In this document: in pieces, positions 1 through 35,566 of the stretch
Layout: each line of letters opens with the position of its first letter
How positions within the stretch are numbered: the first letter of the stretch is position 1
DNA from: Clostridia bacterium
GTDB taxonomy: Bacteria; Bacillota; Clostridia; Oscillospirales; CAG-272
Assembly: GCA_017387685.1 (NCBI GenBank)
Contig: JAFOEU010000005.1
Span: 1 to 35,566 of the forward strand
DNA: 35,566 nucleotides
Direction of reading: 5' to 3'
Program-made: the position numbers and the translations under genes
The notes under the pieces: model-generated
Told to the model about the DNA's origin: nothing
The model's database searches: none
The model's input: only the letters and a program-made list of their open reading frames with translations

Positions 1-153
1 GAGATCCGCAACAACCGCTTCACGCAGACCGAATACCCCTGCGTTGCCGCAGACAACGTCGGTGAGCTCATCTTCGACGATTCGAATACATACGTTTCCG
101 AGGTTTCCGTTGTTCCCGCACATTGCATCTGGAACGGCGTGAAATACGAATAA
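1..153 (+). CDS. C-terminal end of an unidentified protein (partial)
   Basis: An open frame enters from the left edge in frame 1 and stops at TAA 151-153, giving the last 50 residues of a protein (EIRNNRF...WNGVKYE). The alternation of short hydrophobic strands with N/D turns (RNNRF, VGELIFDDSNTY) would suit a beta-helix or beta-sandwich C-terminus of a secreted or carbohydrate-active protein, but 50 residues are too few to name a family. An intrinsic terminator follows 7 bases after the stop, so this is the end of its transcript. Confidence 0.6.
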   Translation, partial: EIRNNRFTQTEYPCVAADNVGELIFDDSNTYVSEVSVVPAHCIWNGVKYE

Positions 154-159
154 AATAAC

Positions 160-190
160 AAAAAAGACGTTCCGCGCGAACGTCTTTTTT
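160..190 (+). terminator. Intrinsic terminator of the left-edge gene
   Basis: An A-tract, then AAGACGTTC / GAACGTCTT arms around a GCGC-rich apex, ends in six T. It separates the partial gene from the rsuA operon. Confidence 0.85.
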
Positions 191-203
191 CGTCAAAAAG
201 TTC

Positions 204-232
204 TTTACAAATCCTATATTTTGTGGTATAAT
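204..232 (+). promoter_or_regulatory. Sigma-A promoter of the sORF-rsuA-tex operon
   Basis: TTTACA at 204-209, a 17-nt spacer and TATAAT at 227-232 with an upstream TGG (extended -10). Transcription should begin near 239, leaving about 40 nt of leader before the small ORF. Confidence 0.8.
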
Positions 233-255
233 AATAAAGTTAGCGCAACAGGTCC

Positions 256-281
256 ATAATAACCGCGGAGGTGGTTATTAT
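256..281 (+). promoter_or_regulatory. Leader hairpin enclosing the RBS and start codon of the small ORF
   Basis: A perfect 9-bp inverted repeat, ATAATAACC (256-264) and GGTTATTAT (273-281), leaves an 8-nt loop GCGGAGGT that contains the Shine-Dalgarno. The first two bases of the AUG (280-281) are in the 3' arm. The fold would expose the SD but occlude the start codon. A translational control role is inferred from geometry only. Confidence 0.55.
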
Positions 282-375
282 GAAGGATTACTATTCGCGC
301 CGCGATTTCTGGATAGCGTTCGGACTAGGCGTAATAATTTTCGGTTGCGCGGTAATTATTGCTTTTAATCCGTAG
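280..375 (+). CDS. Small single-span membrane protein (31 aa)
   Basis: ATG at 280 is preceded by GGAGG at 267-271, and the frame stops at TAG 373-375. The peptide starts MKDYYSRRDFW and continues with one hydrophobic segment (IAFGLGVIIFGCAVIIAF, about residues 12-29), so an N-in or C-in single-pass membrane peptide is expected, with a positively charged N-terminus. It lies between the operon promoter and rsuA. Its stop codon overlaps the rsuA Shine-Dalgarno (TAGGAGG), so translation of the two is probably coupled. No family is recognised. It could be a true micro-protein or a leader peptide that sets rsuA translation; the strong SD and membrane-like composition favour real translation. Confidence 0.6.
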   Translation: MKDYYSRRDFWIAFGLGVIIFGCAVIIAFNP

Positions 376-385
376 GAGGTTTTTT

Positions 386-1090
386 ATGCGACTCGACAAG
401 TTAATAGCTAACGCGGGGCTTGCCAGCCGCAGTGAGATCTCAAAGGCGGTGCGCGGCGGCAGAGTGACCGTCAACGGCGCTGTTGCCAAAACTCCCGCGC
501 TTCAGGTCGATCCCGAGTGCGATGCGGTGGTTTACTGCGGCAAGTCCGTTTGCTACCGCGAACATATTTATATTATGCTCAACAAGCCCGAGGACTACGT
601 CAGCGCGACCGAGGATAAGAATGCTCCCGTAGTCACCGACCTGCTTCTGCCCGCCGACGGCGCGCGCGTCCACCCTTGCGGAAGACTTGATAAATACACC
701 CTCGGTATGATGATACTGACCGACGACGGCGAGATGTCACACAGACTCCTCGCGCCCGCCCGCCACGTTCCGAAATCATACAGATACCGCTGTGAATTGC
801 CCCTTTCGGAGGGCGATGAAAAACGCCTCTGCGAGGGCGTGCATATCGAGGGCGGATACCTCACGAAACCTTGTGAAATCAACGCAGAGAGCGAATTTGA
901 GGGTGTGATAACCATTCACGAGGGCAAGTACCACCAGATCAAGCAGATGTTCGGCGCTGTAGGGAACAAGATCACTTATCTTGAAAGGATCAGCTTCGGT
1001 CCGCTTCCTCTCGATCCATCCCTCGGACGTGGAGAATGGCGCTATCTGACCGCAGACGAAATCGCGCTTCTCGCAGAAGCGGCAAAGTAA
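386..1090 (+). CDS. rsuA: 16S rRNA pseudouridine synthase, RsuA/RluB/E/F family
   Basis: A 234-residue protein with an N-terminal S4 RNA-binding domain (MRLDKLIANAGLASRSE, residues 1 to about 60) followed by the RsuA-type catalytic domain. The catalytic motif GRLDKYTLGMMILTDDG is present; its Asp is the universal pseudouridine synthase nucleophile. The conserved KSYRYRC segment and a late HEGKYHQIKQMF motif, equivalent to the family's G-x-Y-x-Q-(V/I)-(K/R)-R-M, also fit. RsuA enzymes isomerise a uridine of 16S rRNA (U516 in E. coli) during small-subunit assembly; RluE/F relatives act on 23S, and the exact target cannot be told here. ATG 386 is chosen over TTG 359 because AGGAGG lies 7 nt upstream. 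It is the second gene of a promoter-sORF-rsuA-tex operon; tex follows after 28 nt. Confidence 0.9.
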   Translation: MRLDKLIANAGLASRSEISKAVRGGRVTVNGAVAKTPALQVDPECDAVVYCGKSVCYREHIYIMLNKPEDYVSATEDKNAPVVTDLLLPADGARVHPCGRLDKYTLGMMILTDDGEMSHRLLAPARHVPKSYRYRCELPLSEGDEKRLCEGVHIEGGYLTKPCEINAESEFEGVITIHEGKYHQIKQMFGAVGNKITYLERISFGPLPLDPSLGRGEWRYLTADEIALLAEAAK

Positions 1091-1118
1091 AAAGTACATT
1101 ATTTTTAGGAGAACATAA

Positions 1119-3281
1119 ATGACAATCGAACAGATCCTCGCTGAGGAATTTAACCTGAAAGAAGAACAGGTAGTAAAAACCGTCGAGCTCATCGACGAGG
1201 GCAACACCATCCCCTTCATCGCGCGTTACCGTAAGGAAGTTACGGGCTCGCTTGACGATACCATTCTTCGTGACCTTTTTGACAGACTTACATACCTTCG
1301 CGGCATCGCAAAGCGCCGCGAGGAGGTAAAGAACCTTATCGACGCGCAGGGCAAGCTCACCGAAGAGCTCGTTGCAGCTATCGACGCGGCACAGACGATC
1401 ACCGAGATCGATGATATTTACCGCCCCTACCGTCCCCACAGAAAGACCCGCGCATCCGTTGCACGCGAGCGCGGACTCGAGCCTCTTGCCGATCTTCTTT
1501 TCGAGCAGAGAGAAAGCTACGAAAAGCCCCTCGAGGAGATCGCGGCAGAGTATATTGATGAAGAAAAGGGCGTTCCCGATGCCGCTGCAGCTCTCGCGGG
1601 TGCTAAGGATATCATCGCAGAAAACGTATCCGATAACGCATCATGCCGTAAGTCGGTAAGAACCCTTACGATGGAGCACGGCGCGATCGTATCCAAGGCC
1701 GCAAAGGAAGAGGATTCGGTCTACGCGCAGTATTATGATTTTAATGAGAAGGTCAAGAAGATCCTCCCCCACCGCATCCTCGCAATCAACAGAGGAGAGA
1801 AGGAGGGCTTCCTCAAGGTTACTCTCGAGCTAACCAACGATATCGTCAAGACCTATCTCTACCGCAAGTTCATCAAGCAGAACGAAAGCCCCGCAAAAGC
1901 TTACGTAGCAGAGGCAGTCGAGGACAGCTACGAGCGCCTTATTGCTCCTTCCGTCGAGCGTGAGATCAGAAACGATCTCACCGACGTTGCCTCCGAGGGC
2001 GCGATCAAGGTCTTCTCGGATAACCTCAAGCACCTTCTTATGCAGCCGCCTCTCCGCGGCAAGACCGTTATGGGCTTCGACCCCGGTTACCGTACCGGAT
2101 GTAAGCTCGCAGTTGTCGATTGGACCGGTAAGGTCATCGACACAGCGGTTATCTTCCCGACCAAGCCTCAGCAGAGGATTGAGGAGAGCACCAAGATCGT
2201 CACCCGCCTCATCCGCAAGTACGGTGTAAACGTGATCGCAATCGGTAACGGTACCGCATCCAAGGAAAGCGAGATCTTCATCGCGGGACTTCTCCGCGAC
2301 GGTGGTTTCGATTGCAAATATATTATGGTAAGCGAGGCGGGCGCATCCGTCTACTCCGCATCCAAGCTCGGAGCGGAGGAATTCCCTGATTTCGACGTTA
2401 CCCAGCGTTCCGCGGTTTCGATCGCGCGCCGTCTGCAGGATCCCCTTGCGGAGCTCGTTAAGATCGATCCCAAGTCAGTCGGCGTAGGTCAGTATCAGCA
2501 CGATATGAAACAGGCTCGTCTTGACGGCGCACTTACGGGCGTTGTCGAGGACTGCGTAAACTCGGTCGGAATCGACCTTAACACCGCTTCCTATTCGCTC
2601 CTTTCCTATGTTTCGGGTATCAGCATGCCCGTTGCGAAGAATATCGTCAAGTACCGCGAGGAAAACGGCGAATTCGAATCTCGCGCAGAGCTTCTCAAGG
2701 TTCCGAGACTCGGTGCGAAGGCGTTTGAGCAGTGCGCGGGCTTCCTCCGTGTTTCTGGCTCGAACGAGGTTCTTGACTGCACGGGCGTTCACCCCGAATC
2801 CTACGCGGCGGCGCGCGGACTTCTCAATAAGTTCGGCTACGATGAATCCGAGATCCGCACAGGCGGTGTCAAGCTTCTCGGAAACAAGGTCGCAAAGGAA
2901 GGCAAGGCGAAGCTTTGCGAAGAGCTCGGCATCGGTGAGCCCACTCTTAATGATATTGTTGAGGAACTGGAAAAGCCCGGCCGCGACGTTCGTGACAGCT
3001 TTGATGCTCCCATCCTCCGCGATGACGTTCTCGATATCAATTCCCTCAAGCCGGGTATGGTTATGACGGGTACGGTCAGAAACGTAATTGACTTCGGTGC
3101 ATTCGTAGATATCGGCGTTCATCAGGACGGACTTGTGCACATTTCCCGTATCTGCGATAAATTCATCAAGCATCCCTCCGAGGTTCTCTCGGTCGGCGAT
3201 ATCGTCCGCGTTCAGGTGCTCGAGGTTGACACCAAGCGCAACCGTATCGCTCTGACGATGCGCTTCAAGGAAGAGAAGTAA
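1119..3281 (+). CDS. tex: Tex-family RNA-binding transcription accessory protein
   Basis: A 720-residue protein close to the family length (about 720-780). In order: an N-terminal helical Tex domain (EEFNLKEEQV, then IPFIARYRKEVTG, the family signature), a YqgF-like RNase H fold (MGFDPGYRTGCKLAVVD), a helix-hairpin-helix segment (CVNSVGIDLNTAS ... LSYVSGI), and a C-terminal S1 domain (GMVMTGTVRNVIDFGAFVDIGVHQDGLVHIS). Tex binds nucleic acid and affects transcription and RNA stability in the cytoplasm; its precise molecular job is still loosely defined. AGGAG at 1107-1111 supports ATG 1119. It is co-directional with rsuA with only 28 nt between them and no terminator, so co-transcription is likely. 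No clear terminator follows; a weak hairpin sits at 3291-3307. Confidence 0.95.
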   Translation: MTIEQILAEEFNLKEEQVVKTVELIDEGNTIPFIARYRKEVTGSLDDTILRDLFDRLTYLRGIAKRREEVKNLIDAQGKLTEELVAAIDAAQTITEIDDIYRPYRPHRKTRASVARERGLEPLADLLFEQRESYEKPLEEIAAEYIDEEKGVPDAAAALAGAKDIIAENVSDNASCRKSVRTLTMEHGAIVSKAAKEEDSVYAQYYDFNEKVKKILPHRILAINRGEKEGFLKVTLELTNDIVKTYLYRKFIKQNESPAKAYVAEAVEDSYERLIAPSVEREIRNDLTDVASEGAIKVFSDNLKHLLMQPPLRGKTVMGFDPGYRTGCKLAVVDWTGKVIDTAVIFPTKPQQRIEESTKIVTRLIRKYGVNVIAIGNGTASKESEIFIAGLLRDGGFDCKYIMVSEAGASVYSASKLGAEEFPDFDVTQRSAVSIARRLQDPLAELVKIDPKSVGVGQYQHDMKQARLDGALTGVVEDCVNSVGIDLNTASYSLLSYVSGISMPVAKNIVKYREENGEFESRAELLKVPRLGAKAFEQCAGFLRVSGSNEVLDCTGVHPESYAAARGLLNKFGYDESEIRTGGVKLLGNKVAKEGKAKLCEELGIGEPTLNDIVEELEKPGRDVRDSFDAPILRDDVLDINSLKPGMVMTGTVRNVIDFGAFVDIGVHQDGLVHISRICDKFIKHPSEVLSVGDIVRVQVLEVDTKRNRIALTMRFKEEK

Positions 3282-3413
3282 TTGCTGAAAGGTAATTATA
3301 AATTACCATCAAAAGTCACACGAAATTCATATTCTGCCCGATTTTGCCGCTATTTATACACAATTTGTACAATGTGCACAAATTTGAGGTTGAAATTTTG
3401 GGTAATAAACCTC

Positions 3414-3442
3414 TTCCATTTTTCGCGAAAATTTGGTACAAT
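3414..3442 (+). promoter_or_regulatory. Probable promoter of the sugar ABC ATPase gene
   Basis: TACAAT at 3437-3442 follows TGG, an extended -10. The -35 (TTCCAT, 3414-3419) is poor. A 3291-3307 hairpin (GGTAATT ATA AATTACC) without a T-run and AT-rich DNA are all else seen in the 230-base gap. Confidence 0.5.
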
Positions 3443-3511
3443 ATATAAAGTAAAAAATTAGATTAAACCGTGTGCTCGGTTTGCTCGTTAATTCAAGGAG
3501 GAATTTTATAA

Positions 3512-4626
3512 ATGGCAAGTGTATCCCTTAAGCACATCTATAAGAAGTACCCCGGCGGCGTTACCGCTGTTTCGGACTTCAATCTTGAAATCAAGGACAA
3601 GGAGTTTCTCGTACTCGTAGGTCCTTCCGGTTGCGGTAAGACCACCACTCTTCGAATGGTAGCAGGTCTTGAGGAGATCTCCGAGGGTGAGCTCTTCATC
3701 GGCGACCAGCTCGTTAACGACGTAGCTCCTAAGGATAGAAAGATCGCGATGGTTTTCCAGAACTACGCTCTTTATCCTCATATGACCGTATTTGAGAACA
3801 TGGCATTCGGCCTTAAGCTTAACAAGACTCCCAAGGAAGAGATCAAGCGCCGCGTAGAAGAGGCTGCTCGTATCCTCGACATCACACACCTTCTCGACAG
3901 AAAGCCCAAGGCTCTTTCCGGTGGTCAGAAGCAGCGTGTTGCCCTTGGTCGTGCAATCGTTCGTAAGCCCAAGGTATTCCTTCTTGACGAGCCTCTCTCC
4001 AACCTCACGCTAAGCTCCGTGCATCGATGAGAACCGAGCTTACCAAGCTTCACCAGAACGTTGGAACCACCTTTATCTACGTTACTCACGACCAGGTCGA
4101 GGCTATGACTATGGCTACCCGTATCGTAGTTATGAAGGACGGTCTTATCCAGCAGGTTGATACTCCTCAGAACCTCTATGACTACCCTGTAAACATCTTC
4201 GTTGCAGGCTTCATCGGCACTCCTCAGATGAACTTCATCAACGGTAAGCTCGAGAAGAAGGGTGAGGACGTATACTTCAACTTCGAGAACCTCTCCATCA
4301 AGCTTCCCGCAGAGAAGGCTAACAACCCCGACCTCAAGGATTACATCGGTCAGGAAGTTGTTGCAGGTCTCCGTCCCGAGGCTATTCACGATGAGCCCAT
4401 CCACCTCGCTAACCATCCCGAGAGCCAGCTTGAGGCTTACGTTGACGTAACCGAGCTTATGGGTGCTGAGATCTACCTCTACCTTAACGTTGGTGAGGAG
4501 ACCAGACTCATCGCGCGTGTATCCTCCAGATCCACCTCTCGTGCAGGCGACACCATCAAGGTTGCCTTCGACATGAGCCGTCTCCATATCTTCGATAAGG
4601 ATACCGAGCGTTGCATCGTTCACTAA
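3512..4626 (+). pseudogene. Sugar ABC importer ATPase (MsmK/UgpC/MalK type), frameshifted in the D-loop
   Basis: Two abutting frames (3512-4030 and 4027-4626) make one 371-residue ATPase once a base is restored. The first part carries Walker A (GPSGCGKTT, residues 37-45), the Q-loop ([12 protein letters not shown]), the [14 protein letters not shown] signature and Walker B ([11 protein letters not shown]). The second resumes with [10 protein letters not shown], the H-loop (YVTHDQVEAM) and the C-terminal OB-like regulatory domain (GLRPEAI) typical of MalK/MsmK. The sequence AACCTC|ACGCTAAG at 4001-4013 lacks one base, most simply a G between 4006 and 4007, that would restore [15 protein letters not shown]; the lost residue is the D-loop Asp. 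No permease or binding-protein gene is adjacent, as is common for a shared MsmK that energises several sugar importers. Either a sequencing or assembly error or a recent inactivating mutation; the perfectly preserved downstream frame fits both. RBS AAGGAGG precedes ATG 3512. Confidence 0.88.
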
Positions 4627-4636
4627 TTCATACATA

Positions 4637-4670
4637 AAATAAAGACCTGCCCCGAGCAGGTCTTTATTTT
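4637..4670 (+). terminator. Intrinsic terminator after the ABC ATPase gene
   Basis: AAAGACCTGC and GCAGGTCTTT arms around a CCCGA loop, followed by ATTTTTAT. Confidence 0.9.
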
Positions 4671-4674
4671 TATC

Positions 4675-4703
4675 TTGACAAATCAGGTCTTTTGGTGTAT
4701 AAT
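4675..4703 (+). promoter_or_regulatory. Consensus sigma-A promoter for the CPBP protease gene
   Basis: TTGACA (4675-4680), 17 nt, TATAAT (4698-4703): both hexamers are perfect consensus. It starts right after the preceding terminator. Confidence 0.9.
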
Positions 4704-4737
4704 CAATTATAGAACGAAATAGAAAAGAGGCTTAAAA

Positions 4738-5718
4738 TTGAACGAGCTTGATTATAAACGAACTTGTAAAAAAATAGCAATAGCTGTATTGATGAATACT
4801 TTGCTTCTTCAGATACTGAGCACAGTGGCAGTCATCGTATCGTCGCTTCTTGAGCAGCCGCTTCGCACCCTTGCAAGACTTCTGTCAATAAGTGCCGCAG
4901 ATCTGTGTTACGCTTTTGAAGAAACACTTCTGCTGACGGCTTACCTTGCTGCGTTTTTGATACCCGCTTTTGTATTTATGCATCTTACAAGAAACGATAA
5001 CCGTCAGCCGCTCCGACTTGAAATCAAGCTCGAGCCCGAAACTCCGCTTGTGATCATCGCGGCGATAGGAATGATCCTTCCCGCAGCGTACCTTAATTCG
5101 TTTATGGTGTCCTTTATCGATTTTGGCGATCTTTTTGCGAGCGAGCCGCTTGATACTCCGATAAAGATACTGATGGCGTTTATTTCAATCGCGATAGTTC
5201 CCGCGCTTTGCGAGGAATTCCTTTTCCGCGGATGTATTCTCTCAAATCTGCTTCCATACGGAAAGACCACCGCTATAATCGCATCAGCAGTGCTCTTTTC
5301 GATGATGCACGGAAATATCGCGCAGTTCTTCTATACCTTTGTGGCGGGACTCGTTCTCGGTGCGGTTTACGTTGAGACAGGATCGATCTGGCCCTGTACG
5401 TTTATCCACCTTTTTAATAATTTCTACAGTATCATTCAGCAGGTTATATACGAGCGCGCGGGCGAGAGCGAGCAGATCAATATCGTGATCTTCGTTATGG
5501 AGGTAATGATACCCGCTGCGGGACTTGCGATTGGCGCGTGGCTTATTTATCTGCGACTTAAAAAAGGTAAGAGCACCGAAGGCGCTGTGCCGACAAAGGT
5601 CTGCGAGGTTGAAAACATAAAATATTTTAAGGGCTTCCTCAATCCCGCGATGATAGCGCATATCGTTATCACCGTCTTCCTTGCGGGTACAATTGTCCTT
5701 ATGGCTCTCGGAAGTTAA
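4738..5718 (+). CDS. CPBP-family intramembrane metalloprotease (CAAX protease/Abi type)
   Basis: A 326-residue polytopic membrane protein with about eight hydrophobic segments. The CPBP core is clear: CEEFLFRG (the EExxxR zinc/catalytic motif, around residues 159-166), LFSMMHGN (the FxxxH motif) and HLFNNF (the HxxxN motif). These proteases cleave within or beside the membrane. Eukaryotic relatives process CAAX proteins; bacterial ones are linked to bacteriocin self-immunity and surface-protein handling, and the substrate here cannot be inferred. Start is TTG 4738, preceded by AAAGAGG; no ATG lies in a better position. A consensus promoter is 35 nt upstream. The next gene starts 2 nt after the stop (TAAGATG), so the two are co-transcribed. 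Confidence 0.88.
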   Translation: MNELDYKRTCKKIAIAVLMNTLLLQILSTVAVIVSSLLEQPLRTLARLLSISAADLCYAFEETLLLTAYLAAFLIPAFVFMHLTRNDNRQPLRLEIKLEPETPLVIIAAIGMILPAAYLNSFMVSFIDFGDLFASEPLDTPIKILMAFISIAIVPALCEEFLFRGCILSNLLPYGKTTAIIASAVLFSMMHGNIAQFFYTFVAGLVLGAVYVETGSIWPCTFIHLFNNFYSIIQQVIYERAGESEQINIVIFVMEVMIPAAGLAIGAWLIYLRLKKGKSTEGAVPTKVCEVENIKYFKGFLNPAMIAHIVITVFLAGTIVLMALGS

Positions 5719-5719
5719 G

Positions 5720-6703
5720 ATGGAACAGAAAGACTTATTATTTATGCAAGAGGCGCTCCGACTTGCAGAAGCTGCGCGTGACGCGGGAGAAATCCCTGTG
5801 GGCGCAGTTGTTGTGAAAAACGGAGAGATTGTAGGCAGAGGACAAAATCGCCGTGAGAGCGGCGGTGGAGCCTCCGCGCACGCCGAAATACTTGCGATAA
5901 ACGAAGCCTGCGCCTGCCTCGGTGGCTGGAGGCTTACGGGCTGTGAGCTTTACGTTACGCTTGAGCCTTGCCCGATGTGTGCAGGGGCGATAGTGAATGC
6001 AAGGCTTGACCGCGTGGTCTTTGGCGCCTGCGACACCAAAATGGGTGCGCTCGGAGGGCTTTTCTCCCTCCTTGACTATCCTCTCGGATGTAAGACCGTT
6101 GTCGAACGCGGTGTTCTTGAAGCGGAATGCAAGGAAATGCTCGATTCATTTTTTACCGCGCGTCGCGTTGCTAATCAGGCGGAAAAGAATAAATCCAAAA
6201 GACTCAGCCGGGATTTCTATACAGCGGACGTACTCGATGTCGCTCCCGCGCTTCTCGGTAAGCTCCTTTGCAGACGAATCGAGAGCGGCGAAGTGCTTAA
6301 ATACAGAATCACAGAAACCGAAGCCTACCGTGGCGAGGACGACACCGCATGCCACGCTTCAAAGGGCAAAACCTCGCGCACATCCGTGATGTGGGATAAG
6401 GGCGGCACGGTTTACGTCTATCTCTGCTACGGTATGCACAATATGCTCAATATCGTAACGGGAGCAAAGGGCGAGCCGCAAGCCGTGCTCATTCGCGGAA
6501 TTGAGACCGCCGACGGTCCCGGTAAGCTGACGAAAAGGCTCTCAATCGAACGCCGTCATAACGGTGCGGACGTTGTCTTCTCGGATGAGATCTGGATTGA
6601 GGACGACGGATTTATTCCCGAAAATATCAACACCTCTCCCCGTGTCGGCATTGACTACGCTGACGAAATGGATCGCTTGCGTCCTTGGAGATTTTATATT
6701 TAA
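5720..6703 (+). CDS. tadA-aag: Fused tRNA adenosine-34 deaminase / 3-methyladenine DNA glycosylase
   Basis: A 327-residue protein with two complete enzymes. Residues 1 to about 150 are TadA: zinc-site H54 and proton-shuttle E56 in AHAEI, and C84/C87 in LEPCPMCAGA. TadA makes inosine at the wobble base of tRNA-Arg(ACG). Residues about 160-327 are an AAG/MPG-type DNA-3-methyladenine glycosylase. By alignment with the human enzyme, E201 (TETEAY) matches the catalytic Glu, and Y203, H212, Y234 and N244 (VYVYLCYGMHNMLN) match active-site positions. The join is a short charged linker (EKNKSKRLS); one frame runs throughout, with no stop or second RBS. ATG 5720 is used rather than TTG 5681, which would lie inside the protease gene. 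Both domains are near normal length and retain key residues, so a bifunctional protein is the best reading; base excision and tRNA editing share no pathway. Confidence 0.92.
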   Translation: MEQKDLLFMQEALRLAEAARDAGEIPVGAVVVKNGEIVGRGQNRRESGGGASAHAEILAINEACACLGGWRLTGCELYVTLEPCPMCAGAIVNARLDRVVFGACDTKMGALGGLFSLLDYPLGCKTVVERGVLEAECKEMLDSFFTARRVANQAEKNKSKRLSRDFYTADVLDVAPALLGKLLCRRIESGEVLKYRITETEAYRGEDDTACHASKGKTSRTSVMWDKGGTVYVYLCYGMHNMLNIVTGAKGEPQAVLIRGIETADGPGKLTKRLSIERRHNGADVVFSDEIWIEDDGFIPENINTSPRVGIDYADEMDRLRPWRFYI

Positions 6704-6710
6704 AATGCAA

Positions 6711-6740
6711 AATGCCGACTCGTGCGAGTCGGCATTATTA
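6711..6740. terminator. Bidirectional terminator between convergent genes
   Basis: A 12-bp perfect stem, AATGCCGACTCG / CGAGTCGGCATT, sits between tadA-aag and the reverse-strand secreted protein. A/T tracts flank both sides. Confidence 0.8.
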
Positions 6741-6751
6741 TGTATAAGAAA

Positions 6752-7741
6752 TTACTTTCTCTTTCTGCGGATAACGATGGGAGCTGCGAGAGCTGCAACT
6801 ACGAGAAGTGCAGAGCCGGAGATAACGGATCCGCAACCGGACTTGGCGGGTGCTGCGGGAGCCTGAGTCTCGGGAGCATTGGTAGCCGCGGGAGCTTCGG
6901 TCTCAACTGCAGGAGCCTCGGTCTCGGGAGCAGCGGTAGTCTCGGGAGCCTTGGTGGTTTCGGGAGCCTTGGTCTCGGGAGCCTTAGTAGTCTCGGGAGC
7001 AACGGTGGTCTCGGGGTAAACTACTTCGCCCCAAGAAAGTCCCTTAACAACGTAGCAATCGCTGATGGTTACGATGTGGTTTGCGTAGTAGGAGTAGAAG
7101 AAGATACCGAGTACGTCAGCCATGAAGAATTCGATAGTGCCTTCAAGAGACTGGTCGATGAGGACGTACTTGCCGGAGTTATCCTTGATGTAGAGAGCGA
7201 GGGTGGTGTTAACGCCGTTGACCTCAAGAGCGTACTCGTGAGTTACCATACCGGTGATGGGATCATAGGTGGGAACGTCCATAGCCATCTTATCGTAGTA
7301 AACGTAATCGTGGCCGGAAAGGGAACTGCCCTTGTTCATAAGCTTCATTCTCTCGGGGTAGCCGTAAACACCGTATACGGAGTCAACGTGAAGACCGATG
7401 GAGTGCTTACCGTTACGGGTAGCGGTGAAGTAGATGGTGTAGCAAGTGGTCTCGTTGAGAGGAAGAGTCTCGATGAAGCCGCCCCAATAAGAAGCGCTCT
7501 TATCCTTGGTGGTCTGGATGGTTACGGTGTTGGAGTTAGCGGGATCAACGTCAGCCTGGGGAGTACCGGAGAGAAGACCGGGCTCGTAAATGCCAGCCAT
7601 ACCGTTGAAGTCGGGAACGAATACGACAGCACCGTCGGGCTGAAGGTCGATCATATTATCGGCAGCGCTGACAGAGGTCAGAGGAAGAATAGCCGAAACG
7701 ATGAAGAGAAGCGAGATGATGATGGAAATAATCTTTTTCAT
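6752..7741 (-). CDS. Secreted surface protein with PETTKA stalk and GCGS-TM-basic tail (copy 1)
   Basis: A 329-residue protein: signal peptide (MKKIISIIISLLFIVS...SVSAAD, residues 1 to about 25), a globular beta-rich region of about 210 residues with many aromatic strands (ASYWGGFIETLPL, FFYSYYANH), a Thr/Pro/Glu stalk of APETTK-like repeats, then KSGCGSVISGS, a hydrophobic span and RRKRK at the extreme C-terminus. The tail has the three-part logic of protein-sorting signals (motif, membrane span, basic stop) but matches neither LPXTG nor PEP-CTERM. Start MKKI at 7741 follows AAAAAAGGAG; the longer frame from 7792 would spoil the signal peptide. The gene has its own promoter and terminator and lies next to a close paralogue. 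The globular domain may be a carbohydrate-binding or adhesion fold; this is not established. Confidence 0.85.
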   Translation of the reverse strand: MKKIISIIISLLFIVSAILPLTSVSAADNMIDLQPDGAVVFVPDFNGMAGIYEPGLLSGTPQADVDPANSNTVTIQTTKDKSASYWGGFIETLPLNETTCYTIYFTATRNGKHSIGLHVDSVYGVYGYPERMKLMNKGSSLSGHDYVYYDKMAMDVPTYDPITGMVTHEYALEVNGVNTTLALYIKDNSGKYVLIDQSLEGTIEFFMADVLGIFFYSYYANHIVTISDCYVVKGLSWGEVVYPETTVAPETTKAPETKAPETTKAPETTAAPETEAPAVETEAPAATNAPETQAPAAPAKSGCGSVISGSALLVVAALAAPIVIRRKRK

Positions 7742-7782
7742 GATTTTTCTCCTTTTTTGATTTTTTGTCGCTTGACTTAATA

Positions 7783-7811
7783 ATGATATCACTTTTGAAC
7801 TAAAAAGTCAA
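7783..7811 (-). promoter_or_regulatory. Promoter of secreted paralogue copy 1
   Basis: On the reverse strand, TTGACT (7811-7806), 17 nt, TGATATCAT with -10 TATCAT (7788-7783). The upstream TTAATAAGTA sequence and a downstream GTCAAGCGACAAAAA leader segment recur at copy 2. Confidence 0.75.
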
Positions 7812-7865
7812 TACTTATTAACAATTTTTGATTGCGTTTTTGCCAAAAAATTAATATTTTTTACA

Positions 7866-7896
7866 AAAATGCCGACTCAAGCGAGCCGGCATTTTT
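7866..7896 (-). terminator. Terminator of secreted paralogue copy 2
   Basis: AAAAATGCCGACTC / GAGCCGGCATTTTT arms with one mismatch around AAGC. It closely resembles the stem at 6711-6740, so the terminator was duplicated together with the gene. Confidence 0.8.
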
Positions 7897-7906
7897 GATT
7901 CAGAAA

Positions 7907-8890
7907 TTACTTTCTCTTTCTGCGGATAACGATGGGAGCTGCAAGTGCTGCAACTACGAGGAGTGCGGAGCCGGAGATGACCGAGCCACAACCGGACTTC
8001 TTGGGTTCTTCGACCTTCTGAGTCTCGGGAGCCTTGGTGGTGGGAGCATCGGTAGCCGCAGGAGCTTCGGTTTCGGGCTCAGCGGTAGTTTCGGGCGCCT
8101 TGGTGGTTTCGGGAGCCTTAGTCTCGGGAGCTTTGGTGGTCTCGGGTGCTTCCGTGGTTTCGGGATAAACTACCTCGCCGAAGGAAAGTCCCTTAACGAC
8201 GTAGCAATCGCTTACGGTGACAACGTGACCTGCATAGTAGGAGTAGAAGAAGAGACCGAGAACGTCAGCCATAAAGAATTCGATCTGACCCTCGATACCC
8301 TGGTCAACGAGAGCGTACTGACCGTTTACGTCCTTGATGTAGATAGCGGTGGTGCAGTTAACGCCGTTAACCTCAAGGGCGTACTCCTGAACGATAGTGC
8401 CTGTAATGGGGTCTGCATCGATGGGAGCGTTACATACGTTTGCAAAGCTTACGTATTCGTGACCGGTGAGGGAGCTGCCCTTGTTCATAAGTCTGATCTT
8501 ATCGGGGTAGCCGTACGCACCGTAAACCGAGTCTGCGTAAACACCGATAGCGTGGTTGCCGGTACGGGTTACGGTGTAATAAATGGTGTAGCAGGTGTTT
8601 TCATTGAGGGGAAGAGTCTCAATGAAGCCGCCCCAATAGGAAGCAGTCTTGTCTTTTGAGGTCTGAACGGTGATGGTGTTGGAGTTAGCGGGATCAACGT
8701 CAACCTGAGGGGTACCCGAAAGAAGCCCGGGCTCATAAATGCCCGCAGTACCGTTGAAGTCGGGAACAAATACAACTGTGCCGTCGGGCTGAAGGTCGAT
8801 GAGATTGTCAGCCGCGCTGACTGCGGTCATAGGAAGCATAGCAGAGATGACGAAGAGAAGCGAGATGATGATGGAAATAATCTTTTTCAT
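7907..8890 (-). CDS. Secreted surface protein with PETTKA stalk and GCGS-TM-basic tail (copy 2)
   Basis: A 327-residue paralogue of the gene at 6752-7741, collinear over the whole length. The signal peptides, the ASYWGGFIETLPLNE core and the C-terminal 30 residues (GCGSVISGSALLVV ... RRKRK) are near identical. Differences cluster around residues 135-160 (HEYVSFANVCNAPID versus HDYVYYDKMAMDVPT) and in the stalk repeats. Secretion by Sec and retention by the C-terminal span are expected. ATG 8890 follows AAAAAGGAG. It has a separate promoter and terminator, so the two copies can be regulated apart. A tandem duplication with divergence of one surface patch is the simplest history; the ligand is unknown. 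Confidence 0.85.
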   Translation of the reverse strand: MKKIISIIISLLFVISAMLPMTAVSAADNLIDLQPDGTVVFVPDFNGTAGIYEPGLLSGTPQVDVDPANSNTITVQTSKDKTASYWGGFIETLPLNENTCYTIYYTVTRTGNHAIGVYADSVYGAYGYPDKIRLMNKGSSLTGHEYVSFANVCNAPIDADPITGTIVQEYALEVNGVNCTTAIYIKDVNGQYALVDQGIEGQIEFFMADVLGLFFYSYYAGHVVTVSDCYVVKGLSFGEVVYPETTEAPETTKAPETKAPETTKAPETTAEPETEAPAATDAPTTKAPETQKVEEPKKSGCGSVISGSALLVVAALAAPIVIRRKRK

Positions 8891-8930
8891 GATTTTTTCT
8901 CCTTTTTAATTTTTGTCGCTTGACAAAATA

Positions 8931-8959
8931 ATGATATCATTTTTGAGAGCATTTGTCAA
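8931..8959 (-). promoter_or_regulatory. Promoter of secreted paralogue copy 2
   Basis: Reverse strand TTGACA (8959-8954), 17 nt, TATCAT (8936-8931). The architecture and flanking words match the copy 1 promoter. Confidence 0.8.
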
Positions 8960-8989
8960 TACTTATTAACAATTTTATTGAATATAATT

Positions 8990-9021
8990 GATAAAATAAA
9001 GGGAGCCGGAAATCGGCTCCC
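8990..9021 (-). terminator. Intrinsic terminator of the iorAB operon
   Basis: Reverse-strand GGGAGCCG / CGGCTCCC stem (9001-9021) with an ATTTC loop, followed by TTTATTTTAT. Confidence 0.85.
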
Positions 9022-9033
9022 TTGGATGCTTTA

Positions 9034-9606
9034 TTAACCGTTATATCCGGCCTCAAATGCCTTGAGGTTCATTTCAACGAATTTAGGTGCAACGCTCGTC
9101 TTGATCGCGTCAAGCCAAAGTGCATCGTCGATTCCGAGGTGACGCGCAAGTCTGCCCATCAGAACGATGTTTACAGCCTTCTGCGAGCCCGCCTCGAGTG
9201 CGGGGGTGAGGGCGTCAAATGCATCAACGTCAACTCCGCGCGCAGAGAGGGTGTCGAGGATATCGGTGGGATATTCAGCCGCGCCCGAGGTTACGGGCAT
9301 AGGCGAGATCTCCTGAGTGTTGGTGATGAGCTTACCGCCGGTCTTAAGGCAATGTGCCCAACGAGCTGCCTCGAGCTTTTCGAAGGAAACAATGTAATCA
9401 GCCTCGCCGCTTTCGATAACGGGAGAGTAGACCTTTTCGCCATACTTGACGTAGGTGGTAACGCTACCGCCGCGCTGGCTCATTCCGTGAAGCTCGGAGA
9501 CCTTAACGTCGTATCCGAGACCGATGAGGATCTTACCGAGGAGCTTGCTGGCAAGGAGCGTTCCCTGACCGCCGACTCCGACTATCATAATGTTAGTGCT
9601 CTTCAT
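9034..9606 (-). CDS. iorB: Indolepyruvate:ferredoxin oxidoreductase, beta subunit
   Basis: A 190-residue protein of the pyruvate/ketoisovalerate oxidoreductase gamma-like family. The N-terminal GVGGQGTLLASKLLG motif is the hallmark of this domain, followed by SELHGMSQRGGSV and SGEADYIVSFEKLEA, which are typical of IorB. With IorA it converts arylpyruvates (indolepyruvate, phenylpyruvate, hydroxyphenylpyruvate) and CoA to aryl-acetyl-CoA, reducing ferredoxin; this is the oxidative branch of aromatic amino-acid fermentation, or the reverse for biosynthesis. ATG 9606 is chosen because GGAGGG lies just upstream, inside the end of iorA; the iorA stop and this ATG are one base apart, a translationally coupled pair. 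An intrinsic terminator closes the operon. Confidence 0.93.
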   Translation of the reverse strand: MKSTNIMIVGVGGQGTLLASKLLGKILIGLGYDVKVSELHGMSQRGGSVTTYVKYGEKVYSPVIESGEADYIVSFEKLEAARWAHCLKTGGKLITNTQEISPMPVTSGAAEYPTDILDTLSARGVDVDAFDALTPALEAGSQKAVNIVLMGRLARHLGIDDALWLDAIKTSVAPKFVEMNLKAFEAGYNG

Positions 9607-9607
9607 A

Positions 9608-11338
9608 TCAGTTGCCCTCCTTAATAGCATCAAATGCGCAAAGCTGTGCGCAAACGCCGCAGCCGGTGCAAAGTGTCTGATCGATCACAGCCTTACCGTC
9701 CTTGAAGGAGAGGGAAGGACATCCGAGACCCATACAGCGGCGGCAGGAACGGCACTTGTCGCTCTCAACGTGCATTGCGGGCGGTGTTTTTACGGATTTG
9801 AGAAGTACGCAAGGACGGCGCGAGATGATAACCGAGGGCTCGTCAGCGGCAAGCTCCTCCGTGAGCGCGGTCTTGCATTCGTCGAGATTATAGGGATCGA
9901 TCACACGAACGCGGTTGATTCCGAGCGCGTGGCAGAGTGCCTCAAGGTCGATCTTCGCCGCAGGCTCACCGCGGAGATTAAAGCCCGTGGTGGGATTCTG
10001 CTGATGACCCGTCATACCCGTGATCGAGTTGTCGAGAATAAGAACGGTGGAGTTGGTTCCGTTGTAGGCAATATTGCAAAGTCCGGTCATACCCGAATGC
10101 ATAAAGGTCGAGTCACCGATAACGGCAACAGTCTTCTTTTCCGCACCGGGAGTGGACTTGACGAAACCGTGAAGTCCCGAAACAGACGCGCCCATACAAA
10201 GTACGGAATCAAGCGCGTCAAGAGGCTTCTGTGCGCCGAGGGTGTAGCATCCGATGTCACCGAGAACGGTCAGCTTCATCTTGGAAATGACGTAGAAAAG
10301 ACCTCTGTGCGGGCATCCCGAGCACATTACGGGAGGACGCGCAGGAAGAGTTTCGGGCGCGTGAGCGTCGGGGAGAGCCTTGCCAAACGCCTTTGCTACG
10401 GTCTGCTGTGAATACTCGCCGATGGGGGAGAAGAGGTTTCTGCCCTCAACGTCAAGACCGAGCGACTTACAATGCTTTTCAATAATAGCGTCAAGCTCTT
10501 CAACTACGACGACTCGCTTTACCGATGCGCAGAAATCACGCAGGAGCTCGTCGGGAAGAGGATTGTGCATACCGATCTTAAGTACCTTTGCCTCGTCCTC
10601 GGAGAAGGTCTCGCGAACGTACTGATAGCAGATACCCGAGGTGATGATACCGAGCTCGGAGGACGTGCCGCTGATCTCGTTGATACCCGATTCGTTCGCG
10701 TAGTCGGTGAGCTTCAAGGTTCTCTCCTCAACCACGGGATGCTTCAGCTTTGCGTAGCCGGGCATCATAACGTACTTTGCGGGCTTCTTCTCGTAGGGAA
10801 CGGGAGTGGGGAGTATGCGCTCCTCCTCGCTGACAAGGCTCTGCGAATGCGCGGCTCTTGTGCATATACGGAAGAGAACGGGTGTATCAAACTTTTCGGA
10901 TACCTCGTAAGCGGTATGTACCATTCTACGAGCCTCGTCGGAATCCGAGGGCTCAAACATGGGGATCTTGGATGCAATAGCGTAGTTGCGCGAATCCTGC
11001 TCATTCTGTGAGGAATGCATAGCGGGGTCATCGGCAACGAAGATAATAAGTCCGCCGTTGATGCCTGTGTAGGAAAGTGTGAAGAGCGGGTCTGCGGCAA
11101 CGTTGAGTCCGACGTGCTTCATAGCGCAAGCGGCTCTGTGACCGGCAAGCGATGCGCCGAAGGCTACCTCGAGCGCTACCTTTTCGTTGGGTGCCCATTC
11201 GCAATCTATCTCCGCGTATTTAGCGGTAAATTCGGTGATCTCGGTTGAAGGAGTACCGGGGTAAGAGGAAACAATCTCACATCCTGCCTCATAAAGACCG
11301 CGTGCGATGGCTTCGTTTCCAAGCATTAATCTTTTCAT
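9608..11338 (-). CDS. iorA: Indolepyruvate:ferredoxin oxidoreductase, alpha subunit
   Basis: A 576-residue protein near the usual IorA length. It opens with GNEAIARGLYEAGCEIVSSYPGTPSTEI, the N-terminal thiamine-diphosphate PYR-domain signature. A central domain, the TPP-binding PP domain (CSGCPHRGLFYV, then GDIGCYTLG and ILDNSITGMTGHQQNP), and a C-terminal ferredoxin module follow. In the ferredoxin module CRSCRRCMGLGCP and CTGCGVCAQLCAF supply ligands for two 4Fe-4S clusters. The holoenzyme is a cytoplasmic alpha/beta complex passing electrons from arylpyruvate decarboxylation to ferredoxin. ATG 11338 has GAAAGG about 9 nt upstream. A promoter and a leader hairpin precede it. The gene is divergent from plsY. 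Confidence 0.95.
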   Translation of the reverse strand: MKRLMLGNEAIARGLYEAGCEIVSSYPGTPSTEITEFTAKYAEIDCEWAPNEKVALEVAFGASLAGHRAACAMKHVGLNVAADPLFTLSYTGINGGLIIFVADDPAMHSSQNEQDSRNYAIASKIPMFEPSDSDEARRMVHTAYEVSEKFDTPVLFRICTRAAHSQSLVSEEERILPTPVPYEKKPAKYVMMPGYAKLKHPVVEERTLKLTDYANESGINEISGTSSELGIITSGICYQYVRETFSEDEAKVLKIGMHNPLPDELLRDFCASVKRVVVVEELDAIIEKHCKSLGLDVEGRNLFSPIGEYSQQTVAKAFGKALPDAHAPETLPARPPVMCSGCPHRGLFYVISKMKLTVLGDIGCYTLGAQKPLDALDSVLCMGASVSGLHGFVKSTPGAEKKTVAVIGDSTFMHSGMTGLCNIAYNGTNSTVLILDNSITGMTGHQQNPTTGFNLRGEPAAKIDLEALCHALGINRVRVIDPYNLDECKTALTEELAADEPSVIISRRPCVLLKSVKTPPAMHVESDKCRSCRRCMGLGCPSLSFKDGKAVIDQTLCTGCGVCAQLCAFDAIKEGN

Positions 11339-11355
11339 AGTTACTGACCTTTCTG

Positions 11356-11373
11356 CACCCCTTTTTTGGGTGC
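11356..11373 (-). promoter_or_regulatory. Hairpin in the iorA leader
   Basis: Reverse-strand GCACCC, an A-rich loop, GGGTGC, located between the promoter and the RBS about 17 nt before the start codon. No U-run follows, so it is not a terminator; it may be an operator or a 5' stabiliser. Confidence 0.35.
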
Positions 11374-11391
11374 GCGGGGAATATAGGATAT

Positions 11392-11420
11392 ATTATAGCA
11401 CATATTTTGAAAGAATGCAA
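11392..11420 (-). promoter_or_regulatory. Promoter of iorAB
   Basis: Reverse strand TTGCAT (11420-11415), 17 nt, TATAAT (11397-11392), preceded by TGTGC (TGC extended -10). Confidence 0.8.
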
Positions 11421-11505
11421 TTGATTTCGACAAAATTCGTGAAGAAAAATTATTGTTTAGATAACAATTTTGTTGCAAATTTATCATAAATTTTTCCTTG
11501 GGATT

Positions 11506-11514
11506 TGATATAAT
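11506..11514 (+). promoter_or_regulatory. Extended -10 of the plsY promoter
   Basis: TGATATAAT with perfect -10 at 11509-11514; no good -35 at 16-18 nt. It leaves a leader of about 60 nt before plsY. Confidence 0.5.
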
Positions 11515-11584
11515 ATATCATAGAGAAAATGACGGTTTAGCTTGATAAAACCTTGCAAACCGCATACTTTTGAAAGGGCGCGAA

Positions 11585-12316
11585 ATGCTTACGAAAATCA
11601 TTCAAAGAGGACTGTTCGGCATTCTTTGCGAGAGCTTCTCGATAACTGCAGAGAATCTCGGCTATTGGCTTATGCTGCTGCTTGCGGTGGCACTCTCGGT
11701 TGCCTCGGGATATCTCCTCGGCAGCATCAATTCGGCTATAATCATATCAACCAAAAAGTTCGGCAGCGATATCCGCACTCATGGAAGCGGTAACGCCGGA
11801 ATGACGAATATGTTCCGTACGTTCGGAAAAAAGGGCGGCTTGCTTACTCTTTTTGGTGACGTCGCTAAAACGATCGTCCCGATCCTGCTTGGATATCTTT
11901 TCCTCGGATACGACGGCTCGTATCTTGCGGGACTCTTTGTGGTTCTCGGTCATTGCTTCCCCCTTTACTACAAGTTTAAGGGCGGCAAGGGCGTGCTCGC
12001 GATGTTCGCGATGATGTTTATGTGTGACATTCCCGTCTTCGGAATGATGATCCTCGTTTTCGCGATCATACTTATCGGCACCCGCCTTGTTTCGATGGCA
12101 TCGGTAATGACGGCATTTCTTTTGCCGATATTTATTGATATATGGTACACCTTGGTTTACGGTGACGGTGCACTCGCCGGAATCAGAGTACCCGTCGCGT
12201 TTCTTGTCACTCTCACCGTTGTCCTTCTTCATATTCCCAACCTCAAGCGTATTATGAACAGACAAGAGCCCAGAGTCAAAATGCCTTGGGAAAAGAATAA
12301 AGGGGATAAAAAATAA
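11585..12316 (+). CDS. plsY: Glycerol-3-phosphate acyltransferase (acyl-phosphate dependent)
   Basis: A 243-residue membrane enzyme that transfers an acyl group from acyl-phosphate to sn-glycerol-3-phosphate, the first step of phospholipid synthesis. The three family motifs are present: GSINSAIII ... HGSGNAGMTN (motif 1, which binds phosphate), KFKGGKGVLA (motif 2) and HIPNLKRIMNRQEPRV (motif 3, H-x-x-N-x-x-R-x-x-x-x-x-E). Usual PlsY proteins are near 200 residues; this one has roughly 30 extra at the N-terminus (MLTKIIQRGLFG ...) before the first canonical span, and a short basic tail. ATG 11585 is preferred over TTG 11570 because AAAGGG lies just upstream. The next gene starts on its stop codon (TAATG). 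Confidence 0.93.
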   Translation: MLTKIIQRGLFGILCESFSITAENLGYWLMLLLAVALSVASGYLLGSINSAIIISTKKFGSDIRTHGSGNAGMTNMFRTFGKKGGLLTLFGDVAKTIVPILLGYLFLGYDGSYLAGLFVVLGHCFPLYYKFKGGKGVLAMFAMMFMCDIPVFGMMILVFAIILIGTRLVSMASVMTAFLLPIFIDIWYTLVYGDGALAGIRVPVAFLVTLTVVLLHIPNLKRIMNRQEPRVKMPWEKNKGDKK

Positions 12317-13515
12317 TGACACTTTCGGAAACGAGAATTCAGACACTCGAGCTTCTTCTTGCTGCTGTAAGCGAAGGAATACTTCGCAAGGCTGTGTTCT
12401 CAAAGCCCACTGCAGAAGGCGAGATAAAGACCGAGCTTTCGTCCGTGATGATCGGCAATAAGGCAATGCTTCGCAAGGTCTCGTATATGCGCGACGGTAA
12501 GGCGATACAAAAGAACCATTCTGCCGACGAAAGAGGCGCGTTGTCAGAGCTTATCTCATCCCACGGACAGATCAATATAATGACTACTCTCGGCGATGCC
12601 GAGTTCAGAACCTCAAAGTCGGGCAAGGAAAATCTCGCAGGGGCGGGTAAGATCCTGACCGCGTTGAAATCGGGTGTCTCGGAGGATAAAAAAGCCGAGA
12701 TACAGAATAACGACAGAAAAAAGAATCATATTCTTGAAGGTAACGAGAGCTTCCTCATTGAGCTCGGAATTTCCGACCGCTCGGGAAGAATACACGATAA
12801 AAAACAGCACAAGTTCCGCCAGATCTGCCGATTCCTCGAATACGTCGAGGATATTTATCAGCATCTTCCTCGCGAAGGCGCTCTTCTTATCTACGATCTC
12901 TGCTGCGGAAAGAGCTACCTTTCGTTCGCTATCTACCACTATTTTACCGTAATCAAAAATCGCAAGGTCGAAATGACGGGCGTTGATCTCAAGGCGGACG
13001 TTATAGAATACTGCTCGGGTGTCGCTTCAAGACTCGGCTACCGTGATCTCAACTTTATCTGCGGTGATATCAATGATTTTGCCCCCGGCACCGAGCCTCA
13101 TCTCGTTGTATCGCTTCACGCCTGCGACGTCGCAACGGATATCGTTCTCCGCTACGCCGCCGAGCACCGCGCCGGAGTGATACTTTCGACTCCTTGCTGT
13201 CAGCGCGAGCTTTCGTCAAAGATAGATTGCAAAGAACTCAGCTTTGTGACTAAGTATCCGATACTTCGCCGCAAGCTCTGCGATGCATTGACAGACTCGC
13301 TCCGTCTTTCTTATCTCTTAAGCAAGGGGTATAACGTAGAAGCTTGTGAGCTTGTCGATCCCGAAGATACGCCGAAGAACATTCTTTTGCGCGCCGTAAG
13401 GATCAAAAGCTTCGATCCCGAAAGCTCCCGTGCGAAAAAGCTTCGCGAGGAGTTTGAAAATACCGCAGCCTTCTTGCTTGGAGGCGAGGATAAATCGCTT
13501 ACTTTTCTTAAATAA
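12316..13515 (+). CDS. SAM-dependent methyltransferase, Methyltransf_32 type
   Basis: A 399-residue protein. The first ~190 residues are a poorly conserved helical/charged region (KNHSADERGALSELI ...). The Rossmann methyltransferase core starts at about residue 194 with IYDLCCGKSYLSFAIYHYF (motif I), then GVDLKADVIEYC (motif II, acidic SAM ribose contact), FICGDINDF, VSLHACDVATD and STPCCQREL. The DLCCGKSYL / LHACD / PCCQ set is the signature of the Methyltransf_32 family, related to GSTCD-type eukaryotic proteins; the substrate (probably RNA) has not been firmly assigned. The start ATG overlaps the plsY stop by one base and has AGGGG 10 nt upstream, so the two genes form one operon. A small hairpin without T-run lies at 13529-13544 before the next gene. 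Confidence 0.85.
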   Translation: MTLSETRIQTLELLLAAVSEGILRKAVFSKPTAEGEIKTELSSVMIGNKAMLRKVSYMRDGKAIQKNHSADERGALSELISSHGQINIMTTLGDAEFRTSKSGKENLAGAGKILTALKSGVSEDKKAEIQNNDRKKNHILEGNESFLIELGISDRSGRIHDKKQHKFRQICRFLEYVEDIYQHLPREGALLIYDLCCGKSYLSFAIYHYFTVIKNRKVEMTGVDLKADVIEYCSGVASRLGYRDLNFICGDINDFAPGTEPHLVVSLHACDVATDIVLRYAAEHRAGVILSTPCCQRELSSKIDCKELSFVTKYPILRRKLCDALTDSLRLSYLLSKGYNVEACELVDPEDTPKNILLRAVRIKSFDPESSRAKKLREEFENTAAFLLGGEDKSLTFLK

Positions 13516-13566
13516 TATTCGCAACCACGCCGAAAAGCTTCGGCACGCATTACCTCGGAGGAATCA

Positions 13567-14844
13567 ATGAAGATCCATACAGTCAGAAAATATCTGGCAC
13601 AGCTTACCAAAGAACCCGTTAAAAACCTTTCCGCACACTACAAAATACTCACTGATGCCGTATGCAAGAATCTTGGCGTGAGACCCGTCAACGCGGTAAC
13701 TCTTGCCGTAGTCGGCCAGGATTCTGAATATACCGCTTCGACAGTAAGTGCGGCACTTCGCCACGCGGGATGCAGCAGTGCGACGATCAATTTCGATATC
13801 GCTGTTTCACCTGAAACCGCAATAGCCGTAAATGGCGAGCAGCTTCCATCCGAGGTCATCTCGAGGATAATCACAGCCATCCGAACCGTTGAGCGCTCGC
13901 TCTGCGCAAAAAGCGCCGAGGAGTTTTCTCAGCCTTGCGTATACGAAGTCTTTCTTTTGGGTGCACTTTGCGCCTGCTCGGAGATGGGGGTATCTCATAT
14001 TATAATCCAAGTTCCGCTCAATCGCATCCCGGCTGCCGTTGCTTCTATAGTTCCTCAGCCTAAGATGATACACTCAAACGAGATCTTCCCGGAGGAGGCA
14101 GAGATAATCAAACTTATTGCCCGTCGCGGTGTCGAGGAGATCGTCAGTGCGCCTCAGCAGAAGGAAAGCCGCCGCGCCCTTTACAATCTCTGCAACGAGC
14201 TTAACTGCTACCACGCAGTTGTTGCGCGCGGAGAGATAGAAACCGAAATTCCGAATTTCCGAGGCATTCCTTTTACTTACCGTAATTTCAGCGCAATAGC
14301 GGGAACACAGCTTCAATCCACCGTTGCGCTTGCAGCAACCGCTCTTGTGACTATCCGCGATCTTTCAAAGCTTCGCATCAAAATCGCTGATGAAGATGCA
14401 TACGTCGCCATCAACTGCCGCAAAATGCCGGGACGCGGTGAGATCGTTTCGATCAAGCCCTTCACGCTTTGCTGCACCGTTGAGCATGCGGATGTTCAGG
14501 CGATCGACCTTATGTTAAGCGATCTGAAAAACATCGTTGACGAGCGCGGCAGACGAATCAATATGATAATCGAATCCGCTGCGGCTAGCGAAAGTAAGAT
14601 CGTTGAGCGGATAAATGCTGAGGAAGCGCTTGCACAGAAGCTTGATAGAGTCGTTGTTGTTGGAGATGCCATAGAAAACGCCGAAAGCGTTGTGGCTTTC
14701 TCTGCCGCACTCAATGCATTTCCCTACCTCTCTGACGTTAAACACACGGACGACGTTGTACTCATAGTTTGCGGCTCGAGGAAATTCATCGAAAAGAATT
14801 ATCACGAGCTTGAAGCTGTTGTGAGAGACGATTTTACTTATTAA
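13567..14844 (+). CDS. FolC/Mur-ligase-like protein lacking the P-loop (probable pseudoenzyme)
   Basis: A 425-residue protein not immediately recognisable, but its plan follows folylpolyglutamate synthase (FolC). There is an N-terminal YLAQLTK...LGV segment, then VVGQDSEYTASTVSAALRHAG where FolC has GTNGKGS followed by a helix, then AIAVNGEQLPSEVISRII (FolC: ...RI-ING-x-I), VSHIIIQVPLN where FolC has the EVGLGG metal-binding strand, and MPGRGEIVSIKPFTLCCTVEHAD at the place of GR-x-E and DGAHNP. The ATP-binding Lys, the metal-ligand Glu and the AHNP motif are absent or changed, so ligase activity is unlikely. GGAGG at 13557-13561 supports ATG 13567. It is co-directional with the plsY-methyltransferase pair with a 51-nt gap and ends at a strong terminator. 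The resemblance is read by eye and could be coincidental in part. Confidence 0.6.
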   Translation: MKIHTVRKYLAQLTKEPVKNLSAHYKILTDAVCKNLGVRPVNAVTLAVVGQDSEYTASTVSAALRHAGCSSATINFDIAVSPETAIAVNGEQLPSEVISRIITAIRTVERSLCAKSAEEFSQPCVYEVFLLGALCACSEMGVSHIIIQVPLNRIPAAVASIVPQPKMIHSNEIFPEEAEIIKLIARRGVEEIVSAPQQKESRRALYNLCNELNCYHAVVARGEIETEIPNFRGIPFTYRNFSAIAGTQLQSTVALAATALVTIRDLSKLRIKIADEDAYVAINCRKMPGRGEIVSIKPFTLCCTVEHADVQAIDLMLSDLKNIVDERGRRINMIIESAAASESKIVERINAEEALAQKLDRVVVVGDAIENAESVVAFSAALNAFPYLSDVKHTDDVVLIVCGSRKFIEKNYHELEAVVRDDFTY

Positions 14845-14853
14845 TAATATAAT

Positions 14854-14888
14854 AACGCTCCCGACCTCATTACCGAGGCGGGAGCGTT
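14854..14888. terminator. Bidirectional terminator
   Basis: AACGCTCCCG / CGGGAGCGTT arms with an inner CCTC..GAGG stem; TTGTTTTG follows on the plus strand and an AT-rich tract on the minus side. Confidence 0.85.
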
Positions 14889-14910
14889 GTTTTGTTATAC
14901 TTAAGTAAAA

Positions 14911-16158
14911 TTAGTCAAGCTCGTGCTTTCTGCCGATAACAGCAGTACCTGCGATAGCAACAACCGCGAGAGCAACTGCAGCGAAGAATACGGTGTTATC
15001 GCCTGTCTTTGAGGAAGTGCCGGGCTCAGTGGTCTGGAGAGCCTCAGGCTGAGTCCAGGTGAGGTTCCAGATGCCAAGGCGATCCTTGTTTTTATCGGTG
15101 CCGGTGAGACAGTTGTTAACGATCTCGATGATAACGTCCTCAGTGGTGTTTACGTCGAGAGTGTAGGAGTAAACGGTCTCCTTGGTAAGATCGGTCTTTT
15201 CAAGCTTCTCGGACTTAATAACGGTGCCGTCAGCCTTCTTTACGTTGATGGTAAGGGAGAACTGGGTGTCGGTGAATGCAAAGCCGTAGTTGAATGCGAG
15301 CTTGTCGATACCGCCCTTGATAACGGAGGAGGTGAGAGTGCCGGGAGCAGAGGTCTTGCCGTTGAGGGTGATCATGGGAATGCCGCCGGTGTAAGCTGCG
15401 GTGTCGGAGCGTGCGCCGGTAACCTTCCAGCCGTCAGCGTTGGTACGGGAGATATAGGAGGTATCCTTGCCGCCCTCTTCGTCAGCGACGAAGGAGGAGA
15501 AATCTGCAAGAATTCCGCCCTCGAGAAGAGGAGTGGATTCAACGGCGGGAGCCTCGGTGGTTTCGGGAGCAGCAGTAGTCTCGGGAGCAACGGTGGTTTC
15601 GGGAGCCTCGGGAGCTACGGGAGCAGAGCCGACAGCGGTGAATACAGCAGGGAACTGAGATACGCCAACCTTAGCGGCATTGTCTCCGGTGATGTAAGAG
15701 ATCTTGGATGCGCTGAAGGTGCTGAAGGTGTTGTAGGTGCCGATATAGTAATCAGTGCCTTCGATATCTACAACGTAGGTGGTTGCCTCTGCATTGTATT
15801 TGAATACTGCGGTGGGAGCTTCGGTCATAACAACATTGATGTGGGTACCGCTCTTAACAACGTCGATGTACTTCTTTGCACCGTTGTCGGTGAAGGAGAA
15901 GCGGATACCGCCTTCTGCTGCTTCAACAGTGAGAACAACTGCCTTGGAAGCGTCCTCGTTGCCGTTGAAATAGTAACCGTTCATAGTACCGTCGAAGTAG
16001 AGTACATTTCCTTCGAGGTTGGCCTGAGTGAGCGACATAGTGTAGGTCTTGCCGATCTCAAGCTCGTTGTTGATGGGTGCTGCGCTTGCAGTGAGTGTTC
16101 CGATCGCCATAGTAAGGATCATTACGACGGCAATGAGAAAAGATGTGATTTTTTTCAT
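14911..16158 (-). CDS. Wall-anchored secreted protein with KTGDN sorting tail
   Basis: A 415-residue protein. A signal peptide (MKKITSFLIAVVMILTM ... TASA) is followed by a first beta-rich domain (about residues 28-160, LEIGKTYTMSL ... DYYIGTYNTF) and an APETTVAPETTAAPETT linker. A second domain (about 200-370, ILADFSSF ... NGKTSAPGTLTSSVIKGG ... IWNLTWTQ) follows. This second domain has the wording of a jelly-roll module often attached to secreted nucleases and glycosidases. The C-terminus reads SSKTGDN, a hydrophobic span, then GRKHELD, a degenerate LPXTG-type sortase signal of the (N/S)PKTGDN kind common in Clostridia. Start MKKI at 16158 has AAAGGAAAGGA upstream; the frame from 16206 would add an unlikely N-terminus. 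It is monocistronic with its own promoter. Confidence 0.82.
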   Translation of the reverse strand: MKKITSFLIAVVMILTMAIGTLTASAAPINNELEIGKTYTMSLTQANLEGNVLYFDGTMNGYYFNGNEDASKAVVLTVEAAEGGIRFSFTDNGAKKYIDVVKSGTHINVVMTEAPTAVFKYNAEATTYVVDIEGTDYYIGTYNTFSTFSASKISYITGDNAAKVGVSQFPAVFTAVGSAPVAPEAPETTVAPETTAAPETTEAPAVESTPLLEGGILADFSSFVADEEGGKDTSYISRTNADGWKVTGARSDTAAYTGGIPMITLNGKTSAPGTLTSSVIKGGIDKLAFNYGFAFTDTQFSLTINVKKADGTVIKSEKLEKTDLTKETVYSYTLDVNTTEDVIIEIVNNCLTGTDKNKDRLGIWNLTWTQPEALQTTEPGTSSKTGDNTVFFAAVALAVVAIAGTAVIGRKHELD

Positions 16159-16215
16159 TTTTTGTCCTTTCCTTTGGGAGTTTTGTGAAAGCCGATTGAC
16201 TTTCAAGTCCGATAT

Positions 16216-16245
16216 ATTATATCACTTTTTGTCGCAATTTGTCAA
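16216..16245 (-). promoter_or_regulatory. Promoter of the KTGDN-anchored protein gene
   Basis: Reverse strand TTGACA (16245-16240), 18 nt, TGATATAAT with -10 at 16221-16216. Confidence 0.85.
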
Positions 16246-16284
16246 TGCTTTTTGAGTTTTTCTTCATATTAAAAATTAAAATAC

Positions 16285-16313
16285 TTGACGGGCGTGCTTG
16301 ATTGTGCTATAAT
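16285..16313 (+). promoter_or_regulatory. Promoter of the GNAT gene
   Basis: TTGACG (16285-16290), 17 nt, TGCTATAAT with -10 at 16308-16313. Divergent from the preceding promoter. Confidence 0.85.
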
Positions 16314-16335
16314 AAACAAAAAAGGGGGGCTTGTT

Positions 16336-16803
16336 ATGAAGATAAGACGTGCAACTAAAGGCGATAAGCATAGAATAGAGGATTTACTCAGCCAAGTGCT
16401 TGCGGTGCATCATAACGCTCGCCCCGATATTTTTAAGAGCGGAACGAGAAAATATACTGCAGATGAGCTTGATCAAATAATATCAGATGATAATCGCCCG
16501 ATTTTTGTTGCAGAGGATGCGGGTGAGGTTCTCGGATATGCCTTTTGCGTTTTTATCAGGCATATAGATAATAATATTCTGACGGATATAAAAACGCTTT
16601 ATATCGACGATCTTTGTGTGGATGAAAAGGCACGCGGTAAAGGAATCGGACGAGAACTTTATAACTATGCTGTTGCATTTGCAAGAGAAAACGATTGCTA
16701 TAACTTGACTTTAAACGTTTGGGCGGATAATACCTCTGCGCTCGGATTTTATGAAAATCTCGGGCTTCGTAAGCAAAAGATAGGTATGGAGCTTATATTA
16801 TAA
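16336..16803 (+). CDS. GNAT-family N-acetyltransferase
   Basis: A 155-residue single-domain acetyltransferase. It starts MKIRRATKGDKHRIEDLLSQV, the common first strand and helix of GNATs, with the acetyl-CoA pyrophosphate loop at DEKARGKGIGRELYNYA (R/Q-x-x-G-x-G/A motif) and the C-terminal NTSALGFYENLGL motif. Substrate unknown; the wording is that of general small-molecule or antibiotic-type GNATs rather than RimI. ATG 16336 with GGGGGG upstream is chosen over the TTG at 16285, which is the -35 of the promoter. The gene is monocistronic, ending in a terminator shared with the convergent gene. Confidence 0.9.
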   Translation: MKIRRATKGDKHRIEDLLSQVLAVHHNARPDIFKSGTRKYTADELDQIISDDNRPIFVAEDAGEVLGYAFCVFIRHIDNNILTDIKTLYIDDLCVDEKARGKGIGRELYNYAVAFARENDCYNLTLNVWADNTSALGFYENLGLRKQKIGMELIL

Positions 16804-16805
16804 AG

Positions 16806-16829
16806 AAAAGCCGCGGTGACGCGGCTTTT
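16806..16829. terminator. Bidirectional terminator
   Basis: AAAAGCCGCG / CGCGGCTTTT with GTGA loop between convergent genes; it overlaps the last codon of the minus-strand gene. Confidence 0.85.
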
Positions 16830-17688
16830 AATATTTTCCTGTTAGCTCAATGTCGAGATCATCTATCAGATCTTTAACGTGCTGCCGCCAAGCGGGTGCG
16901 CGAAGTATTCCGCGCGGATCAAAGCTTTGGGGACAAACGGCAAGTGAAAGGCGGTATATCGGCTCGCCGCTTTCGGTATACTCGTCAAGACGCTTGATCC
17001 TTGAACCGATCACAAGTCCGTTATCACCGAGCGTATCGGCGAGTGCGGAATATTCGGGTATCTCGGCGGGCTCTTTGATATCTCCGAGCAAAGCCCTTGC
17101 AGAAAAGATCAGGCATGGCAGAGAATCCTTGAACGTGACCTTGAAATTAAATCCGCGAAGGGCGGAGAAGTGCCTGAACATCAGCGCGATTATTGGTAAC
17201 GAAATCGCGATCTGCTCGCAACTGAGACTCTTGAGTGATGAGCCGTATATGGGATAGTAATTGGCATCCGATCTATCACCTACAACGTCGGTAAGACAGC
17301 CGCAAAATCCCGATACGGTACAAACAAGCTCTTCAAAGCCGTCAAAAGCTGCTCGCAGCGATATTGCATAAGGATCGAGTGAGTAAGCCTTGTGCAAATA
17401 TTTTTGGATCGCATTTATAGTCCTATCGTTGACTTTTGAAATATAAGCGATGATCCTTTGCGCTCCGTCGTAGGTACAGTAAAGCTTGTCGCCGTCACTA
17501 TATAGCGAAAATGCACCGATAACCGATGATGGGGCTGTGGGCATATCCGGTAAAATGACAGTCTCGGCGGTATTGAATGAGCGGTAAGCGAAAGGCTTGG
17601 CCTGATTGTCGCTGTAGAAGAAAAGCTCGTTGTCAAATTTTTGTATTCTGTCAATTTGAACGGTTTCTTGATAAGTGGGGATTAACAT
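16828..17688 (-). CDS. Hypothetical protein (286 aa), no family recognised
   Basis: The protein begins MLIPTYQETVQIDRIQKFDNELFFYSDNQ. It is soluble in character, with no signal peptide in this start and no clear membrane span. The first ~90 residues look like beta strands (KPFAYRSFNTAETVILPD, DGDKLYCTYDGAQRIIAYIS). The middle has a Cys-containing stretch (ELVCTVSGFCGCLTDVVGD) and a helical segment (CEQIAISLPIIALMFRHFSALRG). The end reads YRLSLAVCPQSFDPRGILRAPAWRQHVKDLIDDLDIEL. No catalytic motif is seen. The start at 17688 has GGGAG about 10 nt upstream; a longer frame from 17748 begins on the promoter. It has its own promoter, divergent from the S66 peptidase gene. Possibly a conserved Clostridia protein of unknown function. 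Confidence 0.75.
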   Translation of the reverse strand: MLIPTYQETVQIDRIQKFDNELFFYSDNQAKPFAYRSFNTAETVILPDMPTAPSSVIGAFSLYSDGDKLYCTYDGAQRIIAYISKVNDRTINAIQKYLHKAYSLDPYAISLRAAFDGFEELVCTVSGFCGCLTDVVGDRSDANYYPIYGSSLKSLSCEQIAISLPIIALMFRHFSALRGFNFKVTFKDSLPCLIFSARALLGDIKEPAEIPEYSALADTLGDNGLVIGSRIKRLDEYTESGEPIYRLSLAVCPQSFDPRGILRAPAWRQHVKDLIDDLDIELTGKY

Positions 17689-17719
17689 TGATGTTGAAGC
17701 TCCCAAAGATATTTTTATT

Positions 17720-17748
17720 ATTTTAACACAAAAAATAAAATAGGTCAA
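17720..17748 (-). promoter_or_regulatory. Promoter of the 286-aa hypothetical gene
   Basis: Reverse strand TTGACC (17748-17743), 17 nt, TAAAAT (17725-17720). Confidence 0.7.
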
Positions 17749-17766
17749 CCGTTTTCAGAAAATTGC

Positions 17767-17795
17767 TTGACTTTTTCTTTTGCAAGCATTATAAT
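17767..17795 (+). promoter_or_regulatory. Promoter of the S66 peptidase gene
   Basis: TTGACT (17767-17772), 17 nt, TATAAT (17790-17795); the leader is under 30 nt. Confidence 0.85.
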
Positions 17796-17824
17796 AAGTA
17801 TAGTAAATCACGGAGGAACTGACA

Positions 17825-18730
17825 ATGATAAAACCGAAAAAATTACAAATCGGCGACACCATAGGCTTTATTGCGCCCTCATACAAAGTCAAGCGCGAGC
17901 CTATTGAGCTTGCGGCAGAAAATCTGCGTAAGCTCGGATATAAAGTAAAATTCTCAAAATATCTCTTTTCGACTACCAATGATTACGCGGGAAGCATTGA
18001 GGAGAGGGCGGAGGATTTCAATACTATGATCGCAGATCCTGAGGTTAAAATGGTCTTTTTCACGGGCGGAGAGGTCGGCAACGAGATACTGCCTTTCATA
18101 GATTATGAAAATATCAAGAAAAATCCCAAGATCCTTTGCAGCTACAGCGACAGCACCACCGTGCTCAACGCCGTGAACCATATGACGGGACTCGTCACCT
18201 TCTACGGCTCATCCCCTCGCTTTTTCGAAAAAGGCCCTATTGATTATACCTTGATCAATTTTGAAAAACGCCTAAAGTCGAATGATCTTGAATACGTCAA
18301 AAACAGCGAGTGGCGTGCGCTTACTCCCGGTAAGGCGGAGGGAATACTCGTTGGCGGCTATCTTATGAACTTCGCTGCTCTGCTCGGACTTGAATGGTAC
18401 CGCGAGCTTCCCGATGAGGATATCATACTCTTCATCGAGGATCACGAAAAATTCTCGAATGCATCCGTAGTGTCGAAATGGTTTACCACCCTTGAGCATC
18501 ACGGCGTTTTCAAGCGTGCAAAAGCGCTGATCTTCGGTCACTATTCGCTCGAGCCCTCACCCGTTATCGACGATATCCTCACCCGCATTGGTAAGCGGTA
18601 TAATATTCCCGTTATCCGTAACGAGGACTTCGGTCACGGAGCAAACGGTGCGATCCTGCCCATTTCCACGCGCGCCCGCCTTGATACCGAGGATATGAGC
18701 TTTGAATTCCTTGAAAGCGGAGTTGAATGA
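17825..18730 (+). CDS. S66-family serine peptidase (LD-carboxypeptidase/MccF-like)
   Basis: A 301-residue protein of the S66 family. It begins KPKKLQIGDTIGFIAPSY, typical of the family's first strand; FFTGGEVGNEILPFIDY and CSYSDSTTVLNAV hold the nucleophile, with S108 as the expected serine. Later LFIEDHEKF and DFGHGAN supply the expected Glu and His of the Ser-Glu-His triad. LD-carboxypeptidases trim the terminal D-Ala from muropeptide tetrapeptides in recycling, while MccF relatives cleave acylated aspartyl nucleotides of microcin C-like toxins. The lack of a signal peptide suits a cytoplasmic role in either. GGAGG at 17812-17816 supports ATG 17825. Monocistronic. Confidence 0.9.
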   Translation: MIKPKKLQIGDTIGFIAPSYKVKREPIELAAENLRKLGYKVKFSKYLFSTTNDYAGSIEERAEDFNTMIADPEVKMVFFTGGEVGNEILPFIDYENIKKNPKILCSYSDSTTVLNAVNHMTGLVTFYGSSPRFFEKGPIDYTLINFEKRLKSNDLEYVKNSEWRALTPGKAEGILVGGYLMNFAALLGLEWYRELPDEDIILFIEDHEKFSNASVVSKWFTTLEHHGVFKRAKALIFGHYSLEPSPVIDDILTRIGKRYNIPVIRNEDFGHGANGAILPISTRARLDTEDMSFEFLESGVE

Positions 18731-18739
18731 TTTATAATG

Positions 18740-18770
18740 AAAAGAGAGAGCTGCGGCTCTCTCTTTTTTC
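18740..18770. terminator. Intrinsic terminator between convergent genes
   Basis: AAAGAGAGAGC / GGCTCTCTCTTT arms around TGC, followed by TTTT on the plus strand. Confidence 0.85.
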
Positions 18771-18775
18771 TATTC

Positions 18776-19690
18776 TTATAAAAGCTCCGAAGTGTGCGGC
18801 ACCTTTGATATACGAGGCGCAGCTCCGGTAAGATGTGAAATATCCTTGTATTCAGGCGCCTCGGTGTCAATGAAAAGGTCTTCGGGAATCTGTGCAGTCC
18901 AGCCTGCCTCGTCAAATTTCGGAAGATCTATTCCAAAGGAATACAAAACGATCGCGGCAAGGTCGCGAATGTTCATTGTTTCAATTATTCCTCTCTTGAC
19001 GTTTTTACCCGAAGCGGCAAAGGTTACGTACTTTTCGGAATCGGTCCAACCTCCGTGACTTCCACCACCGTTTTCATTGTTTGCTCCGCCGTGGTCGGCT
19101 ATGACCATAAACAGCGTTTCACTCATATCGAACGATTCGCACGCGGTATTGTAAATATCGCCCACAAGGCGGTCGGCTTTGGCTATGCTTTTGAGATGTG
19201 CGGGCGTTCCGTATCCTTTGCTATGTCCCGTTCCGTCGACGCTATCAAACTGTACGAAAAGAAAATCGGGGCGGCTTTCCTTGATATAATTGCAAATTAT
19301 CGGAGTAAGCTCAAAATCCTTTGCGGTATCGTGCGAAACTCCGATATTGTTTTCAACAATGCCGTATGTTATCGGATTCCAATCGCAATAAGAGCCGAGG
19401 ACGGCATCCGGATAGACCTCCCTTATTCTTCTGAATACGGAGGGGAAGGGAGAATCGACCGGGTACGGAGTGCTTGAAACTATTCCGTTAGTAAGCTTAT
19501 GCACCTCAGGTCCGATGCCTAAAAGCATAGATCCCCAGCATTCTGCGCTGATAGTGGGATTGGATGCAAGAGCATCGAATGTTTTGGCTCCGCATTCGAA
19601 TATTTTATCAAAATTGGGCGTATCTGCATCTTTTATAAAAGAGCCTGCGCCGTCGATGCCAATGACGATGACGTGCGAATATTTTCTCAT
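18776..19690 (-). CDS. Alkaline-phosphatase-superfamily (phosphodiesterase/sulfatase-like) protein
   Basis: A 304-residue protein of the type I phosphodiesterase/nucleotide pyrophosphatase fold. It shows VIVIGIDGAGSF (first metal Asp), PTISAECWGSMLLG (Thr/Ser nucleophile region, normally T-x-P), FVQFDSVDGTGHSKGYG (Asp/His metal ligands) and MVIADHGGANNENGGGSHGGW (D-H metal pair plus later His). These place a two-metal active site in the cytoplasm or at the membrane; no signal peptide is seen at this start. The substrate is unknown; the family includes nucleotide pyrophosphatases and cofactor-independent phosphoglycerate mutase relatives. ATG 19690 follows AAGGAG. Own promoter, monocistronic. 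Confidence 0.85.
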   Translation of the reverse strand: MRKYSHVIVIGIDGAGSFIKDADTPNFDKIFECGAKTFDALASNPTISAECWGSMLLGIGPEVHKLTNGIVSSTPYPVDSPFPSVFRRIREVYPDAVLGSYCDWNPITYGIVENNIGVSHDTAKDFELTPIICNYIKESRPDFLFVQFDSVDGTGHSKGYGTPAHLKSIAKADRLVGDIYNTACESFDMSETLFMVIADHGGANNENGGGSHGGWTDSEKYVTFAASGKNVKRGIIETMNIRDLAAIVLYSFGIDLPKFDEAGWTAQIPEDLFIDTEAPEYKDISHLTGAAPRISKVPHTSELL

Positions 19691-19721
19691 ATTAAATCTC
19701 CTTGATAAAGAGTGTATATAT

Positions 19722-19750
19722 ATTTTATCACTTGCCGATTGCTTTGTCAA
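19722..19750 (-). promoter_or_regulatory. Promoter of the phosphodiesterase-like gene
   Basis: Reverse strand TTGACA (19750-19745), 17 nt, TGATAAAAT with -10 at 19727-19722. Confidence 0.8.
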
Positions 19751-19761
19751 TAGAAAAAGCT

Positions 19762-19787
19762 CGCCGCGCTGAAAAATCAGCGCGGCG
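19762..19787 (-). terminator. Terminator of the large ABC gene
   Basis: Perfect 11-bp CGCCGCGCTGA / TCAGCGCGGCG stem with A-rich loop; GCTTTTTCT follows on the reverse strand, ending just before the next gene's promoter. Confidence 0.85.
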
Positions 19788-19799
19788 AATATTATAAAA

Positions 19800-22793
19800 T
19801 TATTCGGTTCTGAGTGCCGCAACGGGATCCTTCTTTGCCGCGCTTCTCGAGGGGATAAGTCCGGAGATGAGCGTCAGGCACATACTGATCACAACGAGGA
19901 TCGCTGCAACGAGGATGGGAAGCTGCGCGGTAAGATTGGGAATTTCAGTCAGGTAGACTAGAATTGCATTAAGCGGGATACAGAGCAGATAGGTCACGCC
20001 AACGCCGACGATACCCGATGCAAATCCGATGATAACGGTCTCTGCGTTGAACATGCTTGATACGTTTTTCTTCGATGCACCGATCGCGCGGAGGATACCG
20101 ATCTCCTTGGTTCTTTCCTGAACTGAGATGAGCGTGATAACTCCGATCATAATGGAAGAAACGATAAGCGAAACGGAAACGAATCCGATCAGAACGTAAG
20201 TGATCGCATCGATAATGGTGGCGATCGAGGACATCATAATGCCGAGATAATCGGTGTAACCGATTTTTTCAAGCTCGTCGACGCCTTCGTTGTATTTAGC
20301 AATCGCCTCCTCAATGATGTCTTTATCAGAGAATGTGGAAGCGTAAAGGCTGATGGTTGCGGGATCATCGAGCTCAACGTAGCCGAGAGTCATAAGGTTG
20401 TATTCGTAAGAGGTGGGAGCAAAGGTAATAGCTTCTTCGTAATATATAGCAGCAAGCTCGTCTGTGTAGGTGGAGAGCGCCATATCAAGAGCGCCCGCAC
20501 GCTGTTCCTCTGTCAATGCAGAAAGCTGAGCCTCGACACCCTTGCGGTACTGTTCCTTGACCATCGCTGATATGCCCTCGGAAAGGAGTCCGTCGAGATC
20601 ATCGGTGCTCATTTCGTTTACGTACTCTGTGACGGTTTCGGTATCCATACCCATTTGCTCGGTGAGAGCGTTGATGAGATAATTGCGCTTCATTTCCTCA
20701 CTCATCTGACCGAGGTAGACTTCAACCTGACCGTCAAGCCAAGCCTTGTCGGGAATGCCCATAACGGTAACGTAGGTCTCGGCTTTCTTCTTGGTGTCAA
20801 GCTCGGAAACGTATGCGCGGAAGATCTCTGCCTTCTCGGCATCGGTGAGGTTTCCATCGCTGAGATCGAAGGGAAGACCTGTGAAAATATCGTTTGCGCT
20901 GTCCTCAAGCTGTGCCTTGATAGCGGCGGAGGACTTGGATTTTTCTACAATGAATTCGGTGAGCTCGCTCGTGTAAGCGATAGAGCCTGTGAGCATACCG
21001 GAAACGGCATCCTCGTTGGGCTTGATGATACCGACTACCTTGATGGGCGTTCCCTTATCGTAAAGGTACTTCAAGCCTGCGCTGGTATCACGCATATCGG
21101 TGTAAAGACCGGTGCGTTCATCGAGCGTGTAGCAATCAGCGGGGAAGATGGTGCGGAATTCCATATCGAATATTTCCGAATAGGTCCAGCGGTTGGTATT
21201 TACGGTGAGAGGGGATTTATTGATAGCTGCATCAACGATCAGGTCGATCTCTTCCTCGGAGATAAGACCGAGCGCGTAGAGCGCCATATCGGTGATTTCG
21301 TTGTTGGAGTCAAGAACGAGCACAACCTCGTTATATGCCTCGGGCCATTTTCCTTCAACTATATCATACTGCTTCTTGACAACGGGATTGATCATTTCAC
21401 CGTCGCCGGGGAGCATCTCCTGCCACAGCGTGCTGTAGCCCATAGAGCCGCCCATCATAGAAGCCATGGGATTGCTTGAGGACGAACCGCCCGAAAGCTC
21501 TTCGCTGTTCGAAAGCATCTTTCCGATAAACTTGCCCATGATCTCGCCGATCTGGGTGTTGATATCCGAATGGATTATCGTTCCGTCAACGTTCTCGGTG
21601 TAGAGAAGGGGAGTGAGGTGATAACCGTAATGGATGCCGCTGAGAGCTTCGTGGAGACCGAGCTCGGAATCTTCATTCGCATATTCTGCTTCAAGGAACT
21701 TTTTGAAGGATTTGAGGTCGTTTTCCTGCGCCTCGATGCTGTTAAGTACGTTTACGAAGTCATACATTACCGTTTTTGTGTAAACAGCGTCGAGCTCGTG
21801 ATCCTCCTTCGACTCTGCCATATCCATCATGGTAAGCATAATGCTTCCGAGGTCGATGTGAGTGGATTCAAGGGTAATGGGAGAAGAGGAGAGGGTGTCC
21901 TCCTGGACGGTGTTGATGTAAGCGGTAAGACCGTTAGATACCGCGTAGATCAGCGCGATTCCGATTATACCGATACTTCCCGCAAATGAGGTAAGGAGCG
22001 TTCTGCCCTTCTTGGTGAAAAGGTTACGAAGCGAGAGCCCGAACGCGGTGAAAAGCGACATCGAGGACTTGCCCATGTTCTTGTGCTTGGGTGCCTCGAG
22101 AGTGCTTTCGTCAATGTCAAAGGGATTGGTGTCGCCGATGATCTTGCCGTCGCGGAGCTTGACGATTCTGTTTGCGTATTCCTCTGCAAGCTCGGGGTTG
22201 TGAGTGACCATAACGACGAGACGGTCCTTGGCAACCTCTTTGAGAAGCTCCATTACCTGAACGCTTGTTTCGCTGTCAAGTGCCCCCGTGGGCTCGTCTG
22301 CAAGAAGAATGTCGGGATCGTTGATAAGCGCACGCGCGATCGCAACTCTCTGCATCTGACCGCCCGACATCTGGTTCGGCTTCTTGTGGAGCTGATCGCC
22401 GAGTCCGACTGCTTCAAGAGCTTTTCTTGCTCGCTCGCGTCTTTCCTTACGTCCGACACCCGAAATAGTCAGCGCAAGCTCGACATTCGCGAGAATGGAC
22501 TGATGGGGGATGAGGTTGTAGCTTTGGAATACGAAACCGATGGTGTGGTTGCGGTAGGAATCCCAATCGCGGTCTTTATATTTTTTAGTCGAAATGCCGT
22601 TGATGATAAGGTCTCCGCTATCGTATCGGTCAAGACCGCCGATCATATTCAGCAGAGTGGTTTTTCCCGATCCGGAAGGACCGAGGATTGCGACGAATTC
22701 GTTGTCGCGCAGATTGAGAGAAACACCGTCGAGTGCGACCTGCGTAAGCTCTCCCGTTTTGAAAGTTTTCTTCAAACCTTTAAGCTGAAGCAT
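19800..22793 (-). CDS. MacB-like ABC protein: ATPase fused to FtsX-type permease with large external domain
   Basis: A 997-residue fusion. Residues 1 to about 230 are a LolD/MacB-class ATPase: GPSGSGKTT (Walker A), FQSYNLIPH (Q-loop), MSGGQMQRVAIARAL (signature), ILLADEPTGALDSET (Walker B and D-loop) and MVTHNPE (H-loop). A first membrane span near residue 275 (LTSFAGSIGIIGIALIYAVSNG) is followed by about 570 residues of polar, presumably extracytoplasmic sequence. Three C-terminal spans then form a FtsX module (SVQERTKEIGILRAIGASKKNV ... IPSRSAAKKDPVAALRTE). Such transporters usually move lipids or peptides or transmit envelope stress, and do not import nutrients. The GGAGG at 22799-22803 is 5 nt from ATG 22793, so this start is preferred over those at 22796 and 22805. 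A -10 TATAAT lies at 22834-22829 without a good -35. Confidence 0.92.
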   Translation of the reverse strand: MLQLKGLKKTFKTGELTQVALDGVSLNLRDNEFVAILGPSGSGKTTLLNMIGGLDRYDSGDLIINGISTKKYKDRDWDSYRNHTIGFVFQSYNLIPHQSILANVELALTISGVGRKERRERARKALEAVGLGDQLHKKPNQMSGGQMQRVAIARALINDPDILLADEPTGALDSETSVQVMELLKEVAKDRLVVMVTHNPELAEEYANRIVKLRDGKIIGDTNPFDIDESTLEAPKHKNMGKSSMSLFTAFGLSLRNLFTKKGRTLLTSFAGSIGIIGIALIYAVSNGLTAYINTVQEDTLSSSPITLESTHIDLGSIMLTMMDMAESKEDHELDAVYTKTVMYDFVNVLNSIEAQENDLKSFKKFLEAEYANEDSELGLHEALSGIHYGYHLTPLLYTENVDGTIIHSDINTQIGEIMGKFIGKMLSNSEELSGGSSSSNPMASMMGGSMGYSTLWQEMLPGDGEMINPVVKKQYDIVEGKWPEAYNEVVLVLDSNNEITDMALYALGLISEEEIDLIVDAAINKSPLTVNTNRWTYSEIFDMEFRTIFPADCYTLDERTGLYTDMRDTSAGLKYLYDKGTPIKVVGIIKPNEDAVSGMLTGSIAYTSELTEFIVEKSKSSAAIKAQLEDSANDIFTGLPFDLSDGNLTDAEKAEIFRAYVSELDTKKKAETYVTVMGIPDKAWLDGQVEVYLGQMSEEMKRNYLINALTEQMGMDTETVTEYVNEMSTDDLDGLLSEGISAMVKEQYRKGVEAQLSALTEEQRAGALDMALSTYTDELAAIYYEEAITFAPTSYEYNLMTLGYVELDDPATISLYASTFSDKDIIEEAIAKYNEGVDELEKIGYTDYLGIMMSSIATIIDAITYVLIGFVSVSLIVSSIMIGVITLISVQERTKEIGILRAIGASKKNVSSMFNAETVIIGFASGIVGVGVTYLLCIPLNAILVYLTEIPNLTAQLPILVAAILVVISMCLTLISGLIPSRSAAKKDPVAALRTE

Positions 22794-22967
22794 CATTGCC
22801 TCCATTATGGTAATAATATGTTAATTTTATTATATAACCAAAAAATAAACTCAATATCAACAATAAAACAGAAAAATTGAACTTAATGTATTTTTTTTAT
22901 TAATGTTCGCAAAATCGTCATTTTTTTGTTGTATAATAATATAAAACGACACCACGGAGACTGTACG

Positions 22968-23681
22968 ATGGAAAGATATAAAGGCAAAATAATTTCAATA
23001 CTCGGTGACAGTATATCGACCTTTGAGGGATATATTCCAAAAGCTGACGGGATCAACCTTGCGCACCGTCCCCGTTATCCGCAGGAGAATCTTCTGACAG
23101 ATGTTAATGATACCTGGTGGATGAAGCTGATAAAATCCCTCGGCGCAAGGCTTGGTGTCAACGATAGCTGGGCGGGATCGACTGTCTCGAATTTCCGCGA
23201 CTGTAACGAAAAGGATTTTGGCCCCGATGCAGCAATGGCATCGCTGACGAGAATACGAAATCTCGGAGCAAACGGAACGCCCGATCTCATTCTGTTCTTT
23301 GGCGGAACCAATGATGCGGGAAAGATGATAGAAAAGGGAACTTTTGATCCGGAGCGTAAGCCCGATCTTAAGGCGTATAAATGGGATTCCTTCGCTGATG
23401 CTTATTCTGAAACCATACTCCGTCTGAAGCATTTTTATCCGAACGCCGAAATAATTGCGATTTCGCCTTCAATAAGCGGCGGATATTACGATAATTACCG
23501 CCTCTCCGAATTTGCTGACCTCGCGATTGAGATTTGCTTACATTATAACCTTAAGTGCGTGGACGTCCGCCGATCGGGATTGGAAATCTCTATGCTTCCC
23601 GACACACTTCATCCCAACGCCGAGGGAATGGACTTTATTTTTAAATCGGTACTCAATAAATTGAAAGAGGAAAATCAATGA
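22968..23681 (+). CDS. SGNH/GDSL hydrolase
   Basis: A 237-residue soluble esterase-fold protein. Block I is SILGDSISTFEG with the catalytic Ser at residue 15; block III is FFGGTNDAG; block V is DTLHPNAEGMDF with the Asp/His pair. The family includes esterases, lipases and carbohydrate deacetylases; no signal peptide is seen, so a cytoplasmic small-molecule or sugar ester substrate is likely. ATG 22968 has CGGAGA upstream, and a -10 TATAAT lies at 22932-22937 with no good -35. It overlaps the next gene by ATGA, making a three-gene operon with two flavodoxin-fold proteins. Confidence 0.9.
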   Translation: MERYKGKIISILGDSISTFEGYIPKADGINLAHRPRYPQENLLTDVNDTWWMKLIKSLGARLGVNDSWAGSTVSNFRDCNEKDFGPDAAMASLTRIRNLGANGTPDLILFFGGTNDAGKMIEKGTFDPERKPDLKAYKWDSFADAYSETILRLKHFYPNAEIIAISPSISGGYYDNYRLSEFADLAIEICLHYNLKCVDVRRSGLEISMLPDTLHPNAEGMDFIFKSVLNKLKEENQ

Positions 23682-24169
23682 AACTGATTATTTCTGATAT
23701 CAAGGATCTTGCTCTGCGTGTAATAGGCGAGCACAAGATCATCAAACCCACCGAAAAGACCGAGAAGCACTGCATTGGTTGCTTCGGCTGCTGGGTAAAA
23801 ACTCCCGGAGAATGCATTATAAAGGACGGCATCGATCGCACCGGATGCGATATGGGTAAGTGCGAAGAGCTCATAATGATAAGCGAATGCTTGTACGGGG
23901 GCTTCAGCGATTTTGTCAAAAAGGTGCAGGACAGAGCGATATCTTACGTTCGCGGTGACTTTGATATCGTAAAGGGTGAAATGCGCCATAGAAGACGCTA
24001 TAAGAACAGAATCAGGATAACTGCATATTTCTACGGCGACGGAATCACCGAAGCAGAGAAGCGCACCGCAGAAAACATAGTCAGAGCAAACGCGAAGAAT
24101 TTCTACGCGACCGTCGAGAGGGTGATCTTTTTGAAGAGTGCCCGAGAGCTTGCGGAGGTGTCGCTGTGA
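23678..24169 (+). CDS. Flavodoxin-fold protein with Cys-rich CxGCxxC motif, short N-terminus
   Basis: A 163-residue protein with CIGCFGCWVKTPGECIIKDG, the segment typical of flavodoxin-like NADPH-dependent FMN reductases and iron-sulfur flavoproteins, then ECLYGGFSDFVKKVQDRAI, the family helix after the third strand. The usual first strand with an NGSPR phosphate loop is replaced by MKLIISDIKDLALRVIGEHKI, so the FMN phosphate site seems missing or altered. The rest is basic (MRHRRRYKNRIRI). Start ATG overlaps the preceding stop (ATGA) and the stop overlaps the next start (TGATG), so all three genes are translationally coupled. It might need the following flavodoxin-fold partner to work; that is an inference from order. 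Confidence 0.75.
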   Translation: MKLIISDIKDLALRVIGEHKIIKPTEKTEKHCIGCFGCWVKTPGECIIKDGIDRTGCDMGKCEELIMISECLYGGFSDFVKKVQDRAISYVRGDFDIVKGEMRHRRRYKNRIRITAYFYGDGITEAEKRTAENIVRANAKNFYATVERVIFLKSARELAEVSL

Positions 24170-24801
24170 TGAAGATAGCGCTCATTAACGGAAGTCCAAA
24201 GCATAAAAACAGCGCAAGCGGTATCCTTGCGTCGCTCGTGAAAAGACTTGCAAAAGAAAAGTGCGAATGTGCCGAGATAAAGATGAATCAGACAGAGCCT
24301 ACTGCAGAAAGCGTTGCCGTGCTTCGCGAGTGCGATGCTTGGATAATATTCTATCCTCTCTACGTCGACGGTGTCCCGAGCCATCTCTTGTCTTGCTTGA
24401 AATTCCTCGAAAATTGTAAGGAAACCTTTGATATAAAGCGCATCTATGCCGTATCTAACTGCGGCTTCCACGATGGACAGCAGTGCGAATGGTCGCTCGA
24501 GGTTATTTCACATTGGTCGCGTCATATGGGATTCGACTTTTGCGGAGGCATCGGTCTCGGAGGCGGCGGAGCGGTCCCCGAGGTGTACGCTACTCCTGCC
24601 GGCGAGGCTATTACTTCAAATTATACAAAGGCGATGAAAAAAATGATTGGAAAAGTGCTGGAGCAGAAATCGTTTGAGAACTTTTATGCAAGCATCAACC
24701 TTCCTCGCTTTATTTTCAAGCTTGCAGCCGAGCGCGGATGGGGCAGAAGCCTCGTCAAAAACGGAAAAAAGCGCAGCGATATAGGGCATATTCCACAATA
24801 A
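24169..24801 (+). CDS. NAD(P)H-dependent oxidoreductase, flavodoxin fold
   Basis: A 210-residue protein opening MKIALINGSPKHKNSASGILASLV, the FMN phosphate-binding loop of NADPH-dependent FMN reductases, followed by DAWIIFYPLYVDGVPSHLLSCLKFL, typical of flavodoxin-like quinone reductases. Residues after ~110 (SNCGFHDGQQCEWSLEVI) hold the second flavin-contact loop. The C-terminal tail is basic. ATG 24169 shares a base with the preceding TGA; a GTG three bases upstream (24166) has slightly better SD spacing from GGAGG at 24154-24158, so either may be used. Last gene of the SGNH-flavodoxin operon. Confidence 0.85.
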   Translation: MKIALINGSPKHKNSASGILASLVKRLAKEKCECAEIKMNQTEPTAESVAVLRECDAWIIFYPLYVDGVPSHLLSCLKFLENCKETFDIKRIYAVSNCGFHDGQQCEWSLEVISHWSRHMGFDFCGGIGLGGGGAVPEVYATPAGEAITSNYTKAMKKMIGKVLEQKSFENFYASINLPRFIFKLAAERGWGRSLVKNGKKRSDIGHIPQ

Positions 24802-24865
24802 TCAAACAAGAGCTTTCGATTACGGAAAAAACTTTCAAAAATCTGAAAAAAATTGAAAAAAGGTA

Positions 24866-24894
24866 TTGACAAAAGGACTTGAAAGTGGTATAAT
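24866..24894 (+). promoter_or_regulatory. Strong stable-RNA promoter, first tRNA-Leu(GAG)
   Basis: TTGACA (24866-24871), 17 nt, TGGTATAAT with -10 at 24889-24894. The A-tracts upstream resemble an UP element, and the GAAAGTGG stretch is shared with the promoter at 35416. Confidence 0.9.
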
Positions 24895-24917
24895 ATTACC
24901 GTTGTCGAAAGCAACAC

Positions 24918-25002
24918 GCGAGAGTGGCGGAACTGGCAGACGCGCACGTTTGAGGGGCGTGTGGTTCACACCGTACGGGTTCAAGTCCCGTTTCTCGCAC
25001 CA
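24918..25002 (+). tRNA. tRNA-Leu (anticodon GAG), copy 1
   Basis: An 85-nt class II tRNA. The GCGAGAG acceptor pairs with TTCTCGC (one G-U), followed by A and an encoded CCA. The D-arm AACTGGCAGAC, the anticodon loop TTGAGGG (GAG), the stem CACGT/GCGTG, a long variable arm and a T-arm with GGTTCAAG are present. GAG reads CUU/CUC leucine codons. A 5' leader hairpin GTTG..CAAC lies just upstream. Confidence 0.96.
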
Positions 25003-25031
25003 AGTAAAGCAGCCGTACGGCTGCTTTACTT
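25002..25031 (+). terminator. Long palindrome after tRNA-Leu(GAG) copy 1
   Basis: AAGTAAAGCAGCC and GGCTGCTTTACTT arms, 15 bp including a GTAC centre. No long T-run follows, so termination may be weak and read into the next hairpins and tRNA-Leu(CAG). Confidence 0.55.
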
Positions 25032-25042
25032 ATATAAAAACA

Positions 25043-25133
25043 GCGGATGTGACGCGGAAGCAATTCCACCACATCCACTCGTAACTCGCGGATGTGATGC
25101 GGAAGCAATTCCACCACATCCACTCGTAAACTC
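25043..25133 (+). repeat. Two tandem 45-bp repeats mimicking the 5' end of the next tRNA-Leu
   Basis: Units 25043-25087 and 25088-25133 differ by a T/C change and one A. Each begins GCGGATGTG, identical to the first nine bases of tRNA-Leu(CAG) at 25134. Each folds as GGATGTG / CACATCC, with an inner GGAA-GCAA-TTCC hairpin whose loop is a GNRA tetraloop. The units abut the tRNA directly, so they make up its 5' leader if transcription reads through. Confidence 0.85.
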
Positions 25134-25220
25134 GCGGATGTGGCGGAATTGGCAGACGCGCTAGATTCAGGTTCTAGTGGGGGCAACTCCATATGGGTTC
25201 AAGTCCCTTCATCCGCACCA
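25134..25220 (+). tRNA. tRNA-Leu (anticodon CAG)
   Basis: An 87-nt class II tRNA: acceptor GCGGATG / CATCCGC, CCA encoded at 25218-25220, anticodon loop TTCAGGT (CAG), a long variable arm, T-loop GGTTCAAG. It has no promoter of its own in the 130 nt after the first tRNA, so it is probably part of that transcript. Confidence 0.95.
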
Positions 25221-25260
25221 AACAAAGCCAACCCGAACTTGTTCGGGTTGGTTTTGTTTT
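25221..25260 (+). terminator. Terminator after tRNA-Leu(CAG)
   Basis: An 18-bp stem AACAAAGCCAACCCGAAC with its complement around TT, ending TTTTGTTTTA. Confidence 0.85.
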
Positions 25261-25278
25261 ATGTTGATAGAAAAACTT

Positions 25279-25393
25279 GAACCCACTACGTGTTGCTTGC
25301 AACATGTAAAATTTGCGCGTAGCAGAGTATGATTGAGTTTTTGCCCAATAATACGCGCAAATACGGGTTCGCAAGTCCCTTCATCCGCACCAA
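25279..25393 (+). repeat. Structured repeat R1 (three-way junction) plus copied tRNA-Leu(CAG) 3' end
   Basis: P1 GAACCC (25279-25284) / GGGTTC (25365-25370); P2 ACGTGTTGC / GCAACATGT (25288-25307); P3 ATTTGCGCGTA / TACGCGCAAAT (25311-25362). P2 and P3 differ from the other copies in both arms while pairing is kept. Bases 25372-25393 (CAAGTCCCTTCATCCGCACC and on) repeat the tRNA-Leu(CAG) 3' end at 25200-25220. Confidence 0.85.
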
Positions 25394-25433
25394 CACAAAA
25401 GGAGATGACCTACGGTCATCTCCTTTTGTGTTG
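25391..25433 (+). terminator. 20-bp hairpin after the R1 tRNA-like end
   Basis: CAACACAAAAGGAGATGACC with a perfect complement around TAC. A related hairpin recurs after tRNA-Leu(GAG) copy 2 and after R4. Terminator-like, but the T-tract sits inside the stem. Confidence 0.7.
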
Positions 25434-25453
25434 GTACAGACATTAAAGATGCA

Positions 25454-25560
25454 GAACCCCTTGCTGTTGCTTGCAACAGCAACCATTTGCGCGCGAGCAG
25501 AGTGTATAATTATTGCACCGAATAAAGCGCGCAAATACGGGTTCGCAAGTCCCTTCTAAT
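25454..25560 (+). repeat. Structured repeat R2 (three-way junction)
   Basis: P1 GAACCC 25454-25459 / GGGTTC 25539-25544; P2 TTGCTGTTGC / GCAACAGCAA (25461-25482); P3 ATTTGCGCGC 25485-25494 / GCGCGCAAAT 25527-25536; the P3 loop begins GAGCAGAG. The tail GCAAGTCCCTTC keeps the start of the tRNA-Leu(CAG) 3' end. It is preceded by the linker TTGGTACAGA..TAAAGATGC. Confidence 0.85.
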
Positions 25561-25572
25561 TAGGATACCAAA

Positions 25573-25592
25573 GGTCATCTCCTTTTGTGTTG
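25573..25592 (+). repeat. Orphan right arm of the 20-bp hairpin
   Basis: GGTCATCTCC TTTTGTGTTG is identical to 25414-25433, but the left arm is missing. It shows that an ancestral unit lost its tRNA-like end and half of the hairpin. Confidence 0.8.
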
Positions 25593-25610
25593 CTACAGAT
25601 TAAAGACGCC

Positions 25611-25672
25611 GAACCCCTTGCTGTTGCTTGCAACAGCAATCATTTGCGCGCGAGCAGAGAATATAGATCGAT
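25611..25672 (+). repeat. Structured repeat R3, truncated
   Basis: P1 5' arm, complete P2 (25618-25639) and the P3 5' arm (25642-25651) with GAGCAGAG are present; the 3' arms are absent. The sequence leaves the repeat near 25665 and enters the promoter region of the next tRNA. Confidence 0.8.
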
Positions 25673-25735
25673 AACCGATTTGCCCTAACCATCAAAAAAT
25701 ATTTTGTATTTTTACAAGTTTTTTTGAAAAATGTA

Positions 25736-25764
25736 TTGACAAACCCAACCCATTGTGATATAAT
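25736..25764 (+). promoter_or_regulatory. Promoter of tRNA-Leu(GAG) copy 2
   Basis: TTGACA (25736-25741), 17 nt, TGATATAAT with -10 at 25759-25764, preceded by A/T tracts. Different spacer from copy 1, so only the tRNA and its immediate leader are shared. Confidence 0.9.
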
Positions 25765-25787
25765 ATAGGAGTTGCAGAAAGCAACAC

Positions 25788-25872
25788 GCGAGAGTGGCGG
25801 AACTGGCAGACGCGCACGTTTGAGGGGCGTGTGGTTCACACCGTACGGGTTCAAGTCCCGTTTCTCGCACCA
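25788..25872 (+). tRNA. tRNA-Leu (anticodon GAG), copy 2
   Basis: Identical over all 85 bases to the copy at 24918, with an encoded CCA and the same GCAAC leader. It has its own promoter. Confidence 0.96.
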
Positions 25873-25910
25873 AGCAAAAGGGGATGACCTATGGTCATCC
25901 CCTTTTGCTT
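25872..25910 (+). terminator. 18-bp hairpin after tRNA-Leu(GAG) copy 2
   Basis: AAGCAAAAGGGGATGACC with a perfect complement around TAT. It differs from the 25391 hairpin by paired changes (GGAGA/TCTCC versus GGGGA/TCCCC). Confidence 0.75.
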
Positions 25911-25931
25911 GGTACAAGTAATAAAGACGCA

Positions 25932-26036
25932 GAACCCCTTGCTGTTGCTTGCAACAGCAATCATTTGCGCGCGAGCAGAGAATAAAATTATCGCACCGAA
26001 TAAAGCGCGCAAATATGGGTTCGTAAGTCCCGTTTT
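25932..26036 (+). repeat. Structured repeat R4 (three-way junction)
   Basis: P1 GAACCC 25932-25937 / GGGTTC 26017-26022; P2 25939-25960; P3 ATTTGCGCGC 25963-25972 / GCGCGCAAAT 26005-26014. The tail AAGTCCCGTTTTC resembles the 3' end of the preceding tRNA-Leu(GAG) (AAGTCCCGTTTCTC), not the CAG tRNA. Confidence 0.85.
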
Positions 26037-26037
26037 C

Positions 26038-26062
26038 AGAGGACGACCGTAGGTCGTCCTCT
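26038..26062 (+). repeat. Third member of the hairpin family
   Basis: AGAGGACGACC / GGTCGTCCTCT around GTA; it shares the ACC-loop-GGT core of the two longer hairpins and is followed by the TTGGTATAAG..AAAGACGCC linker. Confidence 0.75.
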
Positions 26063-26089
26063 TTGGCTTGGTATAAGTAAAAAGACGCC

Positions 26090-26175
26090 GAACCCCTTGC
26101 TGTTGCCTGCAACAGCAATCATTTGCGCGAGAGCAGTAAATAGAATGATATTGCGCGCAAATATGGGTTGCAAGC
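26090..26175 (+). repeat. Structured repeat R5, slightly degenerate
   Basis: P1 GAACCC / GGGTTG (one pair lost), P2 26097-26118 with a CT loop, P3 ATTTGCGCG 26121-26129 / CGCGCAAAT 26154-26162 with a shortened loop. The T-arm-like tail has decayed to GCAAGCTCGG. The next 150 bases (26176-26327) are AT-rich with nothing recognisable. Confidence 0.8.
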
Positions 26176-26327
26176 TCGGATTTTTATCTCGGGCGATCTA
26201 TCCGTAGTTTCGATGTGACATATACTATTCACTGGTGATTTTCGCTTTATTATGCATAAAAATGCAATTCTGAAGCTATAAATTTGTGAAATATTTATAT
26301 TAATGCTAAATAATTGGCACAAAACTA

Positions 26328-26356
26328 TTGAAATCGTGCGGAATGTGTGGTATAAT
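26328..26356 (+). promoter_or_regulatory. Promoter of the prepilin-SGNH gene
   Basis: TTGAAA (26328-26333), 17 nt, TGGTATAAT with -10 at 26351-26356. Confidence 0.85.
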
Positions 26357-26404
26357 ATTAGTTAACTGTTTACCCATTTATAGGAATTGATCAGGAGGTG
26401 CACC

Positions 26405-28159
26405 ATGAAAATATATAAAAATAAAAAAGCATTTTCAATCGTAGAGATTGTTATTGTGATTGCAGTGATCGCAGTTTTAGCGGCGGTGATGATACCTACC
26501 TTTGGAAAGATTGTCGAAAAGGCACAGGACAGTAAAGCTATGCAAGAGGCAAAAAATGCTTTCACCAACTATTTAAATGAAAATAATGGCCAAGCTCCCG
26601 GGTATATGGTATACAATGCCGACGGTAAATTCGTTGCCCTCAGGGACGGCGCTTCGGTAGGTGTGTACGACTCAGCTGAGGATGCTATGATGGCAATGAT
26701 CCCCAATCCCGATATGAGCGAGCTGATGGCAATTGATGGCGGCGACCTCTTTATCTACAAAGGCGATCCCAATGCCCCCACAGATTGGAGCAATGCTTCT
26801 GCCGTATTTGTGGGCGACAGTATTACGGCTGCTACTGAACATACAAGTAAGTTCTATTATGAATATCTAAAGGAAATCCTGAATTTTGGCAGTGTGGCAA
26901 AAGATGCTACGGCAGGCTCTTGCATTAGCGCAACATCGAATTATGCAAATGGTAATCGCCCTTTGATTGGTCGCTATCAAAGCATACCTAATGGTGATCT
27001 TATCGTGATTTTCATGGGAACCAACGATTTTGGTCATGCAACTCCGCTTGGTACAATTAACGATACAAAGGATGAATCCTTCTACGGTGCGCTTAACGTC
27101 ATTATTCCCGGAATTAAATCCGCGCATCCCAACAGCCAGATCGTTATGGTTACTCCTTTGCATAGAGTAAAAGAATCTAACGGTATGGATTATGCCGATG
27201 ATTCTAAGCCCAATAAGAAGGGTGCTACTTTGGCAGATTATGTGAATGCTATCAAAGCGATCTGTGATAAGTACGACATTTATGCAATTGATTTGTTCAA
27301 CGTGCCGGAGCTTGACCCTAATACCGCATCTGTTAATAGTACCTATTATAAAGACGGTCTTCATCCCAATGCCGCAGGTCATAAGAAAATTGCGGAAATC
27401 ATTGCCGAGGGATTAAAAAAGATACCTCGCAAACAAGGTGGAAACATCCCTGATGAGCCCGAACATCTTCTTCAGCATGGTAACAAATTCGCTAATGTGA
27501 ATGAAACTACCCGAGTGTGTACCGTGAATAATCTCTATTTGAAAAAAGATACGATTTTGAAACTGAAGGATAATGATAAGTATGAGTGGGCTGTTTCTCC
27601 CGAAACTAGTGTTAATTCCGTTAACGCGGGCGGCAAATATCTTTCTGACGGATGGGATACGGGTGGAGAACGTGTGATTCCAAACGACGGTTGGTATGGA
27701 TTTACACTAAAGAAAAAAACTGAAGCTCATTTCGATCTGGGCGGCGCCGATTCCAAGTATCTGTCAGACTATTTGATCATTATCGAGCCGGAAAGCGATC
27801 CGGTAACCGATCAAGCTAAAATGGTGATAGGAAACAGATTCCACGCCAACAATCGAGAAGACCGGACGCGCTTGTCCTCTGTAATTAACCTTTACCTTAC
27901 TGCAGGCACAAAGATTACTTTCAAATCTAATAGTCCCGCAACTCATTGGGCGATTTCCAAGACCTCCACAGATTCTTCCAGCGAGCAAAATTACCAAACA
28001 AAATCGCCGGATGGCAAAGATGGATGGACACAAAACAGTGAATTCATCATCACTGTAGACGGTTATTACGGATTTGTCGTCAAGAATGATAGCGAAAACT
28101 TGGATCCTAATGTCAACGATCTCTTCGATTTCTTTAAAATTCCCGGATTCGGCGGCTGA
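26405..28159 (+). CDS. Type IV prepilin N-terminus fused to SGNH hydrolase and two beta modules
   Basis: A 584-residue protein. Residues 1-35 are a class III signal: KNKKAFSIVEIVIVIAVIAV with basic residues, a cut site before F10, Glu at mature +5 and a long hydrophobic helix (to IPTFGKIVEKAQ). Residues ~45-125 look like a short pilin-like head. From ~132 an SGNH hydrolase domain follows: VFVGDSITAA (Ser near 138), FMGTNDFG, KDGLHPNAAGH. The C-terminal ~230 residues hold two related modules (ATTRVCTVNNLYLKKDTILKLK...DGWYGFTLKK and EDRTRLSSVINLYLTAGTKITFK...DGYYGFVVKN), presumably carbohydrate- or wall-binding. An esterase displayed on a pilin-type filament or membrane helix is inferred. AGGAGGTG supports ATG 26405. 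No pilus assembly genes are nearby, and the DNA is AT-richer than its neighbours, which suggests transfer. Confidence 0.88.
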   Translation: MKIYKNKKAFSIVEIVIVIAVIAVLAAVMIPTFGKIVEKAQDSKAMQEAKNAFTNYLNENNGQAPGYMVYNADGKFVALRDGASVGVYDSAEDAMMAMIPNPDMSELMAIDGGDLFIYKGDPNAPTDWSNASAVFVGDSITAATEHTSKFYYEYLKEILNFGSVAKDATAGSCISATSNYANGNRPLIGRYQSIPNGDLIVIFMGTNDFGHATPLGTINDTKDESFYGALNVIIPGIKSAHPNSQIVMVTPLHRVKESNGMDYADDSKPNKKGATLADYVNAIKAICDKYDIYAIDLFNVPELDPNTASVNSTYYKDGLHPNAAGHKKIAEIIAEGLKKIPRKQGGNIPDEPEHLLQHGNKFANVNETTRVCTVNNLYLKKDTILKLKDNDKYEWAVSPETSVNSVNAGGKYLSDGWDTGGERVIPNDGWYGFTLKKKTEAHFDLGGADSKYLSDYLIIIEPESDPVTDQAKMVIGNRFHANNREDRTRLSSVINLYLTAGTKITFKSNSPATHWAISKTSTDSSSEQNYQTKSPDGKDGWTQNSEFIITVDGYYGFVVKNDSENLDPNVNDLFDFFKIPGFGG

Positions 28160-28196
28160 TTATATCCCGCGCTATAATTAATAAATTTTCTAAAAC

Positions 28197-28228
28197 AAGA
28201 AGAGCAGCTGCAAGGCTGCTCTTCTTAT
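28197..28228 (+). terminator. Terminator of the prepilin-SGNH gene
   Basis: AAGAAGAGCAGC / GCTGCTCTTCTT around TGCAAG, 12-bp perfect stem. Confidence 0.8.
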
Positions 28229-28334
28229 ATAAAATGGTATTGGCGCAACGTGGTGCCGTCGGTTTTAAGTTAAAAAATCAGATATTTTTCTTAATTATTA
28301 TATATTGTATATAAAACAACGGACTGATATAAAA

Positions 28335-28378
28335 GTTCAAACAATGTTCAAATTCTATTCACTAAAATTTGCTATACT
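28335..28378 (+). promoter_or_regulatory. Probable nagA promoter with GTTCAAA direct repeat
   Basis: TGCTATACT (-10 at 28373-28378). Two GTTCAAA words (28335-28341 and 28346-28352), 11 bp apart centre to centre, lie where a -35 or activator site would be. A regulator site is possible but unproven. Confidence 0.4.
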
Positions 28379-28416
28379 ATGCACATAAGGAAATTATATA
28401 CAAGGAGTTACATACT

Positions 28417-29568
28417 ATGGCTTTGACATACATAACCAACGGTAAAATAGTTCTTCCCGATTCGGTCGTGTGCGGCAAAATTCTTGCGTTTGACAGCGAC
28501 AGCGGCAAGATATGCGGTATAGTGGACGAGCTTCCTGCAGGTGCGAGCGTTATTGACGCCTGCGGAAACTACGTTGCCCCCGGTCTCGTTGATATCCACA
28601 TTCACGGATATCTCGGCGAGGATACCTGCGACGCCAAGCCCGAGGGAATCAAGAAGATGGCGTACGGCGTAGCAAAGAACGGCGTTACCTCGTTCCTTCC
28701 CACTACTATGACGGTTGCCAAGGAAGAGATAATTGCCGCCCTCAACGCAGTCCGCTCTCTCAAGGAAGAAAGCAAGACCTGGGACGGCGCGGAAATAATC
28801 GGTGTTCACGCAGAAGGTCCGTTTATCAATCCTTCAAAAAAAGGCGCGCAGGCTGAGGAGAATATTCTTACTCCCGATGCCGATTTTATAATCGAAAACG
28901 CGGATATCATCACGTCGGTTACTCTCGCTCCCGAAATGGACAAGGACCACGCGTGCATCAAGAAGCTCGCGGCTGAATCTAACGTGCTGGTTTCTATGGG
29001 ACATACCGACGCTACATTCGACGAAGCAATGAGCGCGGCAAAGGACGGCGTTAACCACGCTACTCACCTCTTCAATGCTATGTCGGCTCTCGCACACAGA
29101 AATCCCGGCGTAGTCGGTGCGGCTCTTGCATCGGAAAACGTATCCGTCGAGGTTATCGCCGACACCTTCCATATCAACCCCGGTCTTTACTCGATCGTCT
29201 CCAAGGTCAAGGGCGACAAGATGGTTCTCATCACCGACTGTACCCGCGCCGGCGGAATGCCCGACGGCGAATATGATCTCGGCGGACAGCCTATCTTCCT
29301 CAAGGGAATCGAGTGCAGACTTGCTGACGGCACTATCGCGGGAAGCGTTCTCAAGCTTAACTGTGCAGTAAAGAACGTGCTCGAGCACACGAGCCTCCCC
29401 GTAAACGAGGTCTTCAAAATGGCATCACTCAATCCCGCGAATGCGATCCACTGCGGCGACCGCATCGGTTCGCTTGACGCAGGTAAGGATGCTGATATTA
29501 TAATTGCTGATAAAAATATTAATATCATAAGAACTCTAAAGAAAGGCAGAACGATCTATGAAGCTTAA
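28417..29568 (+). CDS. nagA: N-acetylglucosamine-6-phosphate deacetylase
   Basis: A 383-residue amidohydrolase that removes acetate from GlcNAc-6-phosphate to give glucosamine-6-phosphate, in the cytoplasm. The metal and substrate motifs are VDIHIHGYLGED, GVHAEGPFINPSKKGAQ (metal Glu), VSMGHTDATFDEA, NHATHLFNAMS and LITDCTRAGGMPDG (catalytic Asp). Length is typical for the family. Start MALTYI at 28417 has AAGGAG upstream; the frame from 28369 would begin on the promoter. The last 11 bases overlap the next gene, so the pair is co-translated. No nagB is in the window. Confidence 0.95.
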   Translation: MALTYITNGKIVLPDSVVCGKILAFDSDSGKICGIVDELPAGASVIDACGNYVAPGLVDIHIHGYLGEDTCDAKPEGIKKMAYGVAKNGVTSFLPTTMTVAKEEIIAALNAVRSLKEESKTWDGAEIIGVHAEGPFINPSKKGAQAEENILTPDADFIIENADIITSVTLAPEMDKDHACIKKLAAESNVLVSMGHTDATFDEAMSAAKDGVNHATHLFNAMSALAHRNPGVVGAALASENVSVEVIADTFHINPGLYSIVSKVKGDKMVLITDCTRAGGMPDGEYDLGGQPIFLKGIECRLADGTIAGSVLKLNCAVKNVLEHTSLPVNEVFKMASLNPANAIHCGDRIGSLDAGKDADIIIADKNINIIRTLKKGRTIYEA

Positions 29569-30940
29569 AGTTTTAGCACCCCTTGATCCCGGCTTTATGC
29601 CGATGTCGGTTGTTTACCGCGATTTCGAAGCAGCGGTAAAAGCCGAGGGAGGAGAAAAGCTCACCATCGCGCTTGAAAGAAACGATGGCCTTACCTCTGT
29701 TTTCACCATTGACGTTTTTAAGGACGGCACCGGTCACGACGAGGAAAATCACGACTTTGTTGAGAGAATAGTTAAGACACTTCTTTGGATTCGCGGCGGT
29801 TATAAAATCATCATCGCGGGCTCCAAGGTTATTGCAGACAGAATCAAGGCGGATTACTCCGAGGGCGGCATCCGCGCTTTCGACAGCGAGTTTATGTCGG
29901 GCGTTTACGAGGCACCCTTTGAGGTCATCCACGTTCCCTTCGATCAGGCTCCCGCATCCAAGGAGACCGCATCCCCCGTCGGACGTCATCTCGACGGCTG
30001 CCGCATCGGTTTTGATGCGGGCGGAAGCGACCGCAAGGTAAGCGCGGTAGTTGAAGGCGAAGCGGTTTATTCCGAAGAAGTGGTTTGGTTCCCCAAGCTC
30101 CAGAATGATCCTCAGTATCACTACGAAGGAATTATGGATGCTATGAAGACCGCCGCATCCAAGATGCCCAAGGTTGACGCTATCGGCGTATCCACCGCAG
30201 GCGTTGTTATCGGTAACAGAATTATGACATCCTCGCTCTTCCTTAAGGTAAAGAACGAGAATCCCGAGGCATTCGAAAAGGTAGTTAAGAGTATTTACAC
30301 CGATATCGCTAAGGAGCTCGGCGGAGTACCGATCGAGGTAGCAAATGACGGTGACGTTACTGCTCTTGCGGGCGCAATGGATCTCGACGACACCAACGTA
30401 CTCGGCGTAGCTATGGGTACAAGTGAAGCCGGCGGATATGTTGACGGTAACGGCAACATTACCGGTTGGCTCAACGAGCTTGCATTCGTTCCCGCTGACT
30501 ATAACAAGAGCGCAATGGTCGACGAGTGGTCGGGCGACTACGGCTGCGGAGTTAAGTACTTCTCGCAGGATGCAGTTATCAAGCTTGCTCCCGCAGCAGG
30601 CATCGAGCTTGACGAGAATGCATCTCCCGCAGAAAAGCTCAAGGTCGTTCAGGGACTTATGGCTCAGGGCGATGAGCGCGCTGCAAAGATCTACGAATCC
30701 ATCGGATCGTATTTCGGATACGCTGTTGCATACTATGCTATTTTCTACGATATCAAGCACGTTCTTCTTATGGGACGTGTATCCTCCGGCGAAGGCGGAA
30801 ACATTCTTTATAAGACCGCACAGAAGGTTCTTGCAGAGGAATTCCCCGAGCTCGCAGAGAAGATCACAATCCATCTTCCCGATGAGAGCAGCCGCCGCGT
30901 AGGTCAGTCCATCGCAGCCGCAAGCCTTCCCAAGATTTAA
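29558..30940 (+). CDS. ROK-type kinase with N-terminal extension, probably an amino-sugar kinase
   Basis: A 460-residue protein; ROK kinases are usually near 300. Residues ~150-460 show the ROK/ASKHA fold: IGFDAGGSDRKVSAVV (phosphate-1), GVSTAGVV, PIEVANDGDVTALAGA (catalytic Asp) and LGVAMGTSEAGGYVDGNGNITG (phosphate-2). The usual ROK zinc motif (CxCGxxGCxE) is not seen; DYGCGVKYF is the nearest cysteine. Residues 1-145 (KVLAPLDPGFMPMSVVYRDFEAAVKAEGG...) form a separate domain of unknown role with a DEENHDFVERIVKTLLW helix. Overlap with nagA by 11 bases suggests it makes GlcNAc-6-phosphate for that enzyme, but other N-acyl sugars are possible. A strong terminator follows. Confidence 0.82.
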   Translation: MKLKVLAPLDPGFMPMSVVYRDFEAAVKAEGGEKLTIALERNDGLTSVFTIDVFKDGTGHDEENHDFVERIVKTLLWIRGGYKIIIAGSKVIADRIKADYSEGGIRAFDSEFMSGVYEAPFEVIHVPFDQAPASKETASPVGRHLDGCRIGFDAGGSDRKVSAVVEGEAVYSEEVVWFPKLQNDPQYHYEGIMDAMKTAASKMPKVDAIGVSTAGVVIGNRIMTSSLFLKVKNENPEAFEKVVKSIYTDIAKELGGVPIEVANDGDVTALAGAMDLDDTNVLGVAMGTSEAGGYVDGNGNITGWLNELAFVPADYNKSAMVDEWSGDYGCGVKYFSQDAVIKLAPAAGIELDENASPAEKLKVVQGLMAQGDERAAKIYESIGSYFGYAVAYYAIFYDIKHVLLMGRVSSGEGGNILYKTAQKVLAEEFPELAEKITIHLPDESSRRVGQSIAAASLPKI

Positions 30941-30951
30941 TTATAAAAACA

Positions 30952-30985
30952 AAGACAACCCGAGATTTTCGGGTTGTCTTATTTT
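30952..30985. terminator. Bidirectional terminator
   Basis: AAGACAACCCGA / TCGGGTTGTCTT stem, followed by ATTTTTATT; convergent between the kinase and transporter genes. Confidence 0.9.
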
Positions 30986-30987
30986 TA

Positions 30988-32280
30988 TTATTCGTTATCG
31001 GGTCTGAGCTTTTTCCAAAGTCCCGAGAGAGCAAAGCAGGCAACTGCGCCGCCGATTGCAAATGCGGTCCAGAGAAGAACGGTTGCTGACCAGCTCTGTG
31101 ACTTTGCCATGCTTCCGTAGAGCACGGTGCAGCTCGATGCCGCGATATATGCGGTGCAGTTCAGCGTACCCGTTACAGCCGAGGAGATTCCAAGGCTTCC
31201 GAAACGGTAGGGAACGAAGGTGAGGATCATAGTGTTGACACCCCACATACAGCACATCGAGAATGCAAGGAGAAGTACTGCGAGAAGCGGGAGCGAGCCC
31301 TTGAGAAGAACTACACCGACGAGGCTGAGTGCCGCCGCGCCGAAAATTACGCCCGATGTGGTAACTTCGTTGTGGAAGAATTTTTTATCAATGAAAATTC
31401 CGATATAAGGTCCTGCAACGGAGAAGAGAGGCAGGAATGTTGAGACGAGAGATGCTGCGGAGTCGGAGAAATTGTAGGTATCCTTAAGATATGTCGGAGC
31501 CCAGCTGAGCACGGCGTCCTTAAGCGAGCCATTAAAGAGGGCAACGATTGCGATGAAGGCTATGCCGGTTCCGAAAAAGAGCTTGAGCGAAAGCGACGGC
31601 TTCTTTTCCTTGCTTTCTCCGAGCTTTTCAAGGCTTTCGCTGATAAGCACGGAATTGCGCTCACTCATAGTTTTTATGTAAGGCTTCAAACCGGAAATTC
31701 CAACGATCCAAATTGCGCCGCCGAGGAAGAGAAGACTTCCGCAAGCGATAAATACCATTCTCCAATCGGCTATCTTAAGCATCAGGGATGCGATAAGATA
31801 GGAGCACGTCATTCCGACGGGAATGGTCATCGAAATATTTGCGCCCGCTTTGAGTCTCTGACCCTTCGTCATCCAGTCGGTAAATACTCGGATGATGGGA
31901 GACCAAAGCATAGAATTGAAGAATCCGTTTGCTGCCCAAACGATCAGGAATACGTACTTTTGTGACATACTTCCCATCAGCACGTTGCAAAGTCCCGAAC
32001 CGAGAAGGCCGCAAGCGACCATGATCTTCGGCGAAACCTTAACGCCGAGGCGTCCGTTAATGAACTGTCCCGCGCCGTAGCATACGAGATACGCCGACGA
32101 TATCCAGCCTCCGAACGCGGTGTCGAGCAATCCCGCCGCCATCATTGAAGCGAGACAAGTGGAATAGTTGTACCTTCCGAAATAAGAAAACGAATAAGCA
32201 ATAAAGCAAAGCACGAACAAAATGTTTGATTTTCTGAGCTGCTCGCGCGAATCGTTTTCAGCAGTAAATGAAGCTTTCAA
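30988..32280 (-). CDS. MFS transporter of the organophosphate:phosphate antiporter type
   Basis: A 430-residue, about 12-span permease. The first span segment ends SYFGRYNYSTCLA, the OPA-family signature (Y-x-x-R-x-N-[FLY]-S in GlpT/UhpT). GQFINGRLGVKVSPK is the cytoplasmic loop 2-3 signature, and WSPIIRVFTDWM and WRMVFIACGSLLF fit the same family. OPA carriers exchange phosphate for sugar-phosphates or glycerol-3-phosphate. Position opposite nagA and the ROK kinase suggests a phosphorylated amino sugar, but the substrate is not proven. Start is TTG 32280 because AGAGGA lies 7 nt upstream; the longer frame from 32322 would start within the -10. Confidence 0.85.
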   Translation of the reverse strand: MKASFTAENDSREQLRKSNILFVLCFIAYSFSYFGRYNYSTCLASMMAAGLLDTAFGGWISSAYLVCYGAGQFINGRLGVKVSPKIMVACGLLGSGLCNVLMGSMSQKYVFLIVWAANGFFNSMLWSPIIRVFTDWMTKGQRLKAGANISMTIPVGMTCSYLIASLMLKIADWRMVFIACGSLLFLGGAIWIVGISGLKPYIKTMSERNSVLISESLEKLGESKEKKPSLSLKLFFGTGIAFIAIVALFNGSLKDAVLSWAPTYLKDTYNFSDSAASLVSTFLPLFSVAGPYIGIFIDKKFFHNEVTTSGVIFGAAALSLVGVVLLKGSLPLLAVLLLAFSMCCMWGVNTMILTFVPYRFGSLGISSAVTGTLNCTAYIAASSCTVLYGSMAKSQSWSATVLLWTAFAIGGAVACFALSGLWKKLRPDNE

Positions 32281-32312
32281 GTTTTTATCCTCTTTTTGAT
32301 TAATGCTAATAT

Positions 32313-32341
32313 ATAATATCACTTATCTGTGAAGATTTCAA
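32313..32341 (-). promoter_or_regulatory. Promoter of the OPA-type transporter
   Basis: Reverse strand TTGAAA (32341-32336), 17 nt, TGATATTAT with -10 at 32318-32313. Confidence 0.8.
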
Positions 32342-32380
32342 GTCTTTCGAGGAAATATTTCTCATAAAATTATTATTTTC

Positions 32381-32409
32381 TTGACTTTCGTTTGCGGAGG
32401 TGATATAAT
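32381..32409 (+). promoter_or_regulatory. Promoter of the lipoprotein gene
   Basis: TTGACT (32381-32386), 17 nt, TGATATAAT with -10 at 32404-32409. Divergent from the transporter promoter. Confidence 0.88.
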
Positions 32410-32441
32410 ATATGGTATAAAACTATAACTGAGAGGTTAAT

Positions 32442-34187
32442 ATGAAAAATAAGCTCATCAAATTGATTTGTTTGATCGCGGCGATTGCTATGATCGTGCC
32501 GCTGGCGAGTGCGCTTGTTGCGTGCGGTGACACTACCCCTGAGGTCACCGAACCCGAAAACGATACTACTGCGGCTACGGGTGAGATCGAAGAGACCGAA
32601 GCTCCCACAGCGGGTATCCTTATCGCAGATCTTACCAAGTATTCGTTGATCCGTCCCGAAAAGGCAAGTGATGCTGTTCTTGAAGAGTGCAACGCGCTCT
32701 TCAGAAAAATGAAGGAAAAGTTCAATATCGCAGATTATAAGGACGATTTCTTCCGCGAAGACGTTCCGATATATCAGATCGGCGAGTACGAAATTATTAT
32801 CGGAAAGTCCAATCGCCCCGAGACGAGAGAATTCCTTTCAAATCTCCGCTATAATGATTACGGATACGCACAAATCGGAAAGAAGATCGTTGTTGCCGGA
32901 CATTCCGACGAAGCAACTATTAGCGCGATTCTTAAGTTCCTTTCAGATGTCGTTCAGAAAAAGAACGGCGAAGAGGGCGTGTTCTATACAAAGGAATACG
33001 ACTATATCAATCAAGCTAAATATGATATTCCTTCCATATATATTGGAGGCACCTCTGTCAGCGACTATCGCATAGTTTATCCCAAGAAAAATTCGCTTTC
33101 CGAAAAGGTGACAGCTGATGTGATCGCAGATGCTATTGCAGAGGTAAGCGGAATCGTTATCAGCGTTATCCACGACGGAGAGGCTGAGGCAAGTGGCTGC
33201 GAGATCCTCGTGGGTGCGACCAACAGAACGTCAGCGTCAGATATCACCGCTATATCATCCAAGCTTGGCGCGATGGAATCCGTTATTAAGAATGATGGCA
33301 AGAATATTATGATATTCGGCAATAGCTCGACAGGACTTCTCGTTGCCGCTAATGAGTTTGTTGCAAAGTTCAAGGTATCGCCCACAGAAAAGCTTGAGGT
33401 TTCAGTTGCTGCAGAAGAGCTTTGCACGTATAATGACAGCATTCTTACGGCTATGAGCTTTAACGTATGGGTGTCGGGTAAGACTGCAGAACGTAACGAG
33501 CGCGTGCTTTCTATGGTCAGAAATTATTTCCCTGATACCGTCGGATTCCAAGAGGTTGATTCCACGTGGTACTCCACCCTTAAAGCAGGTCTTAAGGATC
33601 AGTATGCTTATGTCGGTGAAGGCAGAGACGGCGGAACCAAGGGCGAGGCGAATCCGATATTCTATAAGAAGGATCTGTTCAACCTCATCGACAGCGGCAC
33701 ACAGTGGCTCTCCGATACTCCCAATAATGTTTCAAAGGTTCCGGAATCCTCCCTTAACCGAATCTATACATACGCGCTTCTCGAAAGAAAGTCCGACGGC
33801 ACCAGAATTATGGTTGTGAATACTCACTTCGACCACACAAGCGCTGAGGCAAGAGAAAAGCAGGCGGCTGTTCTCGTAAAGTATCTCAAAACCATAACCG
33901 AGTATCCGATCGTTCTCACAGGTGACTTCAACTGCGTTTCTTCATCGAGTGCATATGCAAAGGTGATTTCGGGCGGTGTTGTAGATTCCAATCAGGTTAC
34001 AGAAAAGAGAGTCAATAATGCAGCTACCTTTACAAATTACGGTAACTCAAACAAGATCATCGACTTCGTGTTTGTATCACCTAACGGTATCGCGGTAACC
34101 TCGTATCAGGTTTGTAACGAAATGATCAACGGCGATTTCCCCTCGGATCACCACCCTGTATTGATCGAATATGCCGTTATCGGCTAA
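32442..34187 (+). CDS. Lipoprotein with endonuclease/exonuclease/phosphatase domain
   Basis: A 581-residue lipoprotein. The signal ends in SALVACGD with lipobox Cys28, then a Thr/Glu-rich linker (TPEVTEPENDTTAATGE). Residues ~65-325 form an unassigned N-terminal region, itself apparently built of two similar halves (YEIIIGKSNRPETREFL and CEILVGATNRTSASDI). Residues ~335-581 are the EEP domain: TAMSFNVW, GFQEVDSTWY, VVNTHFDHTS, LTGDFNCVSS, IDFVFV, SDHHPVL; these hold the Glu/Asp/His/Asn of a Mg-dependent phosphodiesterase. The location outside the membrane suggests a sphingomyelinase-like or phosphate-scavenging role. GAGAGG precedes ATG 32442. The stop overlaps that of the convergent DUF4363 gene by three bases. 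Confidence 0.9.
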   Translation: MKNKLIKLICLIAAIAMIVPLASALVACGDTTPEVTEPENDTTAATGEIEETEAPTAGILIADLTKYSLIRPEKASDAVLEECNALFRKMKEKFNIADYKDDFFREDVPIYQIGEYEIIIGKSNRPETREFLSNLRYNDYGYAQIGKKIVVAGHSDEATISAILKFLSDVVQKKNGEEGVFYTKEYDYINQAKYDIPSIYIGGTSVSDYRIVYPKKNSLSEKVTADVIADAIAEVSGIVISVIHDGEAEASGCEILVGATNRTSASDITAISSKLGAMESVIKNDGKNIMIFGNSSTGLLVAANEFVAKFKVSPTEKLEVSVAAEELCTYNDSILTAMSFNVWVSGKTAERNERVLSMVRNYFPDTVGFQEVDSTWYSTLKAGLKDQYAYVGEGRDGGTKGEANPIFYKKDLFNLIDSGTQWLSDTPNNVSKVPESSLNRIYTYALLERKSDGTRIMVVNTHFDHTSAEAREKQAAVLVKYLKTITEYPIVLTGDFNCVSSSSAYAKVISGGVVDSNQVTEKRVNNAATFTNYGNSNKIIDFVFVSPNGIAVTSYQVCNEMINGDFPSDHHPVLIEYAVIG

Positions 34188-34558
34188 AATATATTTGAAA
34201 GAGTGAGCCTTTCAAGCTGATAAATATTCTCGACGGCGCGTCTCAAGCGTGCCGTCGTTTTTTTGTAGTCCTCGATGTTTTGGTTTTGAACCGCAATGAT
34301 TGCTTCCTCGAAAAGAAGTGAGATGGCATTGAGTGAAGAATCGGGCAGAGTGAATTTTAATATTCTCTTTCGATCTTCCCAAAAATTGCGGAGATCTGTC
34401 ACATCACCGACTGACGGATTTTTATCAGCGAGCAGCGCGTCAAGCTCATTAATAATAAAAGAAGTGGTTTTGTTGAGATAACCCGCATTAAAAAAAGATC
34501 CTATAACAAGCAAGAACAGCATCAAAAAAGAAATGCCGCAAGCACTTGTAAATTTCAT
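34184..34558 (-). CDS. DUF4363-family membrane-anchored protein
   Basis: A 124-residue protein: one N-terminal span (MKFTSACGISFLMLFLLVIGSFF) and a helical body (LNKTTSFIINELDALL ... WEDRKRILKFTLPDSSLNAISLLFEEA). This layout and the W-x-x-x-K-x-I-L-K-F/Y pattern fit DUF4363, a Firmicutes family found with DUF421 genes. The function is not known. ATG 34558 has GGAGGAG upstream; the frame extending to 34675 would run inside the partner gene. The start overlaps the DUF421 stop by ATGA. A terminator for the opposite gene lies inside its 3' end. Confidence 0.85.
   Translation of the reverse strand: MKFTSACGISFLMLFLLVIGSFFNAGYLNKTTSFIINELDALLADKNPSVGDVTDLRNFWEDRKRILKFTLPDSSLNAISLLFEEAIIAVQNQNIEDYKKTTARLRRAVENIYQLERLTLSNIF
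34231..34264 (+). terminator. Terminator of the lipoprotein gene, inside the DUF4363 coding region
   Basis: CGACGGCGCG / CGTGCCGTCG stem (10 bp, one G-U) around TCTCAAG, then seven T. It lies 43 nt past the lipoprotein stop and within the opposite-strand gene. Confidence 0.85.
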
Positions 34559-35241
34559 TTTGGCTCCTCCTTGCCTTTGGAAGTATATAAAAGTATATTG
34601 CCTGCCTCGTCGCACAGCATCAGTCTGACGTCGGCAACGGGAATTGCATAATTGTCGACTGCGTTTGTAACCCATTCTTCGGTCTTGCTGATTTTCTTTA
34701 GCGAATCGGAGTTGATCAGACCTCTGTCAATTATAATATGGAAGATTCCTGTTTCGGTGTTTTTTGCGAGTACATCCTTGGCGGTTGCAGGCTTCGCATA
34801 AGAGCGCGGTATGACCGAAACCGTTCCGTCTTGCTCAAGAATTGCGTAAGCAACCTCGGATATATCGGTAGTTCCGGATTTTCTTAGTGCAACCATAAGC
34901 TCATCTCCCGACATTCTGCAATGGTCAAGCTCCGAAAAATCGGGCGTTCCCATGCGGACAAGAATACTCGGACGCGGAGAAAATAAATTCTTAAGCATAG
35001 GGAATTTCCCTTGCAAAGCGGCGGTGAGAATTTCGATTGCCATTAACAGAACGGTTGGAATGACGGAATAAAGCAAGGGGATGTCAGGATTTTCAATGGA
35101 AAGCGAAGCGAGTTCTGATAGAAGAAGGGTGCTGACAAGGTCGGAAACCTCAAGTTGACCTATTTGGCGCTTTCCCATAAGCCTCATAGCACCGATCAAA
35201 AAGGAATAAATTATAATTGTTCTTGTGATTATTGTTGTCAA
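34555..35241 (-). CDS. DUF421 (YetF/YcaP-like) membrane protein
   Basis: A 228-residue protein. Three N-terminal spans include RLMGKRQIGQLEVSDLVSTLLLSELAS, the DUF421 signature, then PSILVRMGTPDF and the cytoplasmic beta domain (SGDELMVALRKSGTTDISEVAYAILEQDGTVSVIPR), both typical of YetF. In spore formers, such proteins occur with DUF4363 partners and the function is undetermined. Start is TTG 35241 because GGGAGGTG lies 7 nt upstream. First gene of a two-gene operon; the upstream -35/-10 is not clear. Confidence 0.9.
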   Translation of the reverse strand: MTTIITRTIIIYSFLIGAMRLMGKRQIGQLEVSDLVSTLLLSELASLSIENPDIPLLYSVIPTVLLMAIEILTAALQGKFPMLKNLFSPRPSILVRMGTPDFSELDHCRMSGDELMVALRKSGTTDISEVAYAILEQDGTVSVIPRSYAKPATAKDVLAKNTETGIFHIIIDRGLINSDSLKKISKTEEWVTNAVDNYAIPVADVRLMLCDEAGNILLYTSKGKEEPK

Positions 35242-35415
35242 TTTGCAACACCTCCCAAATTATTTTTGACGTGATGAAATAGGATTATTCCGTTGAATTC
35301 ATTGAATAATCGGAAAATTGTTGTCAAATTGCACTCCCGAAAAGCTAATAATGATATTTGATGTTGTGCAAATTCAACAAACCTCAAAAAACTGAAAAAA
35401 ACTTCAAAAAAAGTC
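35242..35415. other. Intergenic region between DUF421 and the stable-RNA promoter
   Basis: An AT-rich 174-base stretch. It contains an ATTATTC / GAATAAT inverted repeat (35284-35311) and, just before 35416, A-tracts (CTCAAAAAACTGAAAAAAA) that look like an UP element. No open frame with an RBS is seen. Confidence 0.5.
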
Positions 35416-35444
35416 TTGACAAAGTGGGATGAAAGTGGTATAAT
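35416..35444 (+). promoter_or_regulatory. Strong stable-RNA promoter, probably for an rRNA operon
   Basis: TTGACA (35416-35421), 17 nt, TGGTATAAT with -10 at 35439-35444. The GAAAGTGGTATAATAT stretch is the same as at the tRNA-Leu promoter (24881-24896). Confidence 0.9.
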
Positions 35445-35449
35445 ATACA

Positions 35450-35566
35450 AGCTGTCGCGCAGAGCACAACGCAGAGCGGTGAGCAAAGCGGCGGCGAGGT
35501 CATTGAAAATTGAACAACAGACTAATAAGTACAAGCTTGACTCTGATGAAAATCGGAGTTGTTAAA
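35450..35566 (+). other. Leader of a likely rRNA operon running off the right edge
   Basis: No start codon with RBS follows the promoter. The phrase CATTGAAAATTGAACAAC near 35502-35519 is typical of the spacer ahead of 16S or 23S rRNA genes in Clostridia, with GAGCGGTGAGCAAAGCGG repeats before it. The 16S gene itself is not within the window. Confidence 0.6.

Follow-up and report, generated by a model that had tools for sequence, protein, structure and literature searches.

tRNA-anchored repeats in Clostridia with an outer stem that matches the T-arm of the neighbouring tRNA

Five copies of a short repeat with the potential to fold into a three-way junction stand among tRNA-Leu genes in the genome of an uncultured gut Clostridia bacterium. 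The locus raises the question of what the outer stem of the repeat is, what keeps its stems paired, and whether the element acts as RNA or as DNA. By "the window" we mean the whole stretch of DNA that was analysed, 35,566 nucleotides in length.

A five-copy array among tRNA-Leu genes

The copies lie at 25276-26175 of the window; R1, R2 and R4 are complete, R5 is shortened in P3 and R3 is truncated. The sequence itself, a repeat search and a covariance model all placed them where the initial annotation had, with the outer stem (P1) and the two inner stems (P2 and P3) that it had described. Three tRNA-Leu genes, with GAG, CAG and GAG anticodons, were located in the window with ARAGORN. The features of the array are as follows.

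24918-25002, plus strand: tRNA-Leu(GAG), gene 1, without a 3' element directly behind it (ARAGORN, Rfam)
25043-25084, plus strand: 5' analogue copy 1, a copy of the tRNA-Leu(CAG) 5' end with a 2-nt insertion and an inverted copy, forming a hairpin (repeat search, read by eye)
25088-25129, plus strand: 5' analogue copy 2 (repeat search, read by eye)
25134-25220, plus strand: tRNA-Leu(CAG), matched by the ends of R1 (ARAGORN, Rfam, flank-matching test)
25221-25260, plus strand: terminator-like hairpin of tRNA-Leu(CAG) (sequence, predicted fold)
25276-25392, plus strand: R1, whole (sequence, fold, covariance model, flank-matching test)
25276-25284, plus strand: left arm of R1, CTTGAACCC, an inverted T-arm
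25287-25308 and 25311-25362, plus strand: P2 and P3 of R1
25365-25392, plus strand: right arm of R1, GGGTTC with a GC insertion and a copy of the tRNA 3' end up to CCA
25390-25434, plus strand: terminator-like hairpin between R1 and R2 (inverted-repeat search)
25454-25556, plus strand: R2, with left arm 25454-25459, P2 25461-25482, P3 25485-25536 and right T-arm copy 25539-25556
25611-25651, plus strand: R3, truncated, with left arm 25611-25616, P2 25618-25639, the P3 5' strand 25642-25651 and nothing further
25788-25872, plus strand: tRNA-Leu(GAG), gene 2, matched by the ends of R4 (ARAGORN, flank-matching test)
25861-25921, plus strand: terminator-like hairpin extending into the 3' end of tRNA-Leu(GAG) gene 2 (inverted-repeat search)
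25932-26034, plus strand: R4, with left arm 25932-25937, P2 25939-25960 and P3 25963-26014
26017-26034, plus strand: right T-arm copy of R4, with a GT insertion
26090-26170, plus strand: R5, with left arm 26090-26095, P2 26097-26118, P3 26121-26162 and the partial right arm GGGTT

In these copies P1 pairs GAACCC with GGGTTC, and P2 and P3 have 10 bp each; the P3 loop of R5 is 10 nt shorter, and its right arm consists of GGGTT only. The three-way junction was the minimum-energy RNA fold of all four copies that were folded, with z scores of -4.15 for R1, -5.41 for R2, -3.82 for R4 and -1.90 for R5. A separate record of a near strain (RGIG279, from dairy cattle caecum; L109, 5,846 bp) matched the window at 98.7% identity, with 65 mismatches in 5,783 bp, and five copies with the same spacing and the same scores as the window array were found in it with the covariance model of P2 and P3. 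Thus, the array is not an artefact of a single assembly.

The tRNA-Leu(GAG) gene is itself duplicated together with the DNA just upstream of it (24885-25008 and 25755-25878, 94% identity). Moreover, two tandem 42-nt hairpins precede tRNA-Leu(CAG) at 25043-25129, each pairing a copy of the tRNA 5' end, which carries a 2-nt insertion, with an inverted copy of that end. Copies of tRNA 5' halves were also seen upstream of tRNA-Leu(TAG) (L014) and of tRNA-Pro(TGG) (L009), in the latter case with an insertion in the D-loop copy. Mirroring therefore extends beyond the 3' side of tRNA genes.

The family follows tRNA genes of many identities

A BLAST search with R2 returned further copies on other contigs of the same genome. 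We built a covariance model from 14 of the own-genome copies, using P2 and P3 only and omitting the outer stem; truncated or very diverged copies (R3, one of the two at C59, C103 and two of the three at C17) were left out of the alignment. With this model, a scan of the kind proposed in the initial annotation gave 29 matches in the own genome at E<=1 and 27 at E<=0.01. A copy behind tRNA-Asn on contig C30 was spotted by eye and later matched by the model.

Among the 42 tRNA matches of the genome, 17 are the nearest same-strand upstream tRNA, at <=700 nt, of a model match: Leu (five genes), Pro (two), Asn (two), Ser (two), Thr, His, Arg, Val, Lys and Met. The linkage to tRNA-Leu that had been proposed for the repeats has to be given up in favour of a wider one, as the family follows tRNAs of many identities and not Leu as such. 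Remnants of the element were found behind three own-genome tRNAs (Gln CTG, Arg CCG and one Asn), and at tRNA-Trp an element lies 1.26 kb away (L031). Where the DNA downstream of the other tRNAs was read, it held mostly a plain terminator, and some of these tRNAs stand in clusters or at contig ends. At most loci P2 of the first copy begins 63-80 nt behind the tRNA, and tandem units are spaced by ~110-200 bp.

We searched 59 genomes, including the own genome, with the model. Five matched, each of them one of the 13 genomes from the window's genus, and none of the 46 outside it did; the core-bearing genomes include RGIG1801 (goat caecum), RGIG6228 (sheep rectum) and RGIG9562 (yak colon). An exact P3 hairpin pattern run over genome contigs yielded 36 stretches, made up of ruminant-gut Clostridia MAGs and hairpins in unrelated bacteria, and one matching stretch falls in viral contigs.

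Other arrangements were noted around some of these loci. In three species an element is preceded by a conserved RNA-like stretch (CATCATCGCCAAGGGATA... or near) with its own terminator, with no tRNA directly before the element (L031 at ~1645-1810, minus strand; L057 and L068 just before 1501). This stretch matched no Rfam family at threshold, and in L031, where tRNA-Trp and the element are separated by an insert of ~1.2 kb that contains ORF-like sequence, it comes after this insert. At L012 (1178-1552, minus strand) two elements stand behind a tRNA 3' half that starts at about the anticodon loop and is elongator-Met-like by eye; its lack of an upstream 5' half is possibly the result of displacement by an insertion. 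A second type of repeat behind tRNA terminators, at several tRNA genes, consists of arrays of short hairpins (L118, L119, L125, L126, L128, L132 and L166) with linkers such as GATGATATAC, GGCATC or AATGATGT.

The outer stem corresponds to the T-arm of the local tRNA

The order within a unit is tRNA, terminator-like hairpin, inverted local T-arm, P2, P3 and the local tRNA 3' end repeated in direct orientation. In the right arm the T-arm of the upstream tRNA is copied directly, often together with part or all of the acceptor strand; in the left arm it stands as its reverse complement. Many right copies end short of the end of the acceptor strand; at R1, Val, Lys and Ser the copy reaches CCA. At tRNA-His, Arg, Gln and others, left arms were seen by eye to extend into inverted acceptor or CCA sequence. 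In the tRNA-His case the terminator hairpin continues into TGGGGTGAA, an inverted acceptor end, shortly after which comes GATTCGAACCCAC, an inverted T-arm. Hence the outer stem of the element, which the initial annotation had held to be explained by no known feature at the locus, has its explanation in the adjacent tRNA gene.

The correspondence was quantified with a flank-matching test. From 99 model matches, 72 were retained after leaving out five in L109, four in L083, one each in L115 and L098, and 16 weak matches that lie on the strand opposite to a copy. An ARAGORN tRNA lies <=700 nt upstream of 47 of the 72, and these were scored against 22 distinct tRNA 3' ends; the other 25, several of them at contig ends, have no such tRNA and were excluded; they include the two L012 copies behind the tRNA 3' half and the L031, L057 and L068 copies behind the RNA-like stretch. 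The right flank fitted the 3' end of its own tRNA best in 37 of the 47 copies (ties counted as best; six ties), with a summed score of 685.5 against 390.4 upon permutation (sd 16.5, maximum 454; 0/2000 permutations). The left flank fitted the reverse complement of its own tRNA best in 19 of the 47, with a summed score of 388.5 against 308.6 (sd 8.8, maximum 340; 0/2000). P1 was also longer with its own partner than with permuted ones (6.59 against 5.84, sd 0.15; 0/5000, n=46).

The right copies have a further regularity, in that an insertion follows TTC of the T-loop in all 39 classifiable copies (8 of the 47 were not classifiable). Its size was +1 in 28 copies at G57 tRNAs, +2 in 10 at A57 tRNAs, and +2 in one at a G57 tRNA. 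The ends of the element thus vary from locus to locus with the local tRNA, and terminal inverted repeats fixed across the family were not found.

Pairing is kept while loops diverge

Pairing was maintained across the copies of the own genome and across orthologous loci of different species, as had been proposed from the window alone, and the covariation predicted there exceeded the shuffle controls in both alignments. The 14 own-genome copies were 97.5% paired, with two-sided changes at 11 of the 20 pairs (0/500 shuffles). We then aligned 65 copies (63 distinct) of five species, from 48 sources at E<=0.001; L041 and L077 were left out, and L148 gave no match though the layout is visible by eye. 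In this alignment, which was fitted to the model and so favours structure, 96.9% of positions were paired and 17 of the 20 pairs had changed on both sides. The covariation score, subject to the same fitting, was 0.537, against 0.138 for shuffled alignments (0/500) and 0.04-0.07 for slid controls. Among 33 ortholog pairs, in which the same tRNA was compared between different species, there were 105 two-sided changes, 13 changes via G.U and 40 broken pairs; the loops of these pairs differed at 500 of 1132 positions.

The initial annotation had also considered a mobile repeat of tRNA ends. Core identity was 0.704 at the same tRNA in another species, 0.627 at another tRNA of the same species and 0.619 at another tRNA of another species, and in 23 of 49 cases the best match in another species lay at the same tRNA, where a random pick would give 8.5. 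Because the cores group by locus and not by species, the copies in the window's clade have mostly been inherited in place; current mobility within the clade is unlikely, and recent amplification within a genome was not supported by the comparison of identity by locus and by species.

Individual loci differ in their number of units. Behind tRNA-Leu(CAA), two units at C59 correspond to one at C103 before identical downstream sequence, and the last unit is truncated in both. In L011, L015 and L054, read by eye, a second unit begins anew from a terminator-hairpin tip and keeps only the 3' half of that hairpin, as expected for palindromes that break at their centre.

The layout recurs with other cores in the bacterial family

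Two genomes of the same genus without the core (G006 and G010) have, by eye, the same layout with other P2 and P3 sequences at tRNA-His (L140, L141). Orthologous tRNAs without an element also exist among the genomes compared. For a search independent of the core we used the strict pattern GAACC N70-100 GGTTC[AT]GA[AG]TCC, with the reversed pattern as the control. In the bacterial family the pattern occurred at 84 places, in 28 of 196 genomes and 16 of 71 genera, and the reversed pattern at 3 places. In the 24 pattern-positive family genomes outside the genus, taken at one locus each, a tRNA ended 42-66 nt before the match in 17 cases (Arg, Ala, His, Met, Gln, Thr, Lys and Val). Of the other seven, three look like chance matches (L192, L211, L212) and four have the layout with no recognised tRNA (L193, L194, L198, L199). 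In a draw from the order outside the family, 8 of 264 genomes matched: two of one genus, 52-53 nt behind tRNA-Arg, one with the layout without a recognised tRNA, and five that look like chance. A draw of 398 genomes from the phylum gave, besides the own genome, 7 matches, all single and with no tRNA in the loci; the reversed pattern gave 10. Across the bacterial family, then, the layout recurs with other cores, and it is rare elsewhere in the order.

RNA or DNA

If pairing had been selected in an RNA, G.U should exceed A.C on the tRNA strand. The elements had 15 G.U and 10 A.C, with 27 other mismatches (p=0.42). The acceptor and T stems of 91 distinct tRNAs had 92 G.U and 5 A.C, from which the elements differ (p=4e-5). 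Terminator hairpins do act as RNA, and the terminator-like hairpins behind tRNAs, present in 107 of 153 regions, likewise had few G.U, 33 against 9 A.C, a ratio from which that of the elements does not differ significantly (p=0.16); both controls pool the fetched loci, including those of unrelated bacteria. P2 alone, scored like the terminators, had 3 G.U and no A.C. These counts lean towards DNA and give no clear RNA-strand signature, and they are not decisive. A single event of template switching can both create and repair stems (PMC8794818). It can thus make two-sided changes, so that covariation here need not mean selection on RNA. The initial annotation had read the kept pairing as selection on a folded RNA or DNA. 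The pairing itself stands, but covariation by itself is not enough to conclude that a folded RNA is under selection: the ratio of G.U to A.C is low relative to tRNA stems, and template switching can yield such changes. That interpretation is partly supported and needs correcting in that many tRNAs serve as anchors and the outer stem comes from the neighbouring tRNA.

With a confidence just short of even, we regard the element as a palindromic DNA repeat anchored at tRNA genes (a "T-arm mirror" element), whose perfect stems and local match would be maintained by templated copying, by selection or by both. The element would act and persist as DNA. The long imperfect palindrome composed of the tRNA 3' end, the terminator and the inverted tRNA 3' end, as well as P1-P3, could extrude as hairpins. 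Template switching during replication, a mechanism taken from the literature (PMC8794818), would then use one arm, as well as the adjacent tRNA, as the template for re-copying the other arm, giving perfect stems and locus-matched ends. Breakage at hairpin tips, followed by repair, may generate the tandem units, some of which would restart at the tip of the terminator hairpin. Putative benefits to the cell are insulation of the tRNA gene and service as a decoy for integrases that target tRNAs. Some observations count against a DNA element: its placement on the same strand shortly after a tRNA would suit an RNA too, the matching of the left arm is weaker than that of the right, and the spread of the P2-P3 core to many tRNAs is left unexplained. 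The presence of the element at orthologous tRNAs despite a 44% difference in the loops suggests selection, which a purely mutational account would not require.

The placement of the element on the tRNA strand, close behind the tRNA, and the strong covariation would fit a structured RNA of the tRNA trailer. In such a read-through RNA the anti-T-arm would capture the tRNA 3' half, or be held by the downstream T-arm copy, and so tune tRNA maturation or turnover. Of the three loci folded (R1, His and R4), R1 and His gave predicted read-through folds in which the left arm takes up the 3' half of the tRNA, while the downstream copy pairs with the tRNA 5' strand. At R4, however, the predicted fold leaves the tRNA intact. 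The element also sits behind a terminator-like hairpin, many right copies do not extend as far as the acceptor-strand end, and there is no clear excess of G.U. We consider a trailer RNA rather improbable, and a DNA palindrome likelier than a non-coding RNA. It is unlikely, too, that the repeats are remnants or minimal forms of a site-specific integrative element, in which the right copy would be an attR-like duplication with the crossover in the T-loop, and the unit from acceptor through terminator, P2 and P3 to GGTTC would be the insert, tandemly amplified. This proposal agrees with a tRNA 3' end that is duplicated directly, starting from the T-arm, with the regular insertion at the T-loop junction and with the tandem units, and a T-loop-to-T-loop deletion would restore a whole tRNA where the copy reaches CCA (R1, Val, Lys, Ser). 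Yet a recombinase gene would not fit into units spaced by ~110-200 bp, one would not expect an inverted T-arm that matches the local tRNA at each of many tRNAs, and an insertion at the supposed crossover should hinder recombination. More improbable still is an actively transposing MITE- or REP-like element moved in trans, for example by a REP-associated Y1 transposase. The family is dispersed and has inverted ends, and in other genera the cores look alike within a genome by eye; in the window's clade, however, the cores group by locus, and the ends differ per locus and track the tRNA. Y1_Tnp was found in only 3 of the 13 genus genomes and in 2 of the 5 with this core. The link to this transposase (PF01797) was unsupported, as it was not found in the window's genome, although at ~85% completeness its absence is not certain.

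Beyond the window, it is possible, with doubt prevailing, that these repeats form a new class of element on tRNA genes, present across a Clostridia family and part of its order. A dispersed folded core would take its ends from the host tRNA by priming on or copying the universal T-loop, with the regular T-loop insertion, and tRNAs would serve as landing pads and templates. If so, these structures would be either selfish DNA or a means by which the host guards or regulates its tRNA genes.

Comparison with known systems

The 178-bp repeats of Escherichia coli tyrT, source of rtT RNA (RF00391), are reportedly tandem repeats behind a tRNA gene, each with a copy of the tRNA 3' end, and are said to be confined to one locus and one tRNA. 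By that description the present unit resembles them in holding a direct copy of the upstream tRNA 3' end, and it differs in the association of the family with many tRNAs, in having an inverted T-arm and in its three-way junction. RF00391 gave no match at gathering over the window, nor at E<=5 over 24880-26400. A match to a known Rfam family, which the initial annotation had held to speak against its proposal, was limited at threshold to tRNA; at gathering and permissive settings the elements gave only tRNAs and sub-threshold chance matches to hairpins.

Like tRNA attachment sites (attL/attR), the loci have a tRNA 3' end duplicated behind an intact tRNA. Unlike them, the units measure ~110-200 bp, have an inverted T-arm opposite and show a T-loop insertion in every classifiable copy. 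The elements are short, dispersed, hairpin-forming and non-coding, as are REP/BIME and MITE-type palindromic repeats, but their ends are locus-specific copies of the adjacent tRNA and their site is typically directly behind it; unlike in REP/RAYT systems, a Y1 transposase was not found in the window's genome (~85% complete). Candidate structured RNAs of the human microbiome, as presented in passages of PMC8040213, are covarying structures in gut bacteria, some of them palindromic, and the present elements are likewise covarying structures in gut bacteria. The main-text passages of that paper on tRNAs and repeats hold none that stands behind tRNA genes with T-arm-matched stems, unlike the present family, and in the open-access literature searched we recognised no description of T-arm-matched repeats behind tRNA genes.

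The family offers a test case for two questions: whether selection is required for compensatory stem changes or template switching can produce them, and in what way tRNA genes influence the DNA that surrounds them. It calls for caution as well, since covariation is usually taken to mark a structured RNA and can also be a property of a DNA palindrome. The ends of dispersed repeats are normally fixed. In this family they reproduce the adjacent host gene, as seen with at least a dozen amino-acid identities across genomes, and they stay matched to it while the loops diverge.
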